Shown piece by piece: positions 1-64,000 of a DNA stretch of 64,000 nt. A program made the position numbers and the translations under genes. The notes below the pieces were generated by a model, which searched no databases, was not told the origin of the DNA, and saw nothing but the letters and a program-made list of their open reading frames with translations. Numbering within the stretch: position 1 is the stretch's first letter; each line of letters begins with the position of its first letter. Source of the DNA: a virus; the IMG/VR virus record IMGVR_UViG_3300020185_004330, positions 1 to 64,000 of that record; one strand, written 5' to 3'.

Positions 1-209
1 GTACATATGATGGAGAATATCATTCTATATTTATACCAGTTAGAGATAGAGAAACACAAATTGAATGCTTAAATCCTACATCTATAAAAGAGATGGATGG
101 CAAACAAGTATTTATAAATAAATTAAACTACCTACAGCATAGAACAGATGAAATTATTAAAAAATTTCCTTTTACAAACAAAAATGTGCTTTTAGTTGAA
201 AAAGTTTAA
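1..209 (+). CDS. C-terminal end of an unidentified protein (5' partial)
   Basis: An open frame enters from the left edge, with codons starting at base 3, and runs 68 codons to TAA at 207-209. The visible tail is polar and ends in LLVEKV. I recognise no domain in so short a fragment. It ends two bases before the ATG of the next glycosyltransferase gene on the same strand, so it is probably the preceding member of the glycan cassette. Its function is unknown. Confidence 0.6.
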   Translation, partial: TYDGEYHSIFIPVRDRETQIECLNPTSIKEMDGKQVFINKLNYLQHRTDEIIKKFPFTNKNVLLVEKV

Positions 210-211
210 CA

Positions 212-1114
212 ATGACAACAGCGGGAAATAAAGGTGTTCTAATGGAAGTCTCTAAAAAAAACGAGATAGATTATGATGATATTAAAAAAAACAACATTGT
301 TTTAATAAGAGATTTAGAAGATTTTTATGATGTAAATTTTATTATTACAGTTAGGGGTAGAAAAGAGTTTTCAGAACCCATGTATAAAAGTTTTAAAGTT
401 GCTGCAGATAAGTCTAAATTAAAAATATCTTATACAATAATTGAGCACTCACAAGCGCCTCAACATGCTAAATTTTGCAAGAAGAACAACTTAAACTATA
501 TATGGATTAAATCAAAACCTAATGAGTTATTCAATAAATGTTTAGCTTATAATTCAGGAGTGTTTTTTTCAAAAAAATCTAAATATATTTTATTCCATGA
601 CATAGACTGTCTAGTTCAGTCTGATTTTTTTATTAAACTTTTTGAAAATATTTCAAACAAAAAAGCAAGAGCTATTCAATGTTTTACTAAGAGAAGAGTT
701 TTGTATATAAGTGATGTGATGACCCCAAAAGTTGTGTCTGGGGAGATATTAGTAGATGAACTTTCAATAGAAAAAGAATATATAACGCCGCCTGGTGTTC
801 TTGGAGCTCCTGGGGGTTCTATAATGGTAGAAAGAGATTTGTTTTTTGATGTTGGCGGTTATGATGCTGATTATTTTTTAGCAAATTCGCCTGAAGATGC
901 TTTTTTTTGGAATAAGGTTGACACATTGGACAAAATGCATACTTCAAATGAGCCTGATATAGAAATTTACCACATGTGGCATAGGCCTACTTGGAATGAA
1001 AATCCTCACTTGAAAGATATGAAGCAAATCAATACCGCTTTTGAAGAGTTGACTAAAGATGAAAAATTAGAGATAATATCTATGAAATCAGAAATGATAG
1101 AAAAGTTTAGATAA
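212..1114 (+). CDS. GT-A fold glycosyltransferase (family 2 / galactosyltransferase type)
   Basis: This 300-residue protein probably transfers a sugar from a nucleotide-sugar donor. It has a GT-A DxD metal/nucleotide motif (HDIDCLV, about residues 128-134). A C-terminal segment, GAPGGSIMVERDLFFDVGGY (about 197-216) followed by SPEDAFFW, resembles the acceptor-side GG...GGYD...ED motif of galactosyltransferase-type GT2/GT7 enzymes. No membrane segment is evident, so a cytosolic enzyme is likely. An in-frame ATG at 242 is an alternative start; neither has a Shine-Dalgarno. It overlaps the next gene by one base (ATAATGA), indicating translational coupling. Donor and acceptor cannot be read from the sequence. 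Confidence 0.75.
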   Translation: MTTAGNKGVLMEVSKKNEIDYDDIKKNNIVLIRDLEDFYDVNFIITVRGRKEFSEPMYKSFKVAADKSKLKISYTIIEHSQAPQHAKFCKKNNLNYIWIKSKPNELFNKCLAYNSGVFFSKKSKYILFHDIDCLVQSDFFIKLFENISNKKARAIQCFTKRRVLYISDVMTPKVVSGEILVDELSIEKEYITPPGVLGAPGGSIMVERDLFFDVGGYDADYFLANSPEDAFFWNKVDTLDKMHTSNEPDIEIYHMWHRPTWNENPHLKDMKQINTAFEELTKDEKLEIISMKSEMIEKFR

Positions 1115-1902
1115 TGAAAAAAAGAGAAATTAATCATATATCAATAGTAATCAGCACAAGAAATGCATCTGAATATGTTGAACGTTGTTTAGATAGTGCT
1201 ATTAGTCAAAATTATCCTGATTATGAAATTATTTTTTTAGATGCTCAATCTAATGATGGAACTTTTGAAAAAGCATTAACTTATACAGATAAGTTTGAAA
1301 ACATAAGAATTATACAGAATCAAATAAGAAAATATCAAGGAGAAAACATTAGAATAGGAACAGAGATGTCAAAGCCTAAGTCTATTATAATTACACTTGA
1401 TGGAGACGATTGGTTTCCTCATGCAAATGTTTTGGCTAGAGTGAATGTAGAATATGCTAAACATGATTGCTGGATGACTTATGGTACTTATGAAGAGTTT
1501 CCAAAAAGAAGCGTTTCACACATTTATAGAGAATACCCAATTGAGGTTCGTAAAAATAAAACATTTAGACAGTATCAATGGCTTGCAAGTCATTTAAGAA
1601 CTTTTAGAAGAGAATTGTTTTTAAAAATTAATCCCGAAGACATGAAAGACCCAACAACTGGAAATTATGTATCCATGGCGCCAGACCTTTCTTTTCAGTT
1701 TCCAATGCTAGAAATGTGTGGAGTTGATAAAAGTAGATACCTCCCAGACATACTCTATGTATACAATAGGGAAAATCCAATGAATGAATCTAAAATAAAT
1801 CAAGCTGAAATAAACAGAATAGAAAAACTTTTAAGAGAAAGGCCTGTTTATGAGACTTTAGATTTTTTATATGAAGAACAAAAAGATTTAATGCATGAAT
1901 AA
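1114..1902 (+). CDS. Family 2 glycosyltransferase
   Basis: This is a 262-residue GT-A enzyme. The N-terminus carries the classic GT2 pattern ISIVISTRNASEYVERCLDS (about residues 9-28), then EIIFLDAQSNDGT, and the DxD motif in LDGDDWFP (about 94-101). It lacks transmembrane helices, so it is a soluble transferase rather than a processive polymer synthase. It overlaps the downstream GT10-like gene by eight bases, so the genes form a translationally coupled run. The sugar donor is unknown; in this cassette a GDP-deoxyhexose acceptor chain is plausible but inferred. Confidence 0.85.
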   Translation: MKKREINHISIVISTRNASEYVERCLDSAISQNYPDYEIIFLDAQSNDGTFEKALTYTDKFENIRIIQNQIRKYQGENIRIGTEMSKPKSIIITLDGDDWFPHANVLARVNVEYAKHDCWMTYGTYEEFPKRSVSHIYREYPIEVRKNKTFRQYQWLASHLRTFRRELFLKINPEDMKDPTTGNYVSMAPDLSFQFPMLEMCGVDKSRYLPDILYVYNRENPMNESKINQAEINRIEKLLRERPVYETLDFLYEEQKDLMHE

Positions 1903-2689
1903 TATAAAAATACATTGTACTTGGGATTTAAATTTTGAACTTAAACACGAAAAGGAAATAGAGCTTTATGTTGACAAAATACCAACAAACATAACTCCTA
2001 AAAATGTAGTTAGATTTGTATTTTTGCTAGAACCACCAGAAATACTAAACTTAACCAACCAAGCTATAAATGGATATAAGTCTGGTTATTATAATCACTT
2101 GTTTACTCACAATCAAGACCTGTTAGATGTTATAGATGATTCATGTGTATTTCCTTTAGCTTCTACTTGGATTAGAGATTACAAATTCCCAGATAAAAAG
2201 TTTGAAATATCTGCTCTTGTTGGTGGAAAGAGAATGGCAGAGGGTCATATTTTAAGACAAAATCTTTGGCTTAGAGAAAATAAAATAAAAAACCCAAGAA
2301 AATTTTTCTTAAGCGGTGCTTTTGGTGGAATTGATAACTATAATAATAATCCAATATTAGGAGACAGTAAAACTCCATTGTTTGATAGTCAGTTTCACAT
2401 TTGCATAGAAAATACCAAAAGAAAGAATTGGTTTACAGAAAAATTAATAGATTGTTTTGAAACAAATACAATTCCGATATATTATGGTTGTCCTAATATT
2501 GGAGATTGGTTTGATGAAAGAGGTATGATAATAGTAAATGATTTAAAAGAAATTATTGAGGCATGCAACCAGTTAACTTCAGAAACATATGAAAAAATGA
2601 AACCTTATATTGATATTAACTTTAAGGAATCAAAAAAATATACTGATGTTGACAAAAGATTAAAAAATAAAATTTTAGAATTAATATAA
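1895..2689 (+). CDS. GT10-family (alpha-1,3-fucosyltransferase-like) glycosyltransferase
   Basis: The C-terminal half contains the GT10 signature: FHICIENT (about 167-174), FTEKL (180-184), then IPIYYGCPNIGDWF (193-206). It matches the family pattern of a FENS-type segment, a TEKL, and a VPVxxGxPN. In known GT10 enzymes this region binds GDP-fucose. At 264 residues it is shorter than bacterial GT10 enzymes, the N-terminal acceptor domain being reduced. It lies in the same operon as GDP-sugar biosynthesis genes, which supports a GDP-6-deoxyhexose donor (fucose or colitose). Family assignment rests on motif recognition; linkage specificity is unknown. Confidence 0.75.
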   Translation: MNNIKIHCTWDLNFELKHEKEIELYVDKIPTNITPKNVVRFVFLLEPPEILNLTNQAINGYKSGYYNHLFTHNQDLLDVIDDSCVFPLASTWIRDYKFPDKKFEISALVGGKRMAEGHILRQNLWLRENKIKNPRKFFLSGAFGGIDNYNNNPILGDSKTPLFDSQFHICIENTKRKNWFTEKLIDCFETNTIPIYYGCPNIGDWFDERGMIIVNDLKEIIEACNQLTSETYEKMKPYIDINFKESKKYTDVDKRLKNKILELI

Positions 2690-2694
2690 AGAAT

Positions 2695-3918
2695 ATGTTA
2701 CCAACCTGGCCAGATGTAATGAAGTTTGACATTCCTGAAAACCCGACAATATTTGATATAGGCGGATTTAAAGGGGATTGGGTTCAAATAGCTATGGATA
2801 ATTATAAAAATCCAACCATACACGTATTTGAACCTGTTAAAAGTTTTTATGAAGGAATAAAAAGAAGATGGAAAAACCATCCCAATGTTAAAGTTTATAA
2901 TTTCGGACTTTCAGACAAAAATAGAGAAGAAACAATATCAATACAAGGAGACTCATCTTCCGTATTTATAAAGAAAGGTGAAATGGAAGTTATTAAACTC
3001 AGAGACATAAGAGAATTTCTTATTGAAGAAAATATTTTCCATGTAGATTTGGCAAAAATCAACATAGAAGGAGAAGAGTATAGATTAATGAAATATTTAA
3101 CATCAACATCAGAGTTGAATGTTTTTGATAATTACTTAATTCAATTTCATACTTTTATAGATAATCACATCGAAAAAAGACAGGCTATAATTGATGAAAT
3201 GTCCAATTTTTACGATAGGATTTTTAATTATGAATTTGTGTTTGAAGGTTGGTCTACAAAGAAAATTCAAAAAATAAATTGCTTAGGAGATAGTCATGTT
3301 AGTTCGTTTGCCAATCAGCCAAAACTAATAAAAGAAAATCAATATAGTTCAAATAATTCTATCCACTCTTACAGGTTTGGACCATATTTGGCTTACAATT
3401 TACCAGAAAAACAAAATGTTATTTTTGAAGCAAAAAAAATTCCTAAAAATGAAAATATACTTTTTTGTTTTGGAGAAATAGACTGCAGAGCACAGGTTAA
3501 AAGAATTTCTGAAAATACAGGAAAAAGCGCAAATGTTGTTATTGATGAAATAGTTAAAAACTATTTATCAGCTATAGATAGTGTAGGAAATGAAAATGCA
3601 ATACTTTTTTCAGTAACACCAGAATTGAAAGAAAAGCCACATTGGTATTATTATAAAGACCATTTAGAATCTTTTGACTGCCCTAAAGGAAGTTTGCCAG
3701 AAAGAAAGTCTTACAAAGAGCTTTTTAATTTAAAAATAAAAGAAGAAGCAGAAAAAAGAGGGTTTAAATATGTCTCTATATATAACGAGCTTTTAGACAA
3801 AAAAGGCACCCCCAAAGAGGTTTACTATCTTGATGACATACATCTTGAATCAAAAAAGGTAATGTACCTAATAAAAAGGTCTTTGTTAAAGTCGGGATTA
3901 AATGAAGTTAAAAAATGA
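2695..3918 (+). CDS. FkbM-type methyltransferase fused to SGNH hydrolase-like domain
   Basis: Two domains lie in one 407-residue chain. Residues about 15-185 resemble FkbM/Methyltransf_21 SAM-dependent methyltransferases: TIFDIGGFKGDW as the SAM loop, VHVFEP-type segment IHVFEPV, and KINIEGEE. Residues about 195-400 resemble an SGNH/GDSL esterase: block I CLGDSHVSSF, block III-like GEIDCR, and a C-terminal DDIHL carrying the Asp-x-x-His dyad. The methyltransferase could O-methylate a sugar, and the esterase domain could remove or transfer an acyl group. Its place among glycosyltransferases supports glycan decoration. The domain calls are by motif; activity is inferred. Its last four bases overlap the next gene. 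Confidence 0.7.
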   Translation: MLPTWPDVMKFDIPENPTIFDIGGFKGDWVQIAMDNYKNPTIHVFEPVKSFYEGIKRRWKNHPNVKVYNFGLSDKNREETISIQGDSSSVFIKKGEMEVIKLRDIREFLIEENIFHVDLAKINIEGEEYRLMKYLTSTSELNVFDNYLIQFHTFIDNHIEKRQAIIDEMSNFYDRIFNYEFVFEGWSTKKIQKINCLGDSHVSSFANQPKLIKENQYSSNNSIHSYRFGPYLAYNLPEKQNVIFEAKKIPKNENILFCFGEIDCRAQVKRISENTGKSANVVIDEIVKNYLSAIDSVGNENAILFSVTPELKEKPHWYYYKDHLESFDCPKGSLPERKSYKELFNLKIKEEAEKRGFKYVSIYNELLDKKGTPKEVYYLDDIHLESKKVMYLIKRSLLKSGLNEVKK

Positions 3919-4529
3919 GTTTTATAATAAATATACCAAACAACAAAAGATTAATTTTTATACATATACCAAAAAATGGCGGCATGTCTATGGTTAAAAC
4001 TTTAGAAATTTTAAACCCTTATAGACCTTACAGTTCATTGTTAGGACATTTAACATTTTTAGAAACAGAGCAAATATTAACACATAATAATAAAGATATT
4101 TATTTTTGCATATCTAGAAATCCATGGGATAGAATGGTTTCTTATTACAACTATATATCACAAAAAAAACCAGATGAGCATGGGGTTACAGATTTGCATA
4201 ATAAAATAAACTCTGGTATGTTATTTGGTGAATTTGTAGATATTATAATTGCTGAAAAAAGAAATATTTTTAGACCTCAATACGAGTATATGATTAATTC
4301 TGAAAATAATATCTGTGTAAACGTTTTAAGTTTAGAAAAAATAAATGAAGATTTACAATTATTTTTAAATAAACAAGGCCTAGAAAACAAGTTCTCTATG
4401 ACAAAAATAAACACATCAAAACATGTTCACTATTCTTCTTTTTACGATTCAAACGAATTGATTGAAAAGGTTGCAAAGTTTGAAAAAGGAATAATAGATT
4501 ATCATAACTATAAATTTGAAAAAAAATGA
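3915..4529 (+). CDS. Sulfotransferase family 2 protein (carbohydrate sulfotransferase type)
   Basis: The 204-residue protein shows both PAPS-binding motifs of the sulfotransferase fold: the 5'-phosphosulfate loop FIHIPKNGGMS (15-25) and the 3'-phosphate motif SRNPWDRMVSYY (67-78). These match the Sulfotransfer_2 family, which sulfates sugars. No N-terminal membrane anchor is visible, unlike Golgi enzymes. It overlaps both neighbours by four bases (ATGA type), inside the glycosyltransferase run, so the likely acceptor is the glycan made by this cassette. PAPS would have to come from the host. Confidence 0.8.
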   Translation: MSFIINIPNNKRLIFIHIPKNGGMSMVKTLEILNPYRPYSSLLGHLTFLETEQILTHNNKDIYFCISRNPWDRMVSYYNYISQKKPDEHGVTDLHNKINSGMLFGEFVDIIIAEKRNIFRPQYEYMINSENNICVNVLSLEKINEDLQLFLNKQGLENKFSMTKINTSKHVHYSSFYDSNELIEKVAKFEKGIIDYHNYKFEKK

Positions 4530-5311
4530 AAAAAGTTTCAGCAATATTAAAAGGAGGTTTAGGTAATTATATGTTTCAAGTTGCCGCAGCACACGCTTAT
4601 GGAATGAGACACGAAAGAGAATGTGAATTTAATTGCCAAGAAGCAAGTGGGCCACACAAAAACGTTGTTTCTTATGATGATAATATATTTAAAAAAGTTT
4701 CATTGTATAACGTAAGGAAAGGAGAGCAAGCTCAACACGTTGAAGATGGATTTCATTTTCAAGAAATACCTAATACTACATCACAAAATATGGTTCTTAC
4801 TGGTTATTATCAGTCAGAAAAATATTTTAAAAATTATGAAAATGAAATTAAAGATTTGTTTACATCTTATGAAGTGGAGTTGAGCGATACAGTTAGTGAG
4901 CTTTTAAAAAAAGAAAACACTTGCTCAATACATGTTAGAAGAGGAGATTTTTTAAAATACCCAGACCATCACCCCGCTCAAAATTTAAATTACTTTATGA
5001 AGGCAACAAAAGAAATGCCAAAAGATTCTGTTTTTTTAATATTTTCTGACGACATTGAATGGTGTAAAAATAACTTTCCTAAAATTCCGAATAAATTTTA
5101 TTTTATAGAAGGTAATAAAGATTATGAAGATTTATATATTATGAGTAAATGTAAAAATAATATAATTTGTAATTCTACATTTTCTTGGTGGGGTGCATGG
5201 TTAAATAAAAATGATAATAAAATTGTTGTAGCTCCTTCAAATTGGTTTGGAAAAGCTTATAATAACCATAATACAGAAGATTTATATTGTGACAACTGGA
5301 TTAAGAAATAA
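4526..5311 (+). CDS. GT11-family (alpha-1,2-fucosyltransferase-like) glycosyltransferase
   Basis: All hallmark GT11 motifs are present in 261 residues: GGLGNYMFQVA (10-20, family GGLGNQxFQ), SIHVRRGDF (135-143, the GDP-binding HxRRGD), LIFSDDIEWC, and DLYIMSKC followed by NSTFSWWGAWL (217-227). GT11 enzymes use GDP-L-fucose; relatives in E. coli O antigens transfer colitose. With GDP-sugar synthesis genes 1-4 kb downstream, a GDP-6-deoxyhexose donor is well supported. It is a soluble protein. Confidence 0.9.
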   Translation: MKKVSAILKGGLGNYMFQVAAAHAYGMRHERECEFNCQEASGPHKNVVSYDDNIFKKVSLYNVRKGEQAQHVEDGFHFQEIPNTTSQNMVLTGYYQSEKYFKNYENEIKDLFTSYEVELSDTVSELLKKENTCSIHVRRGDFLKYPDHHPAQNLNYFMKATKEMPKDSVFLIFSDDIEWCKNNFPKIPNKFYFIEGNKDYEDLYIMSKCKNNIICNSTFSWWGAWLNKNDNKIVVAPSNWFGKAYNNHNTEDLYCDNWIKK

Positions 5312-5312
5312 A

Positions 5313-6095
5313 ATGGAAAAAATTATACTAGACTCAGGAAATGAAGTCCTTTCAAACGAAAGAGGGATGTTCTCTTTTGTTTTGCAGTATCTTGCATGTC
5401 AAAAATGTTTTTATAGAAATAATAATACTTTTATTTATTTTGATATGATAAATAAAAGTTCATTTTTTGATAAAAGCATAAAAAATACAAATAATGTGTG
5501 GGAATATTTTTTTAAAAACGAAATAAAAAGTAAGTGTGAAATTTCGTCAAATAGTGTTTTTTGGACTGAAATAGGCAATTTTTATGGTTATTCATGTGAT
5601 TTAAATGATAAATATATTCGAAAAGAAGTTGATAAAATCATTAAAGAAAAGCTAATATTAAAAGATGACATAAAAAAAGAAATAGATTTATACTATAACC
5701 AAAATATAAAAGGAAATAAAGTTTTGGGAATACACAAAAGAGGCACGGACATAGGTTATCACCATGACAAAAAGAAAATGATTGAATATTTTTCATATAT
5801 AGACGCTGTTAAAAGTGATTACGATTTAATTTTTTTAAGTACAGATGAGCGTAATGTTGTAGATGAGTTTAAAAAAAGATATGATAACGTTATTAATTAT
5901 AGCTATAAAACTTTGTCAACCTCAGATAAGATTCCAAGTTTCGCTTTAGACAAAAAAAACGGATATCAAAAAGGAAAAGATGCAATAATTGATGCTTACA
6001 TTTTGTCAAAGTGTGATTTTTTATTAAAAACAAATTCTAATCTATCTAACTTTTCAGTTTTATGTAATGAAAATTTAAAATTCAAAACACTATAA
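5313..6095 (+). CDS. GT23/NodZ-like fucosyltransferase-superfamily protein
   Basis: I chose ATG 5313, two bases after the upstream stop, over a longer frame that would overlap the GT11 gene by 65 bases. The 260-residue protein has the three spaced motifs of the alpha-1,6/alpha-1,2/O-fucosyltransferase superfamily: VLGIHKRGTD (motif I, GDP-binding HxRR/HxRG type), LIFLSTDE (motif II) and DAIIDAYILSKCDFLLKT with SNLSNFS (motif III). Members use GDP-fucose. It differs in motif details from the GT11 neighbour, so this is a second, independent fold-mate rather than a duplicate. Acceptor unknown. Confidence 0.65.
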   Translation: MEKIILDSGNEVLSNERGMFSFVLQYLACQKCFYRNNNTFIYFDMINKSSFFDKSIKNTNNVWEYFFKNEIKSKCEISSNSVFWTEIGNFYGYSCDLNDKYIRKEVDKIIKEKLILKDDIKKEIDLYYNQNIKGNKVLGIHKRGTDIGYHHDKKKMIEYFSYIDAVKSDYDLIFLSTDERNVVDEFKKRYDNVINYSYKTLSTSDKIPSFALDKKNGYQKGKDAIIDAYILSKCDFLLKTNSNLSNFSVLCNENLKFKTL

Positions 6096-6098
6096 AAA

Positions 6099-7028
6099 AT
6101 GTTAAATAAAAACAGTAAAATTTTAGTAACAGGAGGCTCTGGTATGGTTGGTAGGTCTTTAAAGAAATTCTTGCCAAATGCAACATATTTGTCATCTAGA
6201 GACTATGACTTAACTTCTGATTCAGATATAGAAAAAATGTATAAAGAAACAAGACCAGAATGTGTTATACATTTGGCAGCTAAAGTAGGTGGTATAATTG
6301 ATAACATCAATAAGCCAGGAGAGTATTTTACAGACAACATTATAATGAACACCTTGCTAGTTGAATATGCAAGAAAATATAATGTTGATAGATTTGTTGG
6401 AATATTAAGTACATGTATATATCCAGACAAAGTAGATAGTTATCCAATGACTGAAGAAATGCTTCACAAAGGACCGCCCACTCCAACAAACTTTTCTTAT
6501 GGATATGCTAAGCGTTCTTTGGCTGTTCAAATCGATGCTTACAATAAACAGTATGGAACTAAATATCAATACTTAACACCTTCAAATCTTTATGGGGAGC
6601 ATGATAAGTTTGGAGAAAATAGTCATTTTGTAGCTGCTTTAATAAAAAAGATACATAATGCAAAAATTAACAACCACAAAACAATAACATTATTTGGCAC
6701 AGGTAGACCTTTGAGGCAATTTATGTATTCAGATGATTTGGCATATGTAATCAAAAAATGTATTTCTGAAGAAATATATGACAGCTTTAATGTTTCTAAT
6801 TCTGAAAACGTATCAATTCATGAAATTGCTAAAATAGCACTTAGGGCATGTGATGCCGAACATTTAACTATTGAATATGATTCAGAAAAGCCAGATGGAC
6901 AATATAGAAAAGATGTTTCAAATGAAATGCTATACAAATCAATACCTGACTTTTCTCCAACAAAACTAATTGATGGAATTGGAGCCACATACTCCAAGTT
7001 AGACAAAAAGCTCTTATTAACAACATAA
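6099..7028 (+). CDS. GDP-L-fucose synthase / GDP-colitose synthase-type epimerase-reductase
   Basis: This is an extended short-chain dehydrogenase of 309 residues. It has the NADP-binding TGGSGMVG (11-18), HLAAKVGG (58-65), the active-site segment LSTCIYP with Cys106, the YGYAK catalytic Tyr134/Lys138, and NSH in ENSHF, matching the GDP-fucose synthase epimerisation His. The Cys and His needed for 3,5-epimerisation in GDP-fucose synthase are thus retained. Known GDP-colitose synthase (ColC) is a homologue, and with the ColD-like gene next door either product is possible. The substrate would be supplied by the dehydratase at 8237-9307. Confidence 0.88.
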   Translation: MLNKNSKILVTGGSGMVGRSLKKFLPNATYLSSRDYDLTSDSDIEKMYKETRPECVIHLAAKVGGIIDNINKPGEYFTDNIIMNTLLVEYARKYNVDRFVGILSTCIYPDKVDSYPMTEEMLHKGPPTPTNFSYGYAKRSLAVQIDAYNKQYGTKYQYLTPSNLYGEHDKFGENSHFVAALIKKIHNAKINNHKTITLFGTGRPLRQFMYSDDLAYVIKKCISEEIYDSFNVSNSENVSIHEIAKIALRACDAEHLTIEYDSEKPDGQYRKDVSNEMLYKSIPDFSPTKLIDGIGATYSKLDKKLLLTT

Positions 7029-7080
7029 TACTCTTTACTTTCTTGTTTTTTTAACGTATTTTGTATCAAAGAAAACAAGA

Positions 7081-8250
7081 ATGATTAAACTAGTAAGTGA
7101 CACAATAGACAAGTCAGATATTAAAGCCTTAACAGACTGGCTAAATCAAGATGAGATACCTAGGTTAACAAAAGGAGATTTAACTTGGGAGTTAGAAAAA
7201 AAGTGGGCAAAAAAAATAGGAACTAAATATTCTGTTTTTGTTAATTCTGGTTCATCTTCTATACTTCTTACTCTAGCAACGCTAAAAGAAACTAACAGAT
7301 TAAATAATTTAAAAATAGTTGTACCCTCCTTAAGTTGGGCTACAGACGTTAGTTCCCCAATGCTTTTGGGTTACGACACTTTTATGTGTGATTGTAATTT
7401 AGAAGATTTATCCTGTGACTTAAAAAAGTTAGAAGATTTATTTATAAAAGAAAATCCATCTGTTTTTATTTTAGTTTCACCTTTAGGTTTAGTGCCCAAA
7501 ATGAAAGAGGTTGTAGAATTGTGTGATAAATATGGGGTTATATTACTGGAAGACGTTTGTGAAAGCATGGGTTCTAAGTATCAAAACAAGTATTTAGGCT
7601 CCTTTGGTTTCGCTTCTTTTTACTCTATGTATTTTGGACATCACTTATCTACTATAGAAGGCGGATTTATAAATACTAACGATGAAGGGTTTTATCATCA
7701 ACTTTTAATGATGAGAAGTCATGGTTGGGATAGAGATTTGCCTTCAAGCGTACAGCAAGACATGAGAGAATCATACAAGTGTTCAGATTTTGATGGATTA
7801 TATAACTTTTACCTTCCTGGTATGAATGTTCGTTCTACCGATTTACAGGCATTTATAGGCCTAAGAGCAATAGATAAGCTTGATGATTATTCAGATAAAA
7901 GGAGAAAAAATTTCGAGATTTATAAAAATAGAATAAAGTCAAGTTTAATTCAAATTGGAGAAAGGGATGGTGACTTCGTTTCTAGTTTTGCAATACCTTT
8001 TGTTCACAAAAGAAGAGATGATATTGTTAGAGACTTAATGGATGAAAATATTGAAGTCAGACCTTTAATAGCTGGAAATATGGCCAGTAAGCCAATGTGG
8101 TATGGTAGACAGAGAAAGTTGGGTAGAGTTGACGCTAATTTAGAAAATTGTGAACTATTAGATAAGTTTGGATTTTATGTTCCTAACCATCAAGATTTGT
8201 CAAAAAAAGATATAGAAAAAATAATGAATATAATTAATGAATATGAATAA
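7081..8250 (+). CDS. ColD-like PLP-dependent GDP-4-keto-6-deoxymannose 3-dehydratase (DegT/DnrJ family)
   Basis: This 389-residue protein has the fold-I PLP pattern of DegT/DnrJ/EryC1/StrS sugar aminotransferases: VNSGSSS (54-60) for the phosphate, EDVCESMG with Asp158 for the pyridine nitrogen, and the SF..EGG segment. In place of the Schiff-base lysine it has His187 (FGHHLSTIEGG). A His at this position defines the 3-dehydratases ColD (GDP-4-keto-6-deoxymannose) and E1 (CDP-ascarylose pathway), which deoxygenate C3 instead of making an aminosugar. The neighbouring GMD would make exactly the ColD substrate. A 52-base spacer precedes it. The function is inferred from this substitution and from context. 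Confidence 0.8.
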   Translation: MIKLVSDTIDKSDIKALTDWLNQDEIPRLTKGDLTWELEKKWAKKIGTKYSVFVNSGSSSILLTLATLKETNRLNNLKIVVPSLSWATDVSSPMLLGYDTFMCDCNLEDLSCDLKKLEDLFIKENPSVFILVSPLGLVPKMKEVVELCDKYGVILLEDVCESMGSKYQNKYLGSFGFASFYSMYFGHHLSTIEGGFINTNDEGFYHQLLMMRSHGWDRDLPSSVQQDMRESYKCSDFDGLYNFYLPGMNVRSTDLQAFIGLRAIDKLDDYSDKRRKNFEIYKNRIKSSLIQIGERDGDFVSSFAIPFVHKRRDDIVRDLMDENIEVRPLIAGNMASKPMWYGRQRKLGRVDANLENCELLDKFGFYVPNHQDLSKKDIEKIMNIINEYE

Positions 8251-9307
8251 AAAGGCATTTATTACAGGCGTAAACGGACAAGATGGTTCTTATCTTGCAG
8301 AATTGCTTCTTGAAAAAGGATATGAAGTACACGGAATGATTAGGCGTTCAAGCTCTTTTAATACTGGAAGGATTGACCATATAATAGATAGTAATAAGAA
8401 TTTTAAATTTCACTATGGAGATGTAACAGACCCGCTTGTAATTTCTAACTTAATTTCAAAAATACAACCAGATGAAATATACAGTTTAGCAGCTCAATCG
8501 CACGTAAAAGTTTCTTTTGAATTGCCTTATTATACAGCTCAAACAGATGCTCTTGGGACTTTAACAATATTAGAAGCTATGAAAAACCATTGCCCTAATG
8601 CAAGGTTTTATCAAGCATCTACTTCTGAACTTTATGGAGGAATGGGATATAATATGCCAACAAATGGTTATACAGAGGATTCTAAATTTCACCCAAGAAG
8701 CCCTTATGGTGTGGCTAAACTATATGGTTTTTGGATTGTTAAAAATTACAGAGAAGCTCACGGTTTGTTTGCTTGTAACGGAATACTTTTTAATCACGAA
8801 TCAGAAAGACGGGGAGAAACCTTTGTTACTAGAAAAGTAACAACTAACCTAGCTGAAGTGGCTTGTGGAAAAAGAGATGTTTTAAAAATAGGAAATATAG
8901 ATGCTAAAAGAGATTGGGGACATGCAAGAGATTATGTGGATGGAATGTGGAGAATGCTTCAAACAAAAAGCCCAGAAGATTTTGTTTTGGCCACTAACAA
9001 CACTTATTCTGTTAGAGACTTTATAGAAGAAGCAGTCACTTATTTTGGTTATGATATTGTGTGGAAAGGTAAGGGTGTAGATGAAAAGGGTTACGACAAG
9101 TCTACAGGAAAGCTTTTAGTTCAAATAGATGAAAAATATTTTAGACCTTCTGAAGTAGAAGTTCTTTTAGGAGATTATTCAAAGGCGAGAAAGGAATTAG
9201 ATTGGTCGCCTAAAGTACAGTTTAAAGAGCTAGTAAGACTCATGGCCGAAAGCGATAAGTTAGAGTTAGAAAAAAAGGGTCACAAATTTTATACAACGAC
9301 TAAGTAG
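8237..9307 (+). CDS. gmd: GDP-D-mannose 4,6-dehydratase
   Basis: It converts GDP-D-mannose to GDP-4-keto-6-deoxy-D-mannose, the branch point for GDP-fucose, colitose, perosamine and rhamnose. The 356-residue length is typical. Signatures seen are FITGVNGQDGSYLAELLLEK (8-27) for NADP, RRSSSFNTGRID, ASTSELYG, the YGVAK catalytic Tyr157/Lys161, and NHESERRGETFVTRK. The start overlaps the ColD-like gene by 14 bases; ATG 8243 is an alternative. It shares one base with the next gene. This is one of the most secure calls in the window. Confidence 0.96.
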   Translation: MNMNKKAFITGVNGQDGSYLAELLLEKGYEVHGMIRRSSSFNTGRIDHIIDSNKNFKFHYGDVTDPLVISNLISKIQPDEIYSLAAQSHVKVSFELPYYTAQTDALGTLTILEAMKNHCPNARFYQASTSELYGGMGYNMPTNGYTEDSKFHPRSPYGVAKLYGFWIVKNYREAHGLFACNGILFNHESERRGETFVTRKVTTNLAEVACGKRDVLKIGNIDAKRDWGHARDYVDGMWRMLQTKSPEDFVLATNNTYSVRDFIEEAVTYFGYDIVWKGKGVDEKGYDKSTGKLLVQIDEKYFRPSEVEVLLGDYSKARKELDWSPKVQFKELVRLMAESDKLELEKKGHKFYTTTK

Positions 9308-10182
9308 TGAAAAGGGTTTTAGTTACAGGTGGCGCAGGATTTATAGGTTCCAATTTAATAAAACAATTATTAACGGATTGTCCTAATGTTTTTATAGTTT
9401 CTTTAGATAACTATCTTACAGGAAAAGAAGAAAATCATTTATCTCATAAAAATGTAACCTATCTTAAGGGAGATACGTGTGACATTGAAGAAATTTTTAT
9501 AGACTTAAAAGAAAAAAAATATTTCGATACAGTTTTTCACTTTGGAGAATATTCAAGAATAGTTAAATCTTTTGATGACGTAAATTATGTAATGAAAACT
9601 AATTTACATGGAACATCTAGAGTTTTAGAAATGTGTAGAAAGTGGAAATCTAAACTAATATATTCAGCAAGCAGTTCTAAATTTGGCAATAATGGAGAAG
9701 ATGAAAATCTTAGCCCTTACTCTTGGGCAAAATCTAAAATAGTAGAGCTGATTAAAAATTATAACAAATGGTATGGTTTACAGTATGAAATTTGCTATTT
9801 TTTTAATGTATATGGTCCAAATCAAATAACTGAAGGTGATTACGCTACCGTTATAGGTATTTTTGATAGACAACAGAAGAATGGTGAACATCTAACTGTA
9901 GTAAGTCCAGGTACTCAATCTAGAGATTTTACTCATGTTTATGACGTTGTTGCAGGTGTAATAAAAACTGTAGGCATAAATTTAAACAGAGAGTGGATGT
10001 TACGTTCTGGCGTGAATTACAAAATTATAGATGTTGCTAAAATGTTTTGTGATAAAATAAAAATGATACCAGAAAGAAGAGGAGAAAGGTTTACTTCAGA
10101 AGAGTTTTATAGCGATACAGAATCTACTTTATCTTGGTCTCCTAATATAAATCTTAATGATTGGGTAATAAAAAATAAATAA
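9307..10182 (+). CDS. NAD-dependent nucleotide-sugar epimerase/dehydratase (SDR family)
   Basis: This is an extended SDR of 291 residues with a GTG start that overlaps the gmd stop (TAGTG). It has VTGGAGFIGSNL (6-17) for NAD(P), an SSS segment (122-124), the YSWAK catalytic Tyr138/Lys142, and NVYGPNQ. This looks like a UDP-glucose/UDP-GlcNAc 4-epimerase-like enzyme, but it lacks features that would fix the substrate, and HFGEYSR replaces the usual HLAA. It is the last gene of the tightly packed + strand sugar run. Confidence 0.85.
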   Translation: MKRVLVTGGAGFIGSNLIKQLLTDCPNVFIVSLDNYLTGKEENHLSHKNVTYLKGDTCDIEEIFIDLKEKKYFDTVFHFGEYSRIVKSFDDVNYVMKTNLHGTSRVLEMCRKWKSKLIYSASSSKFGNNGEDENLSPYSWAKSKIVELIKNYNKWYGLQYEICYFFNVYGPNQITEGDYATVIGIFDRQQKNGEHLTVVSPGTQSRDFTHVYDVVAGVIKTVGINLNREWMLRSGVNYKIIDVAKMFCDKIKMIPERRGERFTSEEFYSDTESTLSWSPNINLNDWVIKNK

Positions 10183-10244
10183 TTACTTGCATTTCATTAA
10201 ACTTTTCTTTTTATTTGTTTACGAATAAACGTAACAAAAACTTC

Positions 10245-11858
10245 ATGAGATTTAAGGATATGACAGAAAAAGATATAAAAGCTTTTTCTAAAATTTACAA
10301 AAACAAAAACTTGTCTTGGGACGAAAGAATGAAAAAGTTAATGAATTTAACTGGTAAATCTGAAAGAACAGTTAGGGTTTGGGCTTCTAAAAAGCTTAAT
10401 TTAAACGAAAAACAAGAGACGATTTCTGTAGAATATGAACAGGCAAAAAACAGAAAGTTTGACAAAAAGAAAAAAAAGTTTATAATAACATGGGCTCAGA
10501 ACAACACACCAGTACATAAAGAGTTTTTTGAAAACTTAACTGCATATGCTAAACATATAAGTGCAGACATACATGTTATAGCTGGGAGGTATAGAAACCC
10601 TACATCAATATGGTCTTCTGACCAAGAAGAAGAAGAAAAGTGGGACTCTAGAGTTCAAAATTATCTAGATGCCAACAGGCATAATATACACAAATACATG
10701 TCTATAATGTCTGACGTAAAAATTCAGCCAACAGCAGTAAACCCAATGACTGGTATGCATGCTTTGTCTGGGATTAACTCTTGTATTTTTGGCTCTCCTA
10801 AGTTGCAGATGGAAATGATACCAGTAATAGAAGGTGAAAAGTCTAAGATGATGCTAACCACGGGCTCTTGTACTAAAAAGAATTACACTGATTCTAAAGC
10901 AGGTAAAAAAGGTGAGTTTCATCACGTTATAGGTTTTACGATTGTAGAAATAGAAGACAATGAAACTTTTTATGTAAGACAAGTTTCTGCAGAAGATAGT
11001 GGTGACTTTTGTGATTTATATAAAGAAATTAAGTATAATAAAGAGTCTAAAAAAACAAAAATAAACAACATAAAAGAAATAGAGGCTTGTATATTGGGAG
11101 ACTTACACTGGGGTCATCATGATTCTAAAGTTATTGATTTGACTCATAAAATGTTGAAAAAGATAAAGCCTAAACATGTGCTTTTACATGATGTTTTTGA
11201 TGGGTATTCAATATCTCATCATGACATGAAAGACCCGTTTGCTCAATATGGAAAAGAAATAAATGGAAATAATGACCTAAAAAAAGAAGTGACAGAAATG
11301 TTAGATGGCTTATCTCCTTTTGAGGCTTATGAAAATGTAGTTATTGTAAGGAGTAATCATGATGACTTCCTAGATAGGTGGGTTAAAAATGAAGATTGGA
11401 AACGCCAGCCAACTCCTAAAAACTCTCCACTATACATGGAGTACTCAGGAATACTATTAAGGCAATATGCCGAAACACCAGATGACATCAAGGGAATAAT
11501 ACCATCAATAATAAATGATAGATTTCCAAAATTTAAAACATTAGGAAGAAGAGATTCTTACAAAGTTTTAGAATGGGAGCTAGGTCAACATGGAGATGTT
11601 GGTTCAAATGGTTCAAGGGGCTCTTTATTACAAATGAGAAAATTAAATACAAAAATAGTAGTAGGACATTACCATTCACCAGGAAGAAAGGATGGGGCTC
11701 TAGCTGTTGGAACCTCTACGCATGTTAGGGTAGGATATAACATGGGACCAAGTTCTTGGTTACAGTCTCACGTTATAATTCATAAAAATGGAAAAGCGCA
11801 GCATATTAATTTTTTCAAAAATAAAAATGGAATACTAAACTATACAATATCTAAATAA
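10245..11858 (+). CDS. Calcineurin-like metallophosphoesterase with HTH-like N-terminus
   Basis: ATG 10245 is preferred; an upstream TTG at 10215 would add only ten residues. The 537-residue protein starts with a short helix-turn-helix-like stretch (LTGKSERTVRVWASKKL, about 35-51). The C-terminal half has the metal-binding motifs of calcineurin-like phosphoesterases: GDLHWGHH (285-292), an Asn-His pair in RSNHDDFLDRW (about 368-378) and GHYHSPG (about 474-480). The layout and length recall the phage T5 A1 pre-early protein, linked to host DNA degradation, but this is a resemblance only. Substrate unknown: a DNA nuclease or a nucleotide phosphatase both fit. Confidence 0.75.
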   Translation: MRFKDMTEKDIKAFSKIYKNKNLSWDERMKKLMNLTGKSERTVRVWASKKLNLNEKQETISVEYEQAKNRKFDKKKKKFIITWAQNNTPVHKEFFENLTAYAKHISADIHVIAGRYRNPTSIWSSDQEEEEKWDSRVQNYLDANRHNIHKYMSIMSDVKIQPTAVNPMTGMHALSGINSCIFGSPKLQMEMIPVIEGEKSKMMLTTGSCTKKNYTDSKAGKKGEFHHVIGFTIVEIEDNETFYVRQVSAEDSGDFCDLYKEIKYNKESKKTKINNIKEIEACILGDLHWGHHDSKVIDLTHKMLKKIKPKHVLLHDVFDGYSISHHDMKDPFAQYGKEINGNNDLKKEVTEMLDGLSPFEAYENVVIVRSNHDDFLDRWVKNEDWKRQPTPKNSPLYMEYSGILLRQYAETPDDIKGIIPSIINDRFPKFKTLGRRDSYKVLEWELGQHGDVGSNGSRGSLLQMRKLNTKIVVGHYHSPGRKDGALAVGTSTHVRVGYNMGPSSWLQSHVIIHKNGKAQHINFFKNKNGILNYTISK

Positions 11859-11866
11859 ATTAAAAC

Positions 11867-13024
11867 ATGAGTAAGTTGACAAAAAAGAAAGAAGAGTTTT
11901 TAATAAAAGGTGGAAAAAAAATGGATACAATTAATTTTTGTAAAGATTTAAAAGTTCCAAAAGAACATTTGGTATGGTTTGTTGATAGGATAGAAAAAGA
12001 AAATTTTCCTATACAGTCAGAAAAAGCCAAAGAACATATTAGTTTGGTTTTAAAAATGTTTTCAAAAAACAAAAAAATGAAAACTAATTTAAAAACATTG
12101 CGTCAAGCCGTATTTAAAGCTTGTCAAACTGTTGAGACAGATGAAAATGAATCTAAAAGAATATTACACAAATTCCCAGACGGACATTATATTATTCAAC
12201 TAACTCATAAAGAGGCTTATTTTGAAGGTAGTTCTATGAGAAATTGTATGTCTAACATGTCTAGTCAAATTCAAAGAAAGGAAATTGCTATATTAGCGTT
12301 GAAAAATAAATCATCAAAAACTTTGTCTCACATACAGGTAGGTCGTTTTGGAAACTTAGAACAACATTATAATTTTGCAAACTCGCCTGTCAACTATAAT
12401 TCTTGGCATTATATAAATGAGTTTTTTCAAAAAAATAAAAGTTTAGATTTTGAAAATAAAATTAAAGAACAAGGATTGAATAAAATTTATACGATAAACC
12501 CAACAGGAATTGGAGTCTCTGTTCAAAGTAGACTCCCTTTTGAGCAAAGAGTTTCTTTTTTTGAAGATAATAATAAAAAATTGTTAAATTCTATACACCT
12601 AAAAGAGCACAATTATTTCCCAGATGAAAGAACGGATTGTTACAGAAATCAATTAACTATTGATGAAACAATTTCTCGTTTAGAAAATATTAAAAAAAGC
12701 ATAATAAACTCCTTCCATCAATTAGAAACTGCTTTACAAAAATCTAAAGGTAATTTTTTTATATTAAATGAAAAAATGTACTATACTATTTTTGGGAAAA
12801 AAGAGAATACAATAGAAAGGTTTAAAAAGATAATAGAAAAATACAATAAAGATGAAACAGTGTCGTGCAATGAGGAAGTAGCAATGGAACGAGAAGTTGA
12901 TGCATTTGATGATATGTTTGTAAACGAAGAAGAATCTTTAACTGTCTCTGTAGATGTAGATTTGCAAAGACTAAATCCTGTAGAATCATTTGATGAATTT
13001 AAATCTGATGAATTTATTGTTTAA
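11867..13024 (+). CDS. PcfJ-like protein of unknown function
   Basis: This 385-residue protein starts eight bases after the phosphoesterase gene. Residues about 105-180 resemble the PcfJ-like family: a YIIQLTHKEAYFEGSSMRNC stretch (EG..M.xC core, 120-127) followed by an IAILAL strand and an N-rich motif. PcfJ-like proteins occur on plasmids and phages and have no firm biochemical role. The N-terminus is lysine-rich and the last 60 residues are acidic. An in-frame ATG at 11921 is a possible alternative start. Confidence 0.6.
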   Translation: MSKLTKKKEEFLIKGGKKMDTINFCKDLKVPKEHLVWFVDRIEKENFPIQSEKAKEHISLVLKMFSKNKKMKTNLKTLRQAVFKACQTVETDENESKRILHKFPDGHYIIQLTHKEAYFEGSSMRNCMSNMSSQIQRKEIAILALKNKSSKTLSHIQVGRFGNLEQHYNFANSPVNYNSWHYINEFFQKNKSLDFENKIKEQGLNKIYTINPTGIGVSVQSRLPFEQRVSFFEDNNKKLLNSIHLKEHNYFPDERTDCYRNQLTIDETISRLENIKKSIINSFHQLETALQKSKGNFFILNEKMYYTIFGKKENTIERFKKIIEKYNKDETVSCNEEVAMEREVDAFDDMFVNEEESLTVSVDVDLQRLNPVESFDEFKSDEFIV

Positions 13025-13069
13025 AACTTTAAAATTGAAATAATAATTTTTTTATAAATTAAAAATCAT

Positions 13070-13077
13070 TATATTTG
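13070..13077 (+). promoter_or_regulatory. Candidate Bacteroidota-type -7 box (TATATTTG)
   Basis: TATATTTG matches the TAnnTTTG -7 consensus of the Bacteroidota primary sigma factor, 25 bases upstream of ATG 13103. No good TTG/TTTG -33 element lies at 19-21 bases upstream, so the promoter is only partly supported. Confidence 0.45.
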
Positions 13078-13102
13078 TTTAAAGTATTAAAAAAAATAAA
13101 AA

Positions 13103-13639
13103 ATGGCAAAAAATAAAGTAAAAGAGAAAGAGTTTAAAGTTTTAATGATAGACAGCAGAAACAAAAATCATAGAGCATATAGTTTAGAGGTTGTTGAACC
13201 TTGGATTAGCGCTGAATTAAACAGTTCTAAAAACATAAATGAAGGATACGATTTAGAGTTTGCTATTGATAATGAAGAAGAGGGAGTAACTAGAGATATA
13301 TATAATGAATTTACTTTAGATTCATTGAGTTGTGGGGTTGTAAATAAATTAAGAATAGAAGATGGTACACTTTACGCAAATGTGAGATTTAAGCTTCCTG
13401 AATCTTGTGGAAACTTAACTGGTGATATATATTCTGAAAAAGATTCTGATGTTAATTCTGAAAAAATAGACTTATCAGACTTGGATGTGTATGCAATAGT
13501 TCCCAAAGGAAAAGGTTCTGTAAAAAATCAAGAAGTTCAAAATGATTACGAATTATATGGTTTTAATTTAATATTAAAAAAGGACTCCTCTTTTGAGTAC
13601 GACTCAGAAACTGAAGAAATTGAAAGCGCTGCAGAATAA
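13103..13639 (+). CDS. Acidic hypothetical protein
   Basis: The 178-residue protein has a lysine-rich first dozen residues and a strongly acidic C-terminus (ESAAE end). I recognise no domain with confidence. A segment LMIDSRNKNHRAYSLEVVE (about 15-33) faintly recalls the N-terminal strand of phage prohead proteases, but no catalytic Ser/His pattern follows, so that reading is not adopted. It follows a gene-free gap with a Bacteroidota-type promoter box and is followed at 17 bases by the HAD-like gene, so the two probably form one transcription unit ending at the terminator at 14403. Confidence 0.7.
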   Translation: MAKNKVKEKEFKVLMIDSRNKNHRAYSLEVVEPWISAELNSSKNINEGYDLEFAIDNEEEGVTRDIYNEFTLDSLSCGVVNKLRIEDGTLYANVRFKLPESCGNLTGDIYSEKDSDVNSEKIDLSDLDVYAIVPKGKGSVKNQEVQNDYELYGFNLILKKDSSFEYDSETEEIESAAE

Positions 13640-13655
13640 TATTTAAAAAAAATAC

Positions 13656-14375
13656 ATGTCTAAAGAAAAAAAAGTATTAGCAATAGGTATAGATGGAACC
13701 ATAAGAGATGTCTATTCTCAATTTGACAATTGGTACAGAAGAACTTTTATTAAAAACGATTCTTTAGTAGATATGGATGACAACTATAATTATGTAGAGT
13801 CACCAGAAGAGACTGATGACGAGAGGTTAGCTCTTCAAAGAGAGATTGATGAAAAAATAAATCTTCCATTAGATACTTTTGACCTATTAAATCATTATCA
13901 GTTTGAAAATAGGGAAGATTTAGAGAAGTTTATGTATACTGATTGCTCTTTTCAAATATTTGGCTCTTCTCACTCTTTTCCTAAATCTATGGATTCTGCT
14001 AATTTTTTACAAATATTTGGAGAAGTCTCAAAATTATTTGATGTAGTTTTATTTGCAAAATGTAAAAACACATCTATCGTTTCAACTTATCATTTTTTAG
14101 CAAAAAACGCTTGTAAAATAAAAAACATCAAATTTGTCGATGAGTATGAAGACGTTTGGAACTTTTCTGATGTTGTAATAAGTGATTGTCCTGAAATTTT
14201 TGAAACAAAGCCAGAGGGTAAAACTTCTATAAAAATAAGTCACATGTACAATTCATATTCTGAATCAGATTATTCTTTTGAATCTATAAGTGATATAAAA
14301 AATGAAAGCTTCATAAAGTCTTTGTTTGAAAAAGACACTATTAAAACATCAAATCAAACCGCATCAAGTGATTAA
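13656..14375 (+). CDS. HAD-like (5'-nucleotidase-type) protein with missing nucleophile
   Basis: The 239-residue protein opens with KVLAIGIDGTIRDV, the HAD motif I context, in which the usual first Asp of DxDGT is Gly11 while Asp13-Gly-Thr remain. A later VLFAKCKNTSIVSTYHFL segment resembles motif II of deoxyribonucleotidase-type HADs, and VVISDCPEIF resembles the motif IV aspartate region. Without the nucleophile Asp it should not form the phosphoaspartyl intermediate, so a binding or structural role is more likely than phosphatase activity. The gene ends just before a strong intrinsic terminator. Confidence 0.6.
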   Translation: MSKEKKVLAIGIDGTIRDVYSQFDNWYRRTFIKNDSLVDMDDNYNYVESPEETDDERLALQREIDEKINLPLDTFDLLNHYQFENREDLEKFMYTDCSFQIFGSSHSFPKSMDSANFLQIFGEVSKLFDVVLFAKCKNTSIVSTYHFLAKNACKIKNIKFVDEYEDVWNFSDVVISDCPEIFETKPEGKTSIKISHMYNSYSESDYSFESISDIKNESFIKSLFEKDTIKTSNQTASSD

Positions 14376-14402
14376 TCTCCTCACTTATTAAAAATTTTTA
14401 TA

Positions 14403-14432
14403 AAAGCTTCGATTTTTCGGAGCTTTTTTTTT
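14403..14432 (+). terminator. Rho-independent terminator
   Basis: AAAGCTTCGA (14403-14412), loop TTTT, then TCGGAGCTTT (14417-14426), a 10-bp stem with one G-T wobble, followed by a T run to 14432. It closes the 13103-14375 unit. Confidence 0.85.
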
Positions 14433-14441
14433 GTTACCATT

Positions 14442-14449
14442 TACTTTTG
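14442..14449 (+). promoter_or_regulatory. Candidate -7 box (TACTTTTG)
   Basis: TACTTTTG fits the Bacteroidota TAnnTTTG consensus, lies just after the terminator, and is 47 bases upstream of the glycosyltransferase start at 14497. No clear -33 partner is seen. Confidence 0.4.
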
Positions 14450-14496
14450 TAATTAAGTTATTATTTTAGATACCAAATAAAAACTAATATAAAATT

Positions 14497-15705
14497 ATGG
14501 AAACAGTTTCTCAAGAAATTTCGCAAGAAGAAGCATTAAAGCAAAGGGAAAAAGCAATTACAGGCTTAGTATCTAAATTAGAGAAAAGTGAAAATACAAT
14601 ATACATATATTGTCCTGCAATGAGCAGCCCTAGTGGAGGTATTTCTGTCTTGTTTCAGCATGCAAAAATACTAAAAGACGCTGGAAAAAGCGTTACTATT
14701 GTTTATGAACCACAACAAAACAATCAAGCATCATTAGAAGCCACCAAAAAAGCTAGACTAAAAGGTGCAAAAGAACCAGTAATTATTTTTGATAAGTTTA
14801 ACCCATCTTGGCTAGGAAGCCTAAAGGAAGATATAGGCATGAGATGTTTGGCAGAAGGGGAACTGACTTATTCTGACGGTACTACAGAAAAGTTTGATTC
14901 ACTCCTAATGAACCCAGAAGATATAATGATTATACCTGAAGGTTTTCCAAATATAATGGAGAATACAGCACAACTGCCTTGCAAAAGAATTGTAATGGCT
15001 CAAAGTTGGTATTATATTCTTTCTGGATTAAAGGTTGGTCAAAAATGGCAACACTTTGGTATTACAGATGTAATTTCTATATCTGATGGTATTACAGAGT
15101 TTTTAAATACAGTAATGCCAGGCCTTAAAGTTAAAAATTACAAACAAGCAATCGATAGAGATTTGTTTCAAGTTCCAGAGAAAGTTTCAGATAAGGCACC
15201 TATGATTTCATATATGCCAGGAAGAGGTCCTGAGTCTCAAATGAAAACAAATACTGTTATTAGAACTTTTTATGAATTTTATCCACATTACAGATGGGTT
15301 CGTTTTGCTCCACTACAAGGACTTTCTAAAGAAGATTTTGCAAGTCAATTAAAAACTTCTGCACTTGCACTTTATACAGATGAAGTTGCTGGGTTTGGAA
15401 CTCTACCTTTAGAGGCTATGGCTTGCGGCACTCATATCGTAGGTTGGACTCCATTTGGAAGTAAAGAGTACATAAACGAAGACAATGGTTTTTGGGCCGT
15501 TAACGGAGACGTATTTCAATTAGCAGAATTAATTGGAATGGCTTTAGATAGATATTTTTCTGGACTTTTGGATTCAGAAGAAGTTACAAAAGAATACGAA
15601 AAAACACTTTCAGAGTATACTAAAGAAAAAGAAGTAGAATCTGTTTTAAACATTTATAAAGAAATTAACAATGAAAGAATTGAAGAACTTAAAAACATTA
15701 AATAA
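14497..15705 (+). CDS. GT-B fold glycosyltransferase (family 4 type)
   Basis: The 402-residue protein has the N-terminal glycine-rich loop of GT-B enzymes (SPSGGISVLFQHAKIL, about 45-60). It also has the C-terminal GT4 donor-binding motif EVAGFGTLPLEAMACGTHIV (about 295-314), which contains the E-x7-E pair that holds the nucleotide sugar. No membrane segment is seen. The gene stands apart from the main cassette, behind its own terminator and candidate promoter, and overlaps the next glycosyltransferase by 35 bases. Donor and acceptor are unknown. Confidence 0.85.
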   Translation: METVSQEISQEEALKQREKAITGLVSKLEKSENTIYIYCPAMSSPSGGISVLFQHAKILKDAGKSVTIVYEPQQNNQASLEATKKARLKGAKEPVIIFDKFNPSWLGSLKEDIGMRCLAEGELTYSDGTTEKFDSLLMNPEDIMIIPEGFPNIMENTAQLPCKRIVMAQSWYYILSGLKVGQKWQHFGITDVISISDGITEFLNTVMPGLKVKNYKQAIDRDLFQVPEKVSDKAPMISYMPGRGPESQMKTNTVIRTFYEFYPHYRWVRFAPLQGLSKEDFASQLKTSALALYTDEVAGFGTLPLEAMACGTHIVGWTPFGSKEYINEDNGFWAVNGDVFQLAELIGMALDRYFSGLLDSEEVTKEYEKTLSEYTKEKEVESVLNIYKEINNERIEELKNIK

Positions 15706-16621
15706 TAAAAATTTATTAGTAGTCGTACCAATTAACGACTTTGAAGAAGAAACTCTAAACGAGTCACTTTACAGCCTGTCAAATCAAACAAATGAATCAG
15801 ATGTTTTATTTTTGGTATCTAATGACTGTGAAAAAGAATCATTAGAAAAGCTATCAGAAATTGCCTCTAAACCATATAAAAGAGTTTTTGAGTCAGACGA
15901 AGAAGGTAATCCAAAATCACAAATGGTTTCTTCTGAAAAGCAAATGAATTTTGCAATTGAAACCACAAAGTCTAAAGACTTTAATTCAATATTTAATGAT
16001 GCATTTAATATTGCTTTAAATAATGGATATAAATGGCTAAGCGTTATTGATAAGGATGATAGCGTTGAACAAAATTGGGTATATAATTTTGATAAATATT
16101 CTAAAGAAATGGATAATATATCAGTATTTTTCCCAATAGTTAGACAAGTTTCTGCTGGTAACATGACAGGACATCTAAATGAGGCTACTTGGCTAGAGGG
16201 TAGGTCAGAAGTTGCTGGTCAAGCTGATTTGCAAATGTTAATGTCTTGGAATTGTCTATCTCCAACAGGGTGTATGATTAATTTAGAAGATGTTAAAGAA
16301 TATAGTGAAGAACGAGATGGTATGTATTATCCATTTAAGGAAAACATGAACATAGCTTCTTCTTACGAATTCTTTTTAAGAATGATATATGAAGACTTAA
16401 AAACGTTTACAATTCCTAGATATGGATACCAAATGAGAATGGATGTTAATTCTTCTACATTTGACAGATTCTCGTCTAAAATACCTTCTAATATTACTAA
16501 AATAGAAAAAGATAAAGGTGGAATAACGGCACATGAAATTGGATTTTGGATGGAACAAGCCAAAAGTGAATATTTTATGTCTGAAGACAGGGACATAGAG
16601 TACGAACCGCAAGTCGCTTAA
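15671..16621 (+). CDS. GT-A fold glycosyltransferase-like protein
   Basis: The 316-residue protein begins within the 3' end of the GT4 gene. It has a GT2-like N-terminal strand (LLVVVPINDFEEETLNESLY) and a DxD-type motif, VIDKDDSVEQNW (about 125-136), preceded by FNIALNNGYKWL, typical of GT2 enzymes. Asp/Ser-rich inserts make the fold less certain than for the 1114 gene. The overlap with the GT4 gene suggests the two act on the same glycan. The stop codon adjoins the stem-loop at 16621-16648. Confidence 0.7.
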   Translation: MKELKNLKTLNNKNLLVVVPINDFEEETLNESLYSLSNQTNESDVLFLVSNDCEKESLEKLSEIASKPYKRVFESDEEGNPKSQMVSSEKQMNFAIETTKSKDFNSIFNDAFNIALNNGYKWLSVIDKDDSVEQNWVYNFDKYSKEMDNISVFFPIVRQVSAGNMTGHLNEATWLEGRSEVAGQADLQMLMSWNCLSPTGCMINLEDVKEYSEERDGMYYPFKENMNIASSYEFFLRMIYEDLKTFTIPRYGYQMRMDVNSSTFDRFSSKIPSNITKIEKDKGGITAHEIGFWMEQAKSEYFMSEDRDIEYEPQVA

Positions 16622-16690
16622 AAAAAGGCAACCCCTGCAAGGGTTGCCCTTGAATTTGCTCACAACATAGAGATGAAAAATTGTAAAGCA
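16621..16690 (-). ncRNA. Candidate minus-strand small RNA (about 70 nt)
   Basis: On the minus strand a TTTG -33 box, a 20-base spacer and a TATATTTG -7 box (16726 down to 16695) are followed about 50 bases later by a GC-rich hairpin. The hairpin is GGCAACCC/GGGTTGCC (16648-16627) with a six-T run (16626-16621). That is a complete promoter-terminator unit with no open frame between. The RNA 5' end near 16690 is inferred. On the + strand the hairpin has no T run, so it does not look like the terminator of the upstream glycosyltransferase gene. Confidence 0.5.
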
Positions 16691-16694
16691 TTTA

Positions 16695-16726
16695 CAAATA
16701 TAAGTAAATGTCCTAAACAAAACAAA
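16695..16726 (-). promoter_or_regulatory. Bacteroidota-type promoter on the minus strand, with overlapping inverted repeat
   Basis: Read on the minus strand: TTTG at 16726-16723, 20 bases, then TATATTTG at 16702-16695. This is the best full match to the Bacteroidota -33/-7 consensus in the window. A 7-bp inverted repeat, CATTTAC (16689-16695) and GTAAATG (16704-16710), brackets the -7 box and could be an operator. Confidence 0.55.
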
Positions 16727-16737
16727 TAAAATGAAAA

Positions 16738-17622
16738 ATGGCAGGACAAAATTTAAAAGCTTTAAGTGAATTAAAGTTTGATTCCATAGGAGAGGAGTTT
16801 ATTTATCTACATAACAAAATAAATAAACAAAACCCAGAATTCGAAGAAAAAAATAAACATAAAAAAGAGATAACTATTGAATATTTAAGAGAAGAATATT
16901 CTAGAATAGTAAACGAAGGAGAGGTTGAAGAAAAATATGAAAAAAACTCAGTTTATTGGACAGTCGAACAAGAGAGGGCTATAGCGGCGTTTATAGTAGA
17001 AAAAAATAATGAAAAAAAGGAAAAGATATTTAGAGATGACATATATAAGCCTCTAAAGAAGCTTGTTGAAAATATTATATTTACTTATAAACTTTTTCGT
17101 TCTGATGTTGAAATAAGAGAGTTACAAGAAGATTGTATGTCTTTTTTAATAACAAAAATGGACAGATATGACCCGTCAAAAGGAACTAGAGCTTTCGCTT
17201 TTTTTGGAACTATAGCAAAACATTATTTGATGGGGGAAAAAAAGATTTCTTACAAAAACATACAAAGCAATGTTAGTCTGGAGGGTTCTTCTGCTGAAAT
17301 TAACTTAGAAGAAGGGAATGAAGATAGACAAATGGATTTAGAGTCTGAAAAAGTAAATAATGTAGTTTTTAGAGAAGTTATAAAAAAATTAGAATTAGAA
17401 CTATTGAATCCTAAAGTTTTGCCTAATGACAAAAAGGTTATGGAGGCTATTATATTTATATTCAACAGACATGAAGTGATTAATATATATAACAAAAACT
17501 TATTATACCACCTCATTAAAGAAAGAACAGATTTACAAGCTAAAGAAATAACATATTCCTTAACAAGAATAAGAAGTATGTACAAAGAATTTAAAGAGAT
17601 GTTTTTAAAGACCTTAAATTAA
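16738..17622 (+). CDS. 55: T4 gp55-like late sigma factor
   Basis: The 294-residue protein contains a sigma region-2-like domain (about 98-170) with VENIIFTYKLF, ELQEDCMSFLITKMDRYDPS and GTRAFAFFGTIAKHYLM, the pattern by which gp55-type sigma factors bind core RNA polymerase and the -10 region. No sigma region 4 with a clear HTH is seen, as in T4 gp55, which uses only a -10 element. It is longer than T4 gp55 (185 residues), with an N-terminal charged extension. It stands immediately before the structural module, and its stop overlaps a terminator, so it is probably transcribed separately from the late genes it would switch on. Confidence 0.75.
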   Translation: MAGQNLKALSELKFDSIGEEFIYLHNKINKQNPEFEEKNKHKKEITIEYLREEYSRIVNEGEVEEKYEKNSVYWTVEQERAIAAFIVEKNNEKKEKIFRDDIYKPLKKLVENIIFTYKLFRSDVEIRELQEDCMSFLITKMDRYDPSKGTRAFAFFGTIAKHYLMGEKKISYKNIQSNVSLEGSSAEINLEEGNEDRQMDLESEKVNNVVFREVIKKLELELLNPKVLPNDKKVMEAIIFIFNRHEVINIYNKNLLYHLIKERTDLQAKEITYSLTRIRSMYKEFKEMFLKTLN

Positions 17623-17635
17623 TGGTCTTTTTTTT
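17607..17635 (+). terminator. Rho-independent terminator overlapping the sigma gene 3' end
   Basis: AAAGACC (17607-17613), a 10-base loop containing the stop codon, GGTCTTT (17624-17630), then five more T to 17635. Confidence 0.7.
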
Positions 17636-17647
17636 GTCAAATATATT

Positions 17648-17659
17648 TATTTATAAATA
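17648..17659 (+). promoter_or_regulatory. Candidate late promoter box (TATTTATAAATA)
   Basis: TATTTATA (17648-17655) and an overlapping T4-late-type TATAAATA (17652-17659) lie just after the sigma gene terminator and 8 bases before ATG 17668, at the head of the structural module. Confidence 0.5.
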
Positions 17660-17667
17660 GTAATGTT

Positions 17668-18024
17668 ATGGATAATAAAGAAAAACCAAAAGATTTAGAA
17701 TCTATGTTTAAAGAGCTTTTAGATAAGTCTTTAAAAAACATGGAAGAAGAAAGAGATTTATCTCTAGAAAGATATAGAAGGCAAGATGAAACTATAGTCA
17801 GTCCTGAAGATTTTGTTTTACAAGGAAAGTTTGCTGTGGATTATTTAAAGGTAGCTGCTGAACGCTCTAACTCAATGATAGGCGTTGCTAAAATGATAAA
17901 AGATATAATATATAAAGAAGGTTCTGGTTCTGAGTCTGTCAGCTCTTCAGGAGCTCCAAATGACGAAATGAAAAGAGAGATATATAAATACATAAAAGGA
18001 AACAAAGAAGACTCAACTGAATAA
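17668..18024 (+). CDS. Small acidic helical protein, function unknown
   Basis: The protein is 118 residues, predicted mostly helical, with a charged N-terminal third, a core helix QGKFAVDYLKVAAERSNSMI (about 54-73), a Gly/Ser-rich linker and a basic-acidic tail. Size, position right after the late sigma gene and composition would fit a T4 gp33-like coactivator or a gp16-like small terminase, but I see no sequence match that supports either. It is followed nine bases later by a large structural gene. Confidence 0.7.
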   Translation: MDNKEKPKDLESMFKELLDKSLKNMEEERDLSLERYRRQDETIVSPEDFVLQGKFAVDYLKVAAERSNSMIGVAKMIKDIIYKEGSGSESVSSSGAPNDEMKREIYKYIKGNKEDSTE

Positions 18025-18033
18025 AATTAAAAA

Positions 18034-20994
18034 ATGCCATTTAAAACACCTTTAAATTCAGTATTAACAGAAAGTCAAGACAAAGCTCTTTCTAAGTTAA
18101 ATTCGCTTAACACCTATGTTACAGCGCCAAAAAGAGTGTTTCAAAATTTAAAAAAAAGTCAACAAATAAGCACTTTTGACTTATCTGGCAAATTTCTAGA
18201 TTCAATAGCAGGTCCAGGAATTAAGGATGCTGTTATGCAACAGTTTACAAGAAAAATTTTTGCCACATATGGAGAAGACCAGTTTTTACTAGAAGACATA
18301 ATAATAAAAGCTCTATCAGAATCATTAGATTCTAGAGAAATATATTTAGCACCACAACTTCCAAGTGGAACAACTATTGAGTCCTTAACTGGTGGCACAT
18401 CAGCGGTTACAAATGTTGTAGAATACACTTTTACAGGCATTGAAAGACAGGAGGAAAGGGTAAAAGAGAATGTGGCTACTCAATATAGCTATGTAATAGA
18501 GTCTATAACAAACCCAGATGATATAGAAGTAAGAAACGGAGTAGCTTACACTAAGCGTTTTATATTTAGAAATAATATAGGTATACCAGGTTTAATATAC
18601 AAAAGAGCAGGCAATAGAACTGATGAGGAAATAATCAACAAAGCTAAAGAGCAGACTGAAGGAGATGGGTTTACTGCTTCAATTAATAATATATTTTACC
18701 CACCAGAGGGCACTGTTGTAGAAGTTGATAAGCTTATAGCTGGAGGTAAGTTTGTTGAAGTTACAAGCAACATACCAGATAAGCTTCCAAAATTAATTGT
18801 TGGCACTTATTCTGGAGACACTGGTATGACGATTGATGAAGTTGTTACGCAAGTAAAGTTAGATATGGGCAATGAAGGATTCTTCTCTCAAGAAAGAGGA
18901 ATTGAATATCCTCCTACAGGAACTCTTCAAGAAGAGGTGTCAAGTCTAAGGGGAGATATATCAGGAGAAGTATATGATATAGATGGTAGATATGTGACAG
19001 GTGCTTTAGTTGAGATTGTTGGTGCAACACCGCCTTTGGGTGTCTTAACAGACGCAGATGGGCAGTATTCAATAACTAACCTTACTGCAGGAAAATATGT
19101 ATTTAAAAGCTCTGCAGCAGGTTACGACTCCACTTTTTTAGAGGTTGAAGTAAGTGATAGGAAAGATGTTATTAATTATGGAAATTTTAGATTGACCGCA
19201 AGCACTATTGATGTCAATGCCTCAGGAACAACCACAGGAACAACCACAGGAACAACCACAGGAACAACTGTGGTCAATGGAGACATATATAACACTGCAC
19301 AGACCACCTCTCAAACAACAAATACTACGGGGGGAACTACAGATACAATTAATATCAACTATCAATATTCTACAATAGCAGAGCCTTTATTGTATGAGTT
19401 CGATTATCAAAATTTACCACCTAATGCACCAAATGATAATTATGAAAGTATATTACTGGTAGTTACAAATAACAGAGGAATACCACCAGCCACTATCACT
19501 ATAGGCCCTATAGAGGAGGACGGTTTGTTTCAAAACTATATTGAACTTAATGAAGAAAAAAACAGATGGATAGAAGCTTTTAATGATTCTGATACAATAT
19601 ATTGGGACGGAGAAGAGTATCCTGGAAGAACAGGCGATTTATATAGATTTTCCATATCCAACAATGCAGGCTTACCAATATATGAATTTTCACAATCTGG
19701 TGATACTGCTGAAAGTAACTTAAAAAATTCTTTTACAACAGAAAGGATTGTTAGCGGCGTAACATATCCACCAGAAGGAGCTCAGTTTTTTACTGGTAAT
19801 AGTGTGGCAGATTCTTCAACATTTTTAGTGACAGGAAATACTGGCAGTACTCTAGTGGTTGATTCTTTTGATAATTTTGTTGGAAGTGTAGAGGCCAACA
19901 TAACTATAGACCAAGATGTTTTAAATGCAGGATTAAGCGGTATTACTGGTGATTTGAAAAATCAATTAGCTGGCGCATTCTCTTTTAATGTAAATCCAGA
20001 CGATATAGGTTTGAGTAATAGAGAATATTTAGACAAATATTTAAAACCAGTACTAAATGCTGGAAAAAGAGCTTTAGTTGCTCAAATTATTAAAATGATT
20101 TTTGGACCTAAAGAAATCATGAGCCCAGACCCAGAAGTTCAAGAAAAACTCTTAAATTCAGCCGCATGTGGAGAGACTATGTACTCACTATCTAATAATC
20201 CTAGTGTAACTGAAAAGGAATTAGAGTTTAATAGAGTCCAATTAAAAAAGCAGTTAGAAGCAGGAAAGGTAGAACTAACCGTATCTTGTCAGAAGGTTGA
20301 AATAAAACTACCAGAAAACTTTGAAGAAGAATTTGATTTAAAACCATCTGAAGATGTAGGGTTGCCAGAATCTCAAAGGCCTAACCCTGCAGAGTCTTTA
20401 ACTCTAGTTAGTAATTATGTCCAATCAGAAATGCAAAGACAAAGAAATGAAGAAGACTCAACCCAAGTAAGACAGAGTTTCTTTCAGATAATGATTGAAA
20501 AAATAATGCAATACATTAGTGTAGCGTTTGCTTATAGTCCTGAAATAGGTCAAGTTTTCAGTGTATTAAATACTGAACTTGCAAAAACAGGAAAGGAGTC
20601 AATTAGTCCAAAAGAACTTCTTTCAAGCCCTTGTGAAATAACTTCAGCATGTAAGAGTGACAATAAAAAAGATTTTGAAGAAAAATCATCATTTTCTAAA
20701 AGTATAATAAATTCATTGTACTCTTTAGTTCTTTCTATGTTAATTAAAAAACTTATTTCAGAAGCTAATTCAAAAATAAGAAAATTAATACAAGAAAAGG
20801 CGAAGGAAAAAATACTAAAACTAATAAGAAAGCAAAAAGAAAGGTTTAAGTTTTTAAGCAAATTAGATGGAGCTATAGATAAGGCTCAGGAATACAAAGA
20901 CCAAGTTAAAGGTGCTGGATTAAAGGATATCTTTTCATTCATAGACAAAAAGAAAGAAGAAGGAGGAGAGTCTGATGAAACAGATACTCTTTAA
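18034..20994 (+). CDS. Large virion structural (baseplate-region) protein with carboxypeptidase-regulatory-like domain
   Basis: This 986-residue protein is of T4-like phage structural type. The N-terminal 100 residues are helical (VMQQFTRKIFATYGEDQFLL). Residues about 309-385 form an Ig-like carboxypeptidase-regulatory domain (SGEVYDIDGRYVTGALVEI, then TDADGQYSITNLTAGKYVF). It is followed by a Thr/Gly linker encoded by a 12-base tandem repeat, more beta-rich sequence, and a helical C-terminus. It precedes the gp5-like spike and baseplate wedge genes, so it is probably a baseplate or tail-associated component. The specific T4 equivalent is not identifiable. Confidence 0.65.
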   Translation: MPFKTPLNSVLTESQDKALSKLNSLNTYVTAPKRVFQNLKKSQQISTFDLSGKFLDSIAGPGIKDAVMQQFTRKIFATYGEDQFLLEDIIIKALSESLDSREIYLAPQLPSGTTIESLTGGTSAVTNVVEYTFTGIERQEERVKENVATQYSYVIESITNPDDIEVRNGVAYTKRFIFRNNIGIPGLIYKRAGNRTDEEIINKAKEQTEGDGFTASINNIFYPPEGTVVEVDKLIAGGKFVEVTSNIPDKLPKLIVGTYSGDTGMTIDEVVTQVKLDMGNEGFFSQERGIEYPPTGTLQEEVSSLRGDISGEVYDIDGRYVTGALVEIVGATPPLGVLTDADGQYSITNLTAGKYVFKSSAAGYDSTFLEVEVSDRKDVINYGNFRLTASTIDVNASGTTTGTTTGTTTGTTVVNGDIYNTAQTTSQTTNTTGGTTDTININYQYSTIAEPLLYEFDYQNLPPNAPNDNYESILLVVTNNRGIPPATITIGPIEEDGLFQNYIELNEEKNRWIEAFNDSDTIYWDGEEYPGRTGDLYRFSISNNAGLPIYEFSQSGDTAESNLKNSFTTERIVSGVTYPPEGAQFFTGNSVADSSTFLVTGNTGSTLVVDSFDNFVGSVEANITIDQDVLNAGLSGITGDLKNQLAGAFSFNVNPDDIGLSNREYLDKYLKPVLNAGKRALVAQIIKMIFGPKEIMSPDPEVQEKLLNSAACGETMYSLSNNPSVTEKELEFNRVQLKKQLEAGKVELTVSCQKVEIKLPENFEEEFDLKPSEDVGLPESQRPNPAESLTLVSNYVQSEMQRQRNEEDSTQVRQSFFQIMIEKIMQYISVAFAYSPEIGQVFSVLNTELAKTGKESISPKELLSSPCEITSACKSDNKKDFEEKSSFSKSIINSLYSLVLSMLIKKLISEANSKIRKLIQEKAKEKILKLIRKQKERFKFLSKLDGAIDKAQEYKDQVKGAGLKDIFSFIDKKKEEGGESDETDTL
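19225..19268 (+). repeat. 12-bp tandem repeat inside a structural gene
   Basis: GGAACAACCACA is repeated in frame three times (19225-19260) with a fourth partial copy, encoding a Thr-Gly-Thr-Thr linker. Copy number could vary between isolates. Confidence 0.9.
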
Positions 20995-21011
20995 TAAAAA
21001 ATAAAACATAA

Positions 21012-21019
21012 TATTTATA
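21012..21019 (+). promoter_or_regulatory. TATTTATA box upstream of 21023
   Basis: Sense-oriented TATTTATA three bases before the ATG. As a -10 element it would give a leaderless mRNA; see the related finding. Confidence 0.4.
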
Positions 21020-21022
21020 AAC

Positions 21023-21439
21023 ATGGGATGCATAAAGGTAGATGAAAAATTACAAAAATCAGAAGAACTTTCTAAGTTTATACTATTCTTATTTAAAGAA
21101 AATAGAGTTAAGATACCTAAGTTTAGTTTGTTTCAAATATTATTATCCAAAACTAGACCTGGTCTAGATAGCGACTCCATAAGTTCAGAAGTTATTTCAA
21201 AGTTTGAAAAAATAGGAATTCCATCTGGACCACTTGAAAATGGTACTCCAAACGTCATGGAAGAATACACTAAGGTTATGACAGATGAAATAATAGATGC
21301 TATACAAACAGATATGAGAGTTGACGTTGCGATAGATGTTGGAATGACTGTTTTAGGAACTGGAGCAAATGCAGGTGGACCAGTTGTTACTACTGGCTCC
21401 AATATTGCTCCTCATAGTGGAAGCGGTTTAGCTACTTAA
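21023..21439 (+). CDS. Hypothetical virion-module protein
   Basis: This is a 138-residue protein with a helical N-terminal half (SKFILFLFKENRVKI) and a Gly/Thr/Ala-rich C-terminal tail after MTVLGTGANAGG. I recognise no family. The position between a large structural gene and the gp5-like spike gene suggests a baseplate or tail role. The start follows a TATTTATA box. Confidence 0.7.
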   Translation: MGCIKVDEKLQKSEELSKFILFLFKENRVKIPKFSLFQILLSKTRPGLDSDSISSEVISKFEKIGIPSGPLENGTPNVMEEYTKVMTDEIIDAIQTDMRVDVAIDVGMTVLGTGANAGGPVVTTGSNIAPHSGSGLAT

Positions 21440-21444
21440 AAAAA

Positions 21445-21612
21445 ATGATGAAAGAAGTAGAAAAAAGAAATAAAACTCAAATACTAAGAGAGATTCAGGA
21501 TACTGTAGATAAGTTTTTTGAAAAAAAAGAAATGATTGATTCTCTGTTGAAAGATGTAGAATTTTTGGAAAAAAAATATTACGAATTAAAACAAGAGGCA
21601 AAACAAAAATAA
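21445..21612 (+). CDS. 55-residue coiled-coil protein
   Basis: This short open frame begins with two ATG codons (21445 and 21448), six bases after the upstream stop, and ends one base before the spike gene ATG. The protein is almost all charged helix (EKRNKTQILREIQDTVDKFF) with heptad-like hydrophobics, compatible with a small coiled coil. The tight spacing on both sides and intact frame support a real gene. Function unknown; small chaperones and coiled-coil proteins are common beside baseplate genes. Confidence 0.65.
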   Translation: MMKEVEKRNKTQILREIQDTVDKFFEKKEMIDSLLKDVEFLEKKYYELKQEAKQK

Positions 21613-21613
21613 A

Positions 21614-22663
21614 ATGGGCGGATTAGATGGTATGGCTGATAGCCTTAATATTATGGGAGGCCAAAGCTCTGTCTTTGGAAGTGCTACAAAAGGGGATAAG
21701 ATAATATATCTAGCGAGAGTGGTTGACAATGTAGACAGGTCTAACATGGGTAGAATACAGGCTAATATTATAGATTTTAATGATGCAAATGGAGAGGAGC
21801 AGCCAGGCAAAGACAAGAATGATAACATACCCAAATATGCATTTCCCTTAATTTATCAATTTGTAAATGTAATACCTAGAATTGGAGAGTTAGTATACAT
21901 ATTTTTAGAAAACCCAAAAGACCAATCATCAAGAAGATTTTATATAGGACCAATAAGAAGTGTAAAAAAACAACAATCAAACTTTGAAAGCACTTCTTCC
22001 GCAAATAGTTTATTTACTGTAAATTCATATGGACAAAGAGATGCGGGAAATCAACCTATAAATAACGAATCTTACTTTTCAAATGACCACATTAGAATAG
22101 ATGGAAAAAACGACTCTAATATAACATTTAAACCTAGAGAGGTTTTAATTACTGCAGGAGAGTTACAAAATAATAGTTTTGATTTAAACACAGAGACTCA
22201 GTGCTTCATTCAAATGAAAGACAATCTTGCCATAATAAAACAAGAAGTTACCTCTAATCAAGGTGCAACAGTTGGCGAAGTTCCTACAGAACTTTTGGTC
22301 AGAAGAGCTTACTCTCAGCAAAACATCGTGGCTTCAAATATTAATTTAATATCATCTGATTCTTTATCAAGACAAAACAGACCTTTAAATAAAGATGGAA
22401 GTTTAAAAGATTTATCAAACGTAGAAATAACAACAAACCCAGACTTAGAAATTTATGGAGTTGTAGCCAAAGAGCTACATCCGTTAGTTTTGGGAGATGA
22501 ATTAGTAAAAGTTTTAAAGGTAATAATCCGATTTTGCTTAAATCATAAACACACACCTCAAGAGAAGCCTTATGCTACAGAAGAAGAAATTAATCTATTA
22601 AATGATTATTTGGCTGACGAAAACATATCTGCTATATTATCCAAGTCTGTAAGAACAAATTAA
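21614..22663 (+). CDS. Baseplate central spike / hub protein with gp5-like OB-fold
   Basis: The 349-residue protein has an N-terminal OB-fold-like segment, IIYLARVVDNVDRSNMGRIQ (about 31-50), continuing to IPRIGELVYIFLENP. This is the layout of gp5/VgrG N-terminal domains, where it joins the spike to the hub. The C-terminus HPLVLGDELVKVLKVII with FCLNHKHTPQ resembles spike or needle end segments with a metal-binding His cluster. No lysozyme domain is present, unlike T4 gp5. It ends four bases into the convergent baseplate wedge gene. Confidence 0.7.
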   Translation: MGGLDGMADSLNIMGGQSSVFGSATKGDKIIYLARVVDNVDRSNMGRIQANIIDFNDANGEEQPGKDKNDNIPKYAFPLIYQFVNVIPRIGELVYIFLENPKDQSSRRFYIGPIRSVKKQQSNFESTSSANSLFTVNSYGQRDAGNQPINNESYFSNDHIRIDGKNDSNITFKPREVLITAGELQNNSFDLNTETQCFIQMKDNLAIIKQEVTSNQGATVGEVPTELLVRRAYSQQNIVASNINLISSDSLSRQNRPLNKDGSLKDLSNVEITTNPDLEIYGVVAKELHPLVLGDELVKVLKVIIRFCLNHKHTPQEKPYATEEEINLLNDYLADENISAILSKSVRTN

Positions 22664-24528
22664 GCAGTTCTTATCAATATGTCCGAATCTGGGTATCTTA
22701 CTTCAAACATAGATAACGGAGTTGAATATATCGCATTATCTATAAAGTTTATTTCTGTCCTTCTAGCTCTACCAGTAATACCAGAGGCGCCAGCAGACAA
22801 CAACTCCGCAACTCCATTTGCTTGAGATATTAATGTCGAAGAATAGTTTCCTCCATCTAGATTGTACGCCCTCATACCAGAAACGTTTATAACGCCCGGC
22901 ACTTCTCTTAATATGTCTGTAACTTGAGCTACATATACATGTTGACCCATGTCCCATTTATTTACATCAAAATAATCTTTTAGCTGTTGAAGTGCACTAA
23001 CTTTTATTTCATTACTATTAAAGCTTTTGTCTGTAAGCAAATCTATTTCAAAAGATAAATTTACCACTTTAGCATTATTTATTTCAAGAAAGTCATTTAT
23101 CATTCTAAACTTAGACAAATAATTAACCATATTATTTTTAATTAAACTAGAGCTTTTTTCTGTTAATTTTCCATTTCCATCTTTAGACAATACGTACAAC
23201 TGCGCCTTGTTGTCATTTACTCTTCCACTAACTCTAAATGGTGCGCCAAACTTACCTGGCATTTGTTTGGCTCTAGATACGTAATCTTCTATTGTAACAC
23301 ATCTTTCTTGTGCTGCGAAATTACTAGATGCTGCATATCTAATTTCTTGAACCGAAGGAAGTCCTCTACCTCCTAGCGCTGGTATTATATTAGTTCCTTT
23401 AGTCGAAGAAAGGGTAGAGTCGTTAAGTCTTGCGTCAGTACCTTGTATTAGCGCATTTATATTGCTAATACTATTCAGTACGTTTGTACCAACATTAGAA
23501 GATTCACCGCCCCCAACTCTATATTTCACAAAAAGGGTAGATTCTGAAGGCAACTTTTCTCCAAGAGAAGTATTATTCAAAACCCTTTCGTAACTAACCT
23601 CACCAGAGTTAGATAGTGCTAAGCTATTTAAGTATTCAGCATAAGCGTCAACGTTAGGCGTTCCCCCTCCAAACGTAAGCCTACAAGAGCCATTTGATAA
23701 AAATTCTTTTGTAAATCTTTTGTTTACAGTAACCCATTTCCCAAACGAAAAAGAACCTTCAGAATCTCCCGTGTCCTCTGTAAAAACTTCACTTTCTGAC
23801 AAGTGGTCTACCTCATGGTATTTTTTGCTAAAATCTTTATAATCAGAATAGGCGGGTGGCTCAGTTATGTTAGAACCTGGCATTACAATCACGTCCAAAA
23901 CCTCTAATACATTTGTTTCTGGCAATAGGACTTCCAAAAAAGGCGTTTCAGCATCAATGTCAGTTATTCTTTGACTTAAAACGGTTGTAGTCCCCGCAAC
24001 CACAAACTCTCTTTTTGTTATATTGTATCCCAATATATTTTGTGAAGAGTCAAAAATTGGATTAACAGTCCTGTTAGTTACGCCAGCCTCAGAAAAGTCA
24101 TTAGAAAAATCTATCTGATTAGCAGTTTCAAAAAACTGACCAACGCCTTCAAGCCTAACCCCAGGTCGAAAAATTGGAAGATATTGAGAATCTGGCCCAG
24201 TAGATATTGCTGGAACTCTTACTGTAATGTCAACTAAAGTAGAACTACCCCTCACGCCGGGCACTTTGTAACCTAATGTTTTTGCTATTCTATAAGCTGA
24301 AGAACTTTCAGATACTCCATCTAAAAACAGTTCATTAAATCTTTTGTCAGTATAGTATGATAACAAATCTGAAACATAAGCCAATAAATCAACTAACGCC
24401 ATTCCAGCACTAGAAACATTAAAGTCTTGCCATTGTTTTGGGAAATATATTTTTAAAACCTTTTCAATATCTAACCTTATTGTAGAAAAGTCTCTTTTAA
24501 GATAATCTTGTTTTTTTATTTCTGGCAT
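22660..24528 (-). CDS. 6: Baseplate wedge protein gp6-like (Baseplate_J type)
   Basis: At 622 residues it is close to T4 gp6 (660). The N-terminus WQDFNVSSAGMALVDLLAYV followed by SDLLSYYTDKRFNELFL is the well conserved baseplate J/gp6 start. The middle has beta-rich segments and the C-terminus the PGVINV motif (VTDILREVPGVINVSGMRAY). gp6 forms the wedge ring that holds the baseplate together. It lies 18 bases downstream of the gp25-like gene on the same strand, the order expected in T4-like phages. Confidence 0.88.
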   Translation of the reverse strand: MPEIKKQDYLKRDFSTIRLDIEKVLKIYFPKQWQDFNVSSAGMALVDLLAYVSDLLSYYTDKRFNELFLDGVSESSSAYRIAKTLGYKVPGVRGSSTLVDITVRVPAISTGPDSQYLPIFRPGVRLEGVGQFFETANQIDFSNDFSEAGVTNRTVNPIFDSSQNILGYNITKREFVVAGTTTVLSQRITDIDAETPFLEVLLPETNVLEVLDVIVMPGSNITEPPAYSDYKDFSKKYHEVDHLSESEVFTEDTGDSEGSFSFGKWVTVNKRFTKEFLSNGSCRLTFGGGTPNVDAYAEYLNSLALSNSGEVSYERVLNNTSLGEKLPSESTLFVKYRVGGGESSNVGTNVLNSISNINALIQGTDARLNDSTLSSTKGTNIIPALGGRGLPSVQEIRYAASSNFAAQERCVTIEDYVSRAKQMPGKFGAPFRVSGRVNDNKAQLYVLSKDGNGKLTEKSSSLIKNNMVNYLSKFRMINDFLEINNAKVVNLSFEIDLLTDKSFNSNEIKVSALQQLKDYFDVNKWDMGQHVYVAQVTDILREVPGVINVSGMRAYNLDGGNYSSTLISQANGVAELLSAGASGITGRARRTEINFIDNAIYSTPLSMFEVRYPDSDILIRTA

Positions 24529-24546
24529 AATTTGTTATTTTGATTT

Positions 24547-24933
24547 TTATACAGATTCTCTGGCTATATTTAATGTTACTGAATCAGTTTTAAATGATTT
24601 GTCTATTCTAAACGTAATATCTATAGAAAGGAAGTTGTTTTCTTCTTCTTCAAAAAACTGTATGGCAGTTATAGATATTTGTGGTATAAATTCTGATACT
24701 TTTTTTTCTATGTCTTTTTTTAGTTCAGATTTTATAAAACCATCCAAAGGTTCCATTATGTAATCATATATCGGAGAGTAAAGAGAGCTTCTCATAGGCC
24801 TTTGACCTCTTCTAGTTGTTAATAGAGATATTAAATCAGCCTTTAAAGCATTTGCTGTGGTTTTAGTCGTTTCAAAAACGCCACCTGTAACTGTTTCTTT
24901 AAAGGGAAAATCGATATTTATACCGTTAGCCAT
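24547..24933 (-). CDS. 25: Baseplate wedge protein gp25-like
   Basis: I choose ATG 24933 (MANGINIDFPF) because the longer frame would start upstream of a TATTTATA box. The resulting 128 residues match T4 gp25 (132). Conserved gp25/GpW features seen are the N-terminal IDFPF strand, ALKADLISLLTTRRGQRPMR (family LLT..GERvM type), SLYSPIYDYIMEP and the C-terminal beta strands. gp25 nucleates sheath assembly at the baseplate in known myoviruses. It is followed by gp6. Confidence 0.9.
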   Translation of the reverse strand: MANGINIDFPFKETVTGGVFETTKTTANALKADLISLLTTRRGQRPMRSSLYSPIYDYIMEPLDGFIKSELKKDIEKKVSEFIPQISITAIQFFEEEENNFLSIDITFRIDKSFKTDSVTLNIARESV

Positions 24934-24948
24934 TATTATTCTTTTTTT

Positions 24949-24956
24949 TATAAATA
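24949..24956 (-). promoter_or_regulatory. TATTTATA box upstream of gp25-like gene (minus strand)
   Basis: On the minus strand TATTTATA lies 15 bases before ATG 24933. On the plus strand the same bases read TATAAATA, about 100 bases before ATG 25057, so either direction is possible. Confidence 0.4.
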
Positions 24957-25056
24957 GTAAATGCAAAAAAAATAAAGACTTTTTTCGGGCACTATTTACA
25001 TATATACAATAAATATTATATAATATATATTATTTCAAATAAAAATAAACTATAAA

Positions 25057-26463
25057 ATGGGAAGACTTAGAATTTATCCTAAAAAAAACAACACAATAGC
25101 TTCTGGCTATTTTGAAAACTTTAATTCAGCACTGAATCCTGGTACCATATTATGGTATGGAGGAACTGGCACTAGGTCAAGTGTATCTAAATTTTTAATG
25201 GAATTTGATTTGGAAGACTTGAAAAACAAGCTGGCATCTAAAGAAATTAATTCAGATTATATATCATCTTATAGGCTTAAAATGACAAATGTAATACCTG
25301 ACGGAGAACTTTTAGATAGTGAATTTGAGTTTGCAAAACTAAGAAAGAAAGTGGCCTCATCTTTTGATTTGATTGTTTTCCCGATAAATAAAAGCTGGGA
25401 TGCTGGTAGAGGTTATGATTTAATGGGTTCTGAATATATAAAAATTAGCGAAGGAGACACTAATTTAACAGGGTACTCTAACTGGAATAGTGCAACTAGT
25501 GTAGACTTTTGGGATGAGCCTGGCATATTCACTAATCCAACTGCTTCAACTGCACAAAATTTTAGTCAACATTTTGATGTTGGAGATGAAAATTTAGATG
25601 TAGATATAACCCCTTTGGTGAACGACTGGTTAAGTGGAGGCTCTCAAAATAATGGTTTAGCAGTATCTTACGCTAGAGAGTATGAGTTAAATTCTGGAGA
25701 CACTAGATACTTGTCTAGATTCTATACAAATAATACAAATACAGCGTTTAAACCATATTTGGAGGTAGTTTATGATGAGCAAATAATAAGAGAAGATAGG
25801 TTAAGAGTTGCTAATAATAGAGCTTCTAGGTTATTTCTTAATTTATTTAGCGGAAACACTGCTGCTAATTACTTTTCAGCAGGAACAGTATCTATCAAAA
25901 CAACTTCAAATCAAGATGTAATTACTGGCCTTGTTCCTAAGCAGTTAACTAAAGGCGTTTATTACGTAGACATATTAATGACAGGGGCAACTAAAAATCA
26001 AATATATAAAGATGTTTGGAGCGACATAACATTTGAACCAGGTGTTGACAAACAAACTTTTGAACAAAAATTTCAAATTCTAGGAAACTATTACAATAAT
26101 TATCCTAAGGAAATAAATCAATATGTTGTTGATTTATATGGAATATCTAATAACGAAATTTTAAAAAAGGGAGAATTAATAAGAGTTTACGCAGAAACTA
26201 GAGTTGAATATAGCACAAAGTCTCCCAATGAATATTATGGGTTAGAGTACAGAATGATTCAAAATGAAATAACAGAAACTATTCCTTGGTCTTCCTTTAA
26301 TACAATAGTTATAGATGGGTGCGCTAAAGAGTTTATGGACTTAGACACTTCTTGGTTACTATCCAACCAAAACTACACAATAGAACTAAGAGTGAATGAG
26401 CTTGGAACAAAAAGAGTTTTAGACGAAAAAATTTATTTTAGAATTTTTGATGAAAGAGATTAA
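25057..26463 (+). CDS. Virion structural protein of unknown type
   Basis: This is a 468-residue beta-rich protein. Segments such as SSVSKFLMEFDLEDL, the pair WDAGRGYDLM, and VDITPLVNDWLSGG with KPYLEVVYDEQ recall the DNRLRE/TGF-propeptide-like beta-sandwich domains of surface proteins (pattern: strand, W-x-G, D-V-T-x-x-V-x-x-W). That would make residues about 10-245 one jelly-roll domain. The rest is a second beta-rich domain. It lies divergent to the gp25-like gene, among structural genes, so it is probably a tail or baseplate-attached component. Confidence 0.6.
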   Translation: MGRLRIYPKKNNTIASGYFENFNSALNPGTILWYGGTGTRSSVSKFLMEFDLEDLKNKLASKEINSDYISSYRLKMTNVIPDGELLDSEFEFAKLRKKVASSFDLIVFPINKSWDAGRGYDLMGSEYIKISEGDTNLTGYSNWNSATSVDFWDEPGIFTNPTASTAQNFSQHFDVGDENLDVDITPLVNDWLSGGSQNNGLAVSYAREYELNSGDTRYLSRFYTNNTNTAFKPYLEVVYDEQIIREDRLRVANNRASRLFLNLFSGNTAANYFSAGTVSIKTTSNQDVITGLVPKQLTKGVYYVDILMTGATKNQIYKDVWSDITFEPGVDKQTFEQKFQILGNYYNNYPKEINQYVVDLYGISNNEILKKGELIRVYAETRVEYSTKSPNEYYGLEYRMIQNEITETIPWSSFNTIVIDGCAKEFMDLDTSWLLSNQNYTIELRVNELGTKRVLDEKIYFRIFDERD

Positions 26464-26516
26464 GATTTATTTACTTTTTTAAAAAAAACACTAAAATAAT
26501 AACATATCTAATTTCT

Positions 26517-29507
26517 ATGACGGATACTATTAAAAAAATAACAGCGAATAGAGACGTGAGCGTATGGACTTACTTCTCAACTGTCGATGCCAGTACTAGA
26601 GAAATTATAGACAAAACAGGTATTTTTTCCTCCTCTGGGCAGGGTGCAATTTGGGATGCTTTACAAAAAAAAGGTAAAGTCGCATATGCTATAAAGGGAA
26701 GTTCAAACAAAGCTGTAGAAATTATAGAATTAGTTGATGGCTCTTTTTGCAGAAGGATAGCTTTAACTAATGAATATAAGTTTTTATCAGAAGAAGAATC
26801 TAAAAAAGTTGTTAAGGGCAAGAAGTTAATAGCTGAACAACGAGTGAACAAACCTATTAGAAATCAAATTTTAGAAAATTTTGTTCTTCAAGGAAGTAGC
26901 TACTCAGGAGATTCTGCTTATTCCAACGTTTTTTATCAGCCTAAAAAAAAAGTAGATTACTATGCTAATGTAACAATAGAAAGAACTGTGGACACTTTAG
27001 ATACTTTAAGTATCAAAAATAATCCACTATCTGAAATGCCTGCACAAGAATCTGAAACAGGAGTTGTGTGCGGAACTTTAATGGCTAGACAAAAAGTGTT
27101 GGATGAAAATGGAGAAAGAGTTTTAATACCTCTATCAAATGTTCCTATTGTTATTTTTAATCCTTCAGAACAGTTTCCTTCTTATGCTTCCCAAGATACT
27201 AGTGGAGATAGGATTACATTGAATTTACTCCAAAATTCAGACCCATCAGAATATGCCGATACACCATCTTATGTTCTTGATGCTGGTGTAGATGTGGCCA
27301 GAAAAAGACTTGGCAAAAACACTGTTGGAGAAGAGTATGATGGAATAAAGCCTTTATTAAAGTCTGTAGAAACTTTATTTGTGCCTGAACAATATAAATA
27401 TTCAACAGTAACCAATGATAAAGGTGAATTTGTAATACAGGATGTTCCGATTGGGAATCAAGTTCTTTTATTTGAAGTTGACTTATTGAAACAAGGGATG
27501 ACGAAGGGCGAGGTTGCTCTAAACTTCTTTCCCTATTCAGATGAAGAATCTCCCAATGTAGACAGTGTACCTCACTTTTATTACAGACAAATACCAGTCG
27601 GAGTAGTCTCATCTTGGGGAAATTTTCAAACTGGTTACACTGAAGTGAATATTACTGCCAACTTAGACATGAGAAAGTGGAACACTTTCTATGTTCCCCC
27701 TATATCTATAGCAGAAACAAATATGGATGATTTAATTTCTGCTGGTAATTTTTCACCATTAACTATTTTAGCTAGAGACATGACTAAAGAAGGTTATCCT
27801 CTAACTACAGACATAGTTGAAATAACAGATGTTTTTTCTAGAGTTGAAACTCAAAGATTAGAATGGTTTAATGAGTTAAGATTTTCAAAGCCAAAAATTA
27901 ACTTTACTAAAAATCAGTATCAAATATTCAAATTACCAGCAAACTTATATGACCCAAATGGTTTTGCATCAAAAGACAGTGGCAGAAAATCTATTAGTAG
28001 CTCAAAAGGAGTGTGGCTTTCTTGTTATCAGATGAAAATGTTTTATGACTCACTGCCAATAGTGTTTAGAGCAACTGGGTTTATTAGAGATGGTCTTAAT
28101 ACTGGCTCCAAAAAAGCTAATCACTTTGACTTAAATAGAGGCCCTGATTTCATGCCTGAATCTGCAACTGGAGAGCCTCCAAATTCTTCATTAAACAAAT
28201 TTCCATATGAAAGACCGTGGACAATAAATTACCCAGCTCCATATAGCATACCATCAGAGCCAACAAAGTTGAATGAGGGAAAAAATTTTTCCATTCAAGT
28301 AGAACCTAGATACTTAGATGGAGATAAGGCAGGGCTTTACTGGGGGCAAGACGGTTCTACTGGATACGGATTAATGAACCCTCTAGAAGGGGGTGATGCA
28401 ATCTATAATAAATTTGCACAAACAGTGACAAAGGGAGGTATATACAGGTACGAACATAAGGTTCAGTGGCATCAAGAGTATTCAAATGGTTTCAGGCAGT
28501 CCAGACATGGAGATTTGTTTCCAAATAAAAATTTTACTGTAGAAAACGGCGAACAATATCAAAGGTTAGAATGTGGTTTTGGCTACTTTATGAGACCTGA
28601 GGGATGGGGTAGAATTACTCATTATAGTTGGGGTGATATAATGTTAACTTCAGACATTAAACCCTCGCCTACATTGCCACAATATATATATCCGACTAGC
28701 TACTCAGCCTCCATGTTTAGGCAAGGTGAAAATTTAACAATAAGAATGGACACAACAGCAAGGCCATCTTGGATAAGAAATGGAACTATTGATTTTTACA
28801 GAATAATAGATGACACACCCCAAGAGCTATCTCCAAGACTTCCTCCTCTCCAAAAAAGGTACGCACAGTTTAAGATAGGAGATTTATTGAGAAACAACAA
28901 AAAAACATCTAGCCAGGAACTGAAGTTAAAATTTGGTGGAGAAAAAGATGAGGTCACAACCTCAGCCAGCTCTCAACTTGAAATTAGAAATGACGGACCA
29001 ATAGTATCTAATGTAACCGTCAACGGAAACAAGCAAGCCATAACCCCAGGAGAAAAGGTAACATTTACAATCACAGCATCTAGCACTGTTATATTTGATT
29101 CTAATACTGACTTTGATTTTTTAGAAAACACTTATAAAGCCTGCAGATATTCTTGTTGGTTTAAAAATAGTGAAATAACAGGAGCAGGAGAAATTATTTA
29201 TTTTCAAAGCTTTTCTTCTGATGCAGACATTTCAAGCTCAATACCAACAAAATATCTTATATCTAAAATAATTGATTGTGATGGAAATGTAAGATTAAAA
29301 ACAAAAGAAGATGATGATGGAAATGAAGAAATTTACGTTGACAAGTGTAAAAGCAACTTTACAAAAGATGGAAACTATGAACTTAATGGTTTAATTTTTG
29401 AAAAAACTAGGACAGATAGAGTTGAATTAAGATTTGAAAATGAGGAAGTAGAGATTCACTGTAGTGATGGAGGTTTTGGAATAAGAAAAGATAGTCCTGT
29501 TAGTTAA
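26517..29507 (+). CDS. Large virion structural protein (996 aa)
   Basis: This is a long beta-rich protein with no signal peptide or membrane segment. An N-terminal charged region is followed by a carboxypeptidase-regulatory-like stretch (NDKGEFVIQDVPIGNQVLLF, about 300-319), then an aromatic-rich central region with many Trp and Tyr (FGYFMRPEGWGRITHYSW, about 690) and a C-terminal Ig-like part. Size, composition and position in the baseplate and tail block indicate a virion protein. It cannot be matched to a T4 protein by eye. It is followed nine bases later by the Calx-beta protein. Confidence 0.6.
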   Translation: MTDTIKKITANRDVSVWTYFSTVDASTREIIDKTGIFSSSGQGAIWDALQKKGKVAYAIKGSSNKAVEIIELVDGSFCRRIALTNEYKFLSEEESKKVVKGKKLIAEQRVNKPIRNQILENFVLQGSSYSGDSAYSNVFYQPKKKVDYYANVTIERTVDTLDTLSIKNNPLSEMPAQESETGVVCGTLMARQKVLDENGERVLIPLSNVPIVIFNPSEQFPSYASQDTSGDRITLNLLQNSDPSEYADTPSYVLDAGVDVARKRLGKNTVGEEYDGIKPLLKSVETLFVPEQYKYSTVTNDKGEFVIQDVPIGNQVLLFEVDLLKQGMTKGEVALNFFPYSDEESPNVDSVPHFYYRQIPVGVVSSWGNFQTGYTEVNITANLDMRKWNTFYVPPISIAETNMDDLISAGNFSPLTILARDMTKEGYPLTTDIVEITDVFSRVETQRLEWFNELRFSKPKINFTKNQYQIFKLPANLYDPNGFASKDSGRKSISSSKGVWLSCYQMKMFYDSLPIVFRATGFIRDGLNTGSKKANHFDLNRGPDFMPESATGEPPNSSLNKFPYERPWTINYPAPYSIPSEPTKLNEGKNFSIQVEPRYLDGDKAGLYWGQDGSTGYGLMNPLEGGDAIYNKFAQTVTKGGIYRYEHKVQWHQEYSNGFRQSRHGDLFPNKNFTVENGEQYQRLECGFGYFMRPEGWGRITHYSWGDIMLTSDIKPSPTLPQYIYPTSYSASMFRQGENLTIRMDTTARPSWIRNGTIDFYRIIDDTPQELSPRLPPLQKRYAQFKIGDLLRNNKKTSSQELKLKFGGEKDEVTTSASSQLEIRNDGPIVSNVTVNGNKQAITPGEKVTFTITASSTVIFDSNTDFDFLENTYKACRYSCWFKNSEITGAGEIIYFQSFSSDADISSSIPTKYLISKIIDCDGNVRLKTKEDDDGNEEIYVDKCKSNFTKDGNYELNGLIFEKTRTDRVELRFENEEVEIHCSDGGFGIRKDSPVS

Positions 29508-29516
29508 ATAATTTAT

Positions 29517-31982
29517 ATGAAAGATAAGATAAAAATATTATTAGGAAAAAAAGACATCTATCCTTATCGGAACAAAGATTCATATATAAATTTAGAATTG
29601 TATAAATCTGCTGATGAAATACAAACCGAAATAGTTAATAACAACTTTAATCTAAAAGAACAGTTTAATAAAGAGAGAAGAGAGTCTATTAAGTTTTGTA
29701 TATACGGAACGCTAGATTCTATATATTCAGATTTAGACGGTGTAAATTTAAATTTAAAAACAAATCACGAAGACTTGTTATATTTGCCTAGAATAGAGTC
29801 TGGGGCTAAAGCAGCTGTTGAAAGTGTTGTAAAAACAAAAAACTTATCTAAAGAAGGTTTTTTAAGTAAAAATATATTTAAAAAAAATAAGTCATGTTTT
29901 TATTTCCTTTTTGAGCTTGCTCCTGGTATCAAAAATTATGGAGAAACAAAATCTTTACAAATAAATATTAACGATAAAAACAAAAAAGTATATGCAATTT
30001 TTGATATTCCTTTTTTGTTCTTTGATTCAGATGGAGAGTTAATTGATTTTGGAACCGATATTATAGATATAGATTTAAACGGAAATGAACAGGTGATTGA
30101 GAACGATTATCCGTTTTTGTATGGAACTCATTGGATTAAAAATGAACTTAACATACCAAGACCATTGTTTTTATCATTCAAAAGAACGCAAGAAGATAAT
30201 GCTAACAATTTGTCAATTAAAGAGTCTGGGGGTGTTGTTACTTTTGTGGTAGCATTAGACTTTCCAAGTAACTATGGAATAGAAGAGGCAGAGGTTTTTA
30301 TCAAAGAAACGGATGCGGTTGACAATCCAAATAAGGATTTTATTTTCGAACCTCAGAAGTTGTCATGGAAAAAGGGTGAACAATACAAGACTATCACAAT
30401 AGAATTAATTGACGATTTGTTTACTGAAGATGATGAGTTATTGATTTTTGGATTTAGAGATGTGAACTATGCTGAACAATCAGAAAAAAACACTTTTGAG
30501 TTGTTTATAGAAAATGATGATTTACCCTCAACTATTAACTTTGAAAGCACAACGGCAGAAATTGTTTCAAATCAAAATAGTTTCATAACATATCTGACAG
30601 CAAGCAAGTCTATAAAGGTTCCAAATCAGACTATTGACCTGGTTTTAGACACTGAAAATAGTGATATTGTCATAGGTGAAGATATAGAAAATACAGGAAC
30701 AAAAAAGAACCCAGAATACAGAAAAACTATAGACTTAAAACAAGGTTTAGACATTTTTGAAGTAGAAATAAATATAAAAGACAACTTTAAATATGACTTT
30801 GAAAAAGTTGCAATTTTTAAACTAGAAAACCCCACTCAAAATGCTGTTGCCTCAAGAGGTGAAAACCAGTTTGAACTGACAATAAAAGATAGTATGGCTA
30901 CTAGATATACAAAATACAAAATTGACAGTAACAAAGATAAGGGTCAAGGTATTTTTAGATTAAAAAGACCCACCCCTACTCTTGTAACAACGCCGATAAG
31001 TTTCATAAATACAAATCAAGGGTCTCCGTCAAATCTTGTAACTCATGTAGTAACAAATGATTTTAGATATAGAATTAACGTAATTAATGATGGAGAAAGA
31101 ATTATTTACAAAGATAGAATGTATCATAGTGGAGAAACTGTTGCCTCCATATCTTCAAGAGATGGTTATGATAGCTTTAGTATAAAACTGCCTTCTAATT
31201 ATCAGATAAATGAGCAAGAAATGTATTTTGAAAAATCAAAATATAGATTTGTTATATCGGATATACAAAAATCTTCACCCTCAGCCAGTTCAATGGACCC
31301 ATATAATAACTATTCAAATGTTAAAATAAAGCCTCAAGAACTTGATTCTTCTATTGAAAAAAGTGGAAAAACTTATTACCTAACTTCGGAACTGTCAGGA
31401 GTAAGAACTAGAATGAACATTGTTGAAGACGAGGGTCAATTAATATTCGAAGTATATAATCTTATCATAACTCTTAATATAAAAACAGATGATACTAAAG
31501 AAATTATAAAACAAAAATTAAGAGATAGTGGTAAGTTTTACTCTTCAAGTGGCGGTGGATTCTTTGGTGGTGGCAGCGAACCTTCATTTGATGAGGAAAA
31601 AATAGCTTATATAACAAACAAAATAATTAAGTTCATGGAAGATAATCCAAGTTTAGAGCCTCCTCAACCATATGTTTCAACAAACTCCGTTCAAGAAAAG
31701 TTAATTAAATGTAAAATAAATGGAACTTTAATTTTAAGCAAATCATTAACCAAGGTGGAAGAGTTGCAAAACGCCGCCAACAACCTATCGGGTACGTCAA
31801 GCAATAATATTTTTACAAATGTGATAAACGGATTTTTAGGTCAAAACAACCAACCTGCACCTGCTACCAAAGTTAGTAACGTAAAATTTGAAGAAAACCC
31901 TGTTGTATATACAGTCCTTTATGAAGGAGAAGAGAATGACGAACTTAATGTTATACTGATGCCTGTTGAGCCAATTCGATAA
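29517..31982 (+). CDS. Virion-associated protein with Calx-beta-like domains
   Basis: Within 821 residues, positions about 238-335 contain a Calx-beta repeat: a VTFVVALDF strand, then FEPQKLSWKKGEQYKTITIE and IDDLFTEDDELLIFGF (family: F..G...k.I.i.I.DD...E.dE.f...L). A second, weaker copy follows (about 340-450, ending VAIFKLENPT). Calx-beta domains bind Ca2+ and occur in adhesins. The C-terminal region has a Gly-rich patch (SSGGGFFGGGS). Calcium-dependent attachment is a reasonable inference. Confidence 0.65.
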   Translation: MKDKIKILLGKKDIYPYRNKDSYINLELYKSADEIQTEIVNNNFNLKEQFNKERRESIKFCIYGTLDSIYSDLDGVNLNLKTNHEDLLYLPRIESGAKAAVESVVKTKNLSKEGFLSKNIFKKNKSCFYFLFELAPGIKNYGETKSLQININDKNKKVYAIFDIPFLFFDSDGELIDFGTDIIDIDLNGNEQVIENDYPFLYGTHWIKNELNIPRPLFLSFKRTQEDNANNLSIKESGGVVTFVVALDFPSNYGIEEAEVFIKETDAVDNPNKDFIFEPQKLSWKKGEQYKTITIELIDDLFTEDDELLIFGFRDVNYAEQSEKNTFELFIENDDLPSTINFESTTAEIVSNQNSFITYLTASKSIKVPNQTIDLVLDTENSDIVIGEDIENTGTKKNPEYRKTIDLKQGLDIFEVEINIKDNFKYDFEKVAIFKLENPTQNAVASRGENQFELTIKDSMATRYTKYKIDSNKDKGQGIFRLKRPTPTLVTTPISFINTNQGSPSNLVTHVVTNDFRYRINVINDGERIIYKDRMYHSGETVASISSRDGYDSFSIKLPSNYQINEQEMYFEKSKYRFVISDIQKSSPSASSMDPYNNYSNVKIKPQELDSSIEKSGKTYYLTSELSGVRTRMNIVEDEGQLIFEVYNLIITLNIKTDDTKEIIKQKLRDSGKFYSSSGGGFFGGGSEPSFDEEKIAYITNKIIKFMEDNPSLEPPQPYVSTNSVQEKLIKCKINGTLILSKSLTKVEELQNAANNLSGTSSNNIFTNVINGFLGQNNQPAPATKVSNVKFEENPVVYTVLYEGEENDELNVILMPVEPIR

Positions 31983-31996
31983 TTATTAGTTCATTA

Positions 31997-32004
31997 TATT
32001 TATA
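31997..32004 (+). promoter_or_regulatory. TATTTATA box upstream of 32011
   Basis: Sense-oriented TATTTATA six bases before the ATG. Confidence 0.4.
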
Positions 32005-32010
32005 TTATAT

Positions 32011-32331
32011 ATGGAAGAAGTTTTTAGATACAAAGTTAGATTAAACGTAAACCCAGGGGGTGGAATAAAAACTAGTACAGGTCTAGTGGCAAACTCTTAT
32101 GATAAAGATTTTTTTATTACTTTGCCAATATATAAAACTGAAGATTTAGAAGGTTATGTAGACGTTGAAAAAGACCCTTTAAAAACTGTAGTAAACAGAC
32201 AATTAATAAACCCTTACTTTATAGAATTGGGTTTTTTTGAAAATATAAAATCTGTGCTTAGCGGAAACTCTGAAGCACGATTTAATGTAGAAGAAAAGTC
32301 TGAAAAATATGGAATAGACATCAACAAATAA
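32011..32331 (+). CDS. Hypothetical structural-module protein
   Basis: This is a 106-residue beta-rich protein (VFRYKVRLNVNPGGGIKTST) with an acidic tail. No recognisable family. It is preceded by a TATTTATA box and followed, one base after its stop, by the next gene, so the two are likely co-translated. Confidence 0.65.
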   Translation: MEEVFRYKVRLNVNPGGGIKTSTGLVANSYDKDFFITLPIYKTEDLEGYVDVEKDPLKTVVNRQLINPYFIELGFFENIKSVLSGNSEARFNVEEKSEKYGIDINK

Positions 32332-32332
32332 A

Positions 32333-33256
32333 ATGGTAAAATATAAGTTAGTAATAAGGCCTGCAAACGTGTTAGAAAAAGCAGTTATAAAAAGCAATTT
32401 AAGTAATTTAAATGGATACCTAACGCATGACAATTCTTTGGTTGACAAAGATATTTTAGTTAACGAGGACAATGTAAACGAATTTCTAAACAATCCTCAA
32501 AATGCTTCTATTGTTGATAGATTTAAAAAATACATAAAAGAGTATACTAATGAAATAGAGTTTAAAGACATATATTACAAACCTAGAAAGGTTGCTCCTA
32601 TTTTAAATGATTACTATAATGAAGAAGTTAGGTTTAACTCAGAAGCAAATCCTTTATTAATTGAAAATGCATTAAGTGGAACTCAAGTAGTTAATTATAC
32701 TAACAATAATTTTGATTTTTTAAGCAACGAAAGAATGGGTAATGAAAATAAATCAAAACTAATAGATGTATTATCTGCAAGCACAGAAATAACATCAATA
32801 TCAGAAACATTTGAAGTAATAAAATCACCCAATTATTATAGAGACTTTTATATTGACGTTGGAATCAATATTAAAGAAGATTCACTCTATGGAACTGATT
32901 ACACTAAATATTTTAAAGATACAATAGAGGACGAAGTTTACTATGTCAATTCTTTTGTTGACCTAAATAAAAAAACAGACCCCTTTGAATACTGGACAAA
33001 TGATAAGCCGATAAAAATTTGGAAATCTAAAGTTGTGTCAGATATAGAAAATGCAGGAGAAAAAAGAGTTAAAGATTTTGAAGATGTAGTGAGAAAATTA
33101 AGCAAAAGTGCGGAAGATGTTAAGGACAAAAGTAGTTTAAAATATCAAATAAAAAACAATAAAGTCAAACAGGCTAGAACCATTTCAGAAAAGGTTAAAT
33201 CTAAGTTTAAAAGAGAAAAAGAATTTATAGACAAGGTTAAAAAAAGAAAAAAATAA
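32333..33256 (+). CDS. Hypothetical structural-module protein with basic coiled-coil tail
   Basis: This 307-residue protein has an N-terminal two-thirds of mixed fold that is Asn/Asp-rich. The last 70 residues form a lysine-rich helix (RVKDFEDVVRKLSKSAEDVK, ending KKRKK). No family is recognised. The basic tail could bind DNA or an acidic partner, but this is inference. It lies between the Calx-beta protein and the 33309 gene. Confidence 0.65.
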   Translation: MVKYKLVIRPANVLEKAVIKSNLSNLNGYLTHDNSLVDKDILVNEDNVNEFLNNPQNASIVDRFKKYIKEYTNEIEFKDIYYKPRKVAPILNDYYNEEVRFNSEANPLLIENALSGTQVVNYTNNNFDFLSNERMGNENKSKLIDVLSASTEITSISETFEVIKSPNYYRDFYIDVGINIKEDSLYGTDYTKYFKDTIEDEVYYVNSFVDLNKKTDPFEYWTNDKPIKIWKSKVVSDIENAGEKRVKDFEDVVRKLSKSAEDVKDKSSLKYQIKNNKVKQARTISEKVKSKFKREKEFIDKVKKRKK

Positions 33257-33283
33257 ATCTTTAAAAATATTTTTAATTGATTA

Positions 33284-33291
33284 TATTTATA
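33284..33291 (+). promoter_or_regulatory. TATTTATA box upstream of 33309
   Basis: Sense-oriented TATTTATA 17 bases before the ATG. Confidence 0.45.
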
Positions 33292-33308
33292 ATAAATAAT
33301 AATACAAC

Positions 33309-34187
33309 ATGAGCGTAGGTATATATGGTACAAAAAAATTAGCAGACGTCACATCAGAAGATGTTGATGTGTTATATGCATTCAGTCCAAGCAGAGAAGA
33401 GTTGGGCGAAGTCACATTTAAACCATTATATAACGCTATTAACGAAAGTGATTTGCTTAAAATGATTGGAGCAGACGGAATGTATAAGCTCAGATTGCCA
33501 GCAGATATATTTAACGAGATTGGATTTTATTCTATATTAATTAAGCCAAAAACTTTTCAAGTTACAATAAGAGACTGTTCCTATGTTGTTACAGAAGACG
33601 AGACTGGAGTCCAGTTGTCTAAAAAGGGAATAGTAATCCCTTCTGCACAATTCAGAAAAACCAACAGCTTATTAGGTTGGTCTGTTGAATATTTTGGTGC
33701 AGATGGTATTAAGGTTAGAAACCTAAATAGAATCATAACAAGTAGCGACCTAGTAAGTCCATCAGTAAACACAACAACTGTAAACAGGGGTGCCACAACC
33801 TATAATTTAGACAGTACAGGTAGTAATCTATTTTTAACACTTAGCCCAGATGAGGGAAGTATTGTCTCTGGAGGAGGTGCTGTCGGACTGGGAGATGCAG
33901 GGCAGAACATATTAATGTCTAACACATATTTTGACCCCGTATCTTTAGAGGTTGAGATGGTAGAACATGATGTTCAAACTCTTTCTTATGCATTATATGG
34001 AAATACCAGTAGAGATAATGAAAATGGTATATTAACATATTTTGATGAAAACAATAATATATATAGACAATACAACTTGTTTACTCAGAAAAAACAATTT
34101 TCTCAAGGAAGTGTAGATGTTAGACAAATAAGAACTAACGTCAATTTAAATCAAGATTTCGAATCAATTACTCAAGGCTTAGTATAG
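33309..34187 (+). CDS. Conserved-looking virion structural protein
   Basis: The 292-residue, beta-rich protein starts MSVGIYGTKKLADVTSEDVD, a compact opening typical of phage baseplate or tail proteins, with a Gly-rich central patch (VSGGGAVGLGDAG) and a C-terminal helix-strand end. I cannot assign a T4 homologue. It has its own upstream TATTTATA box and no visible terminator before the J-domain gene. Confidence 0.6.
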   Translation: MSVGIYGTKKLADVTSEDVDVLYAFSPSREELGEVTFKPLYNAINESDLLKMIGADGMYKLRLPADIFNEIGFYSILIKPKTFQVTIRDCSYVVTEDETGVQLSKKGIVIPSAQFRKTNSLLGWSVEYFGADGIKVRNLNRIITSSDLVSPSVNTTTVNRGATTYNLDSTGSNLFLTLSPDEGSIVSGGGAVGLGDAGQNILMSNTYFDPVSLEVEMVEHDVQTLSYALYGNTSRDNENGILTYFDENNNIYRQYNLFTQKKQFSQGSVDVRQIRTNVNLNQDFESITQGLV

Positions 34188-34225
34188 TAATTTAGTTTTT
34201 TTTTATTTTTATAACATTATTATCA

Positions 34226-34233
34226 TATTTATA
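34226..34233 (+). promoter_or_regulatory. TATTTATA box upstream of 34237
   Basis: Sense-oriented TATTTATA three bases before the ATG of the J-domain gene. Confidence 0.4.
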
Positions 34234-34236
34234 CAT

Positions 34237-34881
34237 ATGAAGGATAAAGTAAGAAAATTAAAGTTAAAAAAACTAATACAAGAATATAATTTTTTGCTAA
34301 CTGATGAAAGCTACAAAAAAGAAGTTATTAGCGAAACAAAATCAGATTTTCTTAAAGAAATACATGAAAAAAAAATAGAATTAGGACTAATAGAAAATGA
34401 GCCATTTCAAGAAGTAATACACGAAGAAAATTCTGATGTTAAGGGTGAAAATGTTGAAACAAAAGAAAGTGATGAAGCAAACTTAGAGGATGACTCAAAA
34501 GACCCTAAAGACATCAAAGACAAAGACTTATTAGAAAATAAAGAAAAGTCAAAAAAATCATCTAAGGTAAAAAAGTTATATAGAGAAATTGCAAAAAAAA
34601 CACACCCAGACAAAGCAAAGTCAAACGAACATGTTGACTTGTATAACAGGGCCACATCGGCATATGAAGATAGTGATTTGATATCATTATACATTATTGC
34701 TTCAGAATTAGATATTAACGTAGAGCTGGATGAAGATGATATTCTTAATATAAATGAAACAATAAACCATAAAAGAAAACAGTTACATAACTTAGAAATG
34801 TCTTACCTTTGGCTATGGTATAATGCTAAAACAAAAGAACAAAAAGAAAAGGTTGTAGCTTTGTTTATAAATAAAAACTAA
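34237..34881 (+). CDS. J-domain (DnaJ-like) protein
   Basis: In 214 residues, about 112-165 form a J domain: KLYREIAKKTHPDKAKS carries the invariant His123-Pro124-Asp125 loop, followed by LYNRATSAYEDSDLISLY as helix III. The J domain would stimulate the ATPase of host DnaK. It is internal, not N-terminal: about 110 highly charged residues precede it and a helical tail follows, with no zinc finger. That suggests targeting host DnaK to a specific phage client. It lies eight bases upstream of the AlaRS-like gene, so the pair probably share an mRNA. Confidence 0.8.
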   Translation: MKDKVRKLKLKKLIQEYNFLLTDESYKKEVISETKSDFLKEIHEKKIELGLIENEPFQEVIHEENSDVKGENVETKESDEANLEDDSKDPKDIKDKDLLENKEKSKKSSKVKKLYREIAKKTHPDKAKSNEHVDLYNRATSAYEDSDLISLYIIASELDINVELDEDDILNINETINHKRKQLHNLEMSYLWLWYNAKTKEQKEKVVALFINKN

Positions 34882-34889
34882 AACACAAA

Positions 34890-35732
34890 ATGAAAGACCT
34901 AACAAAAATTTACGAACAATTTTGTAAAACAAAAGGAATACCTTTTAGATTGGATGACAATGTAAAGAGTTATGATGATACCACATTATTTTGCCCAGCA
35001 GGAATGCAGCAATTTAAAGATAGATTCAAAAACCCAGACAACAAAACTGTTGCCAATATACAATCTTGTATTAGACTTAATGACTTAGAAGAAATAGGAG
35101 ACGGAACACATATGTTGCACTTTAAGATGATAGGGCTGTTTTCATTTGGTGAAATCACCATAAATCAAGCTGTAGATTTTTGGGTAGAATTTGTTAGTAA
35201 TATTTTACAAATTAAAATAGATTATGTAACAGTACATCCTGACAAGTTTGATGAATGGAAATGGTTATATGAAATATATAAAATACCCGTTAAATTAGAT
35301 GATGAATGCATATGGTCAGATGGCGAGATGGGTGGATATTGCACTGAGTTTTATCATAATGAAGTAGAAATAGGAAACATTGTCAATACAATGGATAAAT
35401 ATATTGATGTTGGATTTGGATATTCTAGACTTGACGCAATTATAAATGGAAATAAAAATTTAAGCAAAAATGATATACTTAAAGATGCAATAATTAAAAT
35501 AATTGATTCAGGATTCAAGCCTGGTCCACAGAAGCAAGGGTATGTTCTAAGAAAATTACTTAGACAACTATATGTCGGAGGAGGCTCTGTTAACCATCCT
35601 TTCTTTAAAAAAGAAATAGAAAGACAAGAAAAGGCTAAAGTTAGATATGACAAATTAAAAGAAAAGCACTCTGACAAACCTAAAGAATGGTGGTTTGATA
35701 CTCATGGCATTAACTTGGATGAAATGGATTAA
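34890..35732 (+). CDS. Alanyl-tRNA synthetase catalytic-core-like protein
   Basis: The 280 residues match the AlaRS aminoacylation core in order: DDTTLFCPAGMQQFKDRF (29-46; AlaRS DPTLLFTNAGM.QFK), IRLNDLEEIG then FKMIGLFSFGE (motif 2 region), CIWSDGEMGGYCTEFYHN (140-157; GPCGPCTEI region), EIGNIV with Asn163, DVGFGYSRL (173-181, motif 3 with Arg180), and QGYVLRKLLRQL (216-227). The tRNA-recognition helices beyond this and the whole editing and C-Ala domains are absent. The AlaRS motif 2 Arg appears replaced (THMLHF against RHHTFF), the GGKH loop is missing, and motif 3 Glu is Ser179. It may be a non-tRNA adenylating enzyme or an inactive paralogue. Confidence 0.85.
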   Translation: MKDLTKIYEQFCKTKGIPFRLDDNVKSYDDTTLFCPAGMQQFKDRFKNPDNKTVANIQSCIRLNDLEEIGDGTHMLHFKMIGLFSFGEITINQAVDFWVEFVSNILQIKIDYVTVHPDKFDEWKWLYEIYKIPVKLDDECIWSDGEMGGYCTEFYHNEVEIGNIVNTMDKYIDVGFGYSRLDAIINGNKNLSKNDILKDAIIKIIDSGFKPGPQKQGYVLRKLLRQLYVGGGSVNHPFFKKEIERQEKAKVRYDKLKEKHSDKPKEWWFDTHGINLDEMD

Positions 35733-35776
35733 TAATCTATCGTATTATTAAAAAAATAAATAAAATATAAAATAAA

Positions 35777-35805
35777 AGAGGGCTAGAAAACTAGCCCTCT
35801 CTCTT
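35777..35805. terminator. Bidirectional terminator between convergent genes
   Basis: A perfect 10-bp stem AGAGGGCTAG (35777-35786)/CTAGCCCTCT (35791-35800) with loop AAAA. The + strand reads on into CTCTTTT. The minus strand reads into TTTTATTTTATATTTT, so it can stop transcripts from both the AlaRS-like gene and the fibre gene. Confidence 0.85.
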
Positions 35806-35855
35806 TTGGGTTTTGATGTTTAATTTACAATAAATTGTAATTTATACAACTAAAC

Positions 35856-38612
35856 TTATTCACCATCAAAAACTTGCTCTGGTGATTTTTCGCGCAGTTC
35901 AACTAATTCTGTAGAAACTGCTGAGAATTCTATAACAGAACCTTCAGCTCCATAATTAGCGGACTTTGCACTCAACCTTTCTTCAGATTCGATTGTTCCA
36001 CCTTCGATTACTCCCATTCTTGCTTCAACAGCATGAGCTATAACTCTAGCACCAAGATTAACCAGTTCTAAAGCTTCATTAAGAAATGTAAACTCTAGTC
36101 CAGGCGTTTTTCCAGCATCAATATAATCTTCACCTGCTTTCATCAATAAACCATTAACAAAAATTTGTTCTGTATCTTGTGTTATTGCTCTAGGGAAAAA
36201 TAACGTACCTTCTTCTACACTAACATCTTTTCTCGTCATAAAGTTCGTAGCTTGAAACTTAAGTGCTTCGTTAGTAGCAACAATCGCCTCAGCAATAGAA
36301 TCTACAGCAGACTCATCTGAATTAGACAGTAAATTAGCAACAGCTTCATGTAAAGCCTTCTCTTCAGAGCTAGCTCTCTTAATTTCAGCATCTAAACCTA
36401 TTTGTAATTCAGCATCAGCAGCCTTATAAGCTTCAGTCATAGCAGCGTCATCAGCAGCTTGCTTAGCAACTTGTGCAGCTAAACCTTCAGTTAAGACTTT
36501 TTCAGCAGCTTCAGCTCTTGATTTCTCAGTAGCGATTGCATCACCAGCAGCTTTTTCGTTTTGGTCAACGTCAGCTTGTAATGCAGATAAAGTTGTATTA
36601 ACAGCAACAGCTAAATCACTATCAGCCTCTTGAAAAGCATTAACGATTTCAGTTAATGAATCGAGAGCAGCTGGGTCCATGTTTGACAACATGTTGTCAA
36701 CTCTAACACCTAAAGCAGATTCAGCAGCTTCAGCTCTTGATTTCTCAGTAGCGATTGCATCACCAGCAGCTTTTTCGTTTTGGTCAACGTCAGCTTGTAA
36801 AGCAGCGATAGCAGCTTCTCTGTCAAGCTTTTCAGAAGCATCAGCAGCTTTGTAAGCAGCGTCCATAGCAGCTTCATCAGCAGCTTGTTTAGCAACTTGT
36901 GCAGCTAAACCTTCAGTTAATACTTCATCAGCAGCTTCATAAGCAACTTTTGCAGCAGCATCAGCAGCTTTATAAGCAGCATCCATAGCAGCATCAGCAG
37001 CTTCAGAAGCTTCTTTGTTAGCAGAAACATTTGATGTAATCGCACCTTCAGCAGCTCTTGCAGTTACAGCTTCAGCAGAAATAGCAGCAGCATTTGCAGC
37101 TTCAGCAGCTCTTGCAGTTGCAGCTTCAGCAGAAATAGCAGCAGCATTTGCAGCTTCAGCAGCTTCAGCTCTTTCTTGTTCAGCAGCATTTGCAGCTTCA
37201 GCAGCAGCTTTATCAGCAGCAGCAGTAGCTATAATAGCAGCATCAGCAGCTTCATAAGCAACTTTTGCAGCAGCATCAGCAGCTTTATAAGCAGCATCCA
37301 TAGCAGCAACATCGTCAGTTAAGACTTTTTCAGCAGCTCTTGCAGTTACAGCTTCAGCAGAAATAGCATCAGCATTTGCTTTTTCAGCAGCTTCAGCTCT
37401 TGCAGTTTCAGCAACTAAGTTCTCACTACCAGCAATATCAGCAGCAGCTCTTATAGCAGATTCAGCATCTAAGTTAGCCTGAACAGCATCATCACCAGCA
37501 GCTCTATCTATAAGCTCTTGAGCAAGTGCATCATTAGTAGCTTTATCAGCAGCTTCAGAAGCAGCTTGATTAGCGTCTACATCATTTTGAATAGCAGCTT
37601 CAGCAGCTCTTGCAGTTGCAGCTTCAGAAACATCAGCAGCTTCAGAAGCAGCATTATCAGCAGCTTGTTTAGAAGCTAGCGTAGATACAGCAGCATCGTT
37701 AGAAAGAACGTAACCAGCAAATGCAGTATCGTTCGCAGTATCAACAGAGTTGATTAATGCAACGATTTCATGAAATTCGTCAGCATCAGCAGTTGAAGAT
37801 TCTAATATAGCGTCAATTCTTGATTTCTGAGTTTCAATAGCAGTTTCAGCAGCAGCTTGATTAGCGTTTACATCATTTTGAATAACAGCATCAGCAGCAA
37901 TTCTTGCAGCTTCCTCAAGAGATACAGAATTTTGAATAACAGCTTCAGCAGCTAAAGCTCTAGCTTCTTCAGCAGAAATAGCAGCAGCATTTGCTTGTTC
38001 AGCAGCTTGAGCTCTATTGCTTTCAGCAATATCACCAGCTTCAGAAGCAGCTTTTTGAGTAGCAGCAGCAGTAATAATGTCAGCAATCTCTACATCATGA
38101 GCCGCATCAGCAGTTTGTCTGTTTGTAGCTTCTTGTTGAATTGCAGCAGCATTTGCAGCTTCAGCAGCTTCAGCTCTAAGCTTTTCAGCAGCATCAGCAG
38201 CAGCATTTGCATCTTCAGCAGCAGTAGCTCTTGTAGTTTCAGCTAGCAAAGCAGCTTCAATAGCAGCCTTATTGGCGTCCATTTCAACTTGTTGAGCAGC
38301 GTCATCAGCAACTTGCTTAGATGATTGTGCATCTAATTCAGCTTTAAGCTGCTTATCGTCAGCTTGAGCAGCAGCTTTATTACTGTCTACATCATTTTGA
38401 ATAGCTTCCCTTTCAGAAGCGCTAAACTTACTCTCTTGAGCTTGCTTATCATTGATACTTTGAATAGCATCATCTAATTGCGCGATGTCACCAGTTACTA
38501 AACCGACAGGGCTTAAAATCTCAGCGCCAGTTAAAATAAGGTCAGACTGTCTGTTTAAAACAATCCTAGTTCCACCTGTAGTAGAACCTGAAAATAATAA
38601 AAATAAATCCAT
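35856..38612 (-). CDS. Ala-rich long coiled-coil tail fibre-like protein
   Basis: This is a 918-residue protein. The N-terminal 50 residues (VLNRQSDLILTGAEILSPVG) look like a virion attachment segment. About residues 60-790 are almost uninterrupted Ala/Glu/Asp helix with repeats such as AEAANAAAISAEAATARAAE and AAMDAAYKAADAAAKVAYEA, an extended coiled coil. The C-terminal 125 residues are beta-rich with EQIFVNGLLMKAGEDYIDAG, a fibre-type NGLxxxxGxDY module also seen at 40072. The base composition is richer in GC than its surroundings because of GCA/GCT codons, and identical DNA blocks recur. A long trimeric fibre or whisker is the likely role. Confidence 0.75.
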   Translation of the reverse strand: MDLFLLFSGSTTGGTRIVLNRQSDLILTGAEILSPVGLVTGDIAQLDDAIQSINDKQAQESKFSASEREAIQNDVDSNKAAAQADDKQLKAELDAQSSKQVADDAAQQVEMDANKAAIEAALLAETTRATAAEDANAAADAAEKLRAEAAEAANAAAIQQEATNRQTADAAHDVEIADIITAAATQKAASEAGDIAESNRAQAAEQANAAAISAEEARALAAEAVIQNSVSLEEAARIAADAVIQNDVNANQAAAETAIETQKSRIDAILESSTADADEFHEIVALINSVDTANDTAFAGYVLSNDAAVSTLASKQAADNAASEAADVSEAATARAAEAAIQNDVDANQAASEAADKATNDALAQELIDRAAGDDAVQANLDAESAIRAAADIAGSENLVAETARAEAAEKANADAISAEAVTARAAEKVLTDDVAAMDAAYKAADAAAKVAYEAADAAIIATAAADKAAAEAANAAEQERAEAAEAANAAAISAEAATARAAEAANAAAISAEAVTARAAEGAITSNVSANKEASEAADAAMDAAYKAADAAAKVAYEAADEVLTEGLAAQVAKQAADEAAMDAAYKAADASEKLDREAAIAALQADVDQNEKAAGDAIATEKSRAEAAESALGVRVDNMLSNMDPAALDSLTEIVNAFQEADSDLAVAVNTTLSALQADVDQNEKAAGDAIATEKSRAEAAEKVLTEGLAAQVAKQAADDAAMTEAYKAADAELQIGLDAEIKRASSEEKALHEAVANLLSNSDESAVDSIAEAIVATNEALKFQATNFMTRKDVSVEEGTLFFPRAITQDTEQIFVNGLLMKAGEDYIDAGKTPGLEFTFLNEALELVNLGARVIAHAVEARMGVIEGGTIESEERLSAKSANYGAEGSVIEFSAVSTELVELREKSPEQVFDGE
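36501..36581. repeat. 81-bp direct repeat, copy 1
   Basis: This block is identical to 36720-36800, 219 bases (73 codons) away, inside the coiled-coil fibre gene. Confidence 0.9.
36720..36800. repeat. 81-bp direct repeat, copy 2
   Basis: Identical to 36501-36581. The spacing keeps the reading frame, so recombination between copies would shorten or lengthen the fibre by 73 residues. Confidence 0.9.
36926..36993. repeat. 68-bp direct repeat, copy 1
   Basis: Identical to 37241-37308, 315 bases (105 codons) away in the same gene. Confidence 0.9.
37241..37308. repeat. 68-bp direct repeat, copy 2
   Basis: Identical to 36926-36993, again at an in-frame distance. Confidence 0.9.
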
Positions 38613-38942
38613 TTTTTTTTGATTTTTTATTAATTAAAACAGTACTCTTGCGTACAGATTTATAAAAAATTAAAAATTTAACTTTTTAAGTTACCGATAA
38701 ATATTAATATGTGATAAAGTAATTTGGGGTTAATAATAACAAAAATTAAAAAGCTACAGAATGTAAACTTTTAATTACCCATTAGATTTAAATATGTGTT
38801 ATAAATATAAATATTTAATCAACTTTACAGCCGATTACAATAATAAATAGAATCAAAAACTTGAAAACCGTATTTTTTTAAAAAAAAAGTAAATTTTTAT
38901 CGAAAAAAAAATATAACAAACTGATAGTCAATAATATAATTT
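38613..38942. other. 330-base gene-free AT-rich interval upstream of the fibre gene
   Basis: No open frame of any size with a plausible start is seen. For the minus-strand fibre gene it offers TATAAATC (38664-38657) and TATTTATC (38703-38696) near-matches to the late box, and a full TATTTATA on the minus strand at 38807-38800. A small AACTT-TTT-AAGTT hairpin (38680-38692) and long A/T runs are the only other structure. It probably holds the fibre promoter and the untranslated tail region near the 38943 gene. Confidence 0.5.
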
Positions 38943-39683
38943 TTAAATATTTTTATTTTTTTTTAAAACTTCTATTCTATTTGTTCTTTTTAATATATAA
39001 AAACCTCTTCTTTTAAAGAATTTTATTGTTTTTTTTAAAAAAACTTCATAGTCATTGTATCTGTTAAATGCAGGTATATTATATGATTTTAAAAGTTTAT
39101 ACTCTTTTTCAGAATCTTTATTTTTATATTTTTCAATACTAATATTAATCATATCTATAGCAATTGTTTTATAGTTTATATATGAATCATCCAAAAAGTG
39201 ATTCTCCAGAAATGAAGGTATTTCTAGCTTTGTACTATGATAGTATAGGCTAAGTATGTGTTGTAAGTTGGGAAATAAATGAATTTCTTGAGATATTAAT
39301 CTTGAAAAGTCTTTTGTATAAAGCTCTTTTGCCTCTTTAGTTTCTTTTATTGACCTCCCTTTGTTTTTGAATATACACCAATCTACATAAGCATGTTTAA
39401 CTTCGTGAACTATTGCATCTAGTTTAAGGTTGTAAAAATCAAAATATACATATACAGTATACTTTCCCTCCACCAATCCAGAATTGCTATGGTCATAATG
39501 ATTAAATTGTGAATGTTGAATTATCCACTTGTCTACCGTAAATTCGTTTGAATTGTTTATAGATTTTCCTGGGATGTTTATTTTTAAATCATTTAATGCA
39601 ATATCATTTTCACTAAAGTGCTCTTGTATTTTTTCTACGATACCTTGTGAAACTATATGTACAATTGATGATATTCCTAGCAT
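38943..39683 (-). CDS. HExxH (zincin-like) metallopeptidase-type protein
   Basis: ATG 39683 is chosen; the TTG two codons upstream lies against a terminator. The 246-residue protein has DAIVHEVKHAYVDW, an HExxH zinc-protease helix with the usual small hydrophobic flanks (His93 to His97 counted from the chosen ATG). A third zinc ligand cannot be assigned with certainty. The rest is aromatic and lysine-rich with a basic C-terminus and no signal peptide. It may be a virion or host-takeover protease; no substrate is evident. It lies between fibre genes on the same strand. Confidence 0.6.
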   Translation of the reverse strand: MLGISSIVHIVSQGIVEKIQEHFSENDIALNDLKINIPGKSINNSNEFTVDKWIIQHSQFNHYDHSNSGLVEGKYTVYVYFDFYNLKLDAIVHEVKHAYVDWCIFKNKGRSIKETKEAKELYTKDFSRLISQEIHLFPNLQHILSLYYHSTKLEIPSFLENHFLDDSYINYKTIAIDMINISIEKYKNKDSEKEYKLLKSYNIPAFNRYNDYEVFLKKTIKFFKRRGFYILKRTNRIEVLKKNKNI

Positions 39684-39684
39684 G

Positions 39685-39718
39685 GGCAAAAAAAAAGAAG
39701 GCCATACAACCTTCTTTT
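39685..39718 (-). terminator. Rho-independent terminator (minus strand)
   Basis: Minus strand: AAAAGAAGG (39718-39710), 8-base loop, CCTTCTTTT (39701-39693) and further T to 39688. It sits downstream of the 39741-39968 gene and directly before the ATG at 39683. Confidence 0.8.
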
Positions 39719-39740
39719 CTTAGTTTAAAGTTGTTTTTTC

Positions 39741-39968
39741 TTATCTATTATTATATAGAAAGTTTTTTAAATTTTTAATACTGTTCGTATAACCAAGAGG
39801 GTCACAAGAAGCATTTTCAGTTAAATAATCATTAACTAATTTTAATAGTTCAGGTGTTTCATCAAAGAGAAACACAGTTTTTTTGCCTAATTTTTCAATT
39901 TCATACTTAAATCCTTTCAGTTTTAAGAATGCAGTTAGATAAAGGTCTGATGTTTTGTACTTGTTCAT
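39741..39968 (-). CDS. Small DUF5659-like protein
   Basis: The 75-residue protein has KTSDLYLTAFLKLKGFKYEI at its start, KKTVFLFDET in the middle and an NLKNFLYN end. This is the layout I associate with the DUF5659 family of small phage and bacterial proteins (T-x-D-L-Y-x-A-A-x-L-x-x-G, then an F-x-F strand, then a C-terminal helix). Function is unknown. It ends before the strong minus-strand terminator, so it is a short monocistronic unit. Confidence 0.65.
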   Translation of the reverse strand: MNKYKTSDLYLTAFLKLKGFKYEIEKLGKKTVFLFDETPELLKLVNDYLTENASCDPLGYTNSIKNLKNFLYNNR

Positions 39969-40071
39969 GTTTTTTCGTTTATATTACTCGTTTTTTTTGT
40001 CAATAATAAATATTTGATTTTTTTAATTTTCAAGGTCAAAACATAAAAAAAACATAAAAAAATTGAAAAAA

Positions 40072-40794
40072 TTAATAAAACCTATAAGTACATTTTATTT
40101 TTGAACTTTCCATAGGGGGAAAGTTAAATATTATTTGATTGTCAACAATCACATAATCAGCATTTTGATTCTCATCTTGTAATAGTCCATTTAGATAGAC
40201 ATGCTCTGAATCTAATTCTGGATAATTTTTTAATGTAAAGATATTATTTATTCCATCTGCAATACCAGAAGGCATTTCTTTGTCTGAAACTTTTAATTCT
40301 GGAGACAAAGTTTCTATCAATCTATAAGAACATCTAACTCTAGAGCCCAAAAAAGGAGGTTCTCTAAATGTTATAATGTTATCACTAATTGTATAATCAT
40401 ATAACTCATTTGGGTCACCTGGGTCTTGTAATAACCCATTTAAATATATATGTTCTGAGCCAAATTTAGGCTCATAAGCCAATTCAAACCTTCTATTCAT
40501 ACCATCAACCAATCCTAAAGGTTGTTCTTTATCATAAAAAACCTTTTCTTCTTTATGGTCAATTGTTAATGGTTGCCAATCATTTATTCTAAATTCCCAA
40601 CTAGAATTTTTTAAAACGAAAAAATCATTAGTTTCTAAAACATAAACCAACATTCCCGCCTTTCTCCTTTCGGAAGGCAAGTTGTTTAATTGATGCATGC
40701 TGTTAAATACGCTATATGCACCGACATCCATAGGGGTGATGTATGGATTGTTATTAATTACACTTTTACCGTTATATGTTATAAGTGCTGGCAT
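40072..40794 (-). CDS. Tail fibre-type protein with two NGLLQ modules
   Basis: The 240-residue protein has two tandem homologous modules (about 94-161 and 177-240). Each contains G-x-x-D-G-x-N, then SEH(I/V)YLNGLLQD, a Y-x-I strand and F..PP...S...C.YR. These fibre modules resemble the NGL-type motif in the C-terminus of the coiled-coil fibre (35856-38612). The N-terminal 90 residues may attach it to the baseplate or another fibre. TATAAATA (40828-40821) and TATTTATT (40815-40808) on the minus strand precede it. Confidence 0.65.
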   Translation of the reverse strand: MPALITYNGKSVINNNPYITPMDVGAYSVFNSMHQLNNLPSERRKAGMLVYVLETNDFFVLKNSSWEFRINDWQPLTIDHKEEKVFYDKEQPLGLVDGMNRRFELAYEPKFGSEHIYLNGLLQDPGDPNELYDYTISDNIITFREPPFLGSRVRCSYRLIETLSPELKVSDKEMPSGIADGINNIFTLKNYPELDSEHVYLNGLLQDENQNADYVIVDNQIIFNFPPMESSKIKCTYRFY

Positions 40795-40807
40795 GTTTGA
40801 CTTTTAT

Positions 40808-40828
40808 AATAAATAGTAATTATTTATA
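40808..40828 (-). promoter_or_regulatory. Late-promoter-like boxes upstream of 40794
   Basis: On the minus strand a T4-late-type TATAAATA (40828-40821) is followed by TATTTATT (40815-40808). The first lies 26 bases before the ATG. Confidence 0.45.
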
Positions 40829-40856
40829 ATATAATAGAAAATGATATAAGATTATT

Positions 40857-41909
40857 TTAACTTCTTGCAATTCTAATCCAAACATCATCGTCTACTGCAG
40901 TAAACCAATAGTTTGCATTATAATATGCTTGACCTTGAAAAGTGCCAGATATAGTAGAGCCAGTATATACACCAGATGGGCTCCAGTTTACAGAGTTGTC
41001 CAAAAGAGACAAAGTAGAAGCTGAAAGGCTATAAGAATCTACCATTGGTATTTCTTCAACAGTGCCACCAGATTGATTTAAGGTGCCAATTACCGACCTT
41101 TCATTTAAGTCTTGAATTTTATCAAAAGTAACACTGTCTGATTGTATTATTGTTTCGCCTGAGTAGTTTATTGCAATATCACCAGTTACATCAACTCCTT
41201 GTGGAGTATTGCCTAGGCTTCCAACAAAAACTCTTCCTTGATTCAGCGAGTTTAATGCTGCGCCATCCGTTGAAAATATATCATAAAGGTCAGTTGAGCC
41301 TGATGTAAGAACTCCAGAAACTTCTAAGTCACCATTTATAGTTAAATCTTCAAATTCGTTTATAACTAAATCTATAGTAGAAGAATCACTTTTTGTTAGA
41401 GTTATTTTGTTTAGTAAGCTATTATAAGAAAGTGAATTTGTAAAAACATCTACGCCACCACCAGAGCCTATTGGTGCAAATATGTTATAAAGATTAGTGC
41501 CAGCTGAATATATTATTCCTGAATTTTCTGCCAATCTTGCATTTTGAGTGTATAAAGAATTGTTTTGAGATGCATTTACATTAATACCCCCAACCACTAC
41601 CGAGTTTTGAACTCCATTAAAAACATCATTTCCAATACCTCCTATTATTGCAGAATAGTCAGCATTTGTTGCCACGGTATTGTTGACACCTCCTAAAACA
41701 ATAGAAAAATCACCACCAGCATCACTGCTCGAATCTTTTAGAACGACAGAATTATTTCCTGAACCTTCCTCAAAAAGCCCAACAGTACTACCAGTCCCTA
41801 TAACTATGCTTTCAACCTCTCGCTTTAACGTTCTTAGGTTTACCGCATCCTTATCGTATTTGGGGTCTGATAAGTTTAATCCTCTATTATTTCTAAAATC
41901 TGTTCCCAT
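40857..41909 (-). CDS. Fibre/adhesin protein with beta-roll (YadA-head-like) repeats
   Basis: In 350 residues, about 45-115 contain repeats of the form (S/N)-x-V-(V/I)-L/V-G-G-x-N-N: DFSIVLGGVNNTV, DYSAIIGGIGNDV, NSVVVGGINV. This is the repeat of trimeric beta-roll heads of YadA-type adhesins. The remainder is a fibre shaft with an EEIPMVDSYSLSAS region and a C-terminal GQAYYNANYWFTAVDDDVWI cap. It belongs to the tandem fibre set upstream (41919-44425) but is longer and differs after the repeats. Likely receptor-binding or decoration protein. Confidence 0.7.
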   Translation of the reverse strand: MGTDFRNNRGLNLSDPKYDKDAVNLRTLKREVESIVIGTGSTVGLFEEGSGNNSVVLKDSSSDAGGDFSIVLGGVNNTVATNADYSAIIGGIGNDVFNGVQNSVVVGGINVNASQNNSLYTQNARLAENSGIIYSAGTNLYNIFAPIGSGGGVDVFTNSLSYNSLLNKITLTKSDSSTIDLVINEFEDLTINGDLEVSGVLTSGSTDLYDIFSTDGAALNSLNQGRVFVGSLGNTPQGVDVTGDIAINYSGETIIQSDSVTFDKIQDLNERSVIGTLNQSGGTVEEIPMVDSYSLSASTLSLLDNSVNWSPSGVYTGSTISGTFQGQAYYNANYWFTAVDDDVWIRIARS

Positions 41910-41918
41910 ATTTAATGC

Positions 41919-42707
41919 CTATACACCAGTTCCAGTTACAGCAAACCACGGAGTAGTTCCTCCTATTATAGGCCCTAAGTAAGTAACAGTTACATGCTGA
42001 TAAAGACCTGTGCAAAGTAATGCAGAAGCATTCGCAGTCCCAGCATTTATTATAAAATCTGAATTATTAGTTCCTAAAAGAATTCCCCCAATGTGTCCAG
42101 TGTTGTCAATAATTACCAACTCAACAGTTCTTCCTATTTGGTCATCACTAATCATAAATCTCAAATCAAGAGAAAAATCATTACTCGTAATAGGGTCTGT
42201 GTTTATTGAGGCGTCTGTAATTAACAAAATCTCATCATCTAAAGAAATTACAGGAATTTTACCCTTATCTGGCTCATAAGGTTCTAGTGTAAGATATCTG
42301 GTATTTCTTATTCTACTACCTGTGCTTTTTAAATCTGGAACAAATGTTGTATTGTCAGTTACACCAGTTATATTTGAACCTCCTACTATTACTGAGTTTG
42401 AAGTTCCGCTAAGAATATTGTTTTCACCACCTATTATTGCAGAATTTGTAGAATTATTTTTTATTAAATTATTATTACCTCCAATTATAGAGTTTTTAGT
42501 CCCGCCAGTAATTATGTTATTCTTACCTCCCAAAATAACAGAGTAGTCCGAAGACGATGAATTTGTATCGTCTCCACGAGAAATTATAGACTGAAAACCA
42601 GTACCACCAGACCATATTTCAGTTCTACCAGTATATACATCGTTTATTTTTTCTCTAGCATCATTTAGAGAATCTGTAATAAGTATAGGGTCAATTTTGC
42701 AGCTCAT
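41919..42707 (-). CDS. Fibre/adhesin protein with beta-roll repeats (paralogue 1)
   Basis: The 262-residue protein begins with an ITDSLNDAREKINDVYTGRT-type helix shared with its two upstream neighbours. It then has five YadA-head-like repeats (DYSVILGGKNNII, NSIIGGNNNLI, NSAIIGGENNIL, NSVIVGGSN), an RIRN linker and a 110-residue beta-rich C-terminal domain. The plan is the same as 42728-43519 and 43541-44425, but the C-terminal domains differ, as expected of receptor-binding tips. It ends nine bases before the next gene. Confidence 0.75.
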   Translation of the reverse strand: MSCKIDPILITDSLNDAREKINDVYTGRTEIWSGGTGFQSIISRGDDTNSSSSDYSVILGGKNNIITGGTKNSIIGGNNNLIKNNSTNSAIIGGENNILSGTSNSVIVGGSNITGVTDNTTFVPDLKSTGSRIRNTRYLTLEPYEPDKGKIPVISLDDEILLITDASINTDPITSNDFSLDLRFMISDDQIGRTVELVIIDNTGHIGGILLGTNNSDFIINAGTANASALLCTGLYQHVTVTYLGPIIGGTTPWFAVTGTGV

Positions 42708-42710
42708 ATA

Positions 42711-42718
42711 TATAAATA
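42711..42718 (-). promoter_or_regulatory. TATTTATA box upstream of 42707 (minus strand)
   Basis: Sense-oriented TATTTATA three bases before the ATG. Confidence 0.4.
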
Positions 42719-42727
42719 TTAATTAAT

Positions 42728-43519
42728 TTAAACGATTCCATAAACATAAAATTGAGACTCATTAGAAGCGTTTCTTCCTGCATTCAGTATGTGTACTACA
42801 GAAAGTGTGTTTGTACTTGAGATTAGAAGTGGGGTGTCTACTGGCCTGTCATTTATTTTATAGCCATTAAAAAACCCAATACTAAAGCCTAAGTAAAAAC
42901 TTCCACTAGCAAAATTAGTCACTCTCAACTCAACAGTTTGTCCACTTCGGGCACTGCCTGCTAATCCATTTAATGCCAAAGACCAATCTACCGAAGGAGG
43001 TACTGCGCCTAATATGTTTATGTCTACAAATACTATATCATCACTTGCCAATATAACATTTGAGACATCATCGTAAGCCGTTATAGTGGGGTGAATTCTT
43101 GAATTTCTAACTCTACTTTTTGTTGTTTTTAAACCTTGAACAAAAGTAAAATTATCTCTATTACTAGGAGGGGGTATTATTGAATCCCCTCCTAACGCAA
43201 CCGAACGAGATACATTAGACGTGTAGGTGTCTTCACCTCCAACTATAGCAGAGCTAAAATCAGGCGAACCCACCCTCTCTATTATGTTATTTTCACCTCC
43301 AACGATGGCAGAATATTGAGTTGAGCCAGAAATTAAATGACCAGTCCCACCCAGTATGGATGAGTAGGTTGATTCCACTAAGTTCTCTGTACTATTGTCA
43401 GCAATTATAGAATTGCTACCCGTACTGGCTGACCATAAATTAGTTACTGCAGAGTAAGCGTTATTTATCTTAACTCTACCTTCATTTATTGTGTCACTAC
43501 TTAATATTAATTCGCTCAT
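42728..43519 (-). CDS. Fibre/adhesin protein with beta-roll repeats (paralogue 2)
   Basis: The 263 residues include the shared N-terminal SSDTINEGRVKINNAYSAVT helix and beta-roll repeats (TYSSILGGTGHLI, YSAIVGGENNII, SAIVGGEDTYT, SVALGGDSI). An RVRNSRI linker leads into a distinct C-terminal domain (LALNGLAGSARSGQTVELRV). The shared start and differing end mark it as a diverged copy of its neighbours. No chaperone or signal sequence is seen, consistent with phage-borne fibres rather than secreted adhesins. Confidence 0.75.
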   Translation of the reverse strand: MSELILSSDTINEGRVKINNAYSAVTNLWSASTGSNSIIADNSTENLVESTYSSILGGTGHLISGSTQYSAIVGGENNIIERVGSPDFSSAIVGGEDTYTSNVSRSVALGGDSIIPPPSNRDNFTFVQGLKTTKSRVRNSRIHPTITAYDDVSNVILASDDIVFVDINILGAVPPSVDWSLALNGLAGSARSGQTVELRVTNFASGSFYLGFSIGFFNGYKINDRPVDTPLLISSTNTLSVVHILNAGRNASNESQFYVYGIV

Positions 43520-43540
43520 AATCTTTTTTATAATATTTTA

Positions 43541-44425
43541 TTACGCTCCTGTGCCATACATTTCTACATAAGTATCAATTCCAATATATTCTTTTACTAC
43601 TAACCTAACTGACGTATGGTCTGTTGTGCATATTGGCAAAGTAGTTGTTGTTAAATTGACGCCGTTAACATAAATCGCCCCAATAGATACTCCCATCCCA
43701 AGGTATACATTCTTATTCAAGAATGGAAATGTTTCAGCAACATGAATATCTACAACCCTACCTATTTTGCTTGTTAGAAGATTGCTTACATCTAAGTTGA
43801 AATACGAAGGCCCAAGTCTAGTCGCAATATTGCTATTGATAACAAGACAATACTCACTATCAGAAGTTATCGAAGGAACGGTCAAAGGAAAGGTACCTAA
43901 TAGTTGCCAACTATCATTCTCTATCACATAGGTATTTAAATTTCTAATTCTAGCACCAAAAGACTGTATGTTTTCAACGTAAACCGTATCAGAAGTGTTG
44001 CCAGTCAAGTCTTGCCCCCCTATAATAACCGTGTTACTAATGTCAGAAGTACCTGTAATGGCATTGGCACCCCCTCCAACAATTACACAGTTTTCAATAT
44101 CTACAAAACCATTACTATGAGTAATTAAATTTGAATCACCTCCAACAATAGAAGAGTTTTTTATACTTGTGTTAAAAGGAGCTTGTCCAAATATAGTATT
44201 GTTTGTACCAGCCAATATTGAACTATACTCTACTACAGAAGAGTTTGTAGAACTGTCTCCACTTATTATATTGTTTCCATCATTATTGGTTATAATATTT
44301 TTTGTAATACCAGTAAAATCACCAGTGCTACCAGTCCATATACAGTCTTGGTTATAAGCATTATTTATAATAACCCTACCCTGCTCTGTTGTGTCTCCAC
44401 TAAATAATAATTCTGTTACTGGCAT
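43541..44425 (-). CDS. Fibre/adhesin protein with beta-roll repeats (paralogue 3)
   Basis: The 294 residues carry the same plan: FSGDTTEQGRVIINNAYNQD, repeats EYSSILAGTNNTI, NSSIVGGDSNLI, NCVIVGGGANAI, NTVIIGGQDL, an RIRNLN linker, then a C-terminal domain different from its neighbours (IGRVVDIHVAETFPFLNKN). It lies 15 bases after the next structural gene on the minus strand (44434). Together the three paralogues suggest tandem duplication followed by tip divergence. Confidence 0.75.
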   Translation of the reverse strand: MPVTELLFSGDTTEQGRVIINNAYNQDCIWTGSTGDFTGITKNIITNNDGNNIISGDSSTNSSVVEYSSILAGTNNTIFGQAPFNTSIKNSSIVGGDSNLITHSNGFVDIENCVIVGGGANAITGTSDISNTVIIGGQDLTGNTSDTVYVENIQSFGARIRNLNTYVIENDSWQLLGTFPLTVPSITSDSEYCLVINSNIATRLGPSYFNLDVSNLLTSKIGRVVDIHVAETFPFLNKNVYLGMGVSIGAIYVNGVNLTTTTLPICTTDHTSVRLVVKEYIGIDTYVEMYGTGA

Positions 44426-44433
44426 ATCTGTTT

Positions 44434-45939
44434 TTATATAAGTATTTGTCCTTGTACATCTTCTATTGTTAAGTCACTACCCCAATTTAATCTAATTGTA
44501 AAGTTTTCTCCCGTTGTGTCTTCATTAAGTTCTATGTTATATGTTTGAGTTATATATCCGTCTTTTGAAACGATAACTTGAAGAGCTCCACCTTTTATAT
44601 TTGTTAATGAGTAATTTCCATTTGTATCTGTAAGACCAGAGAACGAAGCTCCTACACCTCCACCTAGAGGCTCATTAGTTCCCTCTGATATAATTTCTTC
44701 ATAAGGTGCATCAACTCCGAGTTCCACATCTGACGTTGTACTTGCAACAATAAATTGAATTGTAGCTGCAGATACTGGGCTTCCAAATAATTCATTTTGA
44801 TAAATTGTACCAGAAATATCGTAAATACCATCTGTTGCTGTAAATGCGTTTTCAGCCCTACCCCATGTTGTAACATTTTGCTTAACACCAAATATATTTG
44901 TAATTTCTTTAGTGTTACCTATTCTGTATAAAAAGTCAGAATCAGGAGTTAGTGGCGTTGAAAAAGTTCTTATAAAATCAGGCTCACCCTCTTGTTTTGG
45001 TATGTCAAAAATCGTAGATGAACTAAAAGTGACATTGTCAACATTGTATGTAACTTGAAGCTTATAATAGTCTCCATCCGAAACATTATTAAAACTAAAA
45101 ATAGGAGAAAATGTATCTAATTGCCCCTGTACACTAGGCTCATCACTTAACACATCTATATTTGGCTTTTGAGGTGCAACAAAATAAGTAAACAAAGCAC
45201 CAGTCACAGTAACCCCAGAAAATAGGCCTACATCAATTTCTTCAGAATTTCTACTGGTTTCTAATAAGTAATTTCCATCTTCACTAAGTCCTGTTAGAGT
45301 TATATCTGTTGCAACTCCTCCACTTAAAATTTGATATCCACCCAATGTTTTATCGCGCTCTAAAGGAAATTCAAATCTAGTATCAATAAAATATTGAGAC
45401 TTGTCTAACAAAAGTCTTTGGGCAAATTGATTTTCTGGTTTTACAACAGTGGGCAAATCAAACTCATAAATAGGAGTCGTTATTGTAGAGCCTGTATCAT
45501 ATAGTGTTATTAAGGGTTCGGCTAGTATTTCAGCTATACTTTCTTTAGTGTAAGTAATAGCAGTTGCACTAGCTGTTTCAGCAGTTGTTGGCAACACTTC
45601 ACTACCCTCAAAATCAAAGCTGTTATAAACTTGATTATAAATATTAAAGTCTAATTTATATATGTCGTATATAGTTTTGGTTATAGCACTAAAAGAAGAG
45701 GTGTTTGCACTATAATTAAACTCTACAGTTTTTTGATTGTTTATGTTTACAGATATTCCATTTATATTTTGTTCATAATAATTAAAAGTAGCACCTTTCA
45801 AAGAAAATAAAGGAACACGAAATGGTTTTGGCTCCGATTCAGGTTCAAATATATTTGGTATAGTATTTTGTAAAAAAACTTGAGAAATACCATCATTCTC
45901 ACCAATTGTTCTAGACACTATTTCTTTATTTATTGACAT
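44434..45939 (-). CDS. Virion structural protein with C-terminal carboxypeptidase-regulatory-like domain
   Basis: The 501-residue beta-rich protein has no signal peptide. The last 120 residues form a carboxypeptidase-regulatory/Ig-like domain (DISGTIYQNELFGSPVSAAT, then SGLTDTNGNYSLTNIKGG and VIVSKDGYITQTYNI), closely resembling the domain in the 18034 gene. The N-terminal half has FN3/Ig-like strands. Its start lies one base from the upstream 882-residue tail gene, suggesting coupled expression. It probably bridges the baseplate to the fibre set encoded downstream. Confidence 0.65.
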   Translation of the reverse strand: MSINKEIVSRTIGENDGISQVFLQNTIPNIFEPESEPKPFRVPLFSLKGATFNYYEQNINGISVNINNQKTVEFNYSANTSSFSAITKTIYDIYKLDFNIYNQVYNSFDFEGSEVLPTTAETASATAITYTKESIAEILAEPLITLYDTGSTITTPIYEFDLPTVVKPENQFAQRLLLDKSQYFIDTRFEFPLERDKTLGGYQILSGGVATDITLTGLSEDGNYLLETSRNSEEIDVGLFSGVTVTGALFTYFVAPQKPNIDVLSDEPSVQGQLDTFSPIFSFNNVSDGDYYKLQVTYNVDNVTFSSSTIFDIPKQEGEPDFIRTFSTPLTPDSDFLYRIGNTKEITNIFGVKQNVTTWGRAENAFTATDGIYDISGTIYQNELFGSPVSAATIQFIVASTTSDVELGVDAPYEEIISEGTNEPLGGGVGASFSGLTDTNGNYSLTNIKGGALQVIVSKDGYITQTYNIELNEDTTGENFTIRLNWGSDLTIEDVQGQILI

Positions 45940-45940
45940 A

Positions 45941-48589
45941 TTAATCTGGGTAAGTTATTGGAGTTAAATCATTTACAAGAGGCTCGTATGGAGACTCAAT
46001 AGTATCTTCTTCATATATATTTGTATTTGTATTTGCCAAATTTGTACTTGGATTTACACTTTCAACTAAATTAATTTGAAAATCAGAAATGTCAATATTA
46101 CCTTCTGCTTTGTTAGAAAGGTTTGTATAGAAGTAATTAGATGTTATTGTTGGGTCAAATCTATTTGAAATATTAACTCTAAGTTCAGAAGCTTGTATAA
46201 CTGGTTCAAATACAGGAGGTATTTCAACTTTAAATTCTGAACCATCATTTATACCTGGTTTATAAATAAATCTATGTCTATTAAATTCTGTATTTCCATA
46301 AACCGTTCCATATGTAGACATTATACTTGTAGAAGGAACTAAAAATGGAACTAAATCTTGAAAATTTCTTTCTAAAAGATTCAAAAATTTTTCTAACTTT
46401 CTAAATGTTAACCTATTTGACTCTTGGCTGTTGGTCCATAACATATAGGTAATGTATATCTTTTTTAAATCTCTATAAGTTCCTGTTGTACCATTCTCCC
46501 AACCCTTTGTTTTTCTATTTCTTGGGTCTACATTGTTCTGATATATATAGTCTATCCATTCATATATAGTCATTCCCGTTAAATTATCTGGTACAACTGT
46601 ATTTACGTCTTCCACTTGCCATTCAAAAGGCACTGTTAATCCTGAAAAAACAGAAGATGACGAACCCCATTTCCACCATCCATACCCAAACTCATACCAG
46701 TCCATAACATCACACTCTATAGCTCTAGACGGCCTTAAGTCTACGTTAATTTCTTTAGTATTTACAATATTTCTTGTGCTTCCTGTTTTTGTTTTTAAAT
46801 TGTCAACTCTCTTAAATGGGTCATACTGACTACCAAGGCCTTCAATAAACTCTTTTCCATTACCTCTACCACTGCCTCCAATTTGAAATGTTTGAGCATT
46901 TACATCGGGGTATCCATCATTTACTATAACATTTAAATTACTATCTAAAGGTTTTGAATCTTGCAAATCATCTGAACTTAAATCTTCAAAAATGTTTGCA
47001 GGAATAAAACTTTCTGGGTCTTCAATGTTTTCTGGTGCAAATAAATTTGTATCTAAAGGACTTACCTGACTTACGACAGCCTCATCTATACCATCGACTA
47101 CTTGTCGTTGGAGTTCTATGGGCAATTCGTCATTAAGTATATCACTTTCACCTAAGTTTAAGTCAAATCGTCTATTTACCTTTTTTACGTCATATATAAA
47201 TTCTTCTAAATTAAAAAGACATTTTGGAGCACCTATTAATTTAAATATAAAACTTATAGCATCTCTAGTTCCTCTTTTTTTGTAGAGCCAAACTATGTTT
47301 ACCATTATTCGCCTCCAAATTTCTAAGTTATATTCTTCAAAAGCTTTACCGCTGGAATCAAACTCACCAGCTAAATAATCTATAACATTTTCAGCATTAA
47401 AAGCATTTGGCAATTTCGCCCCTAACATATCTGCCAATCTTGATAAAAATTTATTAGGAACACTTTCTGCTCCGTTGTAACTTACTGAATGTGCATAAGC
47501 TATTCCGTCTATATATTGTTTTATTGAATCAAATTGTTCACCATAAACTGTTGTCAACTTTCTGTATGCTTTATTTTCAGAATCTAAATCTGTAAAATTT
47601 TCAGGAATCATAGTCCTGAGCATTATATTTGTTTTTTCTTCATCAATAATTCTAGCATTTTTTAATATGCTATCAGCATAAGACTCAAAGCCAAAACCAT
47701 AACTATCTGGAGCAAATCCATCAATGCTTTTCGGCCAATCAAATTGTACTCTTGAATATGTGTCTGTATCAGCATCTGGAACTAGAAAATTGCCATCATA
47801 AATTAATTGTGTTTCTAAATTTGGCAAAGTTCTTTTAAATTGACCTAATCTTTGCGTTGTCGGCCTTATATAAATTGGATAATTAAATGTGCTAGCACTT
47901 ATTGGCTCTATAGGTAATAGTATTCCTTTTATTTTAAATTCAAAATATTGACCATACAAATAGTCGTATGAAACTATTTCATGAATTTCATTCATAAAAG
48001 TACCACCAGTAATAGTACTTTGAGACTCTCCACTTAACTGTATAGCAAAAGAACTGGTATCATTATATAAATCTATTTGAGCTTCCGACTGTTCAGACCT
48101 TCCTGATACATATAAAATATCGCCTTGGTTAGTTATTGAAGAGAGTGAAATTTTAAAAATTGACGTTTGTTGAACTAAGTCATGAGAATAATCATATATA
48201 GTTACACCGCTACTTATTGATTTGGAAAGTAATGCATATGGAAATGTATCAACTATATTATTTATAGCATTAGCAACTTTAGTATAAAATGAACCAAAAT
48301 AAGCATAACTAGTAGCATCGTCTGGTTTTAAATTTAACTCGTTTGCTTTTGTGGTTATAATTTTTAAAACATCAAAATCAGCAGTTTTAGAATTTTCAAT
48401 AGTAGCATAAGGCCCAAAAGAAAGGGTGGAACCACTAACGCTCTCAGTAAAAACATCTTCTAACCTATTAGAGTCTGTTCTAAATGTACCAAATGTAAAT
48501 GCAGATTCAGCGCTTGTTGCTGCGAATCTTGAGTCCCTACCAGGGGTTGGTCTTATGTCTAAAGTTGTACCACTATTTATTGATGTCAT
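45941..48589 (-). CDS. Large baseplate/tail protein (tail protein I-like segment)
   Basis: In 882 residues, a central stretch (EIWRRIMVNIVWLYKKRGTR then DAISFIFKLIGAPKCLFNLE, about 425-465) resembles the helical segment of phage tail protein I-type baseplate proteins, where a K.KGT...L....G.P motif is typical. A C-terminal helix, KLEKFLNLLERNFQDLVPFL with VPSTSI, ends the globular part. It is the first gene of the long minus-strand tail-fibre block and is preceded by a TATTTATA box. A T4 gp7/gp8/gp10-like wedge role is possible but not shown. Confidence 0.65.
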   Translation of the reverse strand: MTSINSGTTLDIRPTPGRDSRFAATSAESAFTFGTFRTDSNRLEDVFTESVSGSTLSFGPYATIENSKTADFDVLKIITTKANELNLKPDDATSYAYFGSFYTKVANAINNIVDTFPYALLSKSISSGVTIYDYSHDLVQQTSIFKISLSSITNQGDILYVSGRSEQSEAQIDLYNDTSSFAIQLSGESQSTITGGTFMNEIHEIVSYDYLYGQYFEFKIKGILLPIEPISASTFNYPIYIRPTTQRLGQFKRTLPNLETQLIYDGNFLVPDADTDTYSRVQFDWPKSIDGFAPDSYGFGFESYADSILKNARIIDEEKTNIMLRTMIPENFTDLDSENKAYRKLTTVYGEQFDSIKQYIDGIAYAHSVSYNGAESVPNKFLSRLADMLGAKLPNAFNAENVIDYLAGEFDSSGKAFEEYNLEIWRRIMVNIVWLYKKRGTRDAISFIFKLIGAPKCLFNLEEFIYDVKKVNRRFDLNLGESDILNDELPIELQRQVVDGIDEAVVSQVSPLDTNLFAPENIEDPESFIPANIFEDLSSDDLQDSKPLDSNLNVIVNDGYPDVNAQTFQIGGSGRGNGKEFIEGLGSQYDPFKRVDNLKTKTGSTRNIVNTKEINVDLRPSRAIECDVMDWYEFGYGWWKWGSSSSVFSGLTVPFEWQVEDVNTVVPDNLTGMTIYEWIDYIYQNNVDPRNRKTKGWENGTTGTYRDLKKIYITYMLWTNSQESNRLTFRKLEKFLNLLERNFQDLVPFLVPSTSIMSTYGTVYGNTEFNRHRFIYKPGINDGSEFKVEIPPVFEPVIQASELRVNISNRFDPTITSNYFYTNLSNKAEGNIDISDFQINLVESVNPSTNLANTNTNIYEEDTIESPYEPLVNDLTPITYPD

Positions 48590-48604
48590 CTAAAATGATT
48601 TAAT

Positions 48605-48612
48605 TATAAATA
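48605..48612 (-). promoter_or_regulatory. TATTTATA box upstream of 48589 (minus strand)
   Basis: Sense-oriented TATTTATA on the minus strand, 15 bases before the ATG, in the divergent intergenic gap. Confidence 0.45.
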
Positions 48613-48660
48613 TTTAGTCAAAAAAACTTATAGAAATTATTTCTATTTTTTTTTACTATA

Positions 48661-48686
48661 ATATTTATTCCTAAGGAATGAAATAT
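48661..48686. other. Imperfect hairpin in divergent intergenic region
   Basis: ATATTTATTCC (48661-48671), loop TAA, GGAATGAAATAT (48675-48686) pair along 11 bp with a one-base bulge. It lies midway between the divergent 48589 and 48771 genes. No T run follows, so it is more like an operator or 5' mRNA structure than a terminator. Confidence 0.5.
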
Positions 48687-48770
48687 TTTTTAGAACTAAA
48701 CAAATCAAAAGTTTACTTTAAAACTTTTAAAGTTATATTATAAAAAAATACAAAAAAGAGTAAATAGAAA

Positions 48771-50798
48771 ATGGGATATATTTTAAATGAACCTAAAACT
48801 TTTATAAATGTCAAACTAACTGATGTCGGTAGAAGACAATTGTCTTTAGGAAACTTAGTATTTGTAAGTGCAGTATTTTCAGATAGAGAAATTAACTATG
48901 GCATTGACAGAAATGATAAATACAGCATTTCAAACAATAGAATATTATCTCCTTTAGATGTCAATCCATTTTTTGGAAGCAATTTTGATGGCTCTTTGCC
49001 GTTAACTTTAGAAGGTAATCAAGTAACATCAGCAAAACAGTTCTCAACTGGAGCCACTGATAGTTATGGAATGTTTACTGGCGCAACTGTTTCTAGTGCA
49101 TCTACTTCTATAGATACTACAAAGCTATTAGGAGCTAACACTATTACTTATAGTTCATCTCCATTAAGTGGAGGTTCTACAGTTATTTTAGACAGTGCGA
49201 CATACTATCCAAATGCAGGAGATTTAGTTTTTATTCCATGGAGCCCAATACAGAATAGTGGAGCAACATATGTAGCAAACATAGTGCCCTCAGGAAATCC
49301 AAAAGTTTCACTTTGGTACAGAGTAACTGCTGCAGATAATCCAGGTACAGGAGAAATAGTATTAGATAGACCAACTCCTGATTTTGGAGGGGAATCTACC
49401 TCCCAAGTTGTTGATACTTATTTTTATCCTTATGATGGAGTAGAGAGTTACTATGGAACCGCCTCTACAGTTAATCCCATGTTATGGAATATGAATATAG
49501 TCAGAACTCAGTCAGTGGAGGGGACTTCATTAAGTGTAAGTGGTTACACTTCTTATGGCTCTATAGAATACAATGGAACAAAACAATACTTAGGATTTAC
49601 AGAAGACATAGAAGATATAGGCGTTTTACATTATACAAATGAATTTACTGGCAATACTTATGCAGAACAATTGTTTGAAACTACAGTAAGAGTTGACTTG
49701 CCATATGTTATGTGGCACGGAACTCAAGCAACTAATGGGCGAGCAGTTAATTATGGTCTATCATTATATGACGTGGACGGGACAACTGAAACAGATATAA
49801 TTTCAAACTCAACATATAGACCTCTAAAAGATGGAGTTACAGACACTAGCAGAACTTTAGGTAGAGTTTATCACAAATTAAAAATTGTAGTAATCACAGA
49901 CCCAGAACTACTAAATGCACTAACTTATAAGTCTAATAGAAACTACACTTTACCGCCATTAAATGTCTCTTCTACCAGTGTACCACAGTATCCTTTAACA
50001 ACATTGGAGGCTACAGGACTTATTAAGTCAGGAAAAACTTATTTTGTAACTTACTTAACAGAAAGTGAACCTACTTATTTGTCTGGTACAACATTTGGAT
50101 ATCCAAAATCTTTACATTGTGGATATATTCAAAAACTAAACGGAAGTACAGATAGGGCAGGAAATAAACAATATTTAACTGCAAACTTTCCAACAAGTTC
50201 ATTTCCATACTTAAGGAACTCAGACGCTATGGATAACTTGTCTGGAACTGGGTGGAATGCAAATAAAGTTCAGATATTAATTTCTGAACAAGATGACCCA
50301 ACTGGAATACTTACTCTTGAAGATGTTCCTTCTTATGAGTGGAGGCTTATTTCTAATGGATATGGAAACGGTATATACTCTGGGGACACAGCTCAAACAA
50401 CAATAGATGCAAGAAGCTTAAATGGGCATCAATTTATTATATCTCAAGAAGATTATGATAGCGGAAGTACATACGTGTTAGATACATTATTTACTGATAA
50501 TAATGACCATTCTTTAACGGGATTGACTTTCGGAGATGAATCATTTCTATTTGGAAATCTTCAATCAGACGTATTGGCTACAACATATAAGACTGTAATA
50601 ACTACTTTTGCAAAAAATGATTCACTCAATAGTTCAGCAAATATTTCTTTTGATGACACATTAGATAGTACTACTTATATATCAGAAGTGGGTATATTAG
50701 ACGGAGAAGGTAATTTGGTAGCAGTAGGCAAGCCAACATATCCAATAACAAAAAATGAAGGAAGGTTTTTAACTTTTCAATTACAAATAGACTTTTAA
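48771..50798 (+). CDS. Virion structural protein (tail-fibre-attachment type)
   Basis: The 675-residue beta-rich protein starts FINVKLTDVGRRQLSLGNLV (about 11-30), a motif shared with the next gene. It ends with TTYISEVGILDGEGNLVAVG, the pattern found in P2-type tail-collar/fibre N-terminal domains (I.EVG..d..GnLvAV) and also present at the C-terminus of the 51986 gene. The three genes thus form a related + strand group of tail components. No T4 name can be assigned. Confidence 0.6.
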   Translation: MGYILNEPKTFINVKLTDVGRRQLSLGNLVFVSAVFSDREINYGIDRNDKYSISNNRILSPLDVNPFFGSNFDGSLPLTLEGNQVTSAKQFSTGATDSYGMFTGATVSSASTSIDTTKLLGANTITYSSSPLSGGSTVILDSATYYPNAGDLVFIPWSPIQNSGATYVANIVPSGNPKVSLWYRVTAADNPGTGEIVLDRPTPDFGGESTSQVVDTYFYPYDGVESYYGTASTVNPMLWNMNIVRTQSVEGTSLSVSGYTSYGSIEYNGTKQYLGFTEDIEDIGVLHYTNEFTGNTYAEQLFETTVRVDLPYVMWHGTQATNGRAVNYGLSLYDVDGTTETDIISNSTYRPLKDGVTDTSRTLGRVYHKLKIVVITDPELLNALTYKSNRNYTLPPLNVSSTSVPQYPLTTLEATGLIKSGKTYFVTYLTESEPTYLSGTTFGYPKSLHCGYIQKLNGSTDRAGNKQYLTANFPTSSFPYLRNSDAMDNLSGTGWNANKVQILISEQDDPTGILTLEDVPSYEWRLISNGYGNGIYSGDTAQTTIDARSLNGHQFIISQEDYDSGSTYVLDTLFTDNNDHSLTGLTFGDESFLFGNLQSDVLATTYKTVITTFAKNDSLNSSANISFDDTLDSTTYISEVGILDGEGNLVAVGKPTYPITKNEGRFLTFQLQIDF

Positions 50799-50815
50799 AA
50801 ATAAAAAAATAAAAC

Positions 50816-51505
50816 ATGGGAGCAATAACATCAGCAGACACAATTTATGCAACAGCCTACTTAACAGAGATTGGAAGACAGTATTTATTTCAAGACGCCA
50901 ATCATCCTAGGTTCATAGAACTTGATGACGGAACTAAAATAGATAGGCTAAAAATAGAAAGATTTTCTTTAGGAGACCCAGACGTAAATTATAAACTACC
51001 AGATTTATTGACATCGGGAGATATTCCAGATTTGTCTGGAGAGAACGAAAATAATATTACAGGCGCCAAAGGAAGGACTTTAAATAATTTAATATCGCCC
51101 TCTGACTCTGTACTCGGAGATGGGGATGACTCATTAGAGTACACTACTAGCCAAGGAGATATAGAGGTGGATTTAAATAAAGACTTAGACAATATACAAA
51201 CAGTATATACTCAAGAGTTGCTAACTTTATTGGATGAAGAACCGACTTTAGAGTCTACATATGATTTGCTGCCAAAGAATTTTGGTGAAAATCAAGTAAA
51301 AGATGGTGAATTAATCATAACACTAAGGAAGGCTACTGAAGTAAATCCTGGATATAGAATAAGAATTTTATACCCTACAATTGAAGATGATAATAATATA
51401 TGCACTATTCAATTTGAGAAAGCAAACATATTGCAAACATCTAAAAAATCATATGAAAAAGTTTCAGCAACAAAATCCCCAGCTGCATTTGGTAAAGCAA
51501 TATAA
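50816..51505 (+). CDS. Virion structural protein related to the 48771 product
   Basis: The 229 residues start with ATAYLTEIGRQYLFQD, corresponding to the LTDVGRRQL motif in the preceding gene, followed by a shared strand (RFSLGDPDVNYKLPD against FSDREINYGID). An acidic central linker and a C-terminal beta domain follow. It is probably a shorter paralogous tail component. It lies 17 bases after the preceding stop and is followed by an unusual poly-A interval. Confidence 0.6.
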   Translation: MGAITSADTIYATAYLTEIGRQYLFQDANHPRFIELDDGTKIDRLKIERFSLGDPDVNYKLPDLLTSGDIPDLSGENENNITGAKGRTLNNLISPSDSVLGDGDDSLEYTTSQGDIEVDLNKDLDNIQTVYTQELLTLLDEEPTLESTYDLLPKNFGENQVKDGELIITLRKATEVNPGYRIRILYPTIEDDNNICTIQFEKANILQTSKKSYEKVSATKSPAAFGKAI

Positions 51506-51510
51506 TAAGT

Positions 51511-51549
51511 AAAAAAAAAAAAAAAAAAAATAAGAAAAAAAAAAAAAAA
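51511..51549. repeat. Poly-A tracts (A20 and A15)
   Basis: Twenty A (51511-51530), TAAG, then fifteen A (51535-51549) fill nearly the whole gap between two structural genes, ending two bases before ATG 51552. The exact length may be affected by sequencing error or biological slippage. Confidence 0.85.
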
Positions 51550-51551
51550 TT

Positions 51552-51962
51552 ATGACTAATAAGAATATAAGCCCACCAAGAAAATTAGCTAAGAATTTTA
51601 GCAAAACTCCACTAACAAGAAGATTGGGACCAATAACTAAAGATGTATCACCAATACAGCAAGCCATTAACGAAGGTAATGAGGAAGTTTCTTATAATGA
51701 CTGGCAGGTTATGGATAATATGGACGAAGGAATGAGACAAGCTTTAATTAAGTGGATAGACACAACGAAAGAAGGAAAACAGGTTTTAAACCCAACGGGC
51801 TCAACAAGAACTAAAACAATAAACTTTCAATTTTTTGGAAACCCTTCTAAAGATATAATTGGAGCTGGTGATATTGGTGAGTTTAAATTAGAGTTTAAAT
51901 ATACAAAGAAGATTATACAACCTTTAGCAATTGATGGTTCAAACACTATTATAGCAAGATAA
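51552..51962 (+). CDS. Hypothetical structural-module protein
   Basis: The 136-residue protein has a basic N-terminus (PRKLAKNFSKTPLTRRLGP) and a C-terminal beta region (TKTINFQFFGNPSKDIIG). No family is recognised. It is flanked by tail genes on the same strand; its translation start follows the poly-A tract directly, where the A run may serve as the ribosome-recruiting leader. Confidence 0.65.
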   Translation: MTNKNISPPRKLAKNFSKTPLTRRLGPITKDVSPIQQAINEGNEEVSYNDWQVMDNMDEGMRQALIKWIDTTKEGKQVLNPTGSTRTKTINFQFFGNPSKDIIGAGDIGEFKLEFKYTKKIIQPLAIDGSNTIIAR

Positions 51963-51985
51963 ACAAACAAATAAAATAAAACAAA

Positions 51986-53140
51986 ATGATTGCAGATTCA
52001 AGATTTACTAAAAAAGTAGATTCATATGTAGCTCTTCAGAGAGAAAGTTCAACAATAAAAAGTCTTTCAGAAGAAACTTTGAAATTTACTCTTTGCGATA
52101 GAGACAATTTAGCTGATAATAAAGGCAATTACTTTATGTCTTTTAATTTACCTTATAAAACAAGTAAATTCCCTACAAGTAGTAGAATTTCTGAAGTTTT
52201 TCCTGAATTACAACAACTAAATGTAGACCAGATTATAATAACTCCAATATCAGCAGATGATTACAGTGAGTTCATAGATGGGAGAACGGTAACTATGACA
52301 GTACCAGTTTCAGGAAGTTCAACTCCGACACTATTGTCTGGGGTAACTTTGGTTTCAAGCACCTATACTGCCGTAAAACCTTTAAAGTATGAGTCAAATG
52401 TATTGCTTGGAGATAATATTGTTTTTCTTTTTTCAGACGAAATTAACAAGCCTTACAGCGGTAAGACGGTAAATGAATTAGGAGACGCAATCAATAATTC
52501 AACAGTTACTTCTTGGGACCCAACAGGAGAATATAAAGACAGGCCAGGCGCTACATCTTATTCTGAGGTTAGAAGATTTTATGATACAGACCAAAGAACA
52601 GATGCAAACTATGCAGTTTCCGTGCCTACAGGATACCCAGAAAATAGAGGGGGTTATAATTATGATGTACCATGCGGATTTGCAGTGCTGGACAAAGGTT
52701 ATATTGTTATTACACACCCTCAGATTGTAAACAATTTTCCTTGGACATCTGGGTTTACTGAATCTGGAATTCCTTATGTTGATGATTTTAATGTTACAAG
52801 CAAAACTAACATTCACTTTACAGGCAGTAGTTTAGCAGACATTTCTGCAGAAGGAGCTATTCTTTCATATAAAGATATAGACACTTCTTTCAAAATGACG
52901 TCAGTTTGCATAGCAATGCCACAAGAGTTTTATGTATCAAATAACCCTACTTGGGACAAAGAAAAAGCAATTGCACAAATGAATGAAGAAACTGCAATTA
53001 TTAATTATGATGATATATATATAACTGAGATTGGTTTATATAATAGTTTTGGAGAACTAATAGCAGTAGCTAAAATGAGCGAACCTATTAAGAAAACATA
53101 TGTAAATGCACTTACTTTTGAGATTAATTTAGAGATGTAA
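51986..53140 (+). CDS. Virion structural protein sharing a tail-collar-type C-terminus
   Basis: The 384 residues form a beta-rich protein ending with DDIYITEIGLYNSFGELIAVAK, the same I.E(V/I)G...GxLxAV motif as the 48771 product. The central part (GGYNYDVPCGFAVLDKGYIV) is unique. The gene ends the + strand tail block and is followed by a strong terminator. Tail fibre attachment or baseplate periphery is the likely location. Confidence 0.6.
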   Translation: MIADSRFTKKVDSYVALQRESSTIKSLSEETLKFTLCDRDNLADNKGNYFMSFNLPYKTSKFPTSSRISEVFPELQQLNVDQIIITPISADDYSEFIDGRTVTMTVPVSGSSTPTLLSGVTLVSSTYTAVKPLKYESNVLLGDNIVFLFSDEINKPYSGKTVNELGDAINNSTVTSWDPTGEYKDRPGATSYSEVRRFYDTDQRTDANYAVSVPTGYPENRGGYNYDVPCGFAVLDKGYIVITHPQIVNNFPWTSGFTESGIPYVDDFNVTSKTNIHFTGSSLADISAEGAILSYKDIDTSFKMTSVCIAMPQEFYVSNNPTWDKEKAIAQMNEETAIINYDDIYITEIGLYNSFGELIAVAKMSEPIKKTYVNALTFEINLEM

Positions 53141-53162
53141 TTTAAAAAAAAAACAACTATAC

Positions 53163-53190
53163 AAGCCCTCAAAGATTTGAGGGCTTTTTT
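53163..53190 (+). terminator. Rho-independent terminator
   Basis: AAGCCCTC (53163-53170) pairs with GAGGGCTT (53179-53186) across loop AAAGATTT, followed by a T run to 53190. It ends the structural module transcript. Confidence 0.85.
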
Positions 53191-53236
53191 GTTTACTTTT
53201 TTTGTCAATACATTACTTTAGTAAAAAAAATAATAT

Positions 53237-53818
53237 ATGACTTTAGGATTAGACATTTCAACTACTGTAGTAGGTATAGCACTTTTTGACTCAAAAAATA
53301 AACTTTGTAATTTAGAATATATAAAATTTAAACCAAAGACAAACCTATTTCAGAGAATGGATGATTTTGTAGAACATTTTGAAAAGTTAAGTTCAGCAAT
53401 AAATTTAGAAAAAGGTAAAAATAGGCTAAATCACATATCAATAGAGGAGCCTCTAAAAGCTTTTAAAGGTAAATTCTCTAATGCAGAAACAATACAAAAA
53501 TTAACTACCATTAATGCTTTTATTAGCATTTACTTATATAGGAAATTTAAAATAGAGCCCAGATACTATAATGTGCAAACCGCAAGAAAAACAGCATTTC
53601 CATCTTTGGTTCTACCTAAAAGTTCTCCAAATAAAAAATATTTAATTTGGGAAAAAGTAGTCGAAAAAGAACCGCAAATAAATTGGACTTACTCAAAAAA
53701 AACTCACAAACTTAAAGATGAAAACTTTGACATGTCTGATGCGTATGTTGTTGGGTATGCAGATATCATTACCAGGGAGATAACAAAGAAAAATATTACA
53801 AAAGAAATAGAGATTTAA
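53237..53818 (+). CDS. RuvC-like Holliday junction resolvase
   Basis: In 193 residues the RNase H-fold acidic residues sit where RuvC has them: Asp6 in LGLDISTT, Glu70 in HISIEEP, and Asp165/Asp168 in DMSDAYVVGYA. RuvC-type enzymes cut four-way junctions. In this T4-like phage it would replace T4 endonuclease VII (gp49) for resolving branches before packaging. It is the first gene after the structural terminator and lies upstream of primase and recombination genes. Confidence 0.8.
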   Translation: MTLGLDISTTVVGIALFDSKNKLCNLEYIKFKPKTNLFQRMDDFVEHFEKLSSAINLEKGKNRLNHISIEEPLKAFKGKFSNAETIQKLTTINAFISIYLYRKFKIEPRYYNVQTARKTAFPSLVLPKSSPNKKYLIWEKVVEKEPQINWTYSKKTHKLKDENFDMSDAYVVGYADIITREITKKNITKEIEI

Positions 53819-53820
53819 AA

Positions 53821-53851
53821 TTGTTTAAAAACTCTTTTTCCTTTATATTTG
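53821..53851 (+). promoter_or_regulatory. Bacteroidota-type promoter upstream of primase gene
   Basis: TTG at 53821-53823, a 20-base spacer, then TATATTTG at 53844-53851, fitting the -33/-7 consensus, 19 bases before the GTG start at 53871. Confidence 0.55.
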
Positions 53852-53870
53852 TTTATTATAAAAATTCTTT

Positions 53871-54926
53871 GTGGAAAACAATAAGCAAATAGTAATATCT
53901 ATACTAGAAAAAGTATTTGGTTCACCTAAAAAAAGTGGTGATATAAAAGAGTATGAATTTAATTGTAAAAGTAGGGTCTGTCGAAACGATGAAGACAAAT
54001 TCAATCTAGCTTATAATTCACAAAATCATATTTTTCATTGTTGGAAATGTAAATATAAAGGACATGTTCACAAACTAGTTTCAGACTACGGAAATAAAGA
54101 TGACTTAAATAGAGTGTCTTTAGTTCTTCCAAAGAAAAAGCCTTTTAAAAAAGAAAAAAAATCAGAAGAATATAGTGACATGATTACCTGCTCTCTACCA
54201 GAGGGGTTCAAGTATATGTCCAAAAAAAGTGATTCAAAATATTATAAGTCAGCCATGAGATATATGATGTCTGAAAGAGGTTGGAGTTTAGAAAAAATTA
54301 AGAAACATAACTTAGGATATACTGAAAATAAAGGAAATAGAAAATATAGGATTATATTTCCTTCTTATAACGAGTATGGTCAAGTTAATTATTATGTAGG
54401 AAGAACTTATTATGACGTTATTAAACCTAACTATATGGGACCACCCAAGGAAGAGGTTGCTAGAACTGAGATTATATTTAATGTGAAAAACATAAACTTC
54501 GATACACCTGTTTTTTTAGTTGAAGGAGTGTTTGATATGGCTTGCATATATAATTCTATTCCGATGCTTGGTAAAGAGCCAGCAAATGTAATTATAAAAA
54601 AATTAGTAGAACATGACACTAGAGTTGTTTTGTGTCTAGATGAAGATGCTCTATATGATAGTATAGAAATATACAACAAACTTAGTTCTTATGGATTAGA
54701 TGTTTATTTTGTAGAAATACCAGATGATATAGATGAGTTTCACAAGAACAAAGGAAAACAGGCTACAATTGAACTTTTAAAAACTTGTAGAAAGTTGGAT
54801 TTTCAATATATGTTTAAAAATTTTGCTCTTAAAGAAAATAAGAAAAAAAGAGACTTTGTTGATGAAAAAGGGTTGAAAAGTGAGTGGGAAAAAATGAAAT
54901 CAGAAATATTAAAAGACCAAAAATGA
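53871..54926 (+). CDS. DnaG-type DNA primase (T4 gp61-like)
   Basis: The 351-residue protein starts with GTG. The N-terminal zinc-binding module has Cys32, Cys37, then HCWKCKYKG with Cys57 and Cys60. The TOPRIM core has VFLVEGVFD (about 213-221, metal-binding Glu) and VVLCLDEDAL (about 250-259, DxD). It would make RNA primers for lagging-strand synthesis and pair with a DnaB/gp41-type helicase encoded elsewhere. The ATGA overlap (54923-54926) couples it to the recombination nuclease. Confidence 0.88.
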   Translation: MENNKQIVISILEKVFGSPKKSGDIKEYEFNCKSRVCRNDEDKFNLAYNSQNHIFHCWKCKYKGHVHKLVSDYGNKDDLNRVSLVLPKKKPFKKEKKSEEYSDMITCSLPEGFKYMSKKSDSKYYKSAMRYMMSERGWSLEKIKKHNLGYTENKGNRKYRIIFPSYNEYGQVNYYVGRTYYDVIKPNYMGPPKEEVARTEIIFNVKNINFDTPVFLVEGVFDMACIYNSIPMLGKEPANVIIKKLVEHDTRVVLCLDEDALYDSIEIYNKLSSYGLDVYFVEIPDDIDEFHKNKGKQATIELLKTCRKLDFQYMFKNFALKENKKKRDFVDEKGLKSEWEKMKSEILKDQK

Positions 54927-57900
54927 GCAAATCTAAAGTTAACAATTCAATAGCACACATATCTGATATTCACATTAGATACGGAAGTAGACACAAAGAG
55001 TATAGAGATGTGTTTCAGAGGACTATAGATGATTTGTCTGTTCAAAAACCTAAAAGGATTGCTATAACTGGAGATTTGTTTCACATCAAAATAAATCTAT
55101 CACCTAATGCATTGGAGATTGCAGGCTGGTTTATGAAGGAATTGTCTAAAATAGCACCTGTAGATTTGATTTTAGGAAATCATGATTTAAACCTACAGTC
55201 ACTAGAACAGGGTAATTCAATTGAGCCAATAATCAAACTAATTAGTGATGGATATATTGTTGAAAAAGGAGCAAAAAAACTTCCAACACATAAAGGAAGT
55301 GGACATGGGATATTTTTCTTTTTACATAGCGGATTTTATAACGTAAATGACGACATAGTTTATGGTGTATATTCTTGCTTGGACAATGAAATACTAACAT
55401 TAAAAACAAAGGATAAGGACAAAACTTATATTGCAATGTACCATGGCCCAGTATATGGCTCTAGAGGCAATAATGGGTATGAGTTACATGATAGTGAATA
55501 TATGATGAAACTTAGCACTTTTAATAATTTTGACATTGTCATGCTAGGCGACATACATGAGCATCAATCATTTTCCTTAAAAACATCAGCAACAGAAAAT
55601 ATAGCATACCCTGGAAGTTTAATACAACAGGATTATGGAGAGACTATTGACAAGGGTTACATTGTTTGGGATTTAAAAAAGAAAAGTTTTTCTAGAAAAT
55701 TTATACCTAATGATTATGGCTTCTCAAGCCTCCATATTTCTAGAGGTGAAATATTTGAAGATAGAATTGAAGACTTAAAACTTTCTCATAACCCCAAAAA
55801 GACAAAGGTATCAGTTACGTGGGAGGCATTTCAAGAAGATTACTCTGTAGAAAAAGAGAAACAAATAGAAAAGTTAATAAAAAACAAATATGGATGTGAA
55901 GTAATAAACGTAGATTGCAAACATATAAGTAAGGAAGATGAAATAAGTAATATTGATATTGATGAAGAAAAGGATTACACAAAGATAGAAGAGTTTGAAA
56001 CTTTACTAAAAGAATTTGTCGATAATAGTGAGTATGATAATGAAGATGAGGTTTTAGAGCTTTCTAGGAAAATAGATAAAGAATTGAACTATTCTTCTGA
56101 AAAAGGTAAAAAATGGTTTTTAAATAGTTTAGAAGTTTGGAACCTATTTGGATTTCCAGAAGATAAAACAACTTTTAACTTTAATGAACTTTCTGGTGTA
56201 ACTGGTATATTTGGAAAAAACTTTAGCGGTAAAACCAATTTAATTAGAGCCCTTGTTTGGATTGCTTACAGAAAAATTTTAGGAGGAGGAGAGGCGTATA
56301 GATTAACTAATATGTATACAGAAAGCGATAAGGCTGGTGGTCGAATTTATTTGACTATCGATTCTCAGCAATACTATATAGAAAGGACGGTTAGAGTTAG
56401 AACAAAAAAAGATGGAACTCCTGACGTTTCTTATGGCGTTGAATATAAAATGTTAAAAGAAGATTCTGAAGGAAAAAAAACTTGGACTTCTATAGATTCA
56501 GATAAGGCAGCAACTGAAAAGACTGAAAGAAATAATATTATAGTAGAGTCAATAGGAACTTTTGATGACTTCACTAAAATAGTATTGCAGGCACAAGGTG
56601 GAGAGGGTAATTTTTTAGACATGAGCCAACAGCCAAAAAATGACTTAATAAACAAATATCTTGGCCTGGAAGTTTTTAGAGATAGATATGAATATGCTAA
56701 AAGAATATTTAATGATATAAAGTCAAAGCAGAAATTTTTGGGGAGCTCAAAAGAGCACAAAGAGTCTATAAAAAAAGAAGATGAATCAATAGTAGAAAAC
56801 AACAAATATTTAAAGAAATATAAAACTGAAAGGGAAGATACGGACAAGTTAGTTGAGGCTCAAGAGCAAAAAATTAGAGATTTGACCAAAACCTTAATCA
56901 AAGTAGAGGTGACAAAATATTCTAATATAGAATCTGCTCAGAAATCAATTGAAAAAACAAAAGAGTCTTTAGACAAAAAAGTAGAGTTAGAATCAGAATT
57001 TATTAAGTGGGTTTCTTCTAATTTTAAAAAAGAGCTACCAAAAGATTCTGCTTTAGGAATTGTTAAAGTTGAAACTAGCCTAAAATCAGAAAGGAAATTA
57101 TTTGAGTCAGAAAAAAATGAATACGTTTCACTTAACTCTTGGATTGAAAGCAATCCATTACAAAAAGAAATTGACATAGAACCTGTCAAACAAAAAGTTA
57201 CAGAGACAGAGTCTGCTTTGTTGAGGTTGAAAAATAAGTTAGAGATATCTAAAGGAAAAAAGTGTCCAACATGTGGAAATGTAGAGCAAAAAGCAAATTT
57301 AGAACTAGAAAAGCAATGTTCTAAAGATATAGAAAGAGGAGAGAAAGCTTTGTTTGAAAGAAATGGTGAAATTAAAAGAGCTAACCAAATTAGTAATCAT
57401 AACATATTTTTTGAAAAGCAAAAAAATAAAATGGGGTCTTTTAAAAATTCTCTACAAGAACGTAAGATTAAGATAGAAGACTTAAAGAGAGGTTTAGAGC
57501 TATCTCAAAAAGTAGAAGAAATTAATAAGCATAATAATTTAGTAGAATCTAAGAGTAAATCTTTAGAAAGCATAAAAGTAGATATTCTAGAATTAAAAAA
57601 AACAATTGAAGATATAAAAAAAGACATTTCTATATTAAAGTCTAACAAAGATTCAATTGAAAAGAATAATGAAATAAATGTTCAAATAAAACTAAATGAA
57701 GATGAGAAAAAATCTTTAAAACTTATAATAAATCAGCTAAACGAAAAAATAAGTTCCATTAAGTCTGATATAAAAGTGTCCAAAAGTAATAAGGATAATC
57801 TAGAAGGTAAAATTGAAACTATTAAAAAAGCAGAATCTTCATATAGTAAATATGCCATTTACTTACAAGCTGTACATAGAGATGGAATACCTGCTAGAAT

Positions 57901-58423
57901 AATAAGGCAAAAATTGCCTATAATAAATTATAAAATCAATTCAATATTAAAAAATTTGGTAGAATTTAAGGTGGAGATGATTATAAAAAACAATGGAGAC
58001 ATAAAAGAGTTCTTTTATTTTAACTCACTAGAAAAAGATGCACTACCAATGACAATGGCTTCAGGTGCACAAAAGTTTATAGGAAGTGTAGCAATAAGAG
58101 ACTCTCTACATTTTGTTAGTTCACTAACTAAACCTTCGCTCTGTATAATAGATGAGGGATTTGGAGCTTTAGATAATGATTTGACCATAGCCATGCAGTC
58201 TGTTTTTTATTACTTAAAAGATAAATACAAAAACACATGGATTATAACTCACAAAAATGAGATTAAAGATTTTGTTGATAACATAATTCAAGTTTCTAAA
58301 AGTAAGTCAACATTAACTGATGAACAAATAAAAGAGAATCCTAGAGCTGGAATATCTGTGTTTGATTTAAATAATAGAAATCAAAATAAAGGAAAAGAAA
58401 ACAGTAAGGAGGTTTCTTTTTAG
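54923..58423 (+). CDS. Fused Mre11-Rad50-type recombination nuclease (gp47-gp46 fusion)
   Basis: The start ATG 54923 overlaps the primase stop. The 1166 residues contain a complete SbcD/Mre11/gp47 nuclease: HISDIHIRYG (Asp15, His17), TGDLFH, LGNHDLN (about 84-90), MYHGPV, LGDIHEHQ. A helical linker is followed by a complete SbcC/Rad50/gp46 ATPase: Walker A GKNFSGKT (431-438), long coiled coils, zinc-hook CPTC (781-784), signature SGAQKF (about 1047) and Walker B CIIDEGFGALD (Asp1077-Glu1078). In T4 these are two proteins acting as a complex in end resection and host DNA degradation; here they are covalently joined. Confidence 0.92.
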   Translation: MSKSKVNNSIAHISDIHIRYGSRHKEYRDVFQRTIDDLSVQKPKRIAITGDLFHIKINLSPNALEIAGWFMKELSKIAPVDLILGNHDLNLQSLEQGNSIEPIIKLISDGYIVEKGAKKLPTHKGSGHGIFFFLHSGFYNVNDDIVYGVYSCLDNEILTLKTKDKDKTYIAMYHGPVYGSRGNNGYELHDSEYMMKLSTFNNFDIVMLGDIHEHQSFSLKTSATENIAYPGSLIQQDYGETIDKGYIVWDLKKKSFSRKFIPNDYGFSSLHISRGEIFEDRIEDLKLSHNPKKTKVSVTWEAFQEDYSVEKEKQIEKLIKNKYGCEVINVDCKHISKEDEISNIDIDEEKDYTKIEEFETLLKEFVDNSEYDNEDEVLELSRKIDKELNYSSEKGKKWFLNSLEVWNLFGFPEDKTTFNFNELSGVTGIFGKNFSGKTNLIRALVWIAYRKILGGGEAYRLTNMYTESDKAGGRIYLTIDSQQYYIERTVRVRTKKDGTPDVSYGVEYKMLKEDSEGKKTWTSIDSDKAATEKTERNNIIVESIGTFDDFTKIVLQAQGGEGNFLDMSQQPKNDLINKYLGLEVFRDRYEYAKRIFNDIKSKQKFLGSSKEHKESIKKEDESIVENNKYLKKYKTEREDTDKLVEAQEQKIRDLTKTLIKVEVTKYSNIESAQKSIEKTKESLDKKVELESEFIKWVSSNFKKELPKDSALGIVKVETSLKSERKLFESEKNEYVSLNSWIESNPLQKEIDIEPVKQKVTETESALLRLKNKLEISKGKKCPTCGNVEQKANLELEKQCSKDIERGEKALFERNGEIKRANQISNHNIFFEKQKNKMGSFKNSLQERKIKIEDLKRGLELSQKVEEINKHNNLVESKSKSLESIKVDILELKKTIEDIKKDISILKSNKDSIEKNNEINVQIKLNEDEKKSLKLIINQLNEKISSIKSDIKVSKSNKDNLEGKIETIKKAESSYSKYAIYLQAVHRDGIPARIIRQKLPIINYKINSILKNLVEFKVEMIIKNNGDIKEFFYFNSLEKDALPMTMASGAQKFIGSVAIRDSLHFVSSLTKPSLCIIDEGFGALDNDLTIAMQSVFYYLKDKYKNTWIITHKNEIKDFVDNIIQVSKSKSTLTDEQIKENPRAGISVFDLNNRNQNKGKENSKEVSF

Positions 58424-59016
58424 ATTCTAGTTTCTGGATTCTCGTATGGCTGCTCCAAATCTCTAGCTCCAGCCTCTTTAAATCTTCTTACTTTAGACCT
58501 TAATTCTCCTGCTTCTTTTTGTTTTTCCAAGAACTCTTTTTGATAAAGCTGTGCTTTAGGTAATTTAAAGCTAACCTCAACGGTACTCATACCTCTATCG
58601 TTTGGATTGTATTTGTCTGGGTTGAAATCAAAGAAATTTCCAGTAAACCACATCCCTCTTATATTGTTTGATTTGAATAGCCTCCAAACATTTTTTGCTT
58701 CAGCACTACGATTACTTGTTCCTTTAGCTTCCGATTCTGACTGCCCTACTTTATGAACTGCTCTTATAACGCGATTACCAGCTTTAGACATGCCCATAGC
58801 AACAGGGTATATCAGCCTATATTTTCCTGAAGGGGCTTTCATGTCGTCTCCTTTATATAATATCCCCACCTCTCTTCCTTGTAGGATTGCTTGAGTCATT
58901 AAATCTATACTAAAAGGCACTCTAGTGTTGCTTGCGGGAAAATAGTCAACATTTTCTTTAACCACAATACCAGCTAATTTTTGTACTCTTTTTATGTAAG
59001 ACTCAGAAAGTGTCAT
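58420..59016 (-). CDS. Protein with LSESY N-terminal motif and WYL-like segment
   Basis: The 198-residue protein begins MTLSESYIKRVQKLAGIVVK, sharing this opening with the 61690 and 62227 genes. Residues about 45-130 (QGREVGILYKG, YRLIYPVAMGMSK, RVIRAVHKVGQS, WRLFKSNNIRGM) resemble the beta-rich WYL fold, without the W-Y-L triplet itself. The tail is charged helix. It is the last gene of a minus-strand trio and overlaps the convergent nuclease gene by four bases. It may be a virion-packaged or regulatory protein; unproven. Confidence 0.6.
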   Translation of the reverse strand: MTLSESYIKRVQKLAGIVVKENVDYFPASNTRVPFSIDLMTQAILQGREVGILYKGDDMKAPSGKYRLIYPVAMGMSKAGNRVIRAVHKVGQSESEAKGTSNRSAEAKNVWRLFKSNNIRGMWFTGNFFDFNPDKYNPNDRGMSTVEVSFKLPKAQLYQKEFLEKQKEAGELRSKVRRFKEAGARDLEQPYENPETRI

Positions 59017-60158
59017 TATTTTTTGTTTCTTTTTTTTGATTTAGCTTTTTTGGCTTTAGTCCACAAATCAGAATCTGCTTTTCTAGCACCACCTGAACCA
59101 GTAATAAAACTGTTAACCCTTCCCATGGCCCATTGATTTTGAGCAACACCAGGTCTGTGACCAGTTCTCCAAGCAGCCATTCCTCTATTATAAACTTGCT
59201 TTAATATGTAATAAGGTATATTAGAGTCTTTAGACTTTTTCTTCAATCCTTTATCATTACTTTTAGACTCTTTTATAAACTCTTGGTCGTTTGGCATTAT
59301 AGATATTCCATATTTTTTGTTTAAAATCTTTTCTAATGCAATAGGTATAGCCATAGAAACAGAGCCCATAGCCATTACGCCAATTATTTTTGCTAAATCC
59401 TTAGATTGTTCTTTTAAAAATTTTATTTCATTTTCTGAAACTTCTTTTTTCGCGAGTATTTTTTTACAAATTTTAAAAGCCTCCAACGTTTCTCTTTTCT
59501 CTCTTGAAGCTATTTCTTTAAATTTGTTAAAAGATTTTAATAATTTATCTTTTTTACTTTTTAAAATATCAAATCTTTCACCGTACATTTTTTTATAAGC
59601 TAAAGTCGCGTCACTTTTTTTTGTCTTTTCACCTTTGTCAGCTTTCCATTGTTTAGTGTATGCAGAAGAGTCAGAAGATTTTTTGTGAGCAAACTTATCT
59701 ATCTCCTTTTTCATTTGAGACCTTTTGTTCTTGGATTTAGATGTAAGATATTTGCCAGGCACTTTTCTTCCTTTTTTTGTTTTAGAGTCTTTGCCCTTAT
59801 TCTCTAAAAACAGCTTTAATGTCTCTGATATAATTTTTTTCAAACTATTCTCACTATTAGATAAATCAGTTTTATAAACTTTTACCTCTAAATCTCCACT
59901 ACCCTTTATTAGTCTATGAAATTTTTCTGACTCTATAAATATAGGTTTTTCAGGACTCAAATTTTGCGGAATCTCGTCATCTATTTGTATTTGCCAATCA
60001 CTTTCGTGCAAAGGGAATATAATTCTATCCTCTTTATCTCTATGCCAAACCAATTCACTTTCGTTTAACGAATTAGAAAAGTTCCTAACAACAAATTTTC
60101 CATCTTTCTTTTCATCGAATGGTAAGTTGTTTTTTTTATTTTTATTAATTTCTTTCAT
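59016..60158 (-). CDS. DUF5824-like protein with lysine-rich linker
   Basis: ATG 60158 is preferred, three bases after the upstream stop; a GTG at 60170 would overlap it. The 380 residues start with a beta-rich cupin-like segment (LVWHRDKEDRIIFPLHESDW, about 35-54), followed by about 150 lysine-rich residues and a helix with MAMGSVSMAIPIALEKIL. The C-terminal domain ILKQVYNRGMAAWRTGHRPG with QWAMGRVNSFITG is a pattern I associate with the phage family DUF5824. Function unknown. It shares one base with the next gene. Confidence 0.65.
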   Translation of the reverse strand: MKEINKNKKNNLPFDEKKDGKFVVRNFSNSLNESELVWHRDKEDRIIFPLHESDWQIQIDDEIPQNLSPEKPIFIESEKFHRLIKGSGDLEVKVYKTDLSNSENSLKKIISETLKLFLENKGKDSKTKKGRKVPGKYLTSKSKNKRSQMKKEIDKFAHKKSSDSSAYTKQWKADKGEKTKKSDATLAYKKMYGERFDILKSKKDKLLKSFNKFKEIASREKRETLEAFKICKKILAKKEVSENEIKFLKEQSKDLAKIIGVMAMGSVSMAIPIALEKILNKKYGISIMPNDQEFIKESKSNDKGLKKKSKDSNIPYYILKQVYNRGMAAWRTGHRPGVAQNQWAMGRVNSFITGSGGARKADSDLWTKAKKAKSKKRNKK

Positions 60159-60160
60159 TT

Positions 60161-60781
60161 CTACCACCACTTACCTTGGCCGCTTAAGCCTAACATTTTT
60201 GCATATCTAGGAAGTCTACAAGACCAATACCCAGGCGTAGTTTTATCATTTTTTTCTGTACAATTATGTCTATCAGAAAATCTTTTTCTTGCGTCAGGGT
60301 CTCTAAGTTTAACTGCTAACTTACCTCCACCATCTTTTGCTCCAAAAGAAACTTTTACAACCTTACCAGTTTTAGGGTTTTTTACAAATACATAAAACTT
60401 TTTACTCCCCCCTCTTTTGGGCTTATTTAATTTTACCTTTTTGCCTTGGTATGTAGCTTCATTTAAATTGTAATCTTGATTCTCAAATGGCAAATCCAAA
60501 GGAACTAACTCGCCCTTATATTCTGCATATGACCCAGCATCACTTTTAATAATTTCCTCATCACATTCACAAAGTACAATAAAGTCTTTACTGTATAATG
60601 ACCTAACCTCCTTTATTAAATCTAGATGTTTACTTGATGCGTATCTATATATTGAGTTATGAACACTTATGTTATTGTCTATGTGATATTTTAAGTCATC
60701 ACTTATATTGGATTTAGACTCTTTAAGAATCATTATTTCCTTAAGTTCAGTTTCTAATATTTCTGATATAAACTTTCTCAT
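60161..60781 (-). CDS. DUF5872-like protein
   Basis: The 206 residues begin with a helical 80-residue N-terminus (MRKFISEILETELKEIMILK). The C-terminal domain runs from LNEATYQGKKVKLNKPKRGG through KKFYVFVKNPKTGKVVKVSF and KLRDPDARKRFSDRHNC to TTPGYWSCRLPRYA. This resembles the small DNA-phage domain DUF5872 (KLNKP..., Y-V-x-NPKTGKVVKV, R-HNC, YWSC), with conserved Cys and His that could bind zinc. LNE-A just before the domain matches the L-x-E/A site cut by T4-type prohead proteases. This is the first gene of its minus-strand unit. Confidence 0.7.
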   Translation of the reverse strand: MRKFISEILETELKEIMILKESKSNISDDLKYHIDNNISVHNSIYRYASSKHLDLIKEVRSLYSKDFIVLCECDEEIIKSDAGSYAEYKGELVPLDLPFENQDYNLNEATYQGKKVKLNKPKRGGSKKFYVFVKNPKTGKVVKVSFGAKDGGGKLAVKLRDPDARKRFSDRHNCTEKNDKTTPGYWSCRLPRYAKMLGLSGQGKWW

Positions 60782-60821
60782 TTATTTTGTGAATAATCTA
60801 TTAGATAAATAGTTGGAATTT

Positions 60822-60829
60822 TATAAATA
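60822..60829. promoter_or_regulatory. TATAAATA / TATTTATA box between divergent genes
   Basis: Plus strand TATAAATA lies 23 bases before ATG 60853. The minus strand reads TATTTATA, 40 bases before ATG 60781. Either or both divergent genes could use it. Confidence 0.4.
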
Positions 60830-60852
60830 TTTTGATATATTGCATGATTATA

Positions 60853-61704
60853 ATGGCATCTTCTAAAATTACAAAAATAAGTTATTCTACATACTCTTTA
60901 TATAAGAATTGTGGACATAGATATTATCTGGAAAATGTAATAGAAGCTCCTGATTTTGTGCCATCTATATATGCCTATTTTGGAGAGGCTATGCACGATT
61001 CTTTAAGAAAGGGTGTGGAGCATGGATTGAATGAGGAAGAAAGAATAAACAATTTTGTTTATGTGTTTAAAAAGTTAGTAATGGACAACCTACAGGGCTA
61101 CCCAGACTTTATTAAGCTAAAAGAATTTACAGAACAAGGAGTAGAAATACTTAAGATAATGCCTACAGAAAGGTTGTCTGAAAAGTATATTTTTATAGGT
61201 GCGGAAGAACTGATTGTAGAGCAGATGTATGAAAATTACTCTTTTGTGGGATTTATAGATTTAATTCTAAAAAATAAATTAACTGGTAAATACGTAGTAA
61301 TAGACTGGAAGACATCAACACTTCCTTGGGATATAGAACAGAAAAAGTCTGATAAAACATTTATGTCTCAAATGATGTTTTACAAGTATTTTTATGCATT
61401 GAAAAAAAATATACCACTACAAGATATAGAGTGTAAATATGTTGTATTGAACAGGCTTAAAGGATTAAGTGATAGAGATGGGTACGGTGCAATTCAAAAT
61501 GTAGAAATAGATACTAATGAATCTTTAATGGAAGAGGTGTTAGAAGATTTAGCCAAAACAACTAGAGACATATTTATTAGAAAAGTTTTTACTAAAGCTA
61601 AATTGGAAAAGAGAAAAGAATCTTGCAAATATTGTCCTTTTAATAAAAATTATAAGCTGTGTAATAACGAAAGTGTTCAAGAAATAAATTTAACTACCAC
61701 TTAA
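60853..61704 (+). CDS. PD-(D/E)XK exonuclease of Cas4/RecB type with probable Fe-S cluster
   Basis: ATG 60853 is chosen over upstream TTG 60832 and ATG 60844, by its position after the promoter-like box. The 283 residues contain ISYSTYSLYKNCGHRYYL (Cys20), FGEAMH (GxxxH motif), VGFIDLIL (Asp), VVIDWKTS (D-x-K core) and QMMFYKYFYAL (QxxxY motif). A C-terminal CKYCPFNKNYKLC supplies three more Cys. Four Cys at these places hold a 4Fe-4S cluster in Cas4 and AddB nucleases. It is likely a recombination or DNA-degrading exonuclease. The 3' end overlaps the convergent gene by 15 bases. Confidence 0.82.
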   Translation: MASSKITKISYSTYSLYKNCGHRYYLENVIEAPDFVPSIYAYFGEAMHDSLRKGVEHGLNEEERINNFVYVFKKLVMDNLQGYPDFIKLKEFTEQGVEILKIMPTERLSEKYIFIGAEELIVEQMYENYSFVGFIDLILKNKLTGKYVVIDWKTSTLPWDIEQKKSDKTFMSQMMFYKYFYALKKNIPLQDIECKYVVLNRLKGLSDRDGYGAIQNVEIDTNESLMEEVLEDLAKTTRDIFIRKVFTKAKLEKRKESCKYCPFNKNYKLCNNESVQEINLTTT

Positions 61705-62223
61705 TTTTTGAAAATTTTTCCAATTATAAGCTCTTTTCATTTTTTGATATTTCTTGTCTATACCCTTAACTTCTTCTTTGTCCAAATCTCCTTCGTCTGC
61801 AGTTTCGTCTTGTTTTTCAGAATATCCTTTTTGTATTTTTAAGTCGTAATCACTTTGAAACCAGAAATCTTCATTATCTGGGTCGTAGTTTCTTTTAAAG
61901 TCTTTAGGTGTAAATATTTGATTAAAAATATCCATGTATATATCAGAAACGGGAGTTGTGTCATTAGGTCCTGGTCCCACGTTTTCATTAATAGAATCTT
62001 TATATTTCTTATCCCAAGCCTCCTCTAAGCTTCCGTATCTATCAATCATCCATTTTTTAAGTTCCTCTATTCTAAACTCTTCTTTTTTAGAATCAAATCC
62101 GCAAACATGACATAAATAGGGGTCTTTATCTCCCTTCTCTTTCTCCCAGCTGTGATAGCAGTTATCACAAACAATTAGTCCTGAAAGTTCTTTTAATCTA
62201 TTTTTGTACGATTCACTTAACAT
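61690..62223 (-). CDS. Zinc-ribbon protein with LSESYK N-terminal motif
   Basis: The 177 residues start MLSESYKNRLKELSGLIV, then form a four-Cys zinc ribbon: CDNC (19-22) and, twenty residues later, CHVCGFD (38-44). The rest is acidic and Asp/Glu-rich with a short basic C-terminus (KRAYNWKNFQKLSGS). The opening peptide is shared with two other genes nearby; its meaning is discussed in the findings. The zinc ribbon could bind DNA or protein. It lies three bases downstream of the 62227 gene on the same strand. Confidence 0.65.
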   Translation of the reverse strand: MLSESYKNRLKELSGLIVCDNCYHSWEKEKGDKDPYLCHVCGFDSKKEEFRIEELKKWMIDRYGSLEEAWDKKYKDSINENVGPGPNDTTPVSDIYMDIFNQIFTPKDFKRNYDPDNEDFWFQSDYDLKIQKGYSEKQDETADEGDLDKEEVKGIDKKYQKMKRAYNWKNFQKLSGS

Positions 62224-62226
62224 GAT

Positions 62227-62604
62227 TTATAGTTCTGAAATTTTAACACTATCTCCTACTATTTCTACCTTAAAATTAGAAGGGCAAACATTCTCTAAAT
62301 ATCTTTTATAAGTTTCTAAAGGATGTTTTTTATAATTTAAATCTTGGTCTATATCTATTTGTCTTATCTTAAACCTTTCTTTACTTTCTGGCTTATCCCA
62401 ATTTATTGTATTCTCTCTGTTTGCATTTTTGCAAAAATCTAATTCATCAGTAAATATCCATACATTTTCTCCTATAGCTTTTTTATAAAAAACATCTCCT
62501 CCAATATCTCTAACTTGATATTCATATTTAGTTATGCTTTTTGCCTCTGACAAAACACCAGATAATTGCACTATTCTTTTCTTATATGATTCTGATAAAT
62601 TCAC
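62227..62604 (-). CDS. Small protein with LSESYK N-terminal motif
   Basis: The most likely start is GTG 62604 (MNLSESYKKRIVQLSG), because it aligns with the ATG starts of the two other LSESYK proteins; an upstream TTG at 62637 is weaker. The 125 residues continue GVLSEAKS, containing LSE-A, a consensus cut site of T4-type prohead protease. The remaining domain is mixed alpha/beta (TKYEYQVRDIGGDVFYKKAI). No family is recognised. A TATTTATA box lies about 22 bases upstream on the minus strand. Confidence 0.6.
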   Translation of the reverse strand: MNLSESYKKRIVQLSGVLSEAKSITKYEYQVRDIGGDVFYKKAIGENVWIFTDELDFCKNANRENTINWDKPESKERFKIRQIDIDQDLNYKKHPLETYKRYLENVCPSNFKVEIVGDSVKISEL

Positions 62605-62625
62605 ACTATTTAAACTAAAGTTTAT

Positions 62626-62633
62626 TATAAATA
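62626..62633. promoter_or_regulatory. TATTTATA (minus) / TATAAATA (plus) box between divergent genes
   Basis: It serves either the minus-strand GTG at 62604 or the plus-strand ATG at 62681. Confidence 0.4.
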
Positions 62634-62680
62634 TCAATAAACTTTACTTTTATCATTCTTAGGTTAAATTGTTTTTAATA

Positions 62681-62971
62681 ATGCATGCAAGAAGTCATAT
62701 AATTAATAATCAAAAAAAATTTTCATATGAAATAAAAAGATGGTTAACAAGTGATTTTTCTAAATCAAAAAAAGAGCTAAAAGAAATAGATACGCATGAC
62801 CAAGACATTATCGAAGCAAAAAAAGAATTAGAATTAAAGTTTCAAAATATAAAATTAGAAAAAGAAATAAAAAAATTTTTTATAAGTGAAACAAATATAT
62901 ACCCCAAGTTTTACGCTTGGTGGGACGATTATAACCAAAAAGTAGAAATATTTTTATATGAAAGCAAATAG
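62681..62971 (+). CDS. Hypothetical charged protein
   Basis: ATG 62681 is preferred over a TTG at 62669. The 96 residues are rich in Lys and Glu, largely helical (SKKELKEIDTHDQDIIEAKK), ending in an aromatic stretch (YPKFYAWWDDYNQK). No family is recognised. The stop overlaps the start of the next gene by 14 bases, so the two are translationally coupled. Confidence 0.6.
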   Translation: MHARSHIINNQKKFSYEIKRWLTSDFSKSKKELKEIDTHDQDIIEAKKELELKFQNIKLEKEIKKFFISETNIYPKFYAWWDDYNQKVEIFLYESK

Positions 62972-63299
62972 AAAAAATACAAAAAATGTTTTAATAGATT
63001 TAGCATATAAGGGCTCAATGAATGAGTTTGAAGAGTTTTACGGATTTTCAGTTACATATCAAGAATTAGAACAACAAAGCTACATTGAATTCAAAGAAAT
63101 TATGTTTGAAGTGGTAAATAATAAAATAAAATTCAGAAAATACGGAAGAATAGGCAATGTATTGACTGTTAGAGCTGAAATGTATGATGAAGAAATTGAA
63201 TTATTTGAAAATTTAATACAAAATAATAAGATTAAGACTATTTATGATTGGATAGTAAAAGATGTTACAATTATAAAAGAAGAAGAATATGAACAATAA
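62958..63299 (+). CDS. Hypothetical protein
   Basis: The 113-residue alpha/beta protein has FEEFYGFSVTYQELEQQSYI in the middle and an acidic helical end (IIKEEEYEQ). No recognisable domain. It sits in a three-gene coupled run (62681, 62958, 63289) with overlaps on both sides, which supports all three being real. Confidence 0.6.
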   Translation: MKANRKNTKNVLIDLAYKGSMNEFEEFYGFSVTYQELEQQSYIEFKEIMFEVVNNKIKFRKYGRIGNVLTVRAEMYDEEIELFENLIQNNKIKTIYDWIVKDVTIIKEEEYEQ

Positions 63300-64000
63300 A
63301 GGAAATACAAAAAAAGAAATGCAAGAAAGGTTTTCTCAAATGGGGATACCAACACCAGTAAAGCCCATAACAAACCCAAAATCAGCACCAAAAAATACGG
63401 AACTAGCTTCTAAAATGGACCAAATAAGAAACGGCTCACTAGCAGGCAATTTTAAGCAGTTTATAGATAAGGCTGAAAAAACTTCAAAAATGCCAGCAAA
63501 TATACCTGTTCCTAAAGTGGGTAAAAATCCAAATGAAAAAACCACTAAAGAAACACCATCTCTTAGTAGTTTTTCCCCAAAGTCTAACCCACAAGCTTCA
63601 GCAATAGAAGCTATGATGTTTGGTAACTCTTCAGCGCCAGCAGCATCAATTTCTGAAAATTCAGAAGTTGCAAACTTTGGACCACAAAATGTAGATATTA
63701 GAAGCAGATTGCAACAGAGGTTGTCAGAAAAGCAAAGTGAAGTAAATCAAGAATCTCATTTCTCTCAAGCAACTCAAGCTCATGGCGTTCTAGAAAATCA
63801 ATTAACTGATGCGGAATTAACAGAAAAAATTACAGAGGTTGCTAAAAAAGTTTCAAAAGATATGATTAAAAATGTTATTATGGAGCTATCAAAAGCCAAG
63901 GGAGGACTTATAGTGGAAAGTAAAAACGTAAAGAAAGCAGAGATTGTAGCAAAAAACAAAGTAAAAATAGACGGCAAGGTTTATAAGTTAACTCTAGATA
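63289..64000 (+). CDS. 3'-truncated protein with low-complexity N-terminus
   Basis: ATG 63289 opens a frame that overlaps the previous stop and stays open through base 64000, giving at least 237 residues. The first 150 are Pro/Ser/Asn-rich and disordered-looking (KPITNPKSAPKNTELASKMD). Then comes a helical part (SRLQQRLSEKQSEVNQESHF) and an ordered end, VAKKVSKDMIKNVIMELSK and GLIVESKNVKKAEIVAKNK. The gene is cut by the window edge, so its product cannot be named. Confidence 0.7.
   Translation, partial: MNNKGNTKKEMQERFSQMGIPTPVKPITNPKSAPKNTELASKMDQIRNGSLAGNFKQFIDKAEKTSKMPANIPVPKVGKNPNEKTTKETPSLSSFSPKSNPQASAIEAMMFGNSSAPAASISENSEVANFGPQNVDIRSRLQQRLSEKQSEVNQESHFSQATQAHGVLENQLTDAELTEKITEVAKKVSKDMIKNVIMELSKAKGGLIVESKNVKKAEIVAKNKVKIDGKVYKLTLD

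Follow-up and report, generated by a model that had tools for sequence, protein, structure and literature searches.

A predicted 71-nt small RNA gene on the minus strand beside a gp55-like sigma gene of a virus that appears to infect Bacteroidota-type bacteria

Small antisense transcripts occur in the regulatory regions of phages, including the sar RNA of P22 and other phage antisense RNAs (PMC12197685). The closest in layout to the locus described here is the OOP RNA of phage lambda (pO-oop-tO), a short phage RNA with its own promoter and terminator, lying opposite to the neighbouring genes and beside a phage regulator gene (PMC5869508, PMC12197685). OOP RNA and the cII coding region share an overlap of 52 bases. 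P22 is a temperate phage, and its sar RNA acts on the antirepressor gene. A 2025 review of phage-derived sRNAs does not mention phages of Bacteroidota or Flavobacterium in the text sampled, and literature searches returned no sRNA reported from a Bacteroidota or Flavobacterium phage.

The locus under study lies in a window of 64,000 nt, the whole stretch of DNA analysed, which comes from an IMG/VR virus record of 88 kb. Here a glycosyltransferase-2-like and a sigma-like gene are separated by 116 nt; this stretch contains a promoter-terminator unit (Table 1), and we consider it probable that this spacer carries a minus-strand small RNA gene for a 71-nt non-coding RNA. In contrast to OOP, the unit overlaps only the stop codon of the glycosyltransferase gene. 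The two RNAs have no sequence relationship, host phylum and polymerase type differ, and the 71-nt RNA is predicted from sequence. Membership of the OOP family was rejected, as there is neither homology nor antisense overlap with a cII-like coding region. The likeness to P22 sar as a small antisense transcript in a phage regulatory region goes no further either, since no antirepressor gene or lysogeny module was identified here. The record has no close DNA relatives among named phages, and no relative was found in GTDB genomes. Its protein relatives are found in Flavobacterium and Maribacter phages, among others, and the virus appears to infect Bacteroidota-type bacteria. Bacteroidota-type boxes TATATTTG, as in host-type promoters, stand 18-26 nt 5' of three phage genes in the record. 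The window also encodes a T5 A1-like DNA transfer protein (10245-11858; phrog_1745, E 2.9e-152), with a baseplate wedge gene in the same genome (22660-24528).

Table 1. Features of the spacer and its two flanking genes (window positions).
Feature	Position	Strand	Remarks
Glycosyltransferase family 2-like gene, upstream of spacer	15671-16621	+	Pfam PF00535, E 4.7e-4, below curated cut-off
Run of seven T after hairpin	16620-16626	-	two T overlap the stop codon TAA of the upstream gene (16619-16621)
Predicted 71-nt small RNA	16620-16690	-	spans predicted +1 to the last T of the run; covariance model
Terminator hairpin	16624-16651	-	12 bp in minus-strand RNA; 8-9 bp on plus strand
5' stem-loop	16657-16690	-	covariation and alifold, minus only; first paired base is the predicted +1
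Inverted repeat CATTTAC-N8-GTAAATG around -7 box	16689-16710		possible operator or stem-loop; spacing varies 8-10 nt across lineages
-7 element TATATTTG	16695-16702	-	exact match; Bacteroidota sigma-A consensus TAnnTTTG; octamer identical in L001, L005, L008
-33 element TTTG	16723-16726	-	exact match; kept in L001, L005, L008; lost in L003
Sigma-like (gp55-like) gene, downstream of spacer	16738-17622	+	294 aa; structure match, weak sequence matches

The downstream gene had been called gp55-like, a description which is upheld by structure. Its protein model, of moderate confidence (mean pLDDT 74.5, pTM 0.38), aligns with T4 gp55 (7d7c chain F) over 116 residues (Z 10.8, rmsd 4.3) and also matches many sigma region 2 structures. 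Matches in sequence are weak: a profile match to a sigma factor reaches E 0.011, phrog_254 (late promoter transcriptional regulator) is matched by 2 of 10 members with a best E of 0.36, and relatives among named phages, Flavobacterium phages immuto and others, are only 27-34% identical. Judged from the model, the gene is sigma-like, with a region 2 fold resembling gp55. An out-of-frame ATG lies 7 nt before the sigma start (ATGAAAAATGG, window 16731-16740), a possible translational decoy, and is kept as ATGAAAAATG or similar in L001, L003, L005 and L008.

Five lineages whose spacer is of similar size came from four IMG/VR searches; their sigma protein is 92% (L001/L002), 84% (L003/L004), 72% (L005-L007), 71% (L008) and about 52% (L009) identical. 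Few lineages and fragmentary contigs underlie the comparison. The original prediction placed TTTG-N20-TATATTTG on the minus strand next to the sigma start. This is borne out exactly: positions 16726-16695 are an exact match to the Bacteroidota sigma-A promoter, and 11 nt separate the end of the -33 box from the sigma ATG (16738). The strict pattern TTTG-N18-21-TAnnTTTG occurs six times in the 88-kb record, the match in the spacer being the only intergenic one. A promoter and terminator within 150 nt of each other were found in 0 of 80 dinucleotide-shuffled strands. Shuffling of single spacers (window, L001, L005, L008) gave p 0.004-0.013 per spacer for a strict promoter match and p <=0.001 for its TATATTTG form, values which, like those for the fold below, are guides and not strict tests, since motif and fold tests were chosen after the sequences were seen. 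Relatives at 92, 72 and 71% sigma identity retain the promoter, its boxes 19-20 nt apart (TTTG-N20-TATATTTG in L001 and L008, TTTG-N19-TATATTTG in L005). L009 has TTG-N21-TATCTTTG, a weaker version found as a loose match with p 0.076 in the shuffled spacer, and L003 has none.

In Flavobacterium psychrophilum the TAnnTTTG box was mapped at -12 to -5 (PMC9723704). Placing the box likewise puts +1 at 16690 and gives an RNA of 71 nt. This stretch is without a notable reading frame, its sole ATG opening a frame of 2 codons, in agreement with the claim that no protein is encoded. The -7 box does lie inside an inverted repeat, the arms of which (CATTTAC/GTAAATG) are retained in L001, L003 and L008 and only partly in L005. 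The proposal that this repeat is an operator is weakened by the distance between its halves, which is 8, 10, 8 and 9 nt by lineage. A second perfect dyad, TTGTAAA-N3-TTTACAA (16681-16697), overlaps the first. Near +1 the minus strand also has a MotA-like AATGCTTTA; this was discounted, since it is not retained in L003, L005 or L008.

The expected GC-rich hairpin, GGGCAACCCTTGCAGGGGTTGCC, is present and is followed on the minus strand by a T run, which counts seven and not six. The tail on the plus strand, CTTGAATTTG, has no T run, and the claim of a T run in the minus direction only is true for the window genome, though a lax scan still lists the plus side. Strong hairpins (stem >=8, >=6 G-C pairs, T tail) number two in 88 kb. 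The other, at 35774-35803 of the window, lies between convergent genes, has T-rich tails on both sides and is a bidirectional terminator.

In the window, L001, L005 and L008, the minus RNA taken from the predicted +1 forms two elements when folded, a 5' stem-loop and the terminator. In a sequence-only alignment, 9 of 18 pairs are changed on both sides, and the 5' stem accounts for four of these; none of 500 shuffles was as good, and slid partners gave at most 2 pairs. The 5' domain alone reaches an alifold energy of -3.15 kcal/mol on the minus strand (0 of 1000 column shuffles) versus 0.00 on the plus strand. This support comes from three independent lineages only, the window and L001 being close to each other, and with L001 left out the signal of the minus 5' stem weakens to 0.013 of shuffles. 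Wobble cells, which are not all independent, number eight; on the minus strand each is G-U and A-C does not occur, as selection on the minus RNA would predict. The minus strand folds more stably than the plus strand in all six sequences, including L003 and L009; for the 5' stem, single sequences yield modest z-scores (-0.8 to -1.9). Even with a further 12 bases upstream taken into the fold, the stem begins exactly at the predicted +1 in the window, L001 and L005, and extends upstream in L008. The loop carries CAUCUC (16675-16670) with an unpaired probability of about 1. Its core UCRUCU is unpaired in the window, L001, L005 and L008 and has drifted across lineages (CAUCUC, CAUCUA, CGUCUC).

Promoter, stem-loop and terminator are thus conserved together in three of the four comparable lineages, and L003, at 84% sigma identity, keeps the hairpin only, having neither promoter nor 5' stem (z +1.6). 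This joint loss, one event only, is the strongest single argument that the predicted promoter and stem form one gene. L003 nevertheless retains the CGTCTC core and the dyad arms, so that part of the conservation has another cause or reflects mere descent. The hairpin differs in L009 and has its seven T on the minus side alone. Searched with a covariance model built on 4 sequences, each genome of the clade has a single strong copy, while L003/L004 have a weak one and L009 has none. A search for further homologues by DNA pattern in IMG/VR gave 35 stretches, with strong model matches only in already known contigs.

An sRNA gene is the best reading of the spacer because the promoter is kept, a covarying stem-loop found on the minus strand only starts from +1, and promoter and stem are lost together in L003. 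Of the minus-strand regulatory RNA of about 70 nt originally proposed, the RNA gene as such is supported by the relatives (the window with L001, L005-L007, L008), while the hairpin as such is no mark of the RNA. As it also occurs in relatives that lack the promoter, often with T runs both ways, the hairpin is probably the older element, a boundary terminator that arose once the glycosyltransferase and sigma genes had been uncoupled and that the RNA gene came to use. Transcription by host RNA polymerase carrying the primary Bacteroidota sigma factor would begin at about 16690 and end at the hairpin. The resulting 71-nt RNA would consist of two stem-loops, the 5' one presenting an unpaired UCRUCU loop and the other being the terminator. 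From the type of promoter, expression by the host sigma-A holoenzyme is predicted, and we infer transcription by host polymerase early in infection. Exposure of the loop and its partial conservation suggest that the RNA may act through base pairing from the 5' loop.

As target, a phage or host message acted on in trans is slightly more likely than the read-through leader of the sigma gene, since the loop core stays similar, which an antisense RNA would not need. The search for a target did not return a firm one: within the phage genome, shuffled loops pair as well as the loop does at its best site. A cross-lineage ranking favoured the gene at 21023 (138 aa), which 2 of 400 permuted loops equalled. 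At the start of this gene, 12 bases pair in the window and 14 in L001, a pairing not retained in L005 or L008. This gene is a lead only, as the paired site is common to the window and L001 alone and permutation breaks the U run.

The RNA might instead act in cis, either by pairing with the read-through from the glycosyltransferase to the sigma gene or by interference of its transcription with it, and so delay the late sigma. The RNA is perfectly complementary to the spacer, and the -33/-7 region overlaps the presumed sigma leader. Moreover, the glycosyltransferase and sigma genes overlap or abut in L012, L013 and most other distant relatives and are therefore probably co-transcribed, the weak plus-side terminator in the window and L001 makes read-through plausible, and lambda OOP RNA acts from a similar layout (PMC5869508). 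However, neither the conserved loop core nor the covarying 5' stem is necessary for pairing in cis, coding sequence is overlapped at the stop codon only, and L003 does without the RNA. We regard action in cis as a serious rival and as possible, at well below even likelihood, which is to be read as a share within the sRNA-gene reading and overlaps with the likelihood of the latter; the same holds for the decoy discussed below. A timing switch, by which the RNA or the overlapping promoter would hold back the late sigma while host sigma-A is active until polymerase takeover releases it, is doubtful.

The hairpin could also be no more than a boundary terminator working in both directions, with the conserved spacer serving the sigma gene as plus-strand promoter and leader and the match to a minus promoter incidental. 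Indeed, the hairpin is found at the same gene boundary in the promoterless L003, L010 and L011, which removes it as a mark of the RNA. The more distant L010, L011 and L014 have a hairpin only, with the sigma start within about 20 nt, and the spacer of L010 and L011 leaves no room for a minus promoter. Plus-side T runs accompany the hairpin at this boundary in L008, L010 and L011. An A-rich leader would explain CAAA (minus TTTG) near the start codon, and the plus-strand TATAAGTA in the spacer resembles the T4 late box TATAAATA. Yet TATAAGTA is not enriched in the genome, and the plus-strand GAGACG-TATAA spacing of 22-26 nt is unlike a rigid promoter. The window, L001 and L009 have lost the plus-side T run and kept the minus one. 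Finally, a boundary terminator predicts neither the covarying 5' stem-loop on the minus strand only, nor the G-U asymmetry, nor the joint loss in L003, and we consider this explanation unlikely. Action as a decoy that binds RNA polymerase, a sigma factor or an RNA-binding protein, and not as a base-pairing regulator, would suit the structured head of the RNA, its short exposed motif, the adjoining sigma gene and the want of a convincing pairing target, and is improbable given that the RNA has no typical 6S RNA feature and no Rfam match above threshold.

The sRNA gene proposed here combines a host-type promoter, an intrinsic terminator (12 bp and seven T) and conserved structure on the transcribed strand, as expected of a phage-encoded small RNA with a promoter and terminator of its own. 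No Rfam family scores at or above its gathering threshold. Weak matches to sbrA (RF01489, 22.3 bits) and isrD (RF01388, 21.1 bits) on the same strand and position are far below the gathering scores (45 and 37) and probably reflect a generic shape of stem and terminator. We class the predicted 71-nt RNA as a new and narrow family within a known kind of sRNA. This compact unit with covariation, next to a gp55-like sigma gene, provides a concrete locus for testing RNA control of a late-gene switch. It further shows that raw virus contigs suffice for calling sRNA genes when a Bacteroidota promoter, strand-specific covariation and correlated loss are combined.

Other features of the record were observed. 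The motif ACTATTTA is enriched just 5' of gene starts on either strand (7 versus 0.47 expected; window 17644-17660, 24910-24960, 40800-40830 and 60750-60781, record 71840 and 78010) and may be a promoter or operator motif specific to the phage. Near-identical upstream sequences and a regular 344-nt spacing of four ORFs (107-108 aa; record 69957-71315, L053 5957-7315) point to recent tandem duplication. A group I intron (Rfam RF00028, 80.8 bits, L053 7542-7778) apparently interrupts the anticodon arm of a tRNA-like gene at record 71511-71823 (L053 7511-7823). The two halves of this gene look like those of a CAT anticodon, and tRNA-Arg(tct) lies just upstream. A tRNA-Ala(tgc) gene is located on the minus strand at record 76902-76976 (L053 12902-12976).

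What the first reader, a model, noticed from the sequence alone, without database searches (positions are those of the whole stretch)
34890..35732. Free-standing alanyl-tRNA synthetase catalytic core with altered active-site residues
The 280-residue protein follows AlaRS from the DPTLLFTNAGM region through motif 3 to the GYVLRR helix, but has no editing domain or C-Ala. The AlaRS motif 2 Arg (RHHTFF) is THMLHF here, the GGKH loop is deleted and motif 3 Glu is Ser, while Asp173, Asn163 and Arg180 are kept. Truncated synthetase paralogues often gain new roles such as amino-acid adenylation for tRNA-dependent or tRNA-independent ligation. A phage AlaRS-core paralogue in a structural module is unexpected.
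Basis: partly seen in the sequence, partly recalled or inferred. Interest (0 to 1): 0.8.

Follow-up and report, generated by a model that had tools for sequence, protein, structure and literature searches.

The report
Stripped-down alanyl-tRNA synthetase of phages
This virus of bacteria carries a very small but apparently intact version of the enzyme that loads alanine onto its transfer RNA, and in its relatives the same gene can be read only if the ribosome slips one base backwards at an alanine codon, which looks like a built-in sensor of alanine shortage.

Summary
The ORF at 34890-35732 (280 aa) is real, conserved and AlaRS-related. Also kept are motif 3 Arg, the alanine-binding Asp and Asn, and the pocket Trp. 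Really altered: the GGKH loop is deleted and RHH is THM/SHL family-wide; motif 3 Glu is Ser only in the window and its two closest relatives. The protein runs on to the DTYGFP motif (D400). AlphaFold (pLDDT 92.5) matches AlaRS fragments. The window's genome encodes tRNA-Ala(UGC) with G3:U70. Best reading: a working mini-AlaRS, the smallest I know of, not a repurposed enzyme. Activity is untested.

The surprise lies in relatives. In 16 phage or MAG loci and in Rhizobium plasmids, the AlaRS frame lacks a usable start. Translation begins at a Shine-Dalgarno-ATG leader (M-x-x-L/R-D/N-Ala, then stop) that needs a -1 frameshift at an Ala codon; three divergent members have a selected hairpin downstream. 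This suggests autoregulation by alanyl-tRNA supply; the standard review knew no natural example. The window gene itself starts at a plain ATG.

The parts
34890..35732 (+). mini-AlaRS CDS, 280 aa: catalytic core plus shortened tRNA-recognition domain; plain ATG start
35073..35075 (+). codon of R62, the class II motif 2 Arg (E. coli AlaRS R69); invariant 28/28
35106..35111 (+). codons T73-H74 in the RHH position of AlaRS: Arg is Thr/Ser (once Lys) family-wide, first His is invariant
35313..35315 (+). codon of W142 (E. coli Trp 171 counting Met1), alanine pocket; invariant 28/28
35376..35378 (+). codon of N163, alanine-binding Asn (E. coli Asn 213 counting Met1); invariant 28/28
35406..35408 (+). 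codon of D173, alanine-binding Asp (E. coli D235); invariant 28/28
35424..35429 (+). codons S179-R180: motif 3; Arg invariant 28/28, Glu to Ser only in the window's clade (3/28)
35526..35528 (+). codon of P213, at the position of E. coli N303 (G3:U70 reader); Pro also stands here in the active Tupanvirus enzyme
   Evidence: PMC10036535
35697..35702 (+). codons D270-T271 (E. coli D400-T401, G3:U70 reader) in the C-terminal motif WWFDTHGI

Best explanation
The gene encodes a minimal but working alanyl-tRNA synthetase that a large phage carries to keep alanyl-tRNA available during infection. It activates alanine with ATP in a standard class II site and charges acceptor stems that carry G3:U70, on host tRNA-Ala and on the phage's own tRNA-Ala(UGC), relying on the acceptor stem alone (no editing domain, no C-Ala). 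Shown: homology, fold model, kept residues, purifying selection, G3:U70 tRNA-Ala genes in the same genomes. Inferred: catalysis, tRNA specificity and the purpose. In many relatives the gene is preceded by a conserved leader that requires a -1 ribosomal frameshift at an Asp/Asn-Ala codon pair; I infer that this makes expression rise when alanyl-tRNA is scarce. The window's clade has lost or never had this leader and uses a plain ATG.
For: AlphaFold model pLDDT 92.5 matches AlaRS catalytic fragments at TM 0.76-0.79, E 1e-15. R62, D65, H74, W142, N163, D173 and R180 are invariant in 28 family members and E. coli. G3:U70 contact D270 is kept in 20/28. Own genome: tRNA-Ala(UGC) with G3:U70. tRNA-Ala is present in 10 of 14 contigs fetched whole, all with G3:U70 where the acceptor is normal. 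Homologues lie in tRNA arrays; in the 634-kb phage LR745206 a mini-GlyRS, the mini-AlaRS, tRNA-Gly, tRNA-Ala and Thg1 lie together. Precedent: the 461-aa Tupanvirus mini-AlaRS with P/T at the N303/D400 positions still charges G3:U70 tRNA (PMC10036535). The adjacent gene 35856-38612 is 29% Ala and holds 21% of the genome's Ala codons.
Against: The motif 2 loop lysine (E. coli K73, GGKH) and the RHH arginine are gone in the whole family, so ATP handling may differ. Motif 3 Glu is Ser in this clade. N303 is Pro here. 4 of 14 contigs show no tRNA-Ala (one is 232 kb), and I ran no control for how common tRNA-Ala is in similar phages. No activity data.
Confidence: 0.7

Rival explanations
1. Repurposed adenylating enzyme: an AlaRS core that activates alanine or another amino acid for a target other than tRNA.
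For: GGKH loop and RHH Arg lost family-wide, small size, motif 3 Glu to Ser in the window clade.
Against: The acceptor-reading C-terminal part incl. D400-T401 is among the best conserved pieces; tRNA-array location and G3:U70 tRNA-Ala; alanine-pocket residues intact.
Confidence: 0.15
2. Non-catalytic tRNA-Ala binder (decoy, chaperone or regulator) that keeps the fold but not activity.
For: Loss of the K73 loop lysine, which contributes to adenylate formation in E. coli AlaRS (established knowledge).
Against: ATP and alanine ligands are invariant 28/28, which a binder would not need.
Confidence: 0.1
3. For the relatives: no frameshift; the leader is an upstream ORF and AlaRS starts by termination-reinitiation at an unusual codon (e.g. 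CTG overlapping TGA).
For: In Rhizobium, L064, L170 and L173 the leader ends NTGA, with CTG or TTG in the AlaRS frame; RefSeq picks CTG in some plasmids.
Against: In L004, L058, L060, L062, L067, L109 and L160 no such codon exists at the leader stop, although leader and register are the same. Hairpins 5 nt downstream are under selection in L004, L061, L154 (0/500 synonymous shuffles as stable).
Confidence: 0.2
4. The leader of the relatives is a constitutive -1 frameshift site that does not sense alanyl-tRNA.
For: The same leader precedes a second, unrelated ~110-aa family in phage tRNA arrays, which is not an AlaRS.
Against: The shift is confined to RAC-GCN by the stop position (0-7 codons later), the codon is always Ala with a free third base (GCA/GCC/GCT), and the leader-bearing genes whose function is known are AlaRS.
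Confidence: 0.4

Closest known systems
Canonical bacterial AlaRS (TIGR00344, PF01411; E. coli alaS)
   Same: Class II fold, motif 1/2/3 core, alanine and ATP ligands, D400-type acceptor contact
   Different: 280 vs about 876 aa; no editing domain, no C-Ala, tRNA-recognition domain shortened, GGKH loop deleted, RHH Arg lost; tree branch to canonical AlaRS very long
Tupanvirus mini-AlaRS (TuAlaRS, 461 aa; PMC10036535)
   Same: Viral, catalytic plus tRNA-recognition domains only; Pro at the N303 position as in the window protein
   Different: 461 vs 280 aa; related to its amoeba host's AlaRS by its authors' tree; no frameshift leader reported in what I read
aaRS genes of huge phages (Al-Shayeb et al. 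2020, PMC7162821)
   Same: Phage-encoded synthetases together with tRNAs; up to 15 per genome
   Different: The passages I read do not mention a minimal AlaRS or a recoding leader; supplements not read
prfB (RF2) programmed frameshift, and laboratory hungry-codon or tRNASer3-on-GCA frameshifting (PMC5009743, PMC12202706)
   Same: Feedback logic; -1 shift at GCA Ala codons is known in vitro for tRNASer3 (compare relatives of the window gene)
   Different: RF2 is +1 at a stop codon; no natural trans-frame product specific to starvation is known to the 2016 review. The window gene itself lacks the leader

Membership tests
Alanyl-tRNA synthetase (catalytic core) | Class II fold like AlaRS catalytic fragments | tested here: met
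Alanyl-tRNA synthetase (catalytic core) | Class-defining motif 2 Arg and motif 3 Arg | tested here: met
   R62, R180 28/28
Alanyl-tRNA synthetase (catalytic core) | Alanine-pocket Asp, Asn, Trp | tested here: met
   D173, N163, W142 28/28
Alanyl-tRNA synthetase (catalytic core) | Motif 2 loop GGKH lysine | tested here: not met
   deleted 28/28
Alanyl-tRNA synthetase (catalytic core) | G3:U70 readers N303 and D400 | tested here: inconclusive
   D270 kept, N303 is P213 in the window; the Tupanvirus enzyme lacks both and still works
Alanyl-tRNA synthetase (full length, TIGR00344 equivalog) | Whole-protein score above 457 bits; editing domain and C-Ala | tested here: not met
   79 bits; domains absent
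Alanyl-tRNA synthetase (catalytic core) | Alanine activation and tRNA-Ala charging | not testable with these tools
   needs bench work
Mini-AlaRS (catalytic plus acceptor-recognition only) | No editing or C-Ala domain, acceptor-reading part kept, cognate tRNA with G3:U70 in the same genome | tested here: met
Programmed -1 frameshift (relatives only) | Start in another frame with Shine-Dalgarno in most; no start in the product frame; conserved shift site | tested here: met
Programmed -1 frameshift (relatives only) | Downstream stimulatory structure | tested here: inconclusive
   strong in L004, L061, L154 and L170; weaker in L109; absent in others
Programmed -1 frameshift (relatives only) | Measured frameshift product | not testable with these tools
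   needs reporter or mass spectrometry
Programmed -1 frameshift (window gene) | Leader upstream of the gene | tested here: not met
   plain in-frame ATG

The most novel reading that the evidence does not exclude
The phage and plasmid mini-AlaRS family is a backup alanyl-tRNA synthetase switched on by the shortage it cures: when alanyl-tRNA runs low, ribosomes stall on the Ala codon of a short leader, slip -1 (peptidyl-tRNA RAC to RRA, or doublet reading of GC by tRNASer3) and enter the AlaRS frame. This would be a natural regulatory use of hungry-codon frameshifting. The window's clade would be a constitutive offshoot.
Probability: 0.4. Interest if true: 0.92.

Novelty: new variant of a known kind. 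Interest (0 to 1): 0.7.

Why it matters
It gives a 280-residue AlaRS, which would set a new lower bound for a working synthetase of this class and shows how little is needed to read G3:U70. The family's leader offers a natural, conserved candidate for frameshifting controlled by aminoacyl-tRNA supply, testable in well-studied Rhizobium strains (p42b of R. etli CFN 42, pRL9 of R. johnstonii 3841). Frameshifting under amino-acid starvation has been studied in the laboratory for decades, and the 2016 review knew no natural trans-frame product specific to it.

Tried and rejected
Motif 2 Arg loss: rejected on alignment. Fragment or sequencing error: rejected (dozens of contigs, same ends). Own-genome mini-GlyRS partner: none in the window genome or in G001-G003. 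GlyRS leader with a frameshift: rejected, mini-GlyRS genes have normal ATG starts. AlaRS specificity of the leader: first supported in a 1.71-Mb scan (5 of 5), then limited by pattern scans that found a second family. Function of that second family: no convincing hit in Pfam, PHROGs or PDB, by sequence or fold. Isolated phages with the gene: none found beyond the metagenomic LR745206. Prior papers on AlaRS frameshifting: none found.

Full report
OBSERVATION. The ORF 34890-35732 (+) encodes 280 aa. It matches Pfam PF01411 (E 9e-22, above the gathering score) and AlaRS chains in the PDB. Aligned with E. coli AlaRS and 27 relatives, the true class II motif 2 arginine (CVR in E. coli) is R62 and never varies. 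Real changes are the deletion of GGKH and RHH to T/S-H in the family (one member has Lys), and motif 3 Glu to Ser in 3 of 28. The C-terminus reaches the DTYGFP motif of AlaRS with D400-T401. Against L073 dN is 0.09 and dS about 2.3.

WHAT IT IS. AlphaFold2 on 40 relatives gives pLDDT 92.5. Foldseek puts AlaRS catalytic fragments first (TM 0.76-0.79 over the query); among viral models only two giant-virus AlaRS proteins of 464 and 513 aa match well. Relatives: 55 and 65 loci in two IMG/VR scans, largely overlapping, six bacterial contigs, the 634-kb phage LR745206, and about 90 plasmid records, nearly all Rhizobium. Three of the four bacterial genomes checked also hold a full-length AlaRS.

tRNA CONTEXT. 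In LR745206 a 246-aa mini-GlyRS, the mini-AlaRS, tRNA-Gly(GCC), tRNA-Ala(UGC) and a Thg1 gene lie together. Several other loci lie inside tRNA arrays with tRNA-Ala. The window's genome (88 kb) carries tRNA-Ala(UGC) at 76902-76976 (-), beyond the window, with G3:U70. Of 14 contigs fetched whole, 10 have tRNA-Ala; every one with a normal acceptor stem has G3:U70, and the exceptions are 88-nt genes called Ala(AGC) that are probably mis-named. The gene next to the mini-AlaRS (35856-38612, -) is 29% alanine and holds 21% of the genome's Ala codons in predicted ORFs, mostly GCT, so a high demand for alanyl-tRNA is plausible in this phage. That link is inference from one genome.

HOW IT LIKELY WORKS. 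Alanine activation by a standard site, then charging of G3:U70 acceptor stems without C-Ala. The Tupanvirus mini-AlaRS is a direct precedent: 461 aa, Pro at the N303 position, specific for G3:U70, rescues yeast (PMC10036535). The missing GGKH lysine and RHH arginine are the main reasons for doubt.

THE LEADER IN RELATIVES. In 16 loci (L004, L058, L060-L062, L064-L067, L075, L109, L154, L160, L168, L170, L173) the AlaRS frame lacks a plausible start, and an ATG or GTG, in most loci behind a Shine-Dalgarno sequence, opens another frame with the peptide M-x-x-(L/R)-(D/N)-Ala or a shorter or longer form of it, then a stop after 0-7 codons. The bases ACGC at the site are invariant. Rhizobium plasmids show AAGGAGGTTGCCT-ATG-(T/A)CA-NNG-CGG-GAC-GCC-TGA before the gene, and RefSeq starts there are inconsistent: CTG, ATC, TTG, ATG. 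Only a -1 shift (or +2) at the RAC-GCN pair joins leader and enzyme in all of them. [quoted passage not shown] I located sites by GGA-CGC or AAA-CGC, so this count is biased. Hairpins starting about 5 nt downstream are far more stable than synonymous shuffles in L004, L061 and L154 (0/500); structure is also unusual in L170 (1/500) and L109 (10/500) at other spacings, but not in the other nine. tRNASer3 reads GC of GCA as a doublet and shifts -1 (PMC12202706), which would give the same frame. The 2016 review states that no natural trans-frame product specific to starvation is known (PMC5009743).

TESTS OF THE LEADER. A scan of 1.71 Mb of phage contigs for leader plus a -1 ORF of 100 codons gave five hits, all mini-AlaRS. 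Pattern scans of IMG/VR gave 23 stretches: mini-AlaRS genes in the -1 frame, three of them (L281, L282, L301) very divergent and found by the leader alone; nine members of a second, unknown family in the same -1 frame; one other ORF (L289); two truncated copies (L288, L292); two chance matches. So the leader is portable and not exclusive to AlaRS, which lowers my confidence that it senses alanyl-tRNA. A quick tree places leader-bearing genes on the deepest branches, with plain-ATG groups including the window nested among them, but its support is weak and starred branches force only one change.

LIMITS. No activity data; no control for tRNA-Ala frequency; tree rooted on a very long branch; most contigs are fragments; prior work on the leader was searched only in the open-access library.

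Noticed in passing
L004 near 12000, L058, L060, L061, L062, L064, L065, L066, L067, L075, L109, L154, L160, L168, L170, L173 (about 100 nt before the CP[AS]GM codons): Conserved leader with Shine-Dalgarno, ATG/GTG, Asp/Asn-Ala and early stop; the mini-AlaRS follows in the -1 frame without a start of its own.
   Followed up: yes
L268-L279 (Rhizobium plasmids incl. p42b, pRL9): The same leader (MSPRDA*, MTPRDA*) before a plasmid mini-AlaRS that RefSeq calls alanine--tRNA ligase-related protein, with inconsistent annotated starts.
   Followed up: yes
L290, L295-L300, L302, L303 (alignment A6): The same leader precedes, in the -1 frame, an unknown ~105-130 aa family (KFxRMxExYR...HWWLD), mostly in phage tRNA arrays; no sequence or fold match.
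   Followed up: partly
L004:11220-11960 and L078-L103: Free-standing 240-330 aa glycyl-tRNA synthetase-like cores in huge phages, with normal ATG starts; two contigs (L058/L078, L070/L093) carry both mini-GlyRS and mini-AlaRS.
   Followed up: partly
L004:13400-14239: Thg1-like tRNA guanylyltransferase (Pfam E 3e-29) next to mini-GlyRS, mini-AlaRS, tRNA-Gly and tRNA-Ala.
   Followed up: no
window 35856-38612 (-): 918-aa protein with 29% alanine convergent with the mini-AlaRS; 21% of all Ala codons of the 88-kb genome, mostly GCT.
   Followed up: partly
window 34237-34881 (+): Protein with an HPD-type J-domain-like stretch (KKTHPDK, read by eye) directly upstream; also directly upstream of the homologue in L003, and a few genes upstream in L001.
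   Followed up: no
L070:5713-6924: Mini-AlaRS inside a 404-codon open frame, perhaps fused to an N-terminal domain.
   Followed up: no
L072 (G016:156697-157528): Mini-AlaRS reading frame interrupted; two pieces overlap in different frames.
   Followed up: no
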